In this document: positions 1 through 64,000 of the stretch, piece after piece
Layout of the letters: every line of letters begins with the position of its first letter
Position numbering within the stretch: the stretch's first letter is position 1
NCBI GenBank assembly: GCA_020152595.1
Contig: JAIGNY010003184.1
Location: 275,501 to 339,500 of the forward strand
Source of the DNA: Chiridota heheva
Taxonomy: Eukaryota > Echinodermata > Holothuroidea > Apodida > Chiridotidae
Reading direction: 5' to 3'
DNA: 64,000 nucleotides
Translations under genes and position numbers: made by a program
Notes under the pieces: model-generated
Database searches by the model: none
Told to the model about the DNA's origin: nothing
The model's input: the letters and a program-made list of their open reading frames with translations, nothing else

Positions 1-234
1 AAAATATTCATCAACATAGAAGGAACCAAGAAAGCTGATACTGCATTGTAACCAAGACTCACGCCCTGTATGATTGAACACCCTTTTCCCTAATTATATT
101 CCTATCAGTGCTGGCACTAATGCAAGAAATCATTGCTGATTCTACACCGTTCTCATTGACATCAATTCCCAGAGCTAATGAAAGACCTTTTACTTCATAA
201 TTGCAGCGTGAAGCTACAAATCTCGGTACAGATG

Positions 235-1088
235 CTTTATAGTTAAGAGTTCTCAGCACTGGAGTTCTGTAGATAGTTGTCAGTACTGTAGCTATAATTG
301 TCAGTACTGTAGTTCTGTAGCTACAGTTCTCAGTACTGTAAATATGCAACCACACTTCTCAGTACTGTAGTTCTGTTGTTACAGTTCGCATCGCTGCAGC
401 TAGTTCTGAATCCTGCTACTCTATTTGTACAATTCTTAGTGTTGTAGTTCTGTATCTAGATCTCAGCACTTTTTTTTTGTAGTTACACCTCTCAGCACCA
501 CAACAACAGCTTTCAATACTAGTTCTGTAGCAACAGATCACAATACTGTAGTTCTGTAGCAACAGATCACAATACTGTAGCCCTGTAGCAACAGATCACA
601 ATACTGTAGCCCTGTAGCAACAGCTCTCAATATTGTAGTTCTGTAGCAACAGCTCTCAATATTGTAGCTCTATAGCAACAGATCACAATACTGTAGCTCT
701 ATAGCAACAGCTCTCAATACTGTAGCTCTATAGCAACAGCTCTCAATATTGTAGCTCTATAGCAACATATCACAATACTGTAGTTCTGTAGCAACAGATC
801 ACAATACTGTAGCCCTGTAGCAACAGATCACAATACTGTAGCCCTGTAGCAACAGATCACAATACTGTAGCCCTGTAGCAACAGCTCTCAATTTTGTAGC
901 TCTATAGCAACAGATCACAATACTGTACTGTTGTTTTATAGCTACATCTCTCAATACTGTACTGTAGTTTTATAGCTACAGCTCTCAATACTGTACTGTA
1001 GTTTTATAGCTACAGCTCTCAATACTGTAGTTATGTTGCTACAGTTCTCAGTATTGTAGTTATGTTGCTACAGTTCTCAGTATTGTAG
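235..1088. repeat. 29-bp minisatellite downstream of MYO6
   Basis: Roughly 28 diverged copies of a unit reading tagcaacagatcacaatact plus gtagccctg. Older copies at both ends are shorter or mutated. Lies beyond the 3' end of MYO6. Confidence 0.9.
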
Positions 1089-1654
1089 GAAAAATTCTCA
1101 GCTTATTTCTTCAGGCACAATTAATGGGGCACCAACAACAGATTCTAATGGGAGTTTCAGAACAATTTGAATCAAAAGTATCCATTCAATTTACTAATCA
1201 CATAAAATTGTATTCATATCAACCTTTCTATATAAATATATATATATGCTTATAGATAATGAAAGAGCTAAAATGTATTTGACAAACTTATACAAAGACA
1301 CAATTTATATGTAAGGCATAGTTAAATTTTCTTTAAAGCTAACACAACTTGCACTGTCAACATTGCACCTAGTTTATGCTGTAAGTTGTAAAATATCAAG
1401 TAAACAGCTGTCTAAAAATAGTTCAAATTCTATCCTAGTTAAAACTCTGGAAAAATCAGAGATAAACTGATTAAGCCATTTCTACTTGGTTTAATGGAAT
1501 TAATTCAATAGACCCCCACCACTTAATAATTCAAACAAATATCACATCATCCGATATACCAGCACCACAAAGCAGACAGTAAATAAAACTTTTTTATTCT
1601 AGGCCCTTTAGTACTATGTGTGCAACCATCAGCAAATGTACACACACACACACA
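1089..1654. other. A+T-rich spacer
   Basis: No coding pattern or repeat family recognised apart from short TA runs near 1228-1245 and a CA run near 1645-1655. Confidence 0.6.
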
Positions 1655-2300
1655 GGAACCACCACCTCTGCCCAATCAGTGTGATCACATCCAAACCTCT
1701 GACTTATCAGTGTGCTTACATCCTAACCTCTGCCCAATCAGTGTGCTCACATCCTAACCTCTGCCCAATCAGTGTGCTCACATCCTAACCTCTGCCCAAT
1801 CAGTGTGCTCACATCCTAACCATCCTAACTTCTGACCAATCAGTGTGCTCCCATTCTAACTTCTGACCAATCAGTGTGCTCACATTCTAACTTCTGCCCA
1901 ATCATTGTGCTCACATCCAAATCTCTGCCCAATCAGTGTGCTCACATCCTAACCTCTGCCCAATCAGTGAGCTCACATCCTAACCTCTGCCCAATCAGTG
2001 TGCTCACATCCTAACCTCTGCCCAATCAGTGTGCTAACATCCCAACCTCTGCCCAATCAGTGTGCTAACATCCTAACCTCTGCCCAATCAGTATGCTAAC
2101 ATCCGAACCTCTGCCCAATCAGTGTGCTCACATCCTAACCTCTGCCCAATCAGTGTGCTCACATCCTAACCATCCTAACCTCTGACCAATCAGTGTGCTC
2201 CCATTCTAACTTTTGACCAATCAGTGTGCTCACATCCTAACTTCTGCCCAATCAATGTGCTCACATCCTAAACTCTGCCCAATCAGTGTGCTCAAATCTT
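1655..2300. repeat. 31-bp minisatellite carrying CCAATCAG
   Basis: About 20 copies of a unit cctctgcccaatcagtgtgc plus tcacatcctaa. Most copies keep CCAATCAG, the core of a CCAAT box. Confidence 0.92.
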
Positions 2301-2417
2301 ACAGTGTAGTTACACCACCACAGGCACCCTGTAATCTCTGCAAAAATGAACTCAGACTAAAAGTTTGGGCTTTTCTATAACATTATCTGGAAAGAGCACA
2401 TGCCAGGCAGCTTGATA

Positions 2418-2955
2418 CACCTGCAATATATGTACACCTGCAGTATAAGTACACCTCCAGTATAACTACATCAGAAGTATAAGTACACCTGCAGTATAAG
2501 TACACCTGCAGTATACCCACACCTGCAGTATAAGTACACCTGCAGTAAAATTACACCAGGAGTATACTCACACCTGCAGTATAAGTACACCTGCAGTATA
2601 CTCACACCTGCAGTATAAGTACACCTGCAGTATACTCACACCTGCAGTATACTCATACCTGCAATATAAGTACACCTGCAGTATACTCACACCTGCAGTA
2701 TAAGTACACCTGCAGTATACTCACACCTGCAGTATACTCACACCTGCAGTATACTCATACCTGCAATATAAGTACACCTGCAGTATACTCATACCTGCAA
2801 TATAAGTACACCTGCAGTATACTCACACCTGCAGTAAAGTACACCTGCAGTATAAGTACACCTGCAGTATACTCATACCTGCAATATAAGTACACCTGCA
2901 GTATACTCACACCTGCAGTAAAGTACACCTGCAGTAAAGTACACCTGCAGTATAT
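2418..2955. repeat. 17-bp minisatellite with CACCTGCAG
   Basis: About 30 copies of acacctgcagtataagt, alternating with a variant ending atactc. Each unit has a PstI site and a CACCTG E-box. Confidence 0.93.
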
Positions 2956-3284
2956 GTACAATCAATCTGTAAGAAAATTATTTCTTTAACTTAAATAAAA
3001 AGAATACTTTGAAAGTCTTATAGTCACACAACATAATTTTGCACTTGTATCTCATGCTCCCTATGGATAACCTATAAGGTTAAAAATATAATATTTTGAT
3101 TCATAATTTAATTCAGAATGAAAGGAAATTACACACTTGATTGGAATGAAAGAGGGAATAAATCAACTGCTCATTACAAGCATTCTTATAGTACTTCTCT
3201 ATGATAAGTATCTGAAAGATTATATACTTATTTATGATTATACAATTTCTGTGGAGTATTTGCATTGACATGACCCGTGCATTA

Positions 3285-3490
3285 AATCCCTGCAATGCAC
3301 GACCTTGATTTTTTGGTTTATTCCATTTTTAGAACAGGTGGAATGTTTTATGAAGCAGTCTATTTAGTTGTTTTTCATGTATTTCAAACAATTTAACATG
3401 ATTTTTTTATAAAAAGATTAATGTTTTGGCATCATGCTTTACATATGCATTTAATGCACAAGCAAAAGGCCATTCTAATTTCACACCATT
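3285..3490. repeat. Dispersed repeat, copy 1
   Basis: Resembles 53600-53825: both share gcacnaccttgatt, a ttggnttattcc block and ggattaatgttt-ggcatcatg. Element type unknown. Confidence 0.6.
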
Positions 3491-3687
3491 CAACTCAAGC
3501 ATTAATCTTTAAATAACCACTGTTATCAAATACTGCCACCAAACTTTGGCCCGTGCATCGCATAGTAAATGCTTTGTGACTCAGTTGGTGCCTTGAGGTA
3601 CAGCTAAATGTATTACACAAACTATTTCTTTCTGTGCAAACAATATCTATTCCACAAAAAAGCAGTTTACGAGCTTTCATTTAAAAA

Positions 3688-3760
3688 AGCTAACTAAGAG
3701 CTTAATTAAGAGCTTAATTAAAAGCTTAATTAAGAGCTTAATGAAAAGCTTAATTAAAAG
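3688..3760. repeat. 12-bp tandem repeat (agcttaattaag)
   Basis: Six near-identical units of a dyad-symmetric 12-mer containing TTAATTAA-like cores. Confidence 0.85.
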
Positions 3761-4570
3761 TAATTCACCTTTCAGCCAACAGACAGCAACTATATTTCCA
3801 AATGTTCAACAATTCAAAGTATTAATGGAATATTCATATTCATTTGTATGTGTAGTGAAGTGCATTTTGCTATTAAAGAAACAAATTGATGAACGGAAAA
3901 AAAACATGTTTATATCTGATTCTGTTGTGAGTTATAGCATTTCAAAGATTCCCAGTGTGTTGAAAAGTGACTGGTGCACTAAGATTAATCCAACAGTGTG
4001 ACATGATAGCTGCACTTCCAAGGTTTTAAATAATTATACAAAAAATAAAATATTCTGCATACTTTTTGAAAGAGTTACTATATTTTCAAAGAAATACACA
4101 CAAATTGCTGTTGAAAAATTTTAGTCCAAAGTTAGCTGGCACTATTCAAGATGAGGAATATCTAAAATGAAATTACAACGAGGGATAACAAACTGATATG
4201 ATGACAAAGGATAATAATAATGAAATTACAGTACACAATGTTCTGATGACATCACAATGTGTATTGTCTTGATGATATGAGCTTTTCATCGTAGCTGTGC
4301 AATGAACCAACTTTACAACCTTCAACGGGAATTGTATGTTCATTTCTGTCAGCAATCCAGCTCCTGTTTTTACCAGGGGTGAATGACCTCTGAGAGCAAT
4401 CCAAGTCATAGTTCTAACAACGGACCAATGAATTTGCACGAGTTTTGTTTATAAAAGGCAGCCTGGAAACTGTTTTCAAAGTGTCATCAAACACAAACTT
4501 AAGCTCCCAAATGTAATTAAATCATGTCAAGGAAAGACAGCATATGAAAGTTTGATAACAAAGCACTATT
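3761..4570. other. Spacer without recognised features
   Basis: Short open frames here lack any family motif or codon pattern, so none is called. Confidence 0.5.
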
Positions 4571-5035
4571 ATGCATGACACACTATCAGCAAATGCCTCC
4601 TTACTCATGACACACTGCCTCCTATGCAGGCCACTTTATCAGCAAATGCCTCCTTACTCATGACACACTGCCTCCTATGCATGACACACTATCAGCAAAT
4701 GCTTCCTTACTCATGACACACTGCCTCCTATGCATGACACACTATCAGTAAATGCCTCCTTACTCATGACACACTGCCTTATGCATGACACACTATCAGC
4801 AAATGCCTCCTTACTCATGACACACTGCCTTATGCATGACACACTATCAGCAAATGCCTCCTTACTCATGACACACTGCCTCATGCATGACACACTATCA
4901 GCAAATGCTTCCTTACTCATGACACACTGCCTCCTATGCATGACACATTTATCAGCAAATGCCTCCTATTTATGAAACACAGTCAGAAAATGCCTCCTAC
5001 CCATGACAGTCATCAAATGCCTCCTACTCATGACA
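4571..5035. repeat. 49/53-bp minisatellite
   Basis: About nine copies of a unit starting catgacacactatcagcaaa and ending actgcctcctatg. Two length forms differ by four bases. It yields stop-free frames on both strands that I regard as shadows. Confidence 0.92.
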
Positions 5036-5442
5036 AAACAACCAGCTTGTGACTCCATTAGTAATTTTTCCCTCTTTTTTAATTTTTTTTTATATCAACT
5101 GCTTTCTTATGATATTCTGACTTTTGAGTTGAATCAGATATTTTGGAATGTTAAAACATTACAAGGATAAATCTAAAACCAAAATGAGTTAAAATCACAC
5201 AACAAATAAAGCTGAAAGAATAATGGTTGAATACATTAGTACATCAACTTAGAACACCATTTACGCAATTTGCTAATATTTGCATAATTTCCCACAAGAT
5301 TAAACAAAACAATCATGCAAGTGATATGCATACTGGTGCATTGTTAACTTACCCATTGCTTAACCCTTAACGTGCACGCAATTTAGGTACAAAAATAGAA
5401 ACGAGAGTGCAAAAATATACACCTACAGTATCATTCTCGATT
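5036..5442 (-). other. Probable MYO6 3' untranslated region
   Basis: Sequence directly after the stop codon, A+T-rich and without repeats until the tandem array at 5035. A variant polyadenylation hexamer ATTAAA (minus strand) occurs at 5078-5083, but nothing else confirms the cleavage site. No clear AATAAA was seen on the minus strand here. Confidence 0.35.
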
Positions 5443-5633
5443 TTAAATCAAAATTTTTGCTGTAGCATAAGTTGATCTAGCAAGACGATTACGAACCGCT
5501 TCTCGCATGTACTCATTACCCCTGTTATTGACCCATATTTCCTCAAACTCCCGCTCTACTATTTCTACTTTGGGCCTTCGTGTGAGGCCCGTTTCCTGCA
5601 GTTGCATCTCACACATGTTCAAGTCGTCCTTAC
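5443..5633 (-). CDS. MYO6: MYO6 exon 25, terminal coding exon
   Basis: Encodes [20 protein letters not shown], then [13 protein letters not shown], and ends [11 protein letters not shown] followed by TAA (5443-5445). It completes the cargo-binding fold. The exon itself begins GTAAGG, so the acceptor reads CAG/GTAAGG. Confidence 0.95.
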
Positions 5634-8600
5634 CTGAAACAAAGAAAGAAAAGTTTGATTACTTATCAGAATAAACATCTTAGGAGAAGAGGTGAGGTTA
5701 CACATGGTCATTTGAGTGAGATAAGGTTACCCATGGTAGCTTGAGAGAGGTATGGGTGCACACAATGATTCGAGTGAGGTAAGGTTACCCATACTGCTTT
5801 GAGTGAGGTAAGGTTACCCATAATGGTTTGAGTGAGGTAAGGTTACCCATGGTGGTTTGAGTGAGGTAAGCTTACCCATAATGGTTTGAGTGAGGTAAGG
5901 TTACCCATGGTACTTTGAGTGAAATAAGGTTACCCATAGTCGTCTGAGTGAGGTAAGGTCACCCGTAATGGTTTGAGGGAGGTAAGCTAACTCATGGTGG
6001 TTGGAGTGAGGTAAGATTACCCATAGTGGTTTGAGTAAAGTAAGATTACCCATAGTGGTATGAGTGAGGTAAGGTTACCCTTGGTGGTTTGAGTGAGGTA
6101 AGGTTACCCATAGTGGTTTGAGTGAGGTAAGGTTACCCATAATGGTTTGGGCGAGGTAAGATTACTCATGGTGGTTTGAGTGAGGTAAGGTTACCTATAA
6201 TGGTTTAAGTGAGGTAAGGTTACCCATGGTAGTTTGAGTGAGATAAGGTTACCCATGGTAGTTTGAGTGAGATAAGGTTACCCATAGTCGTCTGAGTGAG
6301 GTAAGTCATCCGCAATGGTTTGAGAGAGGTAAGGTAACTCATGGTGGTTGGAGTGAGGTAAGGTTACCCATAGTGGTTTGAGTAAGGTAAGGTTACCCAT
6401 AGTGGTTTGAGTGAGGTAAGGTTACCCTTGGTGGTTTGAGTGAGGTAAGGTTACCCATAATGGCTTGAGCGAGGTAAGGTTACCCATAATGGTTTGAGTG
6501 AGGTAAGGTTACCCATAATGGTTTGAGTGAGGTAAGGTTACCCATGGTGGTTTGAGTGAGCCATACTGGTTTAAATGAGGTAGTGTTACCCATGGTGGTT
6601 TGAGTGAGATCGGTTACCCATAGTCGTCTGAGTGAGGTAAGGTCACCCATAATGGTTTGAGAGAGATAAGGTTACCCATGGTGGTTTGAGTGAAGTATTA
6701 AGGTTACCCATTGTGGTTTGAGTGAGGTAAGGTCACCCACAATGGTTTGAGTAAGATAAGGTTACCCACGGTGGTTTGAGTGAGATAAGGTTACCCACGG
6801 TGGTTTGAGTGAGATAAGGTTACTCATGGTGGCATGGATTAGGTGTTTCAGTGAGGTCCAAGTACACACAGTGATTTAAGTGAGGGCTGATATTCTGGAG
6901 CACATGGTAGTTGGAGTACGGAGGCATTCTACAAGAATACATTTGATGTTGTATAGAGGTGAGGGCAGAAGTGCACTGGCTCAGTGAATTTATAGTCATG
7001 TTTGTATGCGAAAGGTACCAGCTGCATTGTGTCCTTGAGCAAGACATTACTCTATTTGCTACAGTCCCTCAGCTATACAATGAGTACCAGCACCCTGTCC
7101 AGGGGGAATCATGCACTCTCATCTGCTTATGCCAATCAAACCAAAGATAAGCACCGGTCCTTCATGGACCATCATGACCCAAGAGAGGGTTTAACATAGA
7201 GGGGGTAATCCTACCTGCCACAAGAAGAACAGGCACTTTCTGCGGGTGTACCTCCATCTGACGTGCAATCCATTCACCATCAAAATGAGCATACCAGTAA
7301 CCTACATTTCCTGGCGAAGTCTGGAATGGAACTCGGAAAAACCGCTGGCCATTTTGACTGACAGGGGAGTCACTGGGGGAGGAGCTGAGAGTTGGTTGTA
7401 CTCTCGAGCTGTGGAGGGAAAATAAACGTATGAGTAAAATGATCCATTACTAGGAAAAGTATTATAGATCAATATAACATCGTGCAATACTAAAAAAAAG
7501 TGTTGTGTAATAATATAACATTATGCAATACTAGGACAGTATCATGGAATAATACAACATGCAATACTACTAAAGTATAACGGAGTAATAACATAATGCA
7601 ATACTAGGAAAGTATTATGGAATAATATAACATGTAATACTACTAAAGTATAACGGAGTAATAACATAATACAATACTAGGATAGTATTATGAAATAACA
7701 TAACATGCAATATTACTAAAGTATAACGGAGTAATAACATAATGCAATACTAGGATAGTATTATGGAATAACATAACATGCAATACTACTAAAGTATAAC
7801 GGAGTAATAACATAATGCAATACTAGGAAAGTATTCTGGAATAATATAACATGCAATACTACTAAAGTATAACGGAGTAATAACATAATGCAATACTAGG
7901 AAAGTATGAATAATATAACATGCAATACTATTAACATATAATGGAGTAATAACATAATGCAATACTAGGAAAGTATTCTGGAATAATATAACATGCAATA
8001 CTAGGAAAGTATTACAGAGTAATATAACATCATGCAATTCTGGTAACTTATTCTGGAATAATATAACATGCAATACTAGGAAAATATTACAGAGTAATAT
8101 AACATCATGCAATTCTGGTAACTTGTGACTTGAATTTTTATGTTTATCTTCCAAAATTAATTGCCTCTTTATAAATTATTGAAATTTTATTATGTTTCAT
8201 TATTGAGATATACAATGCATTCTGTTAGCATACCTCTTACACTCTCAATAAAAGAAAAATCTGTTTCTGTATTTATAGAAATAAACAAACAAAAAATCTT
8301 GGATTTGGAAGTATGACATCACACTGTACACTGTGATGTCACTTTTCAACCCACTGGTGAAATCTTTGAAATGCAACAACTCCAAAATGAATCAATACAC
8401 CAATATGGTTTTCCCCCTCGTTTATCCTCTTTAATAGCCCTCAATCACATATACCGTATTTGACGAATCAAGTGCCATAAGTACCCAACCAACATTTTTT
8501 GCCTGATAACATAATCTATTTAATTAATTTGAAGACTTCTTAAAATAAGTTTTGTTACATTATTTGCTTATTTTGCATCTGACGCTCACGATGTTTCTGT

Positions 8601-11600
8601 GGTGGTTGTTGTGGGGCTAGTATTCACTCAATGTAGTTCCAATAACACACTGTACGCAGCCCTGAGCAAGGGCCCTTATCAGGAAGAAATTTCGGACATA
8701 AAAAGTTTGTTTCATTGTTTGATGAGGGCTTAACGGCACCACGATAACGAGGGTCAAATTGTGCCTGAGAGTTTAGATCATTCTAGAGGTGAGAAGGAAA
8801 GAAAACAGGGGGAGATTGAGAGAAATACGAGAACTAAATGTCAGAAAGCTGGGATCGAGAGAGGAGGTGCATGGGTGAAAAAACAAAGTAGAGAGAGAGG
8901 GGTGGGAGAGGAGGACTAAATATGATTGTAGAGGGAAGCATGATATAGGAATTAGATAATTTTATTTGGAGGGTTTTTCTAAAAGAAGTCATAAAAAGTG
9001 CTGCAACTCTATGTGCGTTAGTGCCCGGAGCGCCTACTACGTCGAATATGGTATTTAATGTATCAAAATTCAAATTCATTGGACTACTCTATTAATACAC
9101 ACTGTAACCTACCGCTAGTTATGACAGCTTCAGGTGCTCGGATTGGTGCATCTTTGGGCTTGGCTTGCTTCTTGTTCTTTGTCTTCCAAGCATGATAAAC
9201 CTTCAGACGACGATGGAATTCTTCTTTACAAGCAGCCAGGAGCTCCAAATCTACAACACACAAAGATATTCTAACAATCAATCAATCAATCAATCAATCC
9301 ATGACATTTATAGAGCGCCAAAAATAAAAAGAATTCGCACTAAGGCGCTATACAACTAAGAAAGAACTACGCAAGAAAGAAGATGGAAATTATGAAAGAC
9401 AATTATGGTAATTGTAAAATACACCACACTTGCAAAACACTACTATTCTACTACAGATCTGTGGTGTAGTGCTTTGTCCTCTCAGCACATCCGGGGTTCG
9501 TATCCCGGTGGGTCTGCAACCAGTGAGTTCACAACTGGTTATCAAAGGCCGTGGCCATCTTGATATAATGTCCAGCACTAAATGCTTTCAGAATGTTAAA
9601 CCTTGCTATGCTATGCTATTTTTCAACAACAAAATTCAATTTATTGCTTCCAGTACAAATGTACATTTGTAAAAAGGATTAACATTTAATAACATACATA
9701 TAATAAAGAAAATAAAATAAAATTACATAAAACATATATTTATGATATAAATGATAAATCTATAGATACAAAAAATAAATATAATATAATATATAAAGCT
9801 ATGCTATTCACTGTACAAGAGCTAAATGAAGCAAACGAGCTATTGATGGTATGCGACTTGAAAAAGATGTTTTATTAACAGTTCTTTGAGAATAACAAGT
9901 TTAACGTGATTGAGAAGAAGGTGCAAGGAGCATGATATGAAAAGATCTATCTGCATATATTGATTGCTGAGTGCGACGTTCAAGTACACCTTATACACCA
10001 TATCAGTATAGACCCACTTCTTCAAAGTACAATTTCTGCCAGAGTATAAGAAGAAAAATAGCTTCTGCCATTTTTTGTTTCGACTTAAGGCTATGAAGAA
10101 TATTCCAACTGTAAAGAATTCAACTTTAATCAATCAAAGATGATAAATTTACCGGCGTACATTTCTCTTTAGAAACCCACTCACTTTTCTTATCAATTAC
10201 TGATTAAATTTTCTGTTCAAAAATTGACTGAACTATTTCATAAAGATTGATATTATTATTTTTAAGCTTTCTAATATGGTCCATCACAGTTGCTACACTT
10301 TACCAATATGAGAAAATGAGAGAATTAGCAGCTACAAATACAATGGGAATAAGGTGTTGTGATATTTGCAAAATGTATGATGTATAACTGGGAAAACTCA
10401 TTTATGCTTAAAGAAGAGAACTCGTCTTAATAAAATTTATAATGTATGACTGAGAAAACTCAAAATGAGTATGCTTAAAGAGGGGAAGTCGTCTTAGTAA
10501 AATTTATGATGTACGACTGGGAAAACTGAAAATGAGTATGCTTAAAGAGGGGAACTCGTCTTAGTAAAATTTATGATGTATGATTGGGAAAACTCAAAAT
10601 GAGTATGCTTAAAGAGGGGAACTCGTCTTAGTAAAATTTATGATGGATGACTGGGAAAAACTCAAAATGAGTATGCTTAAAGAGGGGAACTTGTCTCAGT
10701 AAAATTTATGATGGATGACTGGGAAAACTCAACATGAGTATGCTTAAAGAGGAGAACTCGTCTCAGTAAAATTTATGATGGATGACTGGGAAAACTCAAC
10801 ATGAGTATGCTTGAAGAGGGGACTTGTCTTAGTAAAATTTATGATGGATGACTGGGAAAACTTAAAATGAGTATGCTTAAAGAGGGGAACTCGTCTTAGT
10901 AAAATTTATGATGCATGACTGGGAAAACTCAACATGAGTATGCTTAAAGAGAGGAGCTCGTCTTGGTAATATTAATGATGTATGACTGGGAAAACTCACA
11001 ATGAGTATGCTTAAAGAGGGGGACTCGTCTTAATAAAATTTATGATGTATGACTGAGAAAACTCAAAATGAGTATGCTTAAAGAGGGGAACTCGTCTTAG
11101 TAAAATTTATGATGTATGATTGGGAAAACTCACATGAGTATGCTTAAAGAGGGGAACTCGTCTTAGTAAAATTTATGATGGATGACTGGGAAAACTTAAA
11201 ATGAGTATGCTTAAAGAGGGAAACTCGTCTTAGTAAAATTTATGATGTATGACTGGGAAAACTCCAAATGAGTATGCTTAAAGAGGGGACTTGTCTCAGT
11301 AAAATTTATGATGGATGACTGGGAAAACTCCAAATGAGTGTGCTTAAAGAGGGGAACTCGTCTTAGTAAAATTTATGATGGATGACTGGGAAAACTCCAA
11401 ATGAGTATGCTTAAAGAGGGGAACTCGTCTTAGTAAAATTGGTAAAAGTGCGATGTTCATAACTGTAACGTCACATCCGATAATGGATCGTTCCTAATGA
11501 AGTATGTACTGTACGCATTGTGAGTGTGTATGTGCAGTGTGCTGGTCACTTCCGCAGCGGTTTTTGATTGGTTGTCAGTGTTTGTGTACAGAGTTGGAAT

Positions 11601-14600
11601 TAATTACAAAATTTCCCATGATTTTGAATAAAGGTGTCGAAAATCTTCCCACAAAAATGTGTGACAAAAATAATTTTTCACAGCACATATTTACCACATT
11701 TGCTTTTGTTACTTAAGAAATCTGTAAAAAATTCCTCTAGCGAATTCCCGATTTTCCTGTGGTTATAAACCCTAGAACCGTAAATGTTTCCAGCTCGGTT
11801 AGTGTATGACCAATCAGAAATATTTACTTTTATTATTTATTACCATGTTAATACCCATTCTGGCCATGTTACCGTGGCTTCTTTGCGTTTCTTTCCCTTA
11901 TTGCAGTCTTTGAATATGATGAGAATGTAACTAATTCAATCAAAATATGTAAGGTTGGACTGCACAACTTGCTGACATCACCACAAAAAGAAGCCACGGT
12001 AACATGGGAACCAAGTGCACCAACATGCGAAGGTACGTAATTCTTGGGGATGCAAGGGAGTTAGAACACCCAGTCTGCATAGAGGATGAAATACGGCATT
12101 GCATAAACAAATTGGGGCATTGGGGATTGTAAACACTTGTCAAATTATTTGCATAGTCAGGGCATTGGCCACTTAATAATTTGCATATTATCAGAATTTG
12201 CATATTATCAGAATTTGTAAATTATCAGAATTTGCCTATTATCAGAATTTGCATATTATCAGTATTTGCATATTATCAGCAAGAATGAGCATACGTGTTA
12301 CTACTTAGACTACTCATGTATACCTGTGGATGTGTTGATGGTGTCGCGTAAATCTGCATACTTCCACTTGGTCAGGTCAGGCAGGTTGCCAGCAGCTGAC
12401 GGGGCGGCTGCAGCTAGAATCTCCACACTGAAAGAGAACAATACACCATCATCATAACCCCATATTAGGCTACCCTTCATGTGTTTGTTTGTTTGTTTGA
12501 TGAGGGCTTAACGGCCCCATGACAACGAAGGTCAAATTGTGCCAGAGAGGTCAGATCTTTCTAGAGGTAGGAAGGAAAGGAAACAGGGAGAGAATGAGAG
12601 AAATTCAAGAACAAAAGATCAGAAAGCTGTGATCGAGAGGGGAGGTGCATAGTTGAAACAAAAACAAAGTACAGAGGGGGTGGAAGAGGAGAATTAAATA
12701 TGGTTGTAGAGGGAGGCATGATGAAGGAAGGAGATAATTTTATCCGGAGGATTTTTCTGGAAGAACTCAGCAATTGAGTTGTGGGGAGCGTGTGTAGCAT
12801 AACCCCACAGTGTATCTTAAGCTGCATTTCATCTGCATAAATTCCATATCTCTATAACCTGATACCCATGACAAAAGACTAGGCAACAATAATAATAATA
12901 CGTCAGTTTTATATAGCGCTTTACCACAACAACACTCAAAGCCCCTATAAGTTTTGTGCAATCTTGTCACAAATTAACCTTTCCAGGTTTCCAAATAGGC
13001 CACGCCCACCATAGCAACGCGGTTTAACTATGTGGGGCAAACATACCTCAAATCCGCAATCGCATTACCAATGCATTGACATTTAGATGTTCGCTGAGGC
13101 CTACCGCAAGTTTTGATTCATTTATGGCACTTCTATGCATTTTTAGAGTTTTTAGCAAATAGGATAAACGAAATTCAGTTTGCTAACTGTTCTGGGTAAC
13201 AGCCATCAAATTTACAAAGCCCGTAGAGGCGCAACTTTTGTTCACCATTTTGCCGTCACTCAGTCTGTGTGTGCAGAAATTTGTTTTGTACAGTAAGTTG
13301 CATTGACAACATGAGCGCGCACCGTTAGCTAGCTGCACTGTACCAGTACCGCATAGGATGTTTGCCCCCACTTAGTTACGCAGATTTTGTTGCTAGGCAA
13401 GTTCATGCGGTGATTGGTTAAAACAAGCTGGCAATCATTAAACCCAGAAAGGTTAATTGTAAGCTTTCTCAAGTACCCGAGTATTCTTAACCATGCGGCC
13501 ACAACCGCACGGTGGTCGTTAAACCGCTCAGACATTATTACCCTGCTCCGGTCCCTCATGGAAAGCACCAAAGCGAGAAGGTAACAGGTCCCATTTTGAC
13601 AGTCTTTGGTATGACTAGGCCGGGAAATGAACCTACGACCTACCCACTACTCTTATCAATTGCGCTACCTCATCCCGCTTGCAATGAAATCAGCAACGAA
13701 ACTTTAAAGGAATAGTTCAGAGGTCAAGCATGCCATCTTATATGAAAGAGGACTTCAAAAAGAAATAAAAAGGTGAAAGAAGCATTCAAAAATCTTATTC
13801 CGTTAAGGAGATATTTAAAGGTCTGTCTTACATATGTAGAAATGACTGGTGTAGTAAGTCTACTATGGATAGTTGGTGTCTTCATCCTCACATTCTTAAC
13901 AATTGTTAATGTTTTTAATGAAAATTGATTTAATTTTTTCACTATTTGAATTATTTTCCCTCAAACTTTCTTCAGGTGGTATATTAGAAATATCCTTTCT
14001 AGATTCTGTTTTACTACTTTTTTGACATATTACATGGTTTTGAAGCCACATTATCGCAGGACAAAATATGATAGAATACATAAAGAGATTGAGGAATCTG
14101 AGGCTATGACATCACAACTATTCTGATTTCAGTCATTTCTACACAACTTTAAAGAGAGACAGAACTTTAAATTTAGATATCTTCTTAACGGAATAAGATT
14201 GTTAAATGCTTTCTGCATTATTTTGTGTCTTTTGAAGTCCTCTTTCATATAAGATGGACTTGCTTGACTCCTGAACTAATCCATTAAACAATACATCTCT
14301 AGCCTTGTCTATACTGCAAACAGTACAACCCTGCTTACCTCATCAACTAGCTGTGCAGCCTAGCCATTTGAAAAGTTGTTACAGAATGCACCCTTACATT
14401 GCCAAGTTGTTACACAGTAAGGCCTAATTAATTGCAAAGTATTTATTTAGCTGGTGTAGCCTACCCTGTTGCATAATTGCTTATTGCATGTAATTACCTA
14501 TATGGTAGCCAGCCTACTAGCCAAAGAGTATAGCCTAGCCTGTTTCTAGTTGCTAAACATTGCAGTCCACCCAATTACTAAATAGTGTAGTCTAGACAGT

Positions 14601-17600
14601 TGCTTGATAGCATAGTAGGTTGATAGCTACTCAGCACTGTAGCCACAGCTGGTTGCCTAGTCATTAAGCAATGTAATCTAGCCAGGTGCCGATTTGAAAT
14701 GGTATAGTTTAGCTAATCCCAGCTGCTTGACTACACTGCAACAGTTAGAGCTGCCTAGTTGTTAAACCACTCTGATTCTTGACTATATAAAAGAAAGCCA
14801 GGTTTTGTATGGCAGACTACTCTCATTAATCCAGTGTCACTAGCATGCTTTATAAATTAGATTGGCCCCTGCTAATAACAAGAAGAAGGAACACCCGTCT
14901 TAAAATGCTGTATGAAATCAATAAGAGTCTTGTTGCCATTGATAATGATAACCTGATCCCAAATGCAAGAATTAATACAAGAAATAACCATGATCTGAAT
15001 GTCCACATTCCTTATGCTAAAAAGAATGTTCATAAATACTCCTTCTTTCCTCAAACACTAAAAGATTGGAATGCTTTACCATCGGACATTGTACATGCAC
15101 AGTCTTAACTGTTTCAAAGCTAAACTTGCTAGGCTTGTTAATTGATTTTTTTAATCTTTTTTTTATATATATATATATATTTCTCATACTTTTGCTACGC
15201 TCGGTTGGCGTTCATGTCCTCTAGAGGGATTTTTGCCAACTTAACCTATTCAGATTCAGAACTCTGCATGATGAATATATATGTTGCAATAGATTTTCAG
15301 TCCAAAATCCTCAAAGCCTAGAAGGTTGAACAAAAAACATCACTTAAGATCACTCATCAATGAACAAACAAAACCTTTACTATTCTGAGATAATTATCAC
15401 CCTGTTTGTAAATTATTACTTCAGGCATCACACACACTGTCCACAGGGGCATATCTTTGTCCTCATATTGAGTGTATACATTAGTGCTGTCAGTGCAGCT
15501 GCAGTGAAATCTGTTTACTATTAGTGTCAGATAATAGCCATGGAAAGTGGGTAAAGTCACGTATGGATAGAAATATGAAATCCCTGGTGTAATTGATTCT
15601 GTTAGATTGTGGTTTCTTCTGTGAGCAATATATAGACCTCAAAGATTTGCGATTTTGTCGGGGCTTTTAAGACAGAAAATGGAGTGCGAGATTTGGACTT
15701 TAATGGGTATCAGTAACTCCAGGACGAAAGTACAAGGATTGCAAAAGCTTACGCTTGTGTGACTACTTCCTCCACCACCTGAGACTTGCTCTCCTCGACC
15801 AATCGCAGCGCCAGCTCATGATCACGACGCTCTTGCTCCAGTTTGGCTTGTCTGTAGAACAAAACAATGGCAAGTGAGTGAATGAATGTTTAATACCACT
15901 GAGTCCTGAACGGATTTAATCGTGTCCCAAAATACATAACAAGTAAGAATAGCACTTCCTAATATCACGCACAATTCTTTTCTTTTTTTTTTTAACTTTA
16001 TTGAACCAAATATGGGGAAAGTAATCATATGTATGAGCATAAATTATTTTTCTGATGGTTAAAACCATAGCAGGATCGGCAATGCAGTGACTAGATGGCC
16101 TTTGGATGGATATATGGACTGAGAGTAAGATGAGGAGACATGGAGCAGAAACATAAGCATGTGAAGTAATTTCCATGAATTTGTAGGTGTATGGGTACTC
16201 CAGAAATTCTTGCCCCCTACCATTTATCCAACACTTATCAATCAATCTTAAGTCAACCTTTGCTTAACACTAATAACACAAGAAATCATTCCTTGTCAAA
16301 ACCTTACCAATTAGTCCTGCGCAACACTAATAAAGCGATCAATCGTTTGTTTCCAAACACTAAATATCAATCCTACCCAACACTAATAAACCAATCAATC
16401 GTTTCTTGTCAAAACCTTACCAATTAGTCCTGCGCAACACCAATAAAGTGATCAATCGTTTGTTTCTAAACACTAAATATCAATCCTACCCAACACTAAT
16501 AAAACTACAAATCGTTCCTTGTCAAAACCTTACCAATTAGTCCTGCGCAACACCAATAAAGTGATCAATCGTTTGTTTCCAAACACTAAATATCAATCCT
16601 ACCCAACACTAATAAAACAACAAATCGTTCCTTGACAAAACCTTACCAATTAGTCCTGCGCAACACTAATAAAGCGATCAATCGTTTGTTTCCAAACACT
16701 AAATATCAATCCTACCCAACACTAATAAAACAATAAATCGTTCCTTGTCAAAACCTTACCAATTAGTCCTGCGCAACACTAATAAAGCGATCAATCGTTT
16801 GTTTCCAAATACTAAATATCAATCCTACCCAACACTAATAAAACAACAAATCGTTCCTTGACAAAACCTTACCAATTAGTCCTGCGCAACACTAATAAAG
16901 CGATCAATCGTTTGTTTTCAAACACTAAATATCAATCCTACCCAACACTAATAAAACAACAAATTGTTCTTTGTCAAAACCTTACCAATTAGTCCTGCGC
17001 AACACTAATAAAGCAATCAATCGTTTGTTTCCAAACACTAAATATCAATCCTACCCAACACTAATAAAACAACAAATCGTTCCTTGACAAAACCTTACCA
17101 ATTAGTCCTGCGCAACACTAATAAAGCGATCAATCGTTTGTTTCCAAACACTAAATATCAATCCTACCCAACACTAATAAAACTACAAATCGTTCCTTGA
17201 CAAAACCTTACCAATTAGTCCTGCGCAACACTAATAAAGCGATCAATCGTTTGTTTCCAAACACTAAATATCAACACTAATAAAACAACAAATCGTTCCT
17301 TGTCAAAACCTTACCAATTAGTCCTGCGCAACACTAATAAAGCAATCAATCGTTTGTTTCCAAACACTAAATATCAATCCTACCCAACACTAATAAAACA
17401 ACAAATCGTTCCTTGACAAAACCTTACCAATTAGTCCTGCGCAACACTAATAAAGCGATCAATCGTTTGTTTCCAAACACTAAATATCAATCCTACCCAA
17501 CACTAATAAACCAATCAATCGTTTCTTGTCACACACTTATCAATCCTTACCCAACCTTTGCTCAACACTAACAACCAATTAATAGTTTGCTTCCAAACAC

Positions 17601-20600
17601 TAACCAATCAATCCTACCCAACCTTTGCCCAACATTGTTTTTAAGTTTAAAAAGTTGGTCTCCAAAATCAGATGTGCTTGCCTTGAAATTGAAGTCAACG
17701 AAGGTGGTTATTGTAATATAACCTATGAAGAGAGGTTCTGTCAGGTTTGCAATTTAAAAGAAGTTGGAGATGAATATCATTTTCTCCTAATTTGTCCATC
17801 CCTTTCTGAAATCCGCTGTAAATTTATCCCAAAATATTTCTTACAGACTGCAACTAGAACAAAATGTAATACTTTATTAGCAGCTAGTTCTAAATACTTA
17901 TTTTTGCAGTTATCACACTTTATTTTACACGCAATGGAAGCAAGACGTTTGTTTCTTTCTCTTTGATTATTGTTTGTTGTAAGAACCTCAATCATGTACC
18001 ATTTAATTTATCGTTAATGTTTGTGACAAAGGCCAGATGGCCTAGAGCACTGTAATAAATTGTATTGTATTGTATTGTATTGTATTGTATTAATAAATCA
18101 ATCAATCATTCCTTTTGAAATACTTATCAATAAATCCTTAACCAACCTTTGCCCAACACTAATAAAACAGTTGATCATTTCTTGCCCAACACTTAGAAAA
18201 CAATTCTTGCCCAACCTTTGTCTCTCTTCCTCTTGAATTCGTCTGAGTTCATCTTGCCTTTTGCGATCTTGCTCCAGCTTCTTCCTTTCTTCTTCCAATT
18301 GTTTCCGTTCTTCCTCAATCTTCCTCAGCATTTCTTCCTCCTCTCGCTTTCGTTTCGCTTCCATTTCTACTTTGCTGTTCAAAAAAGCCAAAATATCATC
18401 TTTTGTTGCTGCTTGCATTTCAACATACTGTATTCGACGTTTTAAGCACCCCTGCTCTAATAAGCACCCAACCAACATTTTGTGACTGATTACATAATTC
18501 ATTTGATTCATTTGAAAACTCAAAATACTACAGTTTTGTTACATTCTTTGCTAATTTTGCATCTGATGCTCACAATATTTTTGTGTATCTTATTGTGGGG
18601 CTGGTATATAACCAGTTCACACTTAAAAACAGGGCAGCTCAAATAGCACACTATGCGCACCCCCAAGCATGGGCACTTTTTAGGAATGTTGGGCCTAAAA
18701 TTAGCTGCAATTTTATTTTCGTAAGCACCCAGGGTGGTTATCACATCGAACACAGCACATTGTCAGAGCTATTATACCTACAATCTACTAGTACTTGGTA
18801 TTTTTACAATAAAAACATTCATCTTGCATTGCAAGTACATATGCAGTAGTAATTGTAGGGAGTAACTTTACACAAAAACCTATATTTTATAACGTTGTGA
18901 ATGTAAATGATTTTTTCCATCCATGTCCTAATTCATATTTTGATAAACAGTTTCTCTGCTAGCCACTATTGAAACTTCCAAATCGAGTATTATATCCCAT
19001 TAGTGCGGTTTACAGCACCTCCACGACTTTAAAAAGTACCTGGTAACTAACCGAAGATTCGGGAAACCAGTCAAGATGTTTAATGCTTTGAATACAATCA
19101 CTAAAAAAAATATAATTCTATATCTTAACCATGTTAAAAGTGTAAATAAGACTGCTGAAACTTATTCCTGAGATCTGTTTTATGTATCTATTAATATTAA
19201 AGGATTAGTTCAGGGTCAAGCATGTCCATCTTAAATAAAACAGGACTTAAAAAAAAAAAAAAATGGTGAAGAAAGCATCTAAAAATCTTATTTCGTTAAA
19301 AGATTAGTTCAGTGGTCAAGCATGTCCATCTTATATGAAAGAGGACTTCTAAAGAAACAAAATGGTGAAGAAAGCATTCAAATATTTTATTCCATTAGGA
19401 GATATTCAGGCTTAAAGTTTGGAAAGTTGGCATCTTCATCCTCACATTCTTAACAATTGTTAATGTAATTTGAATGTTTATTTAATTTTTTCACTTTTTA
19501 ACTTTCTTCAGGTGGTATATTATAAATACCCTTCCTAAATTCAGTTTTACTACTCTTTTTACACATCCTATGGTTTTTAAGCTACAAAATTGCAGGACAA
19601 AATATGATAGAATACATAAAGATTGAAAAATCTGAGGCTATGACATCACAACTAGTCTGATTTTAGTCGTTTCTACACAAAATGATACCAAACTTTATTT
19701 AAACTTAGATATCTCCTTAACGGAATAAGATTGTTGAATACTTTCTTCACCATTTTGTTTCTTATGAAGTAGTCTTTCATATAAAATAGACTTGCTTGAC
19801 CCCTGAACCAATCCTTTAATATGAGACATTTGCATATTTTGAGAATCTTGACTCATTTCTAATCTCCAAAAAAGTGACTATTGCAATGACATTTCAAAGT
19901 ACCACAAATATGTTTTAGGTGTAACTACTGTTAACAGCTTCTATTTTCAAAATGAATTTCTATTGTCAAAAAAGACTGGGATAAAGCCTTCTCATTACCA
20001 TTATACTCTATTTTTGGTACTTGATACACTATGTACCAGAATAGCAAACAAACATTCGTTAGCTATTCTGGTACGGAGTTTTGTAACTACCAAAAAAAAG
20101 GAGTATGATGGCAATGTGAAGCTTCATTCCAGTCCATTTTGACAATAGAAATCCATTTGGAAAATAAAAGCTGTTTGTTTATGAAGCAATATTGACGGAA
20201 CAATTATAACAAAATATTAACGAGATGAGCTTAAATAGGACTTCATCAATGATAATACGCTTGCAATGAAACCACTATGTTCATGAGCCTTGCTAGATGG
20301 GTCTGAAGTCTCCAGATACCACACTAAGCAGGGATTTGTCCTGGGGCTGCGGACGACGACACAATATGTCACCAACAACATGTCATTTTAGGTCTATGTA
20401 ATGATTCCCATCAGGCATTTTTCTGACTTATGTACAAAACTGTGCTACTGGTGATCCAATTTTGATACAATTTGGACGGAAAAATTTACTTTCAAAATGT
20501 ATCCAATTGTTTCTTAATTTTCTTTTTGAATAAACAAGTTGAAGGATCTGTCTCCCCCCCCCCCCCACCACCACCCACCCCACTCCCACACCTTACACCG

Positions 20601-23600
20601 GGACACCTGGTGGTGCCATATCTGCTTTAAGGATTCACTGTATACCAATGCCATTTTGTCATCAATTGGTCCCCCAGCCCTGACTTACATCCTCCTCTCT
20701 TCCTCCTCTTGTTTGCGTTTCTTCTCCCGTTTTTCTTCCTCCAGCTTGCGCAGTCGCTCCTCTTCCTCCTTTCTCTTTCTCTCTCGCTCCATCTCCTCTT
20801 GGATGCGACGAAGCCGCTCCCTCTCCGCCTCCTCAGCTTTCTTCTGGTTGATGAGGGCCTGGATGTGAATCTGCACCTCCTTTGAGAGTTTCAGCTGCTC
20901 CTCCTCCATTTGTCTCCGGGTCATCACAGTCATCTGAAAACATGAGTTCAAAATTAGTGGCTAGGAGTACACAGCTATTAATTCTAAGTATACCACTATT
21001 GATTAGAAGCATGCATTTATTGAATATGAGTATATCGCTATTGATAAGAGTACACAGCTATTGATTATAAGTATACCACTATTGATTAGAAGTATGCACT
21101 TATTGATTATGAATATACCACTTATTGATTAAGAGTACATAGTTATTGATTATGAGTATACCACTATTGATTAGGAATAGCTTTCCCCAGGCTTCATACT
21201 CCAGTGCATCTGGAGTTAGCTTTCCCGAGGCTTCACACTCCAGGAGTTAGCTTACCCCAGGCTTCATCTTCCCGGGCATCTGGAGTTAGCTTTCCCCAGG
21301 CTTCACACACCAGCACACCTAAAGTTAGCTTTCCCCAGGCTTCATACGCCATGGCACCTGGGTGTAGCATTCCCCAGGCTTCAAACGCCAGGGCACCGGT
21401 GGTTAGCTTTCCCCAGGCTTCATCCTCCATGGCACCTGGGATTAGCTTTCCCAATGCTTCATACTCCCGTGCATCTAGAGTTAGTTTTCCCCAGGCTTCA
21501 TACACCGGCACACCTGGAGTTAGCTTCCGCCTGGAGTTAGCATACCCCAGGCTTCACACACCAGCACACCTAGAGTTAGCTTTCCCCAAGCTTCATCCTC
21601 CATGGCACCTAAGGTTAGCTTTCCCAATGCTTCATACTCCCGTGCATCTAGAGGTAGCTTTCCCCAGGCTTCATCCTCCATGGCACCTAAGGTTAGCTTT
21701 CCCAATGCTTCATACTCCCGTGCATCTAGAGGTAGCTTTCCCCAGGCTTCACACACCAGCACACCTAGAGTTAGCTTTCCCCAGGCTTCATACGCCATGG
21801 CACCTGGGGTTAGCATTCCCCAGGCTTCAAACCCCAGGGCACCGGTGCTTAGCTTTCCCCAGGCTTCATCCTCAATGGCACCTGGGATTAGCTTTCCCAA
21901 TGCTTCATACTCCCGGGCATCGGGAGCTAGCTTTCCCCAGGCTTTATACTCTAGGGCACCTGGGGTTAGCTTTCTCCATGCTTCATACGCCAGGGCACCT
22001 GTTGTTAGCTTTCCCCAGGATTCATACTCCATGGCACCTGGGGTTAGCTTTCCCCATGCTTCATAACCCAGGCATCTGAAGTAGCTTTCCCCCAAGCTCA
22101 ATACTCCATGGCACCTGGGGTTAGCGTTTCCCATGCTTCATAACCCAGGCATCTGAAGTAGCTTTCCCCAGGCTTCATACTCCATGGCACCTGGGGTTAG
22201 CTTTCCCCATGCTTCATAAAACCCAGGCATCTGAAGTAGCTTTCCCCAAGCTCAATACTCCATGGCACCTGGGGTTAGCGTTTCCCATGCTTCATAACCC
22301 AGGCATCTGAAGTAGCTTTCCCCAGGCTTCATATTCCATGGCACCTGGGGTTAGCTTTCCCCAGGCTTCCTACTCCCGGGTATCTGGAGTTCGTTTTCCC
22401 CAGGTTTCATAATCCATGGCAACTAGGATTAGCTTTCCACAGGCTTCACACTCCTGGGCACCAGGGGTAAGCTGTCCCCAGGCTCTCTGGAGCTAGTTTT
22501 CTCCAGGTTTCACATGATGAAAATCTGTTGCATCTGTGAAAGTCAGCACAGCTGCAGTGAATTGTTTTTACTATCAATGTCAGATTATGACCATGGAAAG
22601 TGAGGTGAAGTGTGTGGAAATCCCTGGTGTAATTGCTAATTGCTTGTGCTAGATTGTGGTTTCTGTTGTGAGCAATATAGATCCAGACAGATTTTAGATT
22701 TTGTCGGGGCTTAAGACACAAAATGTATTGCAAGGTTTAGATTAATGATACTCCATGACACCTGGGGTTAGTTTTCCTCAGGCCTCATACTCCTGGGCAC
22801 CTGGGGTAAGCTTTTCCTAGGCTTCACACTCCATGGCACCTGGGGTTGGCTTTCCTCAGGCCTCATACTCCTGGGTACCTGGGGTTAGCTTTCCCAGGCT
22901 TCATGCTCCAGTCAACACTTTTGATCGTACCTTGATTTTCTTGATGAAATTTACAATGCTCTTGCGTGTTTGATCCGCTTGTTGCTTGCTCTTCTTGTCT
23001 TCAACTCCTTTTGCTGGAAATGAAAAAAATCATTAAGAATTTTTGGCCCTTAGACCTCTCCAATCCGACACCCCCGATTTTCTAAAAATCAGGAGTAATC
23101 CACACCATTCAACCCAAGAGACTCTTCACAATTCATTGACTAGCATCCAACTATTGTTACACCATACACAACACAGAAGTAATCTATACCTTCTTAACTG
23201 ACAACATCTTCATAGTCTATTCACAGTTCACTTGTTAGCAACCAGCTAGTGTTACACTGTACACAATAGGTCATTCATGTTGGGCTCAAGCCACATAACT
23301 GCTGTTCAGTGATGCGAATCAGATTAGTCCTTAGCGGAGCCTAAATAAAAATATACATTATATGCTTGGGAGGACTTTGTGCAAAACCCATGAATGATTG
23401 ATGGACCATAGGATGGTTATTTCATCATGATGTACTGTGAAAAGGTTGACAGCAATAAATCCATTCATTTGTAACCACCATCAGACTGGGAATTAATAAT
23501 TCAGATATGTGGAACATGGTTCTGCAAGCTGCTATCTTCAAGAGTTGTGTATACAGTACCTGCCACTTCAATGGACTACTAAAATAAAACCTTTAAATTC

Positions 23601-26600
23601 TTCAAAAAACTTTCAGACGGGTTGCAAGATACAGGTCATCAATTTATGAAGTTCATTCCGTCCTGAAATAAGATGTCGTGTCACCATGAAGTATCATAAA
23701 GCAACAAGATATAGACCATGACCAGTTACATGTCTTTGTTTGTTTGTTGAGGTTTAATGGCACTGAAGAGTCTACTTGTTAAGCTATGAAGGTATTTTGG
23801 AGCACTTTTTTTCACAACTCTTTGTATCTTATTATATGTATGTGCTTATTATCATTGTTTGAATGATGAGATAAAACAAATAGAAAAATGAAATAAATGA
23901 AATTTAACGCCAGAATCTGATGACTGTACAAGATTTACTGAATTAAACTAAGTTATATAAAAGGTGTAAACATACTACAAATGAATTTTAAATACTTCCA
24001 TAAAGCAAGATTTTAAAATATATCAGATTAATGAAGTGTGGTGCATGCTGAAAGAAGGTTTGTTTGTTTGTTTGTTTGATGAGGGCCTAACGGCAACACG
24101 ACAACAAAGGTCAAATTGTGCCTGAGAGATCAGATCATTCTAGAGGTAGGAAGGAAAGAAAACGAGGGGAGATTGAGAGAAATACGAGAACAAAAGGTCA
24201 GAAAGCTGTGATCAAAAGGGGAGGTGCATGGTTGAAATAAAAACAAAGTAGAGAGGGGGTGGAAGAGGAGAATTAAATATGGTTGTAGAGGGAGGCATGA
24301 TGGAGGAAGGAGATAATTTTATCCGGAGGATTTTCCTGGAAGAACTCAGCAATTGAGTTGTGGGGAGCGAGGGAAGCTCTGGAAAGTTTGTATAGGGGGC
24401 AAGCAAGGAGAACGTGATGGATTGTGAGGGTGCAATGGCAATTGTTGCAGAAAGTGTTGGGGGGAGCTAATAAGGAGGTAGGAGTGAGTGAGGTGGGTGG
24501 GTGTGACCAATTCTAAGACGGGTAACATAAACGTTGTCGATACGAGAGGTTGTTGATGGTGGATTTGATCGGAATTGTGGGCTGGATGACATGGAGTTTG
24601 TTATCAATTTGGGAGTTCCATGAGGTTTGCCAGCAGTCATGAACAAGGGAAGCGATAAGCGGTTTGATGTCAGAGAGTGTTTTGGGAAAAGGGGTAGGGA
24701 GGAGGTTGAGGGCAAGCTTAGCGGCTGCATCAGCCCTGTAAAAGTACAGCAGATTGGATGGGGAAGGGTGGTGTAGGAATGGCCAGTTGTAAAAGGGAAA
24801 AGAATTCTTGACAATTTCATTCTTACCGATCTCTGACATCTTCTCCAGATCCTTAAATAACATAATTGCGCTTTTGAGGCCTTGAATGCGAGGGCGATGT
24901 TTCCTAATAGCAACCACCATGCGGAAATTACTCTGAATCTTAATAAGAGCTGCTCGACGATACAGAATTTTGTTTTTCACTGTAGGAAAAATAGAAAAAA
25001 AACACACACAATTAGAACGCAAATGATGCTATAGCCCAAAAGGCTAGGAACTAAGTACTCAGGCTGGGAACTAAGTACCCTTGCTGGGAACTGAGTAATC
25101 AGCAGGGAACAAGTATTCAGGCTGGGAACAAATATTCAGGCTGGGAGTTAAGTACTCAGGCTGAGAGCAATTACTCAGCCTGGGAACTAATTATTCAGGT
25201 TGGGAACTTAGTACTCAGGCTGGAAACAACAATTCAGGGTGGGAATTAAGTATTCAGCCTGGGAATTAAGTAATCAGGCTGGAAATTAAGTAATCAGTCT
25301 GGTAACTAAGTAATCAGTCTGGTAACTAAGTAATCAGCCCGGGAACAAGTATTCAGGCTGGGAACAACTACTCAGGGTGGGAGTTAAGTATTCAGCCTGG
25401 GAGTTAAGTATTCAGGCTGGGAGCTAAGTAATCAGTCTGGTAACTAAGTAATCTGTCTGGTAACTAAGTAATCAGCCTGGGAACTAAGTAATCAGGCTAG
25501 AAAATAAGTACTCAGGCTTAAAAATAAGTATTCAGGCTGGGAATTAAGTACTCAGCATGGGAGTAAAGTACTCAGGCTGGGAACTATAAGTATTCGGGAC
25601 CAGTGGGAACAATAAAACCCAGCTTGAGTGCCCAGTTTGCATGATGACAGACATATCGGGTTACTCACGTTTGATGCCCATGAGGGTCCCCCACTGCATC
25701 TTCTTCCAGCGAACACAGATGAGCCATTTCTTCACTTTCTTGATCAATAATTTCAAATTCTCTGGATCTGATCGTAGTATCTGATCAAACTCTGCAAACT
25801 TTCCCGGACGAAAGAAAATTTTGGTTAATCCAAATCTGTAGTCCTCCTCATTCAAGCCCAGGGCATGGAAGAGAGCCTGCAGACAAAATTCAAATTGTAC
25901 ATCATATCAGTTTCATAGGGAGTAGCCAGCGTTACGGTCCTTCAGTGAAAATTAATTTGGGATTTTTGTTTGTTTGATGAAGGCTTAACGGCACCACGGC
26001 AGCGAGGGTCAGGTCAAATTGAGCCTGAGAGGTTAAATCATTCCAGAGGTAGGAAGGAAAGAAAAACAGGGGAAGATTGAGAGAAACACAAGAACTAAAT
26101 GCCAGAAAGCTGGGATTGAGAGAGGAGGTGCATGGGTGAATAAAAAGAAAAAAGTAGAGAGGGGAAGATAGGGGGGGGGGGGGAGAGGACTAAATATGGT
26201 TGTAGAGGGAAACATGATGAAGGAAGGAGATAATTTTATCCAGAGGGTTTTTCTGGAAGAGCTCGGCTATTGATATGTGAAGAGCAGGATTGGATTAACA
26301 CCTGAAAATCTATACATTTTTTACAACACATTTGATCTCATCTCTCTGGGCACCACCCATATACGTCATGTCTTAAAACGTTTCCTTTTAAAAAATCAGG
26401 CAAATCACACAAGTTAGAGCTAAGTTGTTGCTCATTATTGCACCTTAGAGCCAGACAACTTACTCATTATTACATGTTTATCTGGTAAAAGCAGGGTAAC
26501 CTACTCATTACATGTTTAACTGTTTAAAGCAGGGTAACCCACTCATTACATGTTTAACTGGCTAAAACAGGTTAATTTACTCATTATTACATGTTTAACT

Positions 26601-29600
26601 GGTTAAAGCAGGGTAACTTACTCATTATTACATGTTTAATTTACTGGTTAGGGCCAAGTGATTTGTTTATTATTGCGATTTGTTTATTGCATGTATAATG
26701 TACATGATAGAGCCAGGGAATTTGCTCATTATTACATGTTTAATTTACTGGTTAGAGCCAGGTGATTTGCTCATTATTGCATGTTTAACTGGTTAGAGTC
26801 AGATGACTCGCTCATTATTACATGTTTAACTGTTTAAAGCAGGGAAATTGGCTAGTTATTGCATGTTTAATTTACTGCTTAGAGCTGGGCAATTTGCTCA
26901 TTAATGCTGTTTAAATCACTGAAGCTATGCTGCCATTCTCACACACATATATTTGCATGAACACACGTGGAACTTAGCACCAGACAGCGGCTGTGTTTAG
27001 TAACTGAGGCTTACATTCTGTCTATTTCTCATATAGGTTTTTTATAGCTATTGGAATTTATAACATACATCTTTGGAGGTTGATTTGTAGGTTCAGACAG
27101 TACCATGACAACGATGGTCAAGCTGTGTCAGAGAGATTAGATTATGTCAGAGGTCAAGAAGAGGATAAGAGGTGATATAAGAATGCTTCAGCTGATGTCA
27201 TGAGGTCACGTGACTTTGTTTACATCACCATTTTGTAGGACAAAGAACACTGTCATCTGCTGTGCACTTACATACGTTTGCATGTTGTTATATAAAAATT
27301 TTGTAAGATAATTATGTCGCAATCTTGCTGTGCTGTTGGTTGCACTAATGGACATGTTTAAAATCCACATATTAAGATTACTTGAAGTACTTGCAGGGTA
27401 ATTTTGTCTCTAAAATAACATTTTATATTAAAAAATTAAGTTATCTGGTCAGTTTTTTGACCAGTGTGTGTTTTATAAGTTTTACATGCCCAGAGCGTGT
27501 TTTCATCACCAGCGAGTGTTATTACTAGTAGGTCTGAGTCTGTTTGTTTAAACTTTTACGTGTGATGTGACTGAGCTGTGTGAAGATCAGATGCATGAAA
27601 CGCTCAACGAGCAAAGATTTTTGTTTTCCTGCAAAATGGCTTCCAGTTAAGTTAGAGTCACATGACAAGATCCCTCTATTGAGGTGAGCAGGGGGGTTAA
27701 GTACGGAGATAAGGAGGGGGAGGTCAGATTTTAATGCGATGCAGGAAGGAGAGAACTTTTTGAGGTGGGTCAGTGCAGAAGAGCTCGGTGATGGAGTTGA
27801 AGGGTTTAAGGGAATGTCTGGAGAGTAGGCAGTCTCTGAGGATGTGTTTAAAGGATTAGGTCAGGGGTCAAACAAGTCCATCCTATATGACAGAGGGCTT
27901 CAAGAGAAATAAAATAGTGAAAAAACCATTCAAATATCTTATTCCGTTAAGGAAATATTTAAATTTAACCTTAAATTTTCTATCATTTGTGTAAAAACGA
28001 TTGAAATCAGACTAGTTGTGACGTCACACTCTCAAATTTCTCACATTCCTTATTTTTCTATCATATTTTGTCCTGCGATTATGTGGCTTAAAAGTCATTG
28101 GATATGTCAGGTAAGTGATAAAACAAAATCTAGTAAGGGTAATTATAATTTAGAACCTGAAGAAAGTTAGAGGAAAAATAATTCTAATAGTAAAAAGGCT
28201 ACATAAATTTTCTTTAAAATACATTTAACAATTGTCAAGAATGTGAGGATAAGGATGCCAACCTTCTATAGTTAATTCAATACACCAGTCATGTTTACAC
28301 AGATAAGACAGTGCTTTAAACATTTTGTTCCTTGAAGTCCTCTTTCATATCAAATAGACTTGCTTGACCACTGAAATAATCCTTTAAAGGATTAGTTCAG
28401 TGGTCAAGCATGTTTATCTCATATGAAAGAGGACTTCAAAAGAAACAAAATGGTGAAGAAAGCATTCAAAAATCTCATTCCGTTATGAAGATATTTCAGT
28501 TTAAAGTATCATTTCTGTAGAAATAGCTGAAATCAGACTAGTTGTGATGTCACAGCCTCATATTCCTCAAAGTTTTTAGTATTTTAAAGAAAGTTTGTTT
28601 AATTTTTAAACTAATCCTTTAACTGTCAGTTGATCACAACAATTATTGGTGGGAGAAGTGAGCGTGAATAATTCTTTCATCAGAAGTGCTATACAAAGGT
28701 ATTTCAAGCCATGTGTTCTATAATTCCAGAAAACTCTCGCATGCAGAGATAAACTTGACTTTTCGATGTTTCCTTACCCGACAAAACAGCCTTGGATCGA
28801 GTGATGAGAGATCCTTTGGAAGGAACTTCTCATACATGTCATAGAGGGCAGCAAAGTGGGCTCTTGATGGGAATCCACCCTGCATGAGTTCCAGCACAGA
28901 AACCATTCCTGTAAGGGGAAAGCCAAAATCAACAATAGTACAAGAGATAACAGGGAATTCAATACAAGGAATTAAAATCAGTGAAACCTATAAACAAATT
29001 CCACTCCTATGTTTGTATTTCACTTTTAGGCATATGTCAAGGAAAGTACATGTAAGTCACAATGACTTATTTTTCCGTGTGTACCCAATGAATTTGCCAG
29101 GATGGAAAGTGGATGAACACCGGGTTAACACCCTGCTCTTTTCGAGAAGTGTTCAGAGAACCAGGCAGGAGGTGAAACTCATTACCATCGGGACCGGCAG
29201 CTTTATGTCTCCTCCAAAGGACGGTGGGTGCCACTCAACCATTGGCAATTTTTCACAAAGGTTAGGTGGGGGAAAAGGTGTGATGCAGAAGACAAACCTC
29301 TGCAATTGATGTCAGCATATATCATCCTGCATATATGTGGAAAAATCCCTGGTTAAATCTTTCCAGATCAGTACAATATGAGCTACATTATTCATTATGC
29401 CCTTACCAGAGCGCTACAATATGAGCTACATTATTCCCTTCCCAGTGCACTACAATATGAGCTCCATTATTCCCTTACCAAATCAGTACAATATGAGCTA
29501 CATTATTCCCTTCCCAGTGCACTACAATATGAGCTCCATTATTCCCTTACCAAATCAGTACAATATGAGCTACATTATTCCCTTACCAGAGCACTACAAT

Positions 29601-32600
29601 ATGAGCTACATTATTCCTTACTAAATCAGTACAATATGAGCTACATTATTCCCTTCCCAGTGCACTACAATATGAGCTCCATTATTCCCTTACCAAATCA
29701 GTACAATATGAGCTACATTATTCCCTTCCCAATGCACTACAATATGAGCTCCATTATTCCCTGACCAAATCAGTACAATATGAGCTACATTATTCCCTTA
29801 CCAGAGCACTACAATATGAGCTACATTATTCCTTACTAAATCAGTACAATATGAGCTACAATAATCTCTTACCAAATCAGTACAATATAAGCTACATTAT
29901 TCCTAACTAGAGCATCTGATATTCATACCTGGATGTTGACAAGTAGTCTGAAGCTCAAATGATGATAAAACGGAATTGATCATCTTCTCATCCACTTATC
30001 ATAGGCATAAATATGGATTGCATAATATCTCACTGCAAGTTGGCACGGTTGCAGTCCTTGGATCTGACTATATCAGGAACCTTGGGGCCTATTTTGATAG
30101 CAGTTTATCAATGTCTAAACATGTGAATCAGGTGTGCAGCAGTGTAAACTTCCACTTATGGCAGCTGCGTAAGATAAGGCCTTATCCTACTCATGATGCA
30201 TGTAAGTGTGCTGTTCAATCACTGGCAATCAGCAGAATTGATTATGCTTCTGGTTTACTGAGTGGTTTGTCAGGTGGCCTGTTAAACAAACTTCACCTTG
30301 TTCAGAATACTGCTGCAAGACTGATCTCTGGCATAAGTATAAGATCTCATATTACTCCTATAATTTCCCATTTGCATTGGCTCAGAGTACAGTCACGAAT
30401 TAGGTTCACAAAATTTTAAAATTCTACATGGTCTTGCACCAATTTATCTGTCTGAATTAATTCTTCTGTATGTCCCAGATCCCAGACTTAGGTCTGCCTC
30501 TAATGGCCCACTGATAAGGAGACAGTATGGTAGCAAACAAGTTAGTCGTTACAACTTTGCTGTCACTGGATCATCTCTCTGGAATGAGCTGCCTGTCCAC
30601 ATCAGATCTGCAAGTGACATTATCAATTTCAAAAGCAATTGAAAACACACCTCTTTACCCAATAATGTAAAGGGCTTAGTTTTGTTCTCAATATAAGTGC
30701 TATATAAGCATCTACATAATAATAATAATAATAATAATTATAATGAGCTACATTATTCCTTACTAAATCAGTACAATATGAGGTACATTATTCTCTTACC
30801 CGAGCACTTAAATATGAGCTACATTATTCCCTTACCAGAGCACTACAATAGGAGCTACATTATTCCCTTACCAAATCAGTACAATATGAGGTACATTATT
30901 CTCTTACCCGAGCACTTAAATATAAACTACAATATTCCTTTACCAGAGCACTACAATATGAACTACAATATTTCCTTACCAGAGCACTGCAACTGGCTGA
31001 GAATCTGAGCCCCTTCGAAGGCACTGTGCACCATTTTCTCATTGGGCTTGATGCAGCGGATGAATGATGAGCCAGTGCTCTTGAGTTTTTCCATTAGTTT
31101 TTGGAGTTGAGTCTGATTGAAGAAAGGGAGAAGTATATGTAGTACTTTTTGAAATCAAGGAATTTGGCATTTTATTATATGCCAAGGTTTACTTAAAGGC
31201 CAGATATTGTGTTAACATGGACAGTAAAATACAATAAAAGTCAACGTTTCTGATTGGTCAAACACAAATACTGATAACCAATCAATAACAGTTGTTTTGC
31301 ACATGAGGCATATGCCAGGAAAAGCACACGTAAGTCACAATGACTTGTTTTCAGTGTGGACCCATGGAATTTGCCAAGATGGGAAGTAGATGAACACCGA
31401 CTGGGTTAACACCTTGCTCTTTTCGCCGCAGAGATGACTAGCACACTGTACATAAACACAATGTGTACAGTACGTACTTAATTAGAAACGACCCACAACC
31501 GGTTGTGACATGAAATATATGAACATCACAATTTTACTGAGTTTGTTTGTTTGTAGAGGCTTGACGTCACCATGACAACAAAGGTCAAATTGTGCCCGAG
31601 AGATTAGATTATATAAGAGGCAGGAAAAATATTAGAGGAATCATCTGAGAAAAGGTTGAAAGTCAATAGACATGAAGCTATGATCATTAGAGAAAGTGCA
31701 ATAGGTAAAAAAGCATGGAAGCAATACAGGGGGGTATGATGAAGAAAGGAGATCATTTTATCTGGGGAGTTTTTGTGGAAGAGCTCCAGAATGGAATTGA
31801 AGGGAGTAAAAGAAGCTCTGGGAGGATGTACAGGGGGCGGTAAACGAGGATATGATAGACAATAAGGATGCAGTAGCAGTTACTGCAGAGGGGTGGGGGA
31901 GCCTCTAAGGGGGTGGGGGAGCCGCTAAGGAGGTGGAAGTGTGAGGTGGGTGTGGCCAATGCTGAGATGAGTAATGTGGGCATTGTCTTTACGAGACAGA
32001 TTGAATTTTACTGAGATGAGATTCCCTCTTGAAGTATTGCACTGCACCACTAGTTTGCAATTCTAAATGTCACAAAAACACCTCGGATCCATGAATATAC
32101 TAATTTTTCAAATCAAGTTCCAAACCTTTTCAAGCATTTCCCATATGTTTTTATGATTTGTAATTGAAGATTAGTTCAATTAATTATCTGAAAACAATTA
32201 AGATTTCAATAGAATTTCACAGAGATAAAAAATGAATGAGAAATCTGAAGCTTATTAAAGAAAAAAAAAGAAAAAGCTTCTTAACTTGAACAAGTATAAA
32301 TTGTGATTGCCAACATGGATATACCATAGAGCACATGACTTACCTTGAACTTGGAGCCGACACTTTCAAAGGTGAGCTTCTGGACTTTCTTAGAGTTGTT
32401 TTCATTTGCTGGAAACAGTTTCCTGAAGAATGGGTTCTTGCTTTCCTGTAGCAGATCCTCCAGAGAAGCATGCAGAGCATCATTGTTCTTGTCTATAAAT
32501 TCTTTCTGTTGATGTAAGGTAGGCCAAAAGTTTATTGAAAAAGATCACACCATGCAAAATAACATGCTGTATATTTCACATACAGGGAGAGATGATAAGG

Positions 32601-35600
32601 GTATAAATATGGTACAATAATATTAGGATGTTTAAAGGATTAGTTGAGGGGTCAAGCAAGGTCATCTAATATGAAAGAGGACTTCAAAACAAACAAAATA
32701 GTGAAGAAAGCATTCAAATATCTTATTCTGTTAAAGGATTAATTCAGTGGTCAAGCATGTCCATCTTATATGAAAGAGGACTTTAAAAGAAACAAAATAG
32801 TGAAGAAAGCATTCAAATATCTTATTCTGTTAAAGGATTAGTTCAGTGGTCAAGCATGTCCATCTTATAGGAAAGAGGACTTCAAAAGAAACAAAATAGT
32901 GAAGAAAGCATTCAATTATCCTATTCCGTTAAGAAGATTTCAACTTTAAAGTTTGGTATCATTTGTGTAAAAACGACTGAAATCAGACTAGCTGTGATGT
33001 CACAGCTTTAGATTTCTCAAAGTCTTTATGTATTCTACCATATTTTGTCCTGCGATTTAAGGGCTTAAAAACAATTGGATATGTCAAGAAAGTAGTAAAA
33101 GCAGAATCTAGTAAGGGTATTTGTAATATACCACCTTAAGAATGTTTGAGAAAAAATATTTCAAATAATAAAATAGTGAAATAAATTTTCTTTAAAATAC
33201 ATTAAAAATTGTTCCTAATGTGATGATGACGATGCCAACTTACCATAATAGTCTTACTACACCAGTCATTTCTACACAGATAAGACAGAGCTTTAACTTG
33301 AATATCTCCTGAAGGAAAAAGATTTTTCAATGCTTTCTTCACATTTCTTTCCTTTGAAGTCCCCTTTCATGTAAGATAAGACTTGCTTGACCACTGAACT
33401 AATCCTTTAACGCAAAATGCTAACAAGGTGCTTACCGTGTGATAGCAAACAGCGCCAGCGAAATGCCTGATGAGAAGACCTTCATCGTCCCGAAGATTCC
33501 TGTGATGCGTCAGTTTGGACTTCCGTGGGATCTACAAAAATACAAACCATATAGCTTAATGACTCGTAGCAAAGTAAATGACATCAAATAATGATATGAA
33601 CTGCATTTCAAGAACCAGTGTAAAGTGAGAAGAATCACAATCAGTTTTTGTAACATTAATTCATGAATATGCAGTGATTCTTTTGCGAATAACTTTTTTT
33701 GTAAACTACCCTATAATCGAATATTTGTATGTGATATGATCACCACACCAGAGATGGTCTCTTTCGCCATTTCTTTACTCTTAACATTTCGACCAAGTGG
33801 ACATGTTTTTCTTCACGCAAGTATCGTCAGAAGGAACACCTTATTCTGCAAGTGTTTAACTTCGTATTTGAAATAAAATGACTATATCATTCATGAACTT
33901 CAATAAGCAAAGAACAAACCTGGAAAAAATATATAATTCCAGCAATTATAACCATGGGGAAAAATGTGAATATGCGGGAGGCAATTTTTTCTTCATTTAT
34001 ACATTTCTTGAGTAAGCGACGGGTATATGTGGTGAATATGTGCTCTAAACTTCACCCATGTAATTTTGCGATAAAAAGTACATTAAATTGTGAAAGAGGG
34101 AAGCATATACAGATGTATTTACTACATTAATATTACTTCTGTTACAATTTTTTGTGAAAAGATTTTCAGACCATGGGAATTGTTTTAATTAATTCCAATT
34201 CTGTATGTTGTAAGCCGCCTAATACCGCATATAACAATAGAGGGCAGCATTTTGGAGAACAGTAACTTAGCAATTCAACAAACCTTTTGGTAAGTGCACC
34301 ATTTTATCACTAGGCTCACCAAGGACACAAAAACTATGTTTGTTATAGTGCCACCAAAGGGGTTACTGAATTCTTCAACTACAAAACTACAGAGGTGAGG
34401 AAAAGAGTGGGGCAGGGAGAACTGCCCCCCTCCCTTCCCTGAGAGGATTATAACTTCCTAACATTAAGAAATTATTAGCATAAAATTGAAGGAAAATTTG
34501 GTAAAATTATTGAAACTGATTAAATTGGCAATTCCCAATATTTCTTGATAATTAAAGAAAATATTCTGAAGATGAAGGAAAATTGAATATTTGCGATAAG
34601 CAGCAACGTTCGATGGAAACTTAATTTACCAGTGCAAATTTGGCCAGAAAGGAAAGAGGGGGTCTTATTCCCTGTCTCTGAGTGGTAACCTTCCAATGCC
34701 CCTTCAGTAAATTTCTTGAGTATGTAACAGAATATGTGGTAAAAGCTCAGGTTTCGGCCGCAATGTTTCGGATTCATTGCTCTCAAAAGCAGGCCCCCTT
34801 TCTTTCCTCCATGTCCATAAATTTGTGCAATGAATAGTACAATAGTACCAAAAAGGGAACATGTGTGGTAAAGTGTAAGCATACACAGATGTATTTACAG
34901 AATTAATATGATTTCCTTCACGATTATTTTGGGGAAGATTTTTGACACCTTTATTCCGAACCGTGGGAAATTTCATACTTAATTCCAACACTGCATATAT
35001 CACAAACGGTACATGAAGCAACCTATGAATTTCAAGGGTCATAGGTGAAACCACTTACAGTGAGCCTGAAGTGTGTCTTGTGCTTCTGGTGCACCGTGTG
35101 AGTGAAGTTGTTTGGGCTGGCCTTGGGCAGCTTGCTTTCCTCATCCAGCAAGTCCAGGATGCCATGCTTGGCCTCCACCAGATCTGAAACAACAACAACA
35201 ACATCATCCTCACTCGCACATCTAATCTGCATAACATTAAAAATAACATTAAGATAACAGGAAGATCTGACATGGCAGGATTGCACAGACCATGGTCTGT
35301 CTTGTAGTGATAATTACCTGATTTCATCGTATAAAGTCTAATCCAGTGATAGTGATAATTGTCTGATTTCATAGTGTCAATTGTCTGATCTGGTAGTGAT
35401 AATTGTCTGATTTCATGGTGTTAATTGTCTGATCTGGTAGGGATAATTGACTGATTTCATGGTGTTAATTGTCTGATCCAGTGATAGTTATAATTGTCTG
35501 ATTTCATGGTGTCAATTGTCTGATCTGGCAGTGATAATTGACTAAATCCATGGTGTTAATTGTCTGATCTAGTGATAGTGATAATTGTCTGATTTCATGG

Positions 35601-38600
35601 TGTCAATAGTCTGATCTGGTAGTAATAATTGTCTGATTTCATGGTGTTAATTTTAATTGTCTGATCTGGTAGTGATAATTAACTGATTCCATGGTGTTAA
35701 TTGTCTGATCTAGTGATAGTTATAATTGTCTGATTTCATGGTGTCAATTGTCTGATCTGGTAGTGATAATTGACTGATTTCATGGTGCTAATTGTCTGAT
35801 CCAGTGATAGTTATAATTGTCTGATTTCATGGTGTCAATTGTCTGATCTGGTAGTGATAATTGTCTGATTCCATGGTGTTAATTGTCTGATCCAGTGATA
35901 GTGATAATTGTCTGATTTCATGGTGTCAATTGTCTAATCTGGTAGTAATAATTGACTGATTCCATGATGTTAATTGTCTGATGCAGTGATAGTGATAATT
36001 GTCTGATTTCATGGTGTTAGCTGTCTAATCTGGTAGTAATAATTGACTGATCCTATGATGTTAATTGTCTGATGCAGTGATAGTGATAATTTACTGATTT
36101 CATGGTGTTAGTTGTCTAATCTGGTAGTAATAATTGACTGATCCCATGATGTTAATTGTCTGATGCAGTGATAGTGATAATTTACTGATTTCATGGTGTT
36201 AGTTGTCTGATCTGGTAGTGATAATTGACAGATTTCATTGTATAAATTGTCTGATCCAGTGGTAGTAATAATTGTCTGATTTCATAGTGCTAATTGTCTG
36301 ATCCGGTAGTGTGAACTTATCTAAATGTAGAATCTTGTAAGATACCCAAACTCACCAATGCAGTCCTGATTGTCCACGTATGTGACTGCGTTCACACCCA
36401 AACCCTCTTTGGCATAAAGCTCTTGTTCCTTGTCAAAGATAAAAACATGAAAGGCAACAGAATTAGAACCATCTTTTATTTTAGCCTAATTATACTTCAA
36501 AGGATGCCGTAAGAAGTGGTTATGGCCTAGCTACAGGAACTGATAAACACACAACCATTAAATGCAATTTCAAGTTTGAATTAACGTGGATGCAAGCTGA
36601 AAACTGTTGCATGCGCGGACAAATTATTCTTTTCATAACATACAACATTCCGTGTTACATGAATGATATCAAAAACAAAAGGATTACAGGTTAAGAAATA
36701 AAAGAAATGCAAAGTAAGGAATGAAGAGAACTATACACACAGGATTAACACAAAATGTGTTTAAGGTGTATGGACAGGTAGAGGCAACATTAGCTACACT
36801 GATTTAAAATCCACAAAAACATAACGAACAGTGGCGGCACCAGAATTTTGGTCATGGGGGACAAGCGAGGAAGGGGGAAACCAAGGGAGGGGAAGTAAGG
36901 GAGGGGCAAGCGAGGGAGGGGAAGAGCGAGGGAGGGGGCAAGCGAGAGAAATTTGTCTCATGGGCAGCAAAAGACTATAAATCAGACAAAATGTGTCATT
37001 TTACGCAATATTCTGGGGAGGGGGAGTGGGGGGCAAAGCAATCTCATAGGAGGCAAATGCCCCACGTAGCACCGCCACTGATCACGAACATGAATATTTT
37101 TTAAATTTCTTTTTGTGCAAATATGGACAAATCTGCAAATTTTTGTGTTACTCTTGTGATGTATAAACGGGACATAGTCTCTATTTTCTTATGTAAATCT
37201 ATTAGTTTTAATCCTCTGCCATTTCTCTTTGAAAAAGAGAAGATAATTCTAATGAAGAGGATTTGATCTTTACCATACCCCCAACCCACCTCAAGATATG
37301 GAGAAGGCATTTTAAACATTTTCAAGGTCTGAAATTAAGGGAAGAAATATACAGAAATACAAAAGCATTTTGAGGTGTTTTCCTGTTCATACATCACATG
37401 TTTTCAATAGATCAACAAATGTTCAAATTTTGATTACTCATAACTTAAAAACTACACATGATATATTCAAAACTCAAAGACTATTGAACTTAGAGAATTT
37501 AATGCCCTTTTCGTTCAGTGGTTGAACAGAAAACTTTCGTATCTATATGTTAGATCGTAAAAAAAAAGAAGCAAATACAGGTCTGTATAAACAATGGGTA
37601 CTATACAGGAAACACTACGTATTATTTCAATATGCAAATCATCGCAGGGCACTTGAATGTTGTAAACATGACAAAAGGCAAGAATTGTTTACCTCCTTAA
37701 GTACTCTTTGGTTGAAGAACTGTTGCAACTTTTCATTACAATAGTTGATACAGAACTGCTCGTAGCTATTGAGAGGAAAAAACTCAAAGCCGGCAATGTC
37801 CAGCACACCGATGTAAGAATTGGATGCTTGGAAAGGAAAGCATTCATTGATCCGCGTCACAATGTAATCAAATAGATGAGAGTAGATATACTTGGCCAAA
37901 GCGTCTCGGGCGTTGCTGGATTGTTCCTCCTTCAGACGTACCCTGAGCAATAATAAAATCAATACGTAACAACTTTAAAAATGAATATTTCATCATTTTC
38001 AAAACAAGTTTTTTTTTTTGTCCTCTAGAAAATACTAGAGCATCACTGATGCAGAAGCTCAACCTACGAAAGTTTGGTAAAGTTCTTTAGTGTCCAGTAG
38101 TGGTGATTTGTTGTCATTATAAAGGAAAATTGATTGTCAAAGATTCTCTGAAGTTCCCAGGTCTTTGAAAGAATGCAGAGCATTTTTAATTGAGAAGATT
38201 TATTATATTATTTTTAAGATGTTATTTTCAGGTGAGAGTGGCACATTAAGCTCGATTTTCTTCATCATGTGAAGTATAGCCTCACGCTTCTTTAAATTTT
38301 TATCACAATTAAAAGGTGGCTTTTAAAGCACAAAAAACAAAATGGCTGCAACCCTCTAAATGAGCTGAATATAAAAACTTCAAGTTTTTAGTTTAAGTTG
38401 AAATACTCCATTTCAAATATTAAAGGAACACTAGACCAAAAAGTAATGGTGCTCATTTTTGCGAATTTCACAGATACATTATCCACAACAGATCGATAAA
38501 CTTCATGCCTCCATAGCCCACAGATGACGTGAGGGCAAAGGTCACTTGAATATTCACATGAACCAGAAAATTACTATTCCATTGCGTGCTACATCCAATT

Positions 38601-41600
38601 TTTTGTGGGACCCCCTAAAAATATGCCCTCACTTTTCGGTCTAGTGCTCCTTTAAGTCAATACAAGACTAATAAAGGCTAAATGGTTCACACACTCAATC
38701 ACATACATGTACAACTATTGTTTCTACACGATATACTGTTCAAACATGCATTTAGCAAATGACCGCATACCAACCACAAGTGCTGGTAGAGGCCATATAC
38801 ATTATTGTACTTGGCTGTTACATTGAATTACATACTAGAAAAACTTATTGGCCAAACTTTCACTCATGAACATATCATCTTATGAATTTTTCACATCAAT
38901 TTTAGTATCATAATATGAGACTGCAACATCAAATAGTAAGTAGAACCAGACATCGCAAAGGATACAAATCCCGTTGCCGCTAATAATACCTTCCACACTC
39001 TGTCCCACATGCCACCCTAAGGAAAGATATAGCTTCATGCGTCATAAATGCCATGACCCCACCCTGCTTCCATGTCATGCCAAACTGTCCCACATTACAT
39101 GACACCCTGTCCCACATTATATTACATCTGTCCCACACGCCATCCCATTCTGTCCCCCATGCCATCCCACCTGCATCCCAATTCCTACATCTACCAATTA
39201 TTATGCCATCTTCCATCCAACATTCTTTCCTCTCAACTCCCATCCCCTCACCTAGCATGCCCCATTCACCTACCATCCTCCATGCACCTACCATCCTCCA
39301 TTCATCTTGCATTCACCTACCGTCCTCCATTCACCTACCGTCCTCCATTCACCTACCAGCCTCCATTCACCTACCATCCTCCATTCACCTACCATCCTCC
39401 ATTCACCTACCATCCTCCATTCACCTACCATCCGCCATTCGTCTACCATTCTCCATTCATCTACCATCCTCCATTCACGTACCATCCTCCATTCATCTAC
39501 CATCCTCCATTCACCTACCATGCTCCATTCACCTACAATCCTCCATTTATTTTCCATTCAATTACCATCCTCCATTCATCTACCATCCTCAATTCATCTA
39601 CCATCCTCAATTCATCTACCATCCTCCATTCACCTACCCTCCTCCATTCACCTACCCTCCTCCATCAGCTACCATCCTCCATTCACCTACCATCCTCCAT
39701 TCACCTACCATCCTTCATTCATCTACCATCCTTAATTCATCTACCATCCTCAATTCATCTACCCTCCTCCATTCACTTACCATCCTCCATTCACCTACCA
39801 TCCTCCATTCATCTACCATCCCCAATTCATCTACCATCCTCAATTCATCTACCCTCCTCCATTCACCTACCATCCTCCATTCACCTACCATCCTCCATTC
39901 ATCTACCATCCTCAATTCATCTACCATCCTCAATTCACCTACCATCCTCCATTCACCTACCATCTGCCATTCACCTACCATCCTCCATTCATCTACCAAC
40001 CTCCATCAGTTACCACCCCACAAAACACAATCTTTCTTCACATTACCAATATAAACAAAGATGCGCTCTGCACATCAACCTCTTGTTTATAATTCCTAAC
40101 ACAAAATTATCCCAATTACAGTGTCCCAGTCATTCACAGACCAAACAATATGAGACCATTAGGAGGTTCGTACAGACTGTGATACACATTTAGAATCACT
40201 TACCACAGCTTGTTATCTTCATAAAAGAGTTTAGTGGTTGGGCATGCCTATCTGTTAAAACTTTTAAAAAGACGAACATAATGGCAGAGAGACTACCAAT
40301 CCTTAAAGGATTAGTTCAGGGGTCAAGCATGTCCATCATACTTGAAAGGGGACTTCAAAAGAAACAAAATGGTGAAGGAAGCGTTCAAAAATCTTATTCC
40401 GTTAAGGAGGTATTTAAGTTTAAAGCTATGTCTTATCTGTAAAGAAATGACTGTTGTAGTACGTCTACTATGGAAAGTTGGTGTCTTCATCCTCACATTC
40501 TTAACAATTGTTAATGTAAATTACAGAAAGTTTATTTAATTTTTTCACTATTTAAATTATTTTTCCTCGAACTTCAAGTAGTATATTATAAATACCCTTC
40601 TTAGATTCAGTTTTACTACTTTTTTGACATATCCCATCGTTTTTAAGTCACAAAATCACAGGACAATATATGATAGAATAAATAAAGACTGAGGAATCTG
40701 AGGCTACACGACAACTACAGTGTAGAGTGATTTCAGTCATTTCACACAAATGATACTAAACTTTATACTTGAATATCTTCTTAACAGAATAAGATTTTTG
40801 AATGCTTTCTTCACCATTTTGTTTCTTTTAAATACCTCTTTCATATATGATAAATTTGCTTGACCCCTGAACTCATCTTTTGATGCAAAGTTACCATGCC
40901 AGAGCCAGCAGGCTTCAAATCTTGGTCCCTAGGTCTATGAAAGGGTCTTCAAAAGGCTTCTAGGTAATCTGCCAAACAATACAAGACAAACATAAGGATG
41001 ACCAAGATCTAAATGAAAAAATAAATGGCTCGTGACAACAAAGCAAACAATAAAATCATTATCTCACTTGATTTGAGCTTTGACTGTAGTCATGGATCTA
41101 CTGGTTAGAGCAACCTTCAAGTCCCCAGCTGACAGTCCCATCAATTCAGCTGTGAATAGTAAGTTACCCTCGTGTTCCCTACCAACCCTGCATCCGCCTG
41201 CAATACAAAAGAGTTTACATTAATTACAATCTGAATAAAGGTCTTGCACCTGAGTACTTGTGTAATAGGATCGTGGTGAAGCTCTCTCGCAGTGGTCTTC
41301 ACTCCCAAGTTCAACGTAAGTTACATGTCCCACATTTAAACATAAAACCCTTTGGTGAGATCATCGTCGTCGTCATCATTATCACCCTTATCATCACTAT
41401 CATTATCGTCACGATCATGATCACCATCATCATGATCATGTTCATCATCATCATCACTCTCATCACCACTGCCGCCGCCGCCGCCACCACCACCATCATC
41501 ATCATCAAAATGATTATGTTCATCATCATCACTCTCATCAACACCTTCATCACAATCATGATCATCATCACCACCATAATGATTATATTCATCATCATCA

Positions 41601-44600
41601 CCCTCATCATCACCATCATCATCTTCACAATCATGATCTTCATCACCACCATCATCACGAATATCATCATCATTATAATTGTTATTAATCATTTGACAAA
41701 AACAATGGAGAGCTGATGACATCACTGGAGTCATTCTTACCTTCCTTGTCCTCTGATGATTCAAAATGAATACCACCTAGATGAAGGACTGAGGCTACCA
41801 CCCTGAAGATCTCCATCTGCTCCTGGGTATTCATCCCGACCTGATTCATAGCTGTGGTGACAGTCTGGTACCCTATGACGTCATCCATCTTGATGTCAAA
41901 CATGCCTCCTTTCTTCTTGTACTGCAAGGGGAGGTGGAATAAACTACCATTGATTAAAACAAAACTCATGTCATACCTAGTTGTTTCTCCAAGCTTTTCA
42001 TTGAACTTTTTCTTAAAACACACGTAAATATTTGACTGTGTTTGCGGGTTTGTAAAGTGCTGCTTAGTGCAATCGTTCTTGCCTACAAAAGTGCTATGTA
42101 ACCCTAACTTAGTTATAATAATGATAAATTAAATAAGTAGATAGATAACAGGCACAAATTTCATCAACAGTTACGAGAAATTTAGGGTATGGATTACAAA
42201 AGCATAATAACCGATGCAACACTTATGAAGTGCCTAATACCCTCTGAGAGGTTGCAAGTCATCTATCCCGTCATTCGTTCATCATCTCGTAAAGAGTGAA
42301 AGCCAACACAATCACCCCAAGACTTCATTTCACAAATTCCATTACAAAATAAAGATGGCTCTCTGTAAGGGACTCAACATTTAATTTGCTTTACTCTTGA
42401 TTATCTTAGACCTGGAAAAAATATACTGTTCCGGCAGTTATAAGAGCGGTTAAAACAGGAATTGGCAAAGAGAAATATTTTTTCTCCATAAGAATAATAA
42501 TAATATATTTTACATTTGTATTTCTTCAAATAAGCAACTGTATATGTGATCATATTGGTTTTAAGTTCATTACACTAAGCAAATCCTCCACATACTTGTG
42601 CAATGAATTAACTTGCAAAAGTGATGGGAACATGTGGTAAAGTCTGAGCATATAGATGCATTAATATCATTTCTGTCAAAATTGTTTGTGGGAAGATTTT
42701 TACGCCTTTATTCAGAACCCGTGGGAAATTTGTATAATTGATTCCAACTCAGGGTTATCTTACAGGGGACTTGATCAAATCTACATGAAATTGGTGAGGT
42801 TTTTAACCACTCCCACAAGTTTTCCCCAACCAATAAAAGCAGCACTTTCCCTTGAAATATAATGTGAAGCTGCATGTATTAGACTACTCGATGAATATGA
42901 CTTTGGATCTTTATCATAAACCTGACATACATACAGTCAGGCACATAGCTAAGGGGGAGCCGTGAGGCTGCTGCCCCCCCCCCCTCCCCCTTCCACTTTG
43001 CTGAAAGTCAATGTGTTTTTTTAATTATTGTAATGGTTATGCTTCTAGAGTTTTTCCGCTTTATATACAGTTCACTCAGCTGAAATTTTTTTTCATAGAG
43101 GTCGGCTTTCCCCTTTAAAATTTCTGGCTACGTGGCTGCATACAGTGAGCTTTTCAGTCTCTCAACACGAACATTGTGACTAGCAACTGCAATGAATAAG
43201 TGCTTTTCAGCAGAGCCAGAATAGCTGGCTTTTTTGCTTGCAATGTGAAAAACACATTTTTGGTGCCACAAAACAATATTTTCAATTAATAGCAGGAGCT
43301 ACTATAAATCAGACATTTTATTATAAAACAGACATTTTATTATAAATCAGACATTTTATAGTATGAATTATAAAATCAGATATTTAATGGCATGCAATCA
43401 GACAGTTTATGCCAGCTCAGGCAATGAATGGCAAAAAAACAAACAGACAACACCACATCTATCAGACAATTAAAGGCATGAAATGAAAATTCTCCATTTT
43501 TACCACCGATATCCACAAAGTATTTCAACATGAACCCACAAATTTTTATTTTATTTTAAAAAAATCTAATTGAGTACTTTAAAATGATACTAAATTCACC
43601 CCTATAATAATTTTGATATGGTCCCCAGATTATATTGGTACGTAAAAAATGCTTAATAATTCGGCATCTGGTTAATAGGGTTAGGTTTAAAATGAAATTA
43701 GGCCATTAACATCAGATCAGCCATTAATGGTATGAAATCAGACAATTAACACCAGATCACAAGTTACTGGCATGAAATCAGACAATTAACAACATATCAG
43801 ACATTACTGGCATGAAATCAGACAATTAACACCAGATCAGACGCTACTAACATGAAATCAGACAATTAACACCAGATCAGATGTTATGGCATGAAATTAG
43901 ACAATTAACACCAGATCAGACGTTACTGGCATGAAATGAGACAACACCAGATCAGACGTTACTGGCATGAAATCAGACAATTAACACCAGATCAGACGTT
44001 ACTGGCATGAAATGAAATCAGTTAACATGAAATCAGATAACGTTACTGGCATGAAATCAGACAATTAACACCAGATCAGATGTTACTGGCATGAAATCAG
44101 ACAAGACCAGATCAGATGTTACTGGCATGAAATTAGACAGCACCAGATCAGACGTTACAGACATGAAATCAGACAACACCAGATCAGACGTTACTGGCAT
44201 GAAATCAGACAATTAATACCAGATCAGACAACTAATGGCATGAAATCAGACAATTAACACCAGATCAGATGTTACTGGCATCAAATTAGACAATTAACAC
44301 CAGATCAGAGGTTACTGGCATGATATTAGACAACACCAGATCAGTCGTTATTGGCATGAAATCAGACCATTAACACCAGATCAGACTGTTACTGGCATAA
44401 AATCAGACCATTAAAACCAGATCAGATGGTTATTGGCATGAAATTAGCCCATTAACACCAGATCAGACCATTAATGGCATGAAATTAGATAATTAACAGT
44501 TTCAAGTGGTGCATGGAATTACAAACAAGTATGCACATCTTGGGGATATCATTTATCAGATTCTTACTGAAAAAGGTGATTTACTTGTGGACTGGCATAA

Positions 44601-47600
44601 CACATAACCTGAAATGGTAGAAGTTCTGCATGCAGTATGAAACTTGAACAAGCGTGACAACAAAATCACACAACAAATAACAAAGATATCACTTGTGAAA
44701 CAAAATCATGTCTAAAAATAATAAAATATCGTATTCAACATATTAGGCACCCTAATGCCCCAATTAACCTTTCCAGATTTCCAAATAGGCCACGCCCACC
44801 ATAGCAACGCGGTAACTATGTTGGGCAAACAAATCTCAAATCCGCAATTCGCAATCGTGCATACCAATATGTTGACATTTTGGTGTTCGCAAGGCCTGCC
44901 GCAAGCTTTAATTCATTTATCGCAATTCTCCGGATCTTTAGAGTTTTTAGTAAATAGGGTAAATAAAATTCACTTTGCTAACTGTTCTGGGTAACAACAA
45001 TCAGAATTATAAAGCCTGCAGCGGGCCCGTAAGCGCAATTTTTGTTCACCATTTTGCTGTCACTCAGTCTGTGTGTGCAAAAATGTGTGAAGTGATTGGT
45101 TAAAACAAGCTGTCAATCATTAAATCCAGAAAGGTTAATTAGTGCCTACCCAACATTTTTTGACCGATATCATTTGAAGACGTAAAAATATGTTTTGTTA
45201 CATCATTTTGGATCTGACGCTCACCATGTTTTTGTGATGGTTATTGTGAGGCTAGTACAGAACCTGTTCACACAATGCAGTTCTAATAGCACACTGTATG
45301 CGGACCAGAGCATGGGCGCTTATTGGGAAGACACAGAAGCAATTCTATTTGGGGCGCTTATTACGTCGAATACGGTAGTTTTAAAAAGCGGACCTCTTTG
45401 AAATATATCCATGCGAATTATTGGGCAGTAAGTGGCATACTACCATTTTGTATAGGAGGAGTAATTATAATGCACTATTATATCAATCACGCTATCTCCG
45501 AAGTGTTCAAGTGACTGGTATATAAATCTATATTTCTATCCAAAAATTGATCTATCAGATGAAATAGATACTTGTCTGTAAATAATATGCTATTTTCTAA
45601 TACCTATTCACAATATAAAATGTTTTCAATAAGTCTTCAGTATGATTGAGAGTTTTTTAAGGAGTCACTGGATGTTGATTAGGCTTGGTAAATCAGTCAC
45701 TCTGAAGAATCTTTTGTAAGCTTTGCAAACTTTTGTAAGCTTTTTAAGGCCATTTTTACTTCAGGGTCAAAGTTTGTGAATACTCATCTTATCACTTTGT
45801 GCTGTAAGAGCTCTAACATACTTAATGATAATATAGCACAAATACATTACTGTATCCTAGCTCCGACATACAAGATAATAATATAGTACAACTACATCAC
45901 TTTAACAAATCATGCTGCTTGAGCTGTGAGCCGGCACGGTGCTTGAGGGTAACGACAATGATAGTAGACTTTATTCAAAAGGTAAACTTACCACAAACAA
46001 TGAGAGACATTCCAAAAAAAAGGAAAGCTTAAAGATGAGTGGGTAATATAATCAACGCAATGCCACCCACACATTATTAGAGGATTAGTTTAGGGGTCGA
46101 CGAGGAGTGAACACACAATTACAATGACGGGGTCGTCGCCTGTGTATTTGGTTATGATAGAAACAAAGCTATCACGAAACGCTTAATACGACCCGGACAA
46201 GAACACAAGTACGACATACGGACAGACATAACATTGACAACCAAGTCAATGTCCACGGCCTTTGTTAACCAGTTGTGGTGCACTGCGTGTTCAGGAGTCC
46301 AGCAAGTCTATCTTATATGAAAGATGACTTCAAAAGAAACAAAATAGTGCAGAAAGCATTCAAAAATCTTATTCCATTGAAGGATTAATTCAGGGGTCAC
46401 ACAAGTCCATCTTATATGAAAACAAACTTCAAACAAACAAAAGAGTGAAGAAAGCATTTAACAATCTTATTCCGTTAAAGGATTAGTTTCGGGTTCAAGC
46501 ATCTTATATGAAAGAAGACTCCAAAACAAACAAAAGAGTGAAGAAAGCATTCAAAAATCTTATTCCGTTAAAGGATTAGTTCAGGGGTCCAGCAAGTCTA
46601 TCTTATATAAAAGATGACTTCAAAAGAAACAAAAGAGTGAAGAAAGCATTCAAAATCTTATTCCATTAAGAATGTATAAGTTTAAAGTTTGGTATCATTT
46701 GTAGTAAACCATGCCAACAAGCCAGTCTAGGTGCATGTACTAGTCTCAGATGATCCCTTCCCTCTTTTCTCTCAACTTTATCTTATATAAAACAGGACTT
46801 TAAAAGAGACAAAATAGAGATATTCAAATTTAAAGCTGTTTTATCTTTGTAGAAATGACTGGTATAATGAATTAGTCTACTATGGAAGGTTGGCACCCTT
46901 ATCCTCACATCCTTTACAATTGTTAATGTATTTCAAAGAAAATATATTTAACATTTTTCCTATTTGAATTTCTCCCTTCAAATATCCTTCAGGAGGTAAA
47001 ATAAAATGATCTTTCCAAGATTCAGTTTTGCTACTTTCTTGACACATCCAATAGTTTTTAAGATACAAAACCAATGGACAAAATATGATAGAATACATAA
47101 AGACTTTGAGGAATCTGAGGCAGTGATATCACAACCAGTCTGATTTCAGTCATTTCTACACAAACTTTCAAACTTAAATACAGTATCTCCTCACTGGAAT
47201 AAAATTTTGGAATGCTTTCTTCACCATTCTGTTCCTGTTGAAGTCCTCTTTCATGAAAGACAAACATGCTTGATCCATGAACTAATCCTTTAATGCAATA
47301 AGAATTTTACATGCTTTCTTCACCATTTTGTTACTTTTGAAGTCCTCTTTCATATAAGATGGACATACTTGACCCCTAAACTAATCCTTTATCTATCAAG
47401 CGCATTATCGACAGAAAAGGTTATCACTCACTGCAGCAACAGCTTCATAGACGGCAAAACTCGCAGTTTCACTGAACCATACTTTGCTTGTTTCAATTCC
47501 TTTCAACAGAAATAACACCAAATTTTAAACTTAAATATCTCCTAAATGGAATAAGATTTTAGAATGCTTCTTCACCATTTTGTTTCTTTTAGTGTCCTCT

Positions 47601-50600
47601 TTCATATAAGATAAACTTGCTTGACCCCTAAACTAATCCTTTAACAGTTTTTTCTTATAATTGGCTTCATGCCATTACAACATAAATCTCGAAGTTTGCT
47701 TCCACTATGATCCAAGAAGAATCTTGAAACCTATTTTACACAAATCTGACAAAAATACGATTTGAAGACAAATTCAAATTTACTTCAAAAGTCATTTACA
47801 CATACAAGCATTTGAATTTAATGCACTCGCGTCAAGGACTACTTCTGAGGAAACTTAGTAGAAGTAATGTACAATAAATTAGGACCAAGCAAAGAAATCT
47901 TAATAAGTATTACCAATTCAAGTCTCACTCAATATTTCCATCAATCATAATTTAAAGGGAAGGAAAAAAATCCTAATGATAATTACCAATTCAAGTCTCA
48001 CTCAATGTTTCCATCAATCATAATTTAAAGGGAAGGAAAGAAATCTTAATGAGTATTACCAATTCAAGTCTCACTTAATGTTTCCATCAATCATAATTTA
48101 AAGGGAAGGAAAGAAATCTTAATGAGTATTACCAATTCAAGTCTCACTCAATGTTTCCATCAATCATAATTTAAAGGGAAGGAAAGAAATCTTAATGAGT
48201 ATTACCAATTCAAGTCTCACTCAATGTTTCCATCAATCATAATTTAAAGGGAAGGAAAGAAATCTTAATGAGTATTACCAATTCAAGTCTCACTCAATGT
48301 TTCCATCAATCATAATTTAAAGGGAAGGAAAGAAATCTTAATGAGTATTACCAATTCAAGTCTCACTCAATGTTTCCATCAATCATAATTTAAAGGGAAG
48401 GAAAGAAATCTTAATGAGTATTACTAATTCAAGTCTCACTCAATGTTTCCATCAATCATAATTCAAAAGGAAGGAAAGAAATCCTAATAAGTATTCCCAA
48501 TTCAAGTCTCACTCAATGTTTCCATCAATCATAATTAAAGGGAAGGTATTGTCCAAAAATTAAATTCAGAAGTGAACGCCGCCATGTTGGTAACATCACT
48601 TCCGTTTGTCAATTTTCCGAATTGATCGCGAAAAATCTGCGATGTTTTTGATCACACATATAGCTCCTATGTTCGTTTCGGCAGATGTTGTTTGTTGTTT
48701 GATGAGGTCTTAACGGCACCACGACAACGAAGGTCAAATTGTGCCTGAGAGGTCAGATCATTTTAGAGGTAGTAAGGAAAGAGACCAGGGGAAGAATGAG
48801 AGAAATTCAAGAACAAAAGCCAGAAAGCTGTGATCGAGAGAGGAGGTGCATGGGTAAAACTAAAAACAGAGTAGAGAGGGGATGGAAGAGGAGGATTAAA
48901 TATGGTTGTAGAGGGATGCATGCTGAAGGAAGGAGACTATTTTATCTGGAGGATTTTTTTGGAAGAACTCAGCAATTGAGTTGTGGGGAGCGAGAGAAGC
49001 TCTGGGAAGGTTGTACAGGGGGCAAGCAAGGAGAACGTGTTGGATTGTAAGGGTGCAGTGGCAATTGTTACAGAGGGGTTGGGGAACCAATAAGGAGGTG
49101 GGAGTGAGTGAGGTGGGTGTGACCAATTCTAAGGCGGGTAATATGAGCGTTGTCGATCGAGAAAGGTTGTTGATGGTGGATTTGATCGGGATTGTGGGCT
49201 GGATAACATGGAGTTTGTTATCAATTTGGAAGTTCCATAAGGTTTGCCAGCGGTCACGAACAAGAGAAGCGATAAGCGGTTTGATGTCAGAGAGGGTTTT
49301 GGGAAAAGGGGAAGGGAGGAGGTTAAGGGCAAGCTTAGCGGCTGTATCAGCCCTGTCATTGCCAGGGATGCCAACATGGCTGGGTATCCAGAAGAAAAGA
49401 ACACTTTTCCTGCAGAGGGTGGGAGAAAAGAGTTTCGGAGGAGGAGGTGGCAGGTGAGGTTATCCCATTTAAGATTGAGTAATGAAGTAAGAACAGCCTT
49501 TGAGTCAGAGAAAATGGCAAAGTGACTAAGAGGAGAGTACTCAATAAAGTTGAGGGCGAGGAGAATGGCCTTAGCCTCGGCTGAAAAGATGGATGAGTGG
49601 TCAGGAAGTCTGCTACTGAGGGTGATGTCTTGGATGATGGCAGCAGCAGCTGTCTTGTTGCCTTCCTTGGAGCCATCAGTATAGATGGAGGTGTAATTTG
49701 AGAGTTGGTCTTTGATTTGGTTGTGGAGATTGATGAAGAGATTAGGGTGAGTTTGAGTTTTGTTATAAGTGGAGAGGTCTAGGTGGACAGAAGGAAGGGG
49801 GTGGCCCAAAGGCGGAAAAGTGGGCCAGGAATAGGTGCCGAGAGTGGCGGGGTTGATGCCAAGTTGAAAGAGGTCTGATTTAATGCGTAAGCTGAAGGGG
49901 GCGATAGGGTTTTAGTCCTATCAAAGAGGAGGAGAAATTGGGGTACCTAATGAGGTTGTAAACAGGGTTCTGGGTGTTGGTGAGGACTCTAAAAGCATAG
50001 GAGAGGCTAAGCTTTTTACATCTAAGTAGAAAGGGGGTTCGTTGGCTTCAACATGAAGGCTAGTGATTGGGGAGGTCCTGTAGGCTCCTAGACAAAGCCT
50101 GAGGGCTTCATTTTGGATGGTGTTAATGTGGTTGAGGTATGAGTTGTGAGCGACACAGTAAACAATATTGCCATAGTCAAGCTTGGCACGAATGGTGAGC
50201 CTGAAAATTTTGAGGAGAGCATAGCGGTTCGCTCCCCAAGTAGTGTTGGAGAGCAGTCGGAGGAGGTTGAGGGAGCTATTGCATTTTAGTTTCAGGTTGG
50301 TGATGTGTGGCTTGTAGGTGAGCTTGGGGTCTAGAGTTAGACCAAGGAACTTTGTGTTTTCAACTTTAGGGATGCGATTCCCATTGAGCACAAAGTTCGG
50401 GTTGGGGTGGAGGTTGTTGAAATGACAAAAGTGCATGCAGACTGTCTTGTCTTTGGAGAATCTAAAACCGTTATTGTTGCTCCACACTTGCAGCTGATTG
50501 AGGCTGGTTTGAAGCCTATTTTCAACAATAGGAAAGCTAGGGGAGGAGTAGAAGATGGTGAAGTCATCCACGTAGAGGGTACGTTTGATGCTGGGGCCAA

Positions 50601-53600
50601 GGTCATTCCCGATGTCATTAATGCTCAGGTTGAAGAGAGTGGGGAGAGGATGCTGCCTTGGGGACGCCCTCTTCTTGGGGAAGTGCGGCTTGGAGGGTGT
50701 GGCCAATACGAACTTGGAACTGCCTGGGTGAGAGGAAGTTTTGAATAAAGATGGGGAGGTGGCCTCTGAGGCCAATGGTGTGAAGTTTCGGGTAATGCCG
50801 TATTTCCAAGTAGTGTCGAAAGCTTTCTCGAGGTCAAAAAATATGGCAATGAGGTGTTCCTTTTTGCAAAGGATTCCCGGATAAGCGGTGTCGGCGTAAT
50901 TAACTGGTCTAGGGTATTGCGGCGTTTTGGAAGCCGCTTTGGTGAGGAGAGAGGATTCTGTTGGTCTCGAGGAACCAGTTTAGTCTCTGATTAATGATCT
51001 TTTCCATAATTTTACAGAGACAGCAAGTAAGGGCGATGGGTCGGTAGCTGGTGGGGTCGGTGCTATCCTTCCCCGGTTTAAGGACGGGGATGACAATAGC
51101 TGTCCTCCAGATAGGGGGAAAGGAGTGTGAGGACCAAATGTGGTTGAAGATGGTGAGTAGGGTAGTGGTGGCTTTGATGGGGAGGTGTTTTAGAAACTGA
51201 TATGTTATCAATAACATCACAAATTCCTTGCCATCGATAAAGAAAATTGAAAACCGGAAGTGACGTTACAAGTACGGCGGCATTACGTCTGAATTTATTT
51301 ATGGGACGATACCTTTCCTTAAACCCGTTATCACATGTTTTTGCTTTTTAGCTTCATATACAAATGATGATGATAGAGTCTACATCAATCACGAGTTGTC
51401 TTCTGTTTAGCAAACACTTCCTCTTTTCATTTTACAATTTTGAAACATCTGGGTAAAATGCAAAAGGTTGATATGCCTAAGCAATCCTCACCACTACATG
51501 GTAATATAGACATGACTTGCATTTTTGTGAATTTCAAATCCTTACCTTGATCCAGAAAGAGGTAGGGTGTCACTGTGTGGGCAGGTCAGAGGGCACTTGA
51601 AATGTAAATAAGGGAGTAATCAATGCAACAAGTAGTGGGGATCTGTGACCAGCATGAAAAAAGGCAAAGCAATTCTCAAAACTAAATTTTTGTGAACAAA
51701 ATGTAGAGTGCTTAGTGAAAAGGGGTAGAGTGGAGGCAATGAGGGGTAGAGTGGAGGCAATGAGGGGTAGGGTGAAGGCATGAGGGGTAGGGTGGAGGCA
51801 ATGAGGGGTAGGGTGAAGGCAATGAGGGGTAGGGTGGAGGCAATGAGGGTAAGGTGGAGGCATGAGGGGTAAGGTGGAGGCAATAAGGGGTAGGGTGAAG
51901 GCAATGCAGGGTAGGGTGAAGGCAATGAGGGGTAGGGTGGAGGCAATCAGGGGTAAGGTGGAGGCAATCAGGGGCAGGGTAAAGCAACTCTGAAAATTGA
52001 AATTAGGAGCTTGGGTTTGACCTTTCTCTAGTTTCCAAAGTATTGTTTTACCAATTTTGAGTTCTAGGAATCAAATTAGTCTGATTTTTAGATAATTGCA
52101 TCCTTACCATCGCACTCTTTCTTTTGTCTGGCAATATCTTATCCGTCTCCTTGTTTGTAAAGTACTGCGTGTTGCCATATTTCATGTACTGAGAAAAAGA
52201 AAAGTTCAAGCAATAATGAGTGTGTCAATTTCACACATGCAGATACATTTTTTACTAATCTAAACATTTTTGGCCACTAAAACCTTTGAATTTCTTTTAG
52301 AAAGGTATGTTTGTTAGCCGAAGCTGTTCGTCCAAAGTATTGTATACCCCCATGATATTCATTGGGGTTGGTTAGCCTAAGCTAAGCTGATAGGCAAAAG
52401 TACTATAAGCTTGCATGATAGTCATCAGGGTTGCTTAGTCTAAGCAGTTAGGCTCGAGTATATATACTCACATGATAACCATCTGGGTTGGTTAGCCTAA
52501 GCTGTTAGTCTAAAGCATTATATACCCACATGATTGTCATCAGTGATGGTTAGCCTAAGCTGATAGGCTCAAGTACTACATACTCACATGATAGTCATCA
52601 GGGTTGGTTAGCCTAAGATTTTTCCTGACTTCATCTGGTGCACCTGCGCACAGGTAGTAGAATATATGATAGTTGCGTTCTCCTTTGTTCTGCCAGCACA
52701 CTCTTGGTTTCTCTAAGAGGTAATGAGACACATAGCCTCCCACCACCTCAGGCTGCAAGAAATTACAAAGAAATAAACAGTTCATGAACCAATCAATACA
52801 CATGCAAGTCCAAGACATACAAACCAGATATGAACAATAGGCAAAATGGTGCACCTTCGGGTAATTTTGAAGATACGAAGAGGCAGAGTTTGAATTAATT
52901 AACATCTCTGTGTTACAAAATCAGCCACTCCCACCATAGCAATGCGGTAACTAGGTAAAGGTAAACAAAGCTCAAATCCGCAATCGTGTATGACCAATGC
53001 ATTGACATTTAGATGTTCCTCAGGCCTGCCGCAAGCTTTGATTCATTTATGGCACTTCTCCGGATCTTTAGAGTTTTTAGCAAATGGCATAAATAAAATT
53101 CAGTTGCTAACTGTTCTGAGTAACAGCAATCAGATTTACAAAGCCTGCAGTGGCACAAATTTTGTTCACCATTTTGCTGTCACTAAGTCTGTGTGTGCAG
53201 AAATTTGTTTTGTACAGTAAACTGCATTGACTACATGAGTGCGTGTAGATATCTACCTATAATGTACCAGTATCGTGTAAGATATTTGCCCCACTTAGTT
53301 ATGCAGATTTTGATGCTAGGCAAACTCATGCGGTGATTGGTCAAAAAAGCTGTCAATCATCAAGCCCAGAGAGGTTAATTCTAAAACGGTTCAAAATAGA
53401 GGTGTGGAAAATCATTGTTCAGATTTTTGCAAGGTCTTTGTATGTAGTTTTGAGGCATAGCCATAGAAATAGATAAGAGGAGGAGGCTAAGTCCGATCAG
53501 TGAGTGAAGCCAAAATTTATAACTGAAAGTCATCAAAAATCTAAAAATTTCCTTGTTGACTCCATGACTTGTCCTTCTCCTGAAAAATTTGTGAATCCCG

Positions 53601-56600
53601 GTAATGCACAACCTTGATTATTTGGCTTATTCCTTTTTTGAAAGAGGTAAATGTTTTAATAAAGCGAGAAAAAAAATACATGTAAACTGTTCTCGTTTTT
53701 CAGGCTTTTTACTTGGTGAGTGTACATGCATTTTAAATAATCTAAGACAGAAATTTTATAAAAGGATTAATGTTTAGGCATCATGTTTATAAATGCATTT
53801 AACTCACTGTTCAAAAGTTTTCGCAGTTGCAAATGACTCTCCTAAAGTCAGGCCAATTTACTCATTTGTTTGTTTGATGAGGGCTTAACGTAACCATGAC
53901 AACGAGGGTCAAATTGTGTCTGAGAGGTTAGATCATTTTAGAGGTAGGAAGAAAAGAAAACAGGGGGAGAATGAGAGAAATACAAGAACTATAAGTCACA
54001 AAGCTGGGATCGGGAGAAGAAGTGCAGGGGTGAAACAAAAAAAGTAGAGCGAGGGGGATGGGAGAGGAGGACTAAATATGGTTATAGAGGGAAACATGGT
54101 GAAGGAAGGAGATAATTCTATCCAGAGGGTTTTTCGAGAAGAACTCGGCAATTGAGTTGTGGTAAGCGAGGGAAGGCCAGGGAAGGTTGTACAGGGAGCA
54201 AGCAAGGAGAACATGATGGACTGTGAGGGCGCAATGGCAATTGTTGCAGAGGGGTTGGGGGGAGCCAATAAGGAAGTGGATGGGAGTAAGTGATGTGGGT
54301 GTGACCTATTCTAAGATGGGTAATATGAACGTTGTCGACACGAGAGAGGTTGATAAAGAAATACATTATAATCCTAATGTCCATGTTGGGGAGATTGTGT
54401 CATCCTGCCCAATATTTCAATGCAGAATTGAACAAAATGGCAGCCCCCATGTGTCGACTTCGAACATGAATAACTTGAGATAGGAATAAGATTTTGACTT
54501 GCTGTTTGTGGTAGTTGGTTAGGATTTTAATCCTCTATCAACTGAAATATTGATTGCATTAGACTTTATGTCTCCTTCAATGTTCGGAATTTAAAGCTCT
54601 TTCTAGTGAATATAAAAATATAAACAAGAGTCCGGGAGAATATGTGAAGATGGGTTCCCCACCTGTTCTCAGGACTTGGGGGTGGTTTGTTTGTTGATGA
54701 GGGCTTAATGGCACCACGACAATGAAGGTCAAATTGTGCCTGAAAGGTCAGATCATTTTAGAGGTGGGAAGGAAAGGAAACAGGGGGAGAATGAGAGAAA
54801 TTCAAGAACAAAAGGTCAGAAAGCTGTGATCGAGAGGGGAGGTGCATGGTTGAACCAAAAACAAAGTAGAGAAGGGGTGGAAGAGGAGAATTAAATATGG
54901 TTGTAGAGGGAAGCATGATGAAGGAAGGAGATAATTTTATTCAGAAGATTTTTCTGGAAGAACTCAGCAATTGAGTTGTGGGGAGCAAGAGAAGCTCTGG
55001 GAAGGTTGTACAGGGGGAAAGCAAGGAGAATGTGATGGATTGTGAGGGTGCAATGGTAATTGTTGCAGTGGGGTTGGGGGGAGCCAATAAGGAGAGCCAG
55101 GTAGATCGTAACCATGCTAATGTGCTGCATACACATGCTGTAGCACAAAGAGAGCTTAAGCATCAAATACAAATCCAAGAAGGATGAAGGACTGATTAAT
55201 CCCTAATCGTTCGCAACTTTTCAAAAACATTTAGCACAACTTTAAAATGATTAATCGCAAACATGCCAAGTGGGTGGCCTTGTGTATGAGCAGACCATAA
55301 ACTCTAAATTCAACTAACTGTTGGTGCAGTTCAAATACTAAACTAGGTTTATTGGGTGACAGTCTGTACATAAATTATTTTGCAACAGCTCTGTCATATA
55401 CCAGGAAAGTGACACTTCAACAGTGCAAATAAAGGGTTCCAAAATCATTAACATTTTCTGCTGATATTTTATTGCTACACCTGTTTGAAGGTCATGTAAG
55501 CCCAGGATCTTTATTTTCAACTAGTTTTATTAGACTAATGGGTAATTTTAAGACATAATATTTGCATTTTGGTAAAATTCTTAGCCTATTTTTTTTCTCC
55601 AAAAATGCATAATTTACTTCTGTGGGAACTGTATTGGTTCCAAGAAAATTTCATTAATTTTTATTGAACACTTAAAGTTTGTTCTTTTCCCCCGGATTTT
55701 GGGTGAAGCTTGGTTGCGATTAAACGCTCACAAATTTTGGTGAATTAAACATTTATTGAATTAATCGCAAATCAACATCGCAGAACGATGTGACAATATA
55801 TCCAACAATCAGTAGAGACCTCTGAACCAAGAAGCGCAGCACTCACCTTAGAATTAAAATGCATTTCTATAAATTTCCCAAATCTACTGCTGTTATTGTT
55901 TCGAACAGTTTTTGCATTTCCAAAGGCTTCGAGCAAGGGATTGGCCTCAACGATCCTTTGTTCTATGATACCAGCACTGTGTCCATGTGAATCTGTCAGG
56001 TACCTGGTGAATGAATCAAATAATTTGAAGGTTATATGGACATGTAGAGATTGTTTGTTTGATGAGGGCTTAACGGCACAATGACAACGAAGGTCATTGT
56101 GCCTGATTGATCACCACTGAAACGACTCCTTTGTGTTCCCGTTTTTTGCTTGTGTGTCCCCTGACTGTTGTTGGGTTGGTTTTTCGTGTGGCCTTTGGCC
56201 CCCTCCCCTTCCTTGTCCATGCTCATTCCTCATTCATTTGTGTTTACATCTTTTTGTTTTTGACTTTGCAGCTGTGGAGCCCAGTTGGTAAACAATAACA
56301 GTTTTGATTCGATTATACTTATCTGAAAGAGCTTACAATGCTGAATAGAATATTCTTTCGATAACATCACCTGTAGTATTCTACTTATAGCTAATCAAAG
56401 TTTGAAGAATATTTAAATCAGAATGGAGCAGTTGTGATATATGAAAGAAAAGTTTGTTTGATGAGGGCTTAACGGCACCACGACAGTGAGGGTCAAATTG
56501 TGTCTGAGAGGTTAGATCATTCCACAGGTAGGAAGGAAAAAACAGAGGGAGATTGAGAGAAACATGAGAACTAAAGCCAAAAGCTGGGATGAGACAGGAG

Positions 56601-59600
56601 GTGCATGGGTGAAGAAAAAAACAATGGGTGAAAGAAATGTTTGTTTGTTTGTTTGATGAGAGTTTAACGGCACCACAACAGCAAGGGTCAAATTGTGCCT
56701 GAGAGGTTAGATCATACCAGAGGTAGAAAGGAGAGTAAACAGGGGGAGATTGAGAGAAACACGAAAACTTAAAGCCGGAAAGCTGGGATCGAGACAGGAG
56801 GTGCATGGGTGAAGAAAAAAAACAATGGGTGAAAGAAATGTTTGTTTGTTTGATGAGAAAGTTTAACGGCACCAAAACAGCAAGGGTCAAATTGTGCGTG
56901 AGAGCTTAGATCATTCCAGAGGTAGGAAGGAGAGTAAACAGGGGGAGATTGAGAGAAAGAAAGAAAAGACAGCTTACTGATAATCTTTAATGCAATGCTA
57001 TAAATATCTGTCCTATATTTCAATCACTTAAAATCCTCAGACTGTTTTCTCCCACTAAATTTAATCTAAGGGTTTGATGGAGATTCAGAACTTCTTGGTC
57101 ATATTCAACTGGCTATCCCATTTAAAAACTGCTCATCAAACTGGCAGGCAAAAAACAAACCATGTAACTTGGGTGTAAATTTATACAGGTTTGACCATCC
57201 CAACTGGCAAAGATAGAAAACTGGTCATCAAACTGGCAGGCCAAAAACAAACCATATTCTTCTTGGTGTGAATTCGTTTGATCATACAACAGGCATTGCT
57301 ATAAAAAAAACTGGTCATCAAACTGGCAGGCAAAAAACAAACCATGTAACTTGTTGGTGTGAATTGGTTCGATCATACAACAGGCATTGCTAGAAAAGTG
57401 GTCATCAAACTGGCAGGAAAAAAACAAACAATGTAACTTCTTGGTGTGAATTGGTTTGATCATACAACATGCATTGCTAGAAAACTGGTCATCAAACTGG
57501 CAAGCAAAAAACAAACCATGTACCTTGTTGGTGTGAATTGGTTTGATCATACAACAGGCATTGCTAGAAAAGTGGTCATTAAACTGGCAGGCAAAAAACA
57601 AACCATGTCACTCCTTGGTGTGAATTGGTTTGATCATACAACAGTCATTGCTAGAAAACTGGTCATCAAACTGGCAGGCAAAAAACAAACCATGTAACTC
57701 CTTGGTGTGAATTGGTTTGATCATACAACAGGCATTGCTATAAAAAACTGGTCAATAAAGTGGCAGGCTAAAAACAAACCATGTAACTTCTTGGTGTGAA
57801 TTGGTTTGATCATACAACAGTCATTGCAAGAAAACTGGTCATCAAACTGGCAGGCTAAAAACAAACCATGTAACTTCATGGTGTGAATTGGTTTGATCAT
57901 ACAACAGGCATTGCTATAAAAAAAACTGGTCATTAAACTGGCAAGCAAAAAACAAACCATGTAACTTCTTGGTGTGAATTGGTTTGATCATACAACATGC
58001 ATTGCTAGAAAACTGGTCATCAAACTGGCAAGCAAAAAACAAACCATGTAACTTCATGGTGTGAATTGGTTTGATCATACAACAGGCATTGCTATAAAAC
58101 TGGTCATCAAACTGGCAAGCAAAAAACAAACCATGTAACTTGTTGGTGTGAATTGCTTTGATCATACAACAGGCATTGCTAGAAAACTGGTCATCAAACT
58201 GGCAGGCAAAAAACAAACCATGTAACTTCTTGGTGTGAATTGGTTTGATCATACAACAGTCATTGCTAGAAAACTGGTCATCAAACTGGCAGGCAAAAAA
58301 CAAACCATGTAACTTCTTGGTGTGAATTGGTTTGATCATACAACAGGCATTGCTAGAAAACTGGTCATCAAACTGGCAGGCAAAAAACAAACCATGTAAC
58401 TTCTTGGTGTGAATTGGTTTGATCATACAACAGTCATTGCTAGAAAACTGGTCATCAAACTGGCAGGCAAAAAACAAACCATGTAACTTCTTGGTGTGAA
58501 TTGGTTTGATCATACAACAGTCATTGCTAGAAAACTGGTCATCAAACTGGCAGGCTAAAAACAAACCATGTAACTCCTTGGTGTGAATTGGTTTGATCAT
58601 ACAACAGTCATTGCTAGAAAACTGGTCATCAAACTGGCAGTCAAAAAACAAACCATGTAATTTGTTGGTGTGAATTGATAGAGGTTTGATCATCCAACTG
58701 GCATTGCTAGAAAACTGGTCATCAAACTGGCAGACAAAAAGCAAACCATATAACTTGCGGGTGTTAACTGATACAAGTTTCATTACTTACATGTGTAACT
58801 TGGACCCTTAGTACTCTCTTGTACATTACTAGCATTTTCATTTGATAGCTACACCAAGGTGGTAATACAACAGGCATTGCTAAAAAAACTGGTCACTCAA
58901 CCAACTTTACACAAATTATGTCTGCTCGAACATGATTTTGGTTGCTATGGGCAACCAGATGAGCAAATTGTTCATCTTTAAGACTAGGGAGCGATGAGTA
59001 GTTACTCATTGCTTCCTAATTATAATCAGCACTGGTTTTCTTATTTTGAAATGTACTTTATTTAGGCTAGAATTACCTTAGAATGTATTTAGTGGATTCA
59101 GTCTTTCCTGCACCTGATTCACCACTTACAATAATGGACTGACTCTGCTTGCTGTTGACCATGTCACGGAAGGATTTGTCAGCTGAATGGGAAAACAAAA
59201 ATTGTATTTCACTGATGCAGCTTGATCTTCTATTTGAAAGAATATAGGGCTTTGCGATTTCGCTGATTAGCCTAAATGACAAAATTTCTGTACATTTAAA
59301 TGTTTAAGTGGAACCTTCCCCCTCCCCCCTCTTCCCCATGCACCACTAGCACAGAAAAGAGCTTTCATTCAACCCTCTGGCAAAGGGCCGTGATATTTAC
59401 GAAGCATGCATGCTGAAATCTTGGTCATATAACAAAAGATACATGGCATACATTTTAAACTTACCAATTGCAAATACGTGGGGAGGGAGTACACCCAGGG
59501 ATTTTCCAGCATACCTCCTTATGGTGTCATGTGAGTACAGATCCCCCATGTCCTTGTAGGGATTGATTGCTATAAGTATGTTTGCTACATAGGTCTGTAA

Positions 59601-60743
59601 AGAAAACAAACAATAAATAATGGTGAGCTTAGGCAGCAGCTACGATACTACTGTTACACGGTAGTCCATTTCAAGTGTTTTATTCTGGAAGGGGGGGTGG
59701 GCACATCCATATGTGAGGTATACATATATGAGCTGCCCAATCAGGTGCCTTTTTTGCATCATATTTGTAGTGCAGGTGTCTTTTTTCCATCCATGATTGC
59801 AGGTCCCAAAAAATGCTTTTTTAATTGGTCAAGTTAACACTACTGGTCCATTTTTACACTATTTTTGTTGAATAAACAATACTTCAGGTATCAAAATGGA
59901 CTTCTTTTATACTGCAATTATCAAAATTGTATAATTTCATACTGCAGGTACCAAAGCATCTGTCATACTGTGGGTATGGTTTTTGGTTGATGGGCTGCAC
60001 ACCCCTACCACTTTAAAATGAAGTGCCCCCTGGGGTTTTACTGTCCATTTTGATGCAAATACAGTATTTGGAAGGGGAAGATGTAAACAAGACCACATCA
60101 ATAAGATGAAGATGACATAAGAGGTTATACTGGCAATATAAATGGTCTTGGTGACTGATGATAAGAATGGGGATGGTGATGATAATGATGATTACAACGC
60201 TGATGATAATGATGATCACAACGCTGATGATAATGATGATCACAACGCTGATGATAATGATGATCACAACGCTGATGATAATGATGATCACAACGCTGAT
60301 GATCACAACGCTGATGATAATGATGATCACAAAGCTGATGATAATGATGGTGGTGGGGCAGCAATGAAGACAATAGTGGTGATGATGATGATGATGTGAT
60401 GATGCGGCGACTGATGATGGCGACAACAATGGTGGTGATGGTGATGGTGATGATGATGATGATGATGATGATGATAAAGACAATGATAATGGTGCAAACG
60501 ATTATAATGATGCAGGCGATGATAATGGTGAAGACGATGACGATGACGACAATTGATAATGATGATAACAAATACTATGACATATGACATGAATGGACTT
60601 GTGATAACTTTTAGAGGCATCTTTTCGCACTTGATGCTATAACTTCATTGGATAGCATGTCAGACTTACATATAACTTGTCTTTCCTGTATCGCAAACGT
60701 AGATTGTTGAGAAGTGTAGCTTCATTTAAGTACATAAGGGAAC
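5443..60743 (-). CDS. MYO6: Unconventional myosin VI heavy chain (MYO6 orthologue), 25 exons, 5' end beyond window
   Basis: Actin-based motor that moves toward actin minus ends and carries endocytic and autophagic cargo. Twenty-five exons with GT-AG borders join in frame into about 1,189 residues (numbered here from the first complete codon of exon 1). Order: motor with P-loop [10 protein letters not shown] (about 88-97), switch [11 protein letters not shown], switch II DIAGFE, SH1 region [13 protein letters not shown], converter, insert 2 with [12 protein letters not shown] (minus-end directionality and calmodulin site in the family), one IQ motif, proximal tail, ER/K single alpha helix, MIU, MyUb with the RRL site, and a C-terminal cargo domain ending in a TAA stop. 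Start codon and about the first 60 residues are not in the window. Oddities: short cardiomyopathy loop with Ala at the TEDS site, YWY instead of WWY, short MIU-MyUb linker. Known vertebrate proteins are about 1,250-1,290 residues, so the total length fits. Orthology is secure; species and promoter are unknown. Confidence 0.96.
5690..6838. repeat. 29-bp minisatellite in MYO6 last intron
   Basis: About 38 copies of ggtttgagtgaggtaaggtt plus acccataat fill most of the intron between exons 24 and 25. Divergence among units is modest. Confidence 0.95.
6985..7195 (+). repeat. Dispersed retroposon-like repeat
   Basis: Contains tgtccttgagcaagacatta and a ctcagctatacaatgagtac block, a signature I recognise from abundant invertebrate and fish short repeats. 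No exact family assigned. Confidence 0.45.
7215..7408 (-). CDS. MYO6: MYO6 exon 24 (cargo-binding domain, WWY-type site)
   Basis: Encodes a Ser/Pro linker, then [30 protein letters not shown] and VPVLLVA. This is the C-terminal subdomain that binds Dab2, TOM1 and LMTK2 via WWY in vertebrates; here the first Trp is Tyr. The acceptor could be at 7409 or eight bases into the exon. Confidence 0.92.
7440..8135. repeat. About 72-bp minisatellite
   Basis: Nine or so units built of caatactactaaagtataac, ggagtaataacataatg and ctaggaaagtatt blocks. Lies next to the exon 24 acceptor. Confidence 0.9.
8452..9053. mobile_element. MITE family B, copy 1, split by a LINE
   Basis: Left end taccgtatttgacga and right end cgtcgaatatggta are inverted repeats. 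The internal blocks catctgacgctcacgatgtt and gagcaagggccctta recur in the copies at 18425, 44728 and 61118. A LINE 3' fragment interrupts it with a target duplication. Confidence 0.8.
8707..8989 (-). mobile_element. I-like LINE, 3' fragment with 10-bp target duplication
   Basis: Starts with (CAAA)-type tail and the gatgagggcttaacggcacc block of the family. Target duplication cataaaaagt is at 8697-8706 and 8990-8999, inside MITE B. Heavily 5' truncated, no coding capacity. Confidence 0.9.
9109..9250 (-). CDS. MYO6: MYO6 exon 23 (MyUb second part, RRL adaptor site)
   Basis: Encodes [20 protein letters not shown] and [15 protein letters not shown] is the docking site for optineurin, NDP52, TAX1BP1 and GIPC in vertebrates, and the basic stretch is the phosphoinositide-binding region. 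The 3' end is uncertain: a donor GTAGGT at 9112 or GTTACA at 9108. The latter joins in frame to the full exon 24. Confidence 0.85.
9272..9356 (-). repeat. (CAAT)n tail and short retroposon 3' end
   Basis: Five to six aatc units followed by ttatagagcgcc and aaggcgctatacaac, resembling CR1/L2-type or SINE 3' ends that finish in a microsatellite. Confidence 0.5.
9455..9600 (+). repeat. tRNA-derived SINE head
   Basis: A-box-like tggtgtagtgc near 9460 and B-box-like ggttcgtatcc at 9496 are spaced as in tRNA promoters. The remainder does not fold as a tRNA, so this is a SINE rather than a tRNA gene. Confidence 0.6.
9601..10371. other. Intron sequence, nothing recognised
   Basis: A+T-rich part of the intron between exons 22 and 23. 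No repeat family or coding pattern seen. Confidence 0.5.
10372..11440. repeat. 66-bp minisatellite
   Basis: About 16 copies of a unit including gatgactgggaaaactcaaa, gagtatgcttaaagagggg and ctcgtcttagtaaaattta. High identity suggests recent expansion. Confidence 0.95.
11560..11845 (-). repeat. Dispersed repeat family F, inverted copy
   Basis: Carries gaataaaggtgtcgaaaatc, the reverse complement of blocks in the three copies at 33890, 34690 and 42405. Class unknown. Confidence 0.55.
12170..12287. repeat. 17-bp tandem repeat (cagaatttgcatattat)
   Basis: Six or seven units just outside the exon 22 donor. Confidence 0.85.
12324..12427 (-). CDS. MYO6: MYO6 exon 22 (MyUb domain, first part)
   Basis: Encodes [20 protein letters not shown] and [26 protein letters not shown] is strongly conserved in myosin VI tails. 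The linker joining it to the MIU is about 45 residues shorter than in vertebrates as I recall them, so an exon may be absent or skipped in my model. Confidence 0.92.
12484..12790 (-). mobile_element. I-like LINE, 3' fragment
   Basis: Begins with four tgtt units, then gatgagggcttaacgg. Matches the long copy up to gttgtggggagcg, where it is truncated. Confidence 0.88.
12885..12965 (-). repeat. CR1/L2-like 3' end with (AAT)n
   Basis: aataataataatacg followed by ttatatagcgctttaccac is a common retroposon 3' terminus read on the minus strand. Confidence 0.45.
12974..13456. mobile_element. MITE family D, copy 1 (TTAA ends)
   Basis: Terminal inverted repeats ttaacctttccaggttt and aacccagaaaggttaa. 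Inner blocks ccaccatagcaacgcgg and cactcagtctgtgtgtgca recur at 44764 and 52899. TTAA duplication fits piggyBac-type mobilisation; no transposase inside. Confidence 0.85.
13457..13690 (-). repeat. tRNA-derived SINE
   Basis: On the minus strand, gaggtagcgcaattgataag (A box) and gtaggttcatttccc (B box) sit about 35 bases apart near 13680 and 13635. It abuts MITE D copy 1. Body sequence is of unknown family. Confidence 0.6.
13703..14289. mobile_element. MITE family C, copy 1 (long inverted arms)
   Basis: Starts ttaaaggaatagttcag and ends ctgaactaatccattaa; arms of about 110 bases are inverted copies of each other (tatgaaagaggacttc versus gaagtcctctttcata). Confidence 0.88.
14290..14834. other. 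Intron spacer
   Basis: Diffuse short repeats based on tagcctag/ttgctaa, too decayed to define a unit. Confidence 0.4.
14835..15262 (+). mobile_element. LINE 3' fragment (jockey-superfamily type)
   Basis: Residual frame at 14845-15108 encodes [14 protein letters not shown] and [15 protein letters not shown], the C-terminal signature of many non-LTR reverse transcriptases. Followed by a TA run and a 3' region. 5' truncated and inactive. Confidence 0.75.
15470..15710. repeat. Dispersed repeat family H, copy 1
   Basis: Shares gtcagtgcagctgcagtga, ccatggaaagtg, aatccctggtgtaatt and gattttgtcggggctt with 22512-22737. Class unknown, no terminal repeats seen. Confidence 0.7.
15753..15851 (-). CDS. 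MYO6: MYO6 exon 21 (MIU ubiquitin-binding helix)
   Basis: Encodes [20 protein letters not shown] then [18 protein letters not shown] is the core of the MIU (inverted ubiquitin-interacting motif); the central Ala that contacts ubiquitin in this motif class is kept. Phase 2 in and out. Confidence 0.92.
16225..17610. repeat. About 113-bp minisatellite
   Basis: Ten or more units with aacactaataaagcgatcaa, tcgtttgtttccaaacac and ccaattagtcctgcgcaac. Edge units contain caacctttg, which resembles the exon 20 splice junction. Confidence 0.95.
17633..18092 (+). mobile_element. LINE 3' fragment with (TGTAT)n tail
   Basis: Residual frame 17625-17966 encodes [20 protein letters not shown] and a following CP, a zinc-knuckle-like C-terminus found in several LINE ORF2 proteins. 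Ends ctgtaataaat then six tgtat units. Inserted at the end of the 113-bp array. Confidence 0.75.
18216..18374 (-). CDS. MYO6: MYO6 exon 20 (ER/K single alpha helix)
   Basis: Encodes [20 protein letters not shown] and [19 protein letters not shown]. Alternating E and K/R with i to i+4 salt bridges marks a single alpha helix rather than a coiled coil. The donor is weak (AG/GTTGGG), chosen because it joins in frame to exon 21. Confidence 0.88.
18425..18756. mobile_element. MITE family B, copy 2 (uninterrupted)
   Basis: Begins tactgtattcgacg and ends near acatcgaacaca, with the family's internal blocks in order. It lies 50 bases upstream of exon 20's acceptor, inside the intron. Confidence 0.75.
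19196..19824. mobile_element. MITE family C, copy 2 with duplicated left arm
   Basis: attaaaggattagttcaggg at the left is followed about 105 bases later by a second arm start, attagttcagtggtcaagca. Right end ctgaaccaatcctttaa. Confidence 0.88.
19932..20180. mobile_element. Perfectly nested foldback element
   Basis: Left arm starting aacagcttctattttc is the approximate inverse of the right arm ending gaaaataaaagctgtt. Arms are about 120 bases around a loop of about 12 bases. No coding capacity. Confidence 0.8.
20181..20688. other. Intron with poly-C tract
   Basis: Unique-looking sequence containing a run of 14 C at about 20554-20567 followed by an acc-rich stretch. Nothing else recognised. 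Confidence 0.5.
20689..20933 (-). CDS. MYO6: MYO6 exon 19 (lever extension into ER/K helix)
   Basis: Encodes [20 protein letters not shown], then [20 protein letters not shown] and further E/K/R-rich sequence. It begins the stable single alpha helix typical of myosin VI. Ends AT of a split codon; donor GTAAGT. Confidence 0.94.
20960..21175. repeat. About 40-bp tandem repeat
   Basis: Five units based on gtataccactattgattaga and gtacacagctattgatta. Confidence 0.85.
21180..22915. repeat. 39-bp minisatellite, interrupted at 22512-22737
   Basis: About 37 units of ggcacctggggttagctttc plus cccaggcttcatactccat. 39 is divisible by three, so long stop-free frames appear on both strands (291 residues on +, 204 on -). 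A family H repeat splits the array. Confidence 0.95.
22512..22737. repeat. Dispersed repeat family H, copy 2
   Basis: Inserted in the 39-bp minisatellite; matches 15470-15710 over several blocks. The array resumes at once after it. Confidence 0.72.
22931..23013 (-). CDS. MYO6: MYO6 exon 18 (proximal tail helix)
   Basis: Encodes [19 protein letters not shown] and IVNFIKKIK, 27 full codons. Sequence is poorly conserved, but frame, splice sites (CCAG, GTACG) and position between the IQ and ER/K exons fit the three-helix lever extension. Confidence 0.85.
23014..24058. other. Intron sequence, little recognised
   Basis: Mostly unique A+T-rich DNA. A small fragment at 23733-23765 (tttgtttgtttgttgagg) may be a decayed LINE tail. 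Confidence 0.4.
24059..24739 (-). mobile_element. I-like LINE, 3' fragment with partial C-terminal frame
   Basis: Four tgtt units, then the family 3' region and the last part of ORF2 (minus frames near 24467-24913 include CNNCHC-type zinc-knuckle relics). Diverges from the long copy after cagccctgt. Confidence 0.9.
24827..24979 (-). CDS. MYO6: MYO6 exon 17 (IQ motif, proximal tail)
   Basis: Encodes [20 protein letters not shown] and continues to [10 protein letters not shown] and [23 protein letters not shown] is a single IQ-type calmodulin site. A LINE 3' copy ends only about 85 bases beyond this exon's donor (24739). Confidence 0.95.
25040..25605. repeat. 20-bp minisatellite
   Basis: About 28 units of gggaactaagtactcaggct with many point variants, in the short intron between exons 16 and 17. 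Confidence 0.93.
25669..25876 (-). CDS. MYO6: MYO6 exon 16 (converter and insert 2)
   Basis: Encodes [30 protein letters not shown] and then [17 protein letters not shown]. The latter is the class VI insert 2, which in studied proteins binds calmodulin and redirects the lever arm toward actin minus ends. Its presence supports reverse motion here (inference from family). Confidence 0.97.
25966..26286 (-). mobile_element. I-like LINE, 3' fragment
   Basis: tttgtttgtttgatgaaggc start; ends near gaagagc relative to the long copy. Non-coding. Confidence 0.88.
26405..26925. repeat. About 37-bp minisatellite
   Basis: Units of ctcattattacatgtttaac plus tggttaaagcagggta. Copies are quite diverged. 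Confidence 0.9.
27080..27848 (-). mobile_element. Diverged LINE tail split by an insertion
   Basis: 27080-27170 and 27680-27848 resemble consecutive parts of the LINE 3' region (caatgacaacgatggtca-like block; gaagagctcggtgatgg). The 510 bases between begin near ggtcacgtgac and end near gtcacatgac, with cattttgyagga in both arms, so may be a TIR element. Confidence 0.5.
27849..28377. mobile_element. MITE family C, copy 3
   Basis: Starts ttaaaggattaggtcaggg and ends gaccactgaaataatcc-tttaa, with the inverted arm structure and the attttgtcctgcga core. Confidence 0.88.
28378..28623. mobile_element. MITE family C, copy 4 (internal deletion)
   Basis: Follows copy 3 directly: aggattagttcagtggtcaa to aaactaatcctttaa. 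The right arm is mostly missing. Confidence 0.8.
28778..28908 (-). CDS. MYO6: MYO6 exon 15 (SH1 helix to converter)
   Basis: Encodes [19 protein letters not shown] and [16 protein letters not shown]. 131 bases, enters with two bases of a Gly codon and leaves in phase 0. Confidence 0.96.
29010..29310. repeat. Dispersed repeat family I, copy 1
   Basis: Shares gtaagtcacaatgactt, aatttgccaggatgg and gggttaacaccctgctcttt with 31240-31435. A short open frame here is not conserved between the copies. Confidence 0.6.
29365..29905. repeat. 36-bp minisatellite carrying exon 14 splice-donor sequence (part 1)
   Basis: About 15 units of gtacaatatgagctacatta plus ttcccttaccaaatca. On the minus strand many units read GTGCTCTG/GTAAGG, the same as the end of exon 14 and its donor. 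Confidence 0.93.
29930..30735 (+). mobile_element. CR1/L2-like LINE 3' fragment, frameshifted
   Basis: Frames 29976-30419 and onward encode [32 protein letters not shown] and then [16 protein letters not shown], the C-terminal RT region of CR1/L2 elements. One frameshift near 30412 and a stop near 30640. Ends in eight taa-type units. It interrupts the 36-bp minisatellite. Confidence 0.88.
30736..30979. repeat. 36-bp minisatellite carrying exon 14 splice-donor sequence (part 2)
   Basis: Seven units running up to the true exon 14 donor with no gap. Unit ends read ttaccagagcactac on +, against the exon border ttaccagagcactgc. Confidence 0.92.
30980..31112 (-). CDS. MYO6: MYO6 exon 14 (IRCIKPN, SH2/SH1 start)
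   Basis: Encodes [24 protein letters not shown] and [13 protein letters not shown]. Phase 1 out with donor G/GTAAGG. The final ten or so exon bases and the donor recur every 36 bp through the adjoining minisatellite (29365-30979). Confidence 0.97.
31240..31435. repeat. Dispersed repeat family I, copy 2
   Basis: Second copy of the family seen at 29010, same orientation. Confidence 0.6.
31542..32003 (-). mobile_element. I-like LINE, 3' fragment with 12-bp target duplication
   Basis: gtttgtttgtttgtagaggc start and truncated 5' end. AATTTTACTGAG occurs at 31530-31541 and again at 32004-32015, an exact duplication. Sequence is a diverged subfamily. Confidence 0.9.
32344..32505 (-). CDS. MYO6: MYO6 exon 13 (strut/loop 2 region)
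   Basis: Encodes [20 protein letters not shown], then [15 protein letters not shown] (loop 2, actin binding) and FESVGSKFK. 54 codons, phase 0 both sides. Confidence 0.97.
32633..33413. mobile_element. MITE family C, copy 5 with three left arms
   Basis: Arm starts at about 32634, 32733 and 32830, about 98 bases apart, then the core and one right arm ending ctgaactaatcctttaa. Confidence 0.88.
33436..33531 (-). CDS. MYO6: MYO6 exon 12 (lower 50-kDa, HFAGAVCY)
   Basis: Encodes [18 protein letters not shown] and [12 protein letters not shown]. The HFAG-V-Y motif is diagnostic of myosin heads. 32 codons, phase 0 both sides. Confidence 0.96.
33890..34225 (+). repeat. Dispersed repeat family F, copy 1
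   Basis: Contains tggaaaaaatatataattcc, agatgtatttactacattaa and aagattttcagaccatggga, shared with 34690 and 42405. Confidence 0.65.
34690..35010 (+). repeat. Dispersed repeat family F, copy 2
   Basis: Shares gggaacatgtgtggtaaagt and tttttgacacctttattc with the other copies. Only 50 bases from exon 11's donor side. Confidence 0.65.
35059..35183 (-). CDS. MYO6: MYO6 exon 11 (lower 50-kDa)
   Basis: Encodes [20 protein letters not shown] and [11 protein letters not shown]. The LLDEES-LP motif is shared by all myosins. Phase 1 in, phase 0 out, donor GTAAGT. Confidence 0.97.
35285..36315. repeat. 44/45-bp minisatellite, orientation 1
   Basis: About 23 units of gtctgatctggtagtgataa plus ttgtctgatttcatggtgtt. 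It is the reverse-complement relative of the array at 43300-44505. Confidence 0.95.
36356..36428 (-). CDS. MYO6: MYO6 exon 10 (relay helix/loop)
   Basis: Encodes [20 protein letters not shown] and QDCI, matching the relay region. Acceptor is GACAAG, an AAG form; donor GTGAG. The 45-bp tandem array starts 40 bases past the donor. Confidence 0.94.
36829..37080. mobile_element. hAT-type MITE with 8-bp target duplication
   Basis: Ends cagtggcggcacca and tagcaccgccactg are inverted repeats typical of hAT elements. Flanks ataacgaa (36821-36828) and atcacgaa (37081-37088) match at 7 of 8. Interior is G-rich on the + strand. Confidence 0.9.
37089..37692. other. Intron 9 remainder
   Basis: No repeat family recognised. 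Short frames here lack motifs. Confidence 0.5.
37693..37942 (-). CDS. MYO6: MYO6 exon 9 (DALAK helix, switch II)
   Basis: Encodes [18 protein letters not shown], then [14 protein letters not shown] (switch II) and [17 protein letters not shown]. 250 bases, ends LKE in phase 0. All residues expected for ATP hydrolysis and the relay helix start are present. Confidence 0.98.
38420..38655. mobile_element. MITE with TTAA ends (family M)
   Basis: ttaaaggaacactagacc at the left is the near-exact inverse of ggtctagtgctcctttaa at the right. 236 bases, non-coding. Confidence 0.87.
38656..39055. other. Intron 8 spacer
   Basis: Unique-looking sequence, nothing recognised. Confidence 0.5.
39056..40015. 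repeat. 18-bp pyrimidine-rich minisatellite
   Basis: About 45 units of cctccattcacctaccat. Being a multiple of three, it yields stop-free frames in several registers (up to 373 residues) with no family similarity. Confidence 0.95.
40302..40880. mobile_element. MITE family C, copy 6
   Basis: Starts ttaaaggattagttcagggg and ends cccctgaactcatctttt, with full inverted-arm structure. Confidence 0.88.
41068..41197 (-). CDS. MYO6: MYO6 exon 8 (insert 1 to cardiomyopathy loop)
   Basis: Encodes [11 protein letters not shown], then [22 protein letters not shown] and TTVKAQIK. Frame and splice sites are coherent with exons 7 and 9. Compared with vertebrate myosin VI the loop after TSRSM is about five residues shorter, and the residue 16 before DALAK is Ala. 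Ends in AA of a Lys codon; donor GTGAGA. Confidence 0.92.
41345..41695. repeat. Imperfect (ATC)n microsatellite
   Basis: Long atc/cat tract with accessory gcc units, starting about 45 bases beyond the exon 7 donor. Produces Ile-rich and Asp-rich shadow frames. Confidence 0.93.
41741..41921 (-). CDS. MYO6: MYO6 exon 7 (upper 50-kDa, insert 1 start)
   Basis: Encodes [18 protein letters not shown] and later [18 protein letters not shown], the conserved motor helix before the class VI insert 1. Ends one base into a Gly codon, donor GTAAGAA. The intron upstream is almost 10 kb and full of mobile elements. Confidence 0.96.
42405..42760 (+). repeat. Dispersed repeat family F, copy 3
   Basis: Has gggaacatgtggtaaagtct and tttttacgcctttattcaga blocks of the family. 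Confidence 0.65.
42944..43140. mobile_element. Possible decayed hAT-like MITE
   Basis: caggcacatagctaag and the inverse of ctggctacgtggctgc resemble each other and common hAT ends. Interior has a C run of about 12. Target duplication not found. Confidence 0.4.
43300..44505. repeat. 40-bp minisatellite, orientation 2
   Basis: About 28 units of catgaaatcagacaattaac plus accagatcagacgttactgg. Its complement shares 13-17 base blocks with the 35285-36315 array. Confidence 0.95.
44728..45378. mobile_element. MITE family B, copy 3, split by MITE D
   Basis: Left end tatcgtattcaacatatta-ggcacc lies before the inserted D element, and the body continues right after it with tagtgcctacccaacat. Right end ttacgtcgaatacggtag. 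Confidence 0.78.
44764..45138. mobile_element. MITE family D, copy 2, inserted in MITE B at TTAA
   Basis: ttaacctttccagattt to atccagaaaggttaa. The surrounding sequence is family B on both sides, showing insertion at a TTAA target. Confidence 0.85.
45379..46077. other. Intron 6 spacer
   Basis: No recognised repeat or gene. Confidence 0.45.
46078..47393. mobile_element. Cluster of MITE family C arms, copies 7 and on
   Basis: Left arms start near 46080, 46296, 46383, 46478 and 46572; right arms end near 47290 and 47393. A further right arm lies at 47515-47648. A C+G-richer unrelated block at 46100-46293 interrupts the first arm. Confidence 0.8.
47925..48545. repeat. 73-bp minisatellite
   Basis: Eight highly similar units with aaagaaatcttaatgagtat, taccaattcaagtctcactc and catcaatcataatttaaagg. 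Very low divergence suggests recent amplification. Confidence 0.95.
48538..51320. mobile_element. Foldback element interrupted by the long LINE copy
   Basis: Left arm (about 48538-48670: ggtattgtcc, cgccgccatgttggtaac, cacttccg) is inverted in the right arm (about 51193-51320: gttacaagtacggcggc, ggacgatacctttcc). The LINE lies in the loop. Confidence 0.72.
48686..51190 (-). pseudogene. I-like LINE, long copy with RT and RNase H remnants
   Basis: Non-LTR retrotransposon, 5' truncated. On the minus strand: RT fingers with [18 protein letters not shown] (51220-50909), palm with [10 protein letters not shown] and then [17 protein letters not shown] (50775-49921), RNase H with [17 protein letters not shown] and IFSDSKAVL (49809-49129), and a zinc-knuckle-like [17 protein letters not shown] (49126-48896). 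The 3' region ends in (CAAA)-type repeats. Frames are broken between the blocks, so it cannot make one protein. RNase H after RT places it near the I group. Confidence 0.92.
51715..51980. repeat. 21-bp G-rich minisatellite
   Basis: About 12 units of gaggggtagggtggaggcaat. Minus-strand frames of Pro/Leu/His repeats are shadows. Confidence 0.93.
52108..52188 (-). CDS. MYO6: MYO6 exon 6 (upper 50-kDa)
   Basis: Encodes [17 protein letters not shown] and ends RKSAM; 27 codons, phase 0. It corresponds to the vertebrate segment YFANKETDKQIL. Joins directly to exon 7, where [13 protein letters not shown] continues the alignment without a gap. Confidence 0.9.
52315..52587. repeat. About 60-bp minisatellite derived from exon 5 border
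   Basis: Four and a half units each containing a version of atgatagtcatcagggttgg plus ttagcctaag (the exon 5 end) and, in some, the donor actcac. The array runs straight into the real exon. Confidence 0.9.
52588..52752 (-). CDS. MYO6: MYO6 exon 5 (upper 50-kDa; YLLEK, NYHIFY)
   Basis: Encodes [16 protein letters not shown] and [15 protein letters not shown], then [10 protein letters not shown]. Phase 0 both sides. The last 30 bases plus the donor GTGAGT are repeated in the adjoining intron (52315-52587), see the separate repeat entry. Confidence 0.96.
52899..53378. mobile_element. MITE family D, copy 3
   Basis: Left end decayed (ttaacatctctg), right end cccagagaggttaa; internal blocks match copies 1 and 2. 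Confidence 0.82.
53600..53825. repeat. Dispersed repeat, copy 2 of the 3285 family
   Basis: See the entry at 3285. Same orientation. Confidence 0.55.
53865..54351 (-). mobile_element. I-like LINE, 3' fragment
   Basis: tttgtttgtttgatgagggc start; ends at the gttgtcga block of the long copy. Confidence 0.9.
54685..55094 (-). mobile_element. I-like LINE, 3' fragment
   Basis: gtttgtttgttgatgagggc start; ends after agccaataagga relative to the long copy. Confidence 0.9.
55095..55846. other. Intron 4 spacer
   Basis: A+T-rich, no recognised element. Confidence 0.5.
55847..56003 (-). CDS. MYO6: MYO6 exon 4 (switch I)
   Basis: Encodes RYLT, then [16 protein letters not shown] and [12 protein letters not shown], the switch I loop that coordinates Mg-ATP, ending HFNSK. 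Acceptor CACCAG and donor AAG/GTGAG are both good. Separated from exon 3 by an intron holding the 87-bp array and LINE tails. Confidence 0.97.
56053..56112 (-). mobile_element. I-like LINE, about 60-bp tail only
   Basis: gtttgtttgatgagggctta to cctgattga, lacking three bases of the family's caaattgtgcc block. Confidence 0.75.
56453..56968 (-). mobile_element. Three head-to-tail LINE 3' ends
   Basis: Tails start near 56453, 56640 and 56840. The first two both end in caatgggtgaaagaaatg directly joined to the next (tgtt)n tract, giving a tandem of period about 190-200. None codes for protein. Confidence 0.88.
57105..58790. repeat. 87-bp minisatellite
   Basis: About 19 units with ggtgtgaattggtttgatca, tacaacaggcattgctag, aaaactggtcatcaaactgg and caaaaaacaaaccatg. 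87 is divisible by three, giving minus-strand frames of repeated 29-residue blocks with no known family. Confidence 0.95.
59077..59182 (-). CDS. MYO6: MYO6 exon 3 (P-loop)
   Basis: Contains [10 protein letters not shown], the Walker A loop that binds ATP phosphates, preceded by SQSIIVS and followed by TKYIL. The upstream helix DKSFRDM matches the class VI pattern. Phase 1 in, phase 2 out. Confidence 0.97.
59465..59594 (-). CDS. MYO6: MYO6 exon 2 (motor, NILIAINPY region)
   Basis: Encodes [16 protein letters not shown] through PPHVFAI, the adenine-pocket side of the motor. NP-Y and PPH-FA are hallmark myosin motifs. Ends one base into an Ala codon; donor GTAAG at 59464 and below. Confidence 0.95.
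60155..60560. repeat. (GAT)n-rich microsatellite with 24/27-bp higher-order unit
   Basis: Begins as gatgataatgatgatcacaa plus cgct repeats, then decays into gatgat and ggtgat runs. Confidence 0.93.
60670..60743 (-). CDS. MYO6: MYO6 exon 1 of window (motor N-terminus)
   Basis: Encodes [18 protein letters not shown] and following, the conserved myosin segment just before the first central beta strands. Acceptor CAG at 60744-60746, donor GTAAGT from 60669. It enters with two bases of a split codon, so an upstream exon ending in phase 1 must lie past 64000. Confidence 0.93.
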
Positions 60744-61117
60744 CTGAGGAGAATAAGAAGAAAAACAATGAGTACACCAATAAACCAATCCATCTTTCAT
60801 AAAGATTTAAAAAATAATAATTTTAATGTGAAAATGAATACAATCTCATGGACAAGAAAAATATACCACCACACAATTTAACAAGGTTTTACTGTGAGTC
60901 AATTGACATGACAACTTTTTGTGAAATAAAGTCACATTGTAGGCATGTTTGGCATAACCAATAAAAGAATAAGGCATCTCAAAATTTTGACTGACAAACA
61001 CAATGCTATGTAGATCCCAATCAATATCAGAATTGAAGACAGATCCATAGGTAACATGAGCAACGTTCCCGGTATACTTACTTGAAAATTATGCGAATGT
61101 TTCGTGCATATATAGGA

Positions 61118-62012
61118 ATACCGTTTTCGGCGTATTAACCCTTACTCTACCAGCACTATTTTGAAAATGCGCTCGGGAGGCAGGGCCAAAAGGCAGGGCA
61201 CCCAAAGCGGCGATAATATCGCGGCGTGGTAGAGTAAGGTTAATCAAGGCGTGATTATTGATGGGTCCTCTGTCTTCCAGGCAGAAAAGTCAGGCCCCTT
61301 CTGCTTCCGGGACCCGCTGGGCGCCCACCGGGATCATGCTGCCTATATTTTGGGTTGGCGCATATGTCGCGGGTTGATTAACCCTTACTCTACCAGCACT
61401 ATTTTGAAAATGCGCTCGGGAGGCGGGGCCAAAGGCAGGGCACCCAAAGCGGCGATAATATCGCGGCGTGGTAAGTAAGGGTTAATCAAGGCGTGATTAT
61501 TGATGGGTCCTCTGTCTTCCAGGCAGAAAAGTCGGGCCCCTTCGCTTTCGGGACCGCTGGGCGCCCACCGGGATCATGCTGCCTATATTTTCGGGTTGGC
61601 GCATATGTCGCGGGTTGATTAACCCTTACTCTACCAGCACTATTTTGAAAATGCGCTTGGGAGGCGGGGCCAAAGACGGGGCACCCAAAACGGCGATAAT
61701 ATCGCCGCGTGGTAGAGTAAGGGTTAAGCGCGCCTGCTCTAAAAAGCAACCCATCAAAGATTTTTGACTGACATTTTTATATCAATTTGAAGACCTAAAA
61801 TAAGTTTTGCTTATTTTGCATCTGACATTCACGATGTTAATGTGGTGGTTATTGTGTGGTTAGTATAGAGCCAATTGACACAATGCAGTTCGAATAGCAA
61901 CTGTACATGGCCCGGAGCATGGGCGCTTATTAGTAAGGAACTTAGGGCCTAAAAAGTGGTGCAAATCTATTTTTGTAAGCGCCCCGGGGGCTTATTACAA
62001 CAAATACCGTAT
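61118..62012. mobile_element. MITE family B, copy 4, split by a TTAA element array
   Basis: Left end ataccgttttcggcgta before 61135; body resumes at 61728 with gcgcgcctgctct and ends attacaacaaataccgtat. Confidence 0.78.
61135..61727. mobile_element. Three tandem copies of a 109-bp TTAA MITE (family E)
   Basis: Each copy runs ttaacccttactctacca to tggtagagtaagggttaa (61135-61243, 61378-61485, 61619-61727), with a C+G-rich spacer of about 134 bases between. CCCT ends with TTAA duplication resemble piggyBac termini. No transposase. Confidence 0.88.
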
Positions 62013-63299
62013 ATACATACACATAAATATATAAGCGATCATACTGAATAAATCTACACAATTTATACCTATATTGATACACTGTACATGCCAAAAAGTT
62101 TCTCTTTAAGCCTACCCGCACCGGACACCTGAGTTACTCCTGAAAACTCAGGTATGACAATTACCAACCCGACTTCCTGTTGTGTATTGTGTATCCACTC
62201 CATACAATGATTGTTTATCTGCCATTCCCATGCACACCACAGCCAAGTAGCCCAAGGTTATTTGTGTGTATAAGATTACAGAAGCCAGTGCTAAATAATC
62301 AGGGCACTTTTGTGATTGAAATCACTCATCCGTGTTAAGTGTCTTAGAGGGAGAAATTTGTTTGCAAACTGGTGATAAAAATAGTCGTGTATTATATGCT
62401 GGAGGTGATCTGTGCATTAACTGTGAATAATTGACGGACCATTTCTCTTAAGGAAAGATATTACTTCATGAATATTCATCCATATAAATACATGAAGCAT
62501 TTGCATAATTATCAACTGGGTCTTACATAAGGTGTATCCCCATTTTCTGAAATTTGGCAGAAATCATGAACACAGCTACAAATTATCAAACTTATTTCAA
62601 ACTTGACTATTTTTGATGTTTTATCATTTTACAGTGTTTTGAAATCTCAGATATCATTAAGCAAATCAGTATGCATATTTATGAAGTATTACAGAGCGAT
62701 CTTGGTACTGTATTTTCTTTTCCTTTGTTTTTCAATTGTTGATCATAATTCTTTGAATAGGTGCAACAAATTCTAACTAAACATTTAGTCTTTCCTACAC
62801 CCCAAATTAAATTCTAGTAAGAAAAGTCCTTCCTAACATTTTCAATGACTAAGGTTAAGGAAAGAAATTTAAATAATTGTGTAGAAATTTTTAAGCAATC
62901 TGTCAAGTCAGTATGATTTGGAATTAATGATAAAATTTCGGTTCCAACTGAATGTTTCCTAAATCTTACCACAAAAAATTGCGGAAGAAATGTAAAATGA
63001 ATTTTTATTTGCTTTTTTTTATATTTTTTATTTTCTTAAATGACAAAATAACTTGGACGTTTGTAAATGTTGAATTTGTTGGGTTTGTTTTCTTCCCATG
63101 TTTTTTTTCTTCAAATGAATAAAATATTTCTTCCCACGAACTCCCATTGTTCGTTATAACTGCCTAAATCGTAGATTTTTTTTCCGACTCTGAAGTTATA
63201 CATCGCAAATTTAGCATAAACTTCACCAAACTTTGATCAGCAGTAACTCAAAACCTGAAAAGCCCAAATTGTCAACATTCAAAAACTGATTTGCTCAGG
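62013..63299. other. Upstream intron of MYO6, nothing recognised
   Basis: A+T-rich DNA searched for the expected first-exon motif of myosin VI (WAPHP-like) without success. Confidence 0.5.
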
Positions 63300-64000
63300 A
63301 TTTTATTACTCTCTTAAGCAATATATAAATTGCTAAATTAGGCATTTTGGCAGAAAAATTGGCATTTATCGGGCAGTAATTTGGCAAATTCTCCAGCAAA
63401 ATGACTGGCTCAGCCCTCTCCCTCCCCAAATGAAACAATTCCTGTATGCCTATGGTTTACAGTATAGCATGGCTCACATGTATAAGATAAATTAATATTG
63501 GTAGGATCAAAGTATTTAAAAAATATATATATATTGTTTATGACAAATGGTATGTTCTAAAAAGCAAATAAGGATTTTCTATATATAAATTGCTACATGT
63601 CTATATACTTTATACACAGTTTACAGTATAGTGTGCCTCACATATATAGATAAACTAATATTGGTACAATCAAGATATTTCAATTTTTTAAATTATAGAT
63701 ATTGTTTATGATGAATGGTATGTTCTAAAAAGCAAATAAGGATTCTCTACACTCAACCAATTCTCACTTCTTAAATCTTTAAGATTTTATTTATCTCTTA
63801 ACCAATATATAAATTGTTACATGTCTATATACATGTATAGATAAATTAATGTTCGTAGGATCAAAGGTATTTCATAATTTAAAAAAATTATTATTGTTTA
63901 TGACGAATGGTATGTTCCAAAAAACAAATAATGATTTTCAACACTTAACAAATTCTTCCTTCTTAAATTTTTTAGATTTAATTTCTCTCTTGACCAATAT
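63300..64000. repeat. 160-190-bp tandem repeat running off the window
   Basis: gataaattaatattggtagg, tgtttatgacaaatggtatg and aaaagcaaataaggatt recur near 63484, 63649 and 63842, with diverged copies before. Confidence 0.8.

Follow-up and report, generated by a model that had tools for sequence, protein, structure and literature searches.

The window, i.e. the whole 64,000-nt stretch of Chiridota heheva DNA analysed here, contains 25 exons of the MYO6 gene, which occupy the minus strand from 60743 to 5443. Twenty-two of these exons were placed by tblastn with a human MYO6 protein as the query, while a further three, in the coiled coil, were identified by eye; the joined reading frame is open through exon u. 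Two more 5' coding exons match within the 10 kb upstream of the part of the gene that lies in the window (positions 4871–4758 and 1689–1624 of locus L005). Exon n, which is the main subject of this study and was called exon 14 in the preliminary description, is the 14th of the 25 exons mapped in the window, but, given the two coding exons upstream, its rank among the coding exons of the gene is 16th or later.

Structure and origin of the array at exon n

Exon n is followed by a minisatellite with a 36-bp period, detected by TRF on the minus strand at 30743–30992 (7.0 copies) and 29393–29903 (14.2 copies). When the array is anchored on the end of exon n, it consists of 22 units, including the true junction, plus a broken unit beside the insertion described below (Table 1). 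For the distal segment, TRF also reports a period of 72 bp, as TGCTCTG/TGCACTG-type units alternate there with TGATTTG-type units in a higher-order 72-bp pattern. The region 29365..30990 had been described as one minisatellite; this is correct for both its ends, formed by the 36-bp array, but not for about 830 bp within it, which belong to an interspersed repeat.

Table 1. Features of the MYO6 locus and arrays accepted as spanning donors at other loci (positions refer to the window; approximate values are marked with ~).
Feature	Position	Strand	Basis
MYO6 exon n, likely array founder; 133 nt, ...QLQCSG, phase 1 end	30980..31112	-	tblastn, reading-frame continuity, PDB myosin VI match
True 5' splice site of exon n with the context GTAAGGAAA, immediately following the CTG of the exon end	30971..30979	-	donor score 8.8, U1 duplex -8.5 kcal/mol
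Proximal segment of the exon n array: true junction and 6 further 35–36 bp units; 13 nt inside exon n	30743..30992	-	TRF, unit list
Interspersed repeat inserted into the array, ~830 bp, limits approximate	29915..30744	+	genome search, query 29920-30710
Distal segment of the exon n array: 15 anchored units and, beside the insertion, a broken one	29341..29914	-	TRF, unit list, sequence inspection
MYO6 exon e (...NPDDYH), founder of the second array; ends ...GATGACTATCAT/GTGAGT at 52588	52588..52752	-	tblastn, reading frame, sequence
Second array, border-spanning, at exon e: unit of 58 bp with 30 nt from the exon and 28 nt from the intron, ~5 copies	52308..52617	-	TRF, sequence
L010, donor-spanning; unit ~320 bp, 2 copies			accepted after inspection
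L011, donor-spanning; unit ~115 bp, 2 copies			accepted after inspection
L017, donor-spanning; mostly 30-bp units, dozens of copies			accepted after inspection
L019, donor-spanning; unit ~30 bp, 2 copies			accepted after inspection
L033, donor-spanning; unit ~45 bp, 2 copies			accepted after inspection
L043, donor-spanning; unit ~18 bp, ~4 copies			accepted after inspection

The interspersed nature of the insertion follows from the genome search, in which 40 of 332 first-look candidates were scored and all 40 matched, comprising the insertion's own copy and at least 39 others at 92–96% identity. One end of the insertion bears an ATA-type simple run (30716–30744, TRF), and its plus-strand translation, compared by eye, presumably is similar to the terminal part of a LINE reverse-transcriptase ORF; a Pfam search with two translated pieces of the insertion yielded no match. 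Since the insertion interrupts the array, the array is likely the older of the two.

The array unit corresponds to 13 nt from the end of exon n followed by 23 nt from the start of the intron. At the true junction, TTGCAGTGCTCTG/GTAAGGAAATATTGTAGTTCATA, 12 out of 13 positions on the exon side and 20 out of 23 positions on the intron side are identical to the array consensus, and the array reaches 13 nt into the exon (end 30980) in exact 36-bp register. Hence, both earlier statements on the border agree with the alignment: the array is flush with the exon, and tandem duplication of the exon–intron junction is supported as its origin. The sole mismatch on the exon side is CAG in the true junction against TAG in the consensus, i.e. 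a stop in place of a glutamine codon, and, as the exon is under protein constraint, this difference suggests that exon n is the likely founder of the array. The array DNA matched this locus only in the assembly (one first-look candidate), and a second haplotype was not seen.

In order to compare exon n with the other exons, we aligned 14 exon and 22 intron nucleotides of the MYO6 donors against the next 600 nt. The resulting border-spanning score equals 50 for exon n and 40 for exon e, while the remaining 22 donors score 12–25. The last 30 nt of exon n alone score 21, which was reached by 2 out of 300 shuffles; in the same exon-only test, exon a, the border of which bears no array, yielded 6 out of 300. 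With 24 exons tested and the register ignored, the exon-only similarity of exon n can be taken as modest evidence, and in these alignments it is the exact register that carries the weight of the case for border duplication.

Predicted decoy donors

The 21 units downstream of the true junction carry GT (16 units), GG (four) or GA (one) at the position of the donor dinucleotide. The preliminary description saw TGCTCTG/GTAAGG or a one-base variant in unit after unit; five of the 21 decoys are indeed within one base of it, whereas 16 differ by two or three bases. According to a matrix built from the other 23 MYO6 donors, six decoys score no lower than the true donor n, which itself is mid-range among MYO6 donors (8.8; range 4.0–12.3), and 12 score no lower than the weakest true MYO6 donor. 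Moreover, the decoys at 30920 and 30812 are predicted to bind the U1 5' end more strongly than the true donor (-10.3 vs. -8.5 kcal/mol). As six out of 21 decoys at least equal the true donor in score and two pair more strongly with U1, silence of the decoys is not assured by donor strength.

Read-through past the true donor would yield K-E-I-L-stop, with the in-frame TAG lying, as noted earlier, within six codons, and more in-frame TAGs occur deeper in the array; the sequence thus supports the claim that decoy use would truncate the motor. Column conservation in the 16 full-length units gives no sign of selection preserving decoy donors (mean column identity 0.88 for donor columns and 0.93 for other columns), this test being weak because the units share descent. 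Retention of GT in 16 out of 21 decoys is allowed, but not demanded, by neutrality.

Border-spanning arrays at other exons

A second array of this kind lies at exon e of MYO6, where it occupies 70% of a 399-nt intron. The donor positions downstream of this exon read GTGGGT, GTGAGT, GCAAGC, and GGGGGT, and the exon-only similarity score is 50 (0 out of 300 shuffles). The third MYO6 candidate, following exon r2 (end 18216), was dropped, as the repeat is intron-only (score 25).

The genome sample comprised 28 loci obtained from 68 myosin-head matches, with the two MYO6 loci set apart, and 30 loci obtained from 120 kinesin matches. In these 58 loci, 54 donors and 43 acceptors could be scored (a donor could not be scored at four loci, nor an acceptor at 15), the exon ends being set by the donor score and by eye rather than by transcripts. 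A raw flag was assigned to scores of at least 26, the best among the candidate splice sites of each locus, and was obtained by nine out of 54 donors and three out of 43 acceptors. After inspection, border-spanning duplications were accepted at six of the 54 donors of other myosin and kinesin exons and at none of the 43 acceptors. The accepted units range from ~18 to ~320 bp (Table 1); among them, L017 contains 38 GA[T/C]TTA motifs over 1.3 kb, and exact GTGAGTTT occurs in it 16 times. Among the dropped donor flags, the candidate GT of L036 and L039 sits in an array of the intron, at a distance from the exon, whereas the array of L045 begins a few bases into the intron and has no exon part; the acceptor flags of L025, L036, and L058 were caused by simple or intron-only repeats.

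Donors, acceptors, and the density of arrays

In MYO6, border-spanning arrays are found at two out of 24 donors and none of 25 acceptors. Pooled with the genome sample, the counts are eight out of 78 donors and zero out of 68 acceptors (Fisher test, p = 0.007; p = 0.015 without exon n, which was omitted in the repeated test as the reason for looking), in a comparison that is post hoc, uses hand-checked flags, and includes exons of one gene that are not independent.

These counts should be seen against the abundance of tandem repeats. TRF arrays, 32 after merging, cover 28% of the MYO6 gene. In this gene, 36-mers lie in repeats (score of at least 34) at 625 out of 2000 random intronic positions, two out of 24 donor edges, and zero out of 24 acceptor edges, and the repeat content reaches the background 60–80 nt from the donor edge and ~150 nt from the acceptor edge. 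Arrays are therefore scarce, not enriched, at the MYO6 intron edges, and those that do lie there are tolerated exceptions; the edges are not preferred sites. In the other loci, the flag score of 26 is reached by 20% of 1450 random intronic positions, and thus the raw donor flags (nine out of 54) are close to the background. The accepted donors (six out of 54) do not fall clearly below it (binomial 0.06), and the accepted acceptors (zero out of 43) do, although a strict comparison between accepted and raw counts is not warranted. Taken together, arrays spanning a border are no commoner than the array density predicts, and they are rarer at the MYO6 edges and at acceptors.

This scarcity fits selective loss of most border arrays, with some surviving at donors, and may partly come from constraint on the splice signals rather than from selection against arrays. 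The donor-only pattern suggests that extra downstream donors are better tolerated than extra upstream acceptors.

Discussion

Why a run of candidate donors should stand beside exon n can be explained in several ways. Some cell types might use the decoys, so that the exon extends into a TAG and MYO6 is lowered via nonsense-mediated decay. Such a poison switch would be served by the TAG that each decoy product would hold after K-E-I-L and by the six out of 21 decoys scoring at least as high as the true donor, and use of repeat-unit donors has a precedent in IFI6 (excerpt of PMC4526556). However, the donor columns are not preferentially conserved, according to the weak test above, GT has been lost in five out of 21 decoys, the same layout is seen at other exons, and amphioxus mirages are reported, in excerpts of the respective papers, to leave splicing undisturbed (PMC3087553; PMC3902484), and hence we find the switch improbable. 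Similarly small is the probability that the array acts unspliced, as many intronic U1-pairing sites that strengthen the definition of exon n or shield against premature polyadenylation. In favour of this are GT in 16 out of 21 decoys and the 12 out of 21 that match or exceed the weakest true MYO6 donor in score, but the true donor, being mid-range, needs no help, the weakly U1-pairing donors h, r0, and s have no border-spanning array, and arrays are scarce near MYO6 donors. Scarcity of tandem arrays at intron edges argues against the switch and the tuning of exon definition alike; both are unsupported and disfavoured as a function of the array.

Tandem arrays are prone to error in assemblies, and collapsed or expanded repeats might in principle have produced the array at exon n. 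This seems very improbable, since the units differ, a distinct interspersed repeat interrupts the array, and 32 merged arrays are present in the gene, but the exact copy number of the exon n array could be wrong. As to an unrelated intronic minisatellite that happens to end at exon n, arrays abound in the introns of MYO6 (28% of the gene) and the exon-only similarity is only moderately rare (2 out of 300 shuffles, 24 exons tested); nevertheless, the agreement of 12 out of 13 exon-side positions with the consensus in exact register, together with the border-spanning score, leaves hardly any room for chance resemblance.

The array at exon n is a border-spanning, "mirage"-type minisatellite that quite probably was born by chance over a donor and is tolerated, with no dedicated function. 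Slippage, unequal exchange, or repair would have given rise to the founding duplication as a chance minisatellite birth, against a genomic background of introns full of such arrays, and near-neutrality is the likely reason for the persistence of the array. The donor of exon n itself, the first one after the exonic sequence, would be the one used, and leakage to any decoy would lead to the in-frame TAG and to loss by nonsense-mediated decay. Given the same arrangement at exon e and at six out of 54 other donors, no MYO6-specific reason is needed, and nothing unusual is implied for MYO6 itself. Runs of near-identical donors beside an exon test what, beyond sequence, makes a splice site real.

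The part worth following is the occurrence of these arrays at donors and not at acceptors, which was an unplanned observation. We tentatively suggest, as a possibility somewhat short of even, that donor-spanning minisatellites are systematic, affecting about one in ten exon ends and nearly exclusively the 5' splice sites, and that the spliceosome routinely selects the exon-proximal one among equal or stronger donors. If so, the arrays are a natural experiment on the choice of 5' splice sites in a lineage outside amphioxus, and selection at exon borders acts mainly against acceptor duplications.

Comparison with known systems

Minisatellite-like tandem duplications of exon–intron boundaries, called "mirages", have been described in amphioxus for Adh3, the globins BflGb6/BflGb9, TnC, and PGBD5 (excerpts of PMC3087553 and PMC3902484). 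The Adh3 units are 10–72 bp, as quoted in an excerpt of PMC3087553, and an excerpt of PMC3902484 presents PGBD5 splice borders with tandem repeats, citing Adh and TnC. As in the mirages of these excerpts, units of the exon n array span the end of the exon and the start of the intron and reproduce the splice signal (GT in 16 out of 21 downstream units), their lengths overlap, and the signal is retained in many copies but lost in others; judged by its sequence, the array fits the structural definition of a mirage. Recurrence at several genes, although not strictly defining, is also found here, at exons n and e of MYO6 and six out of 54 other donors. All eight accepted cases in this study are at donors, whereas the amphioxus set, according to the same excerpts, includes an acceptor border (BflGb6). 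The amphioxus mirages are reported there to leave regular splicing intact (PMC3087553; PMC3902484). A search of the assembly for the GFP family (PF01353) gave no match, which speaks weakly against an amphioxus host, and COX1, the molluscan haemocyanin domain, the annelid linker domain, and the arthropod cuticle domain likewise gave none. As GFP and the three last-named domains matched no control genome, and the control genomes matched by COX1 are prokaryotic, these absences are provisional.

In human IFI6 (6-16/G1P3), a minisatellite provides several 5' splice sites (Turri et al., 1995, as cited in an excerpt of PMC4526556), and two downstream repeat units are said there to be used as donors, giving mRNA variants. 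Both IFI6 and exon n have a minisatellite at the exon end, and units of the former can act as donors; in contrast, the decoys of exon n are predicted donors only, and their products would all be truncated. In potato RdRp, intron gain by tandem duplication of segments containing splice signals is reported (PMC4974935). Tandem duplication multiplies splice signals in both cases, but the copies at exon n sit in an existing intron, and neither a new intron nor a new exon is observed. Minisatellite-like repeats are also present in an intron of earthworm metallothionein, where the description does not mention an exon border (excerpt of PMC12783039), and in the open-licence literature we found no paper joining minisatellite, myosin VI, and intron. 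Border-spanning minisatellites with splice sites are thus an already known class, and the array at exon n of MYO6 is a further case.

Tandem arrays across and near exon borders

The donor of MYO6 exon e is covered by tandem units, the second border-spanning array (units holding both exon-end and intron-start sequence) of this gene. Elsewhere in the assembly, a myosin exon with the end ..DLLLG (L017) carries a donor-spanning array on its downstream side, built mostly of 30-bp units, extending over ~1.3 kb and exceeding the array of MYO6 exon n in size. At a kinesin exon (L045), the downstream array begins a few bases into the intron, without an exon part, and is a near miss of the exon border. 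In MYO6 exon r2, the weak donor AAG/GTTGGG is followed by degenerate, GTGTTGGGCAAG-like repeats confined to the intron.

Other repeats of the window

Exon n and its array lie between two similar stretches (GTGTTAACCC ... GTCATTGTGACTTAC), which are probably copies of an interspersed repeat. About 56 nt upstream of the last MYO6 exon is an array with a 29-bp unit that reads GAGGTAAGG on the plus strand; this motif resembles a splice donor but is in antisense orientation relative to MYO6. The similar ~99-bp units (TTAAAGGATTAGTTCAG...GGTCAAGC...) arrayed at four sites are a dispersed element, itself tandem.

Coordinates of the repeats and loci
Feature	Position	Remark
Exon e array	52308-52617	
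L017	G000:C1206:44639-44845	
L045	G000:C3470:214591-214839	
Exon r2 donor and following repeats	18240-18120	
Paired stretches	31430-31310; 29143-29035	
29-bp array	5689-6832	
~99-bp arrays	19197-19391; 32632-32932; 46289-46669	
~99-bp array	47212-47391	opposite orientation, judged from consensus
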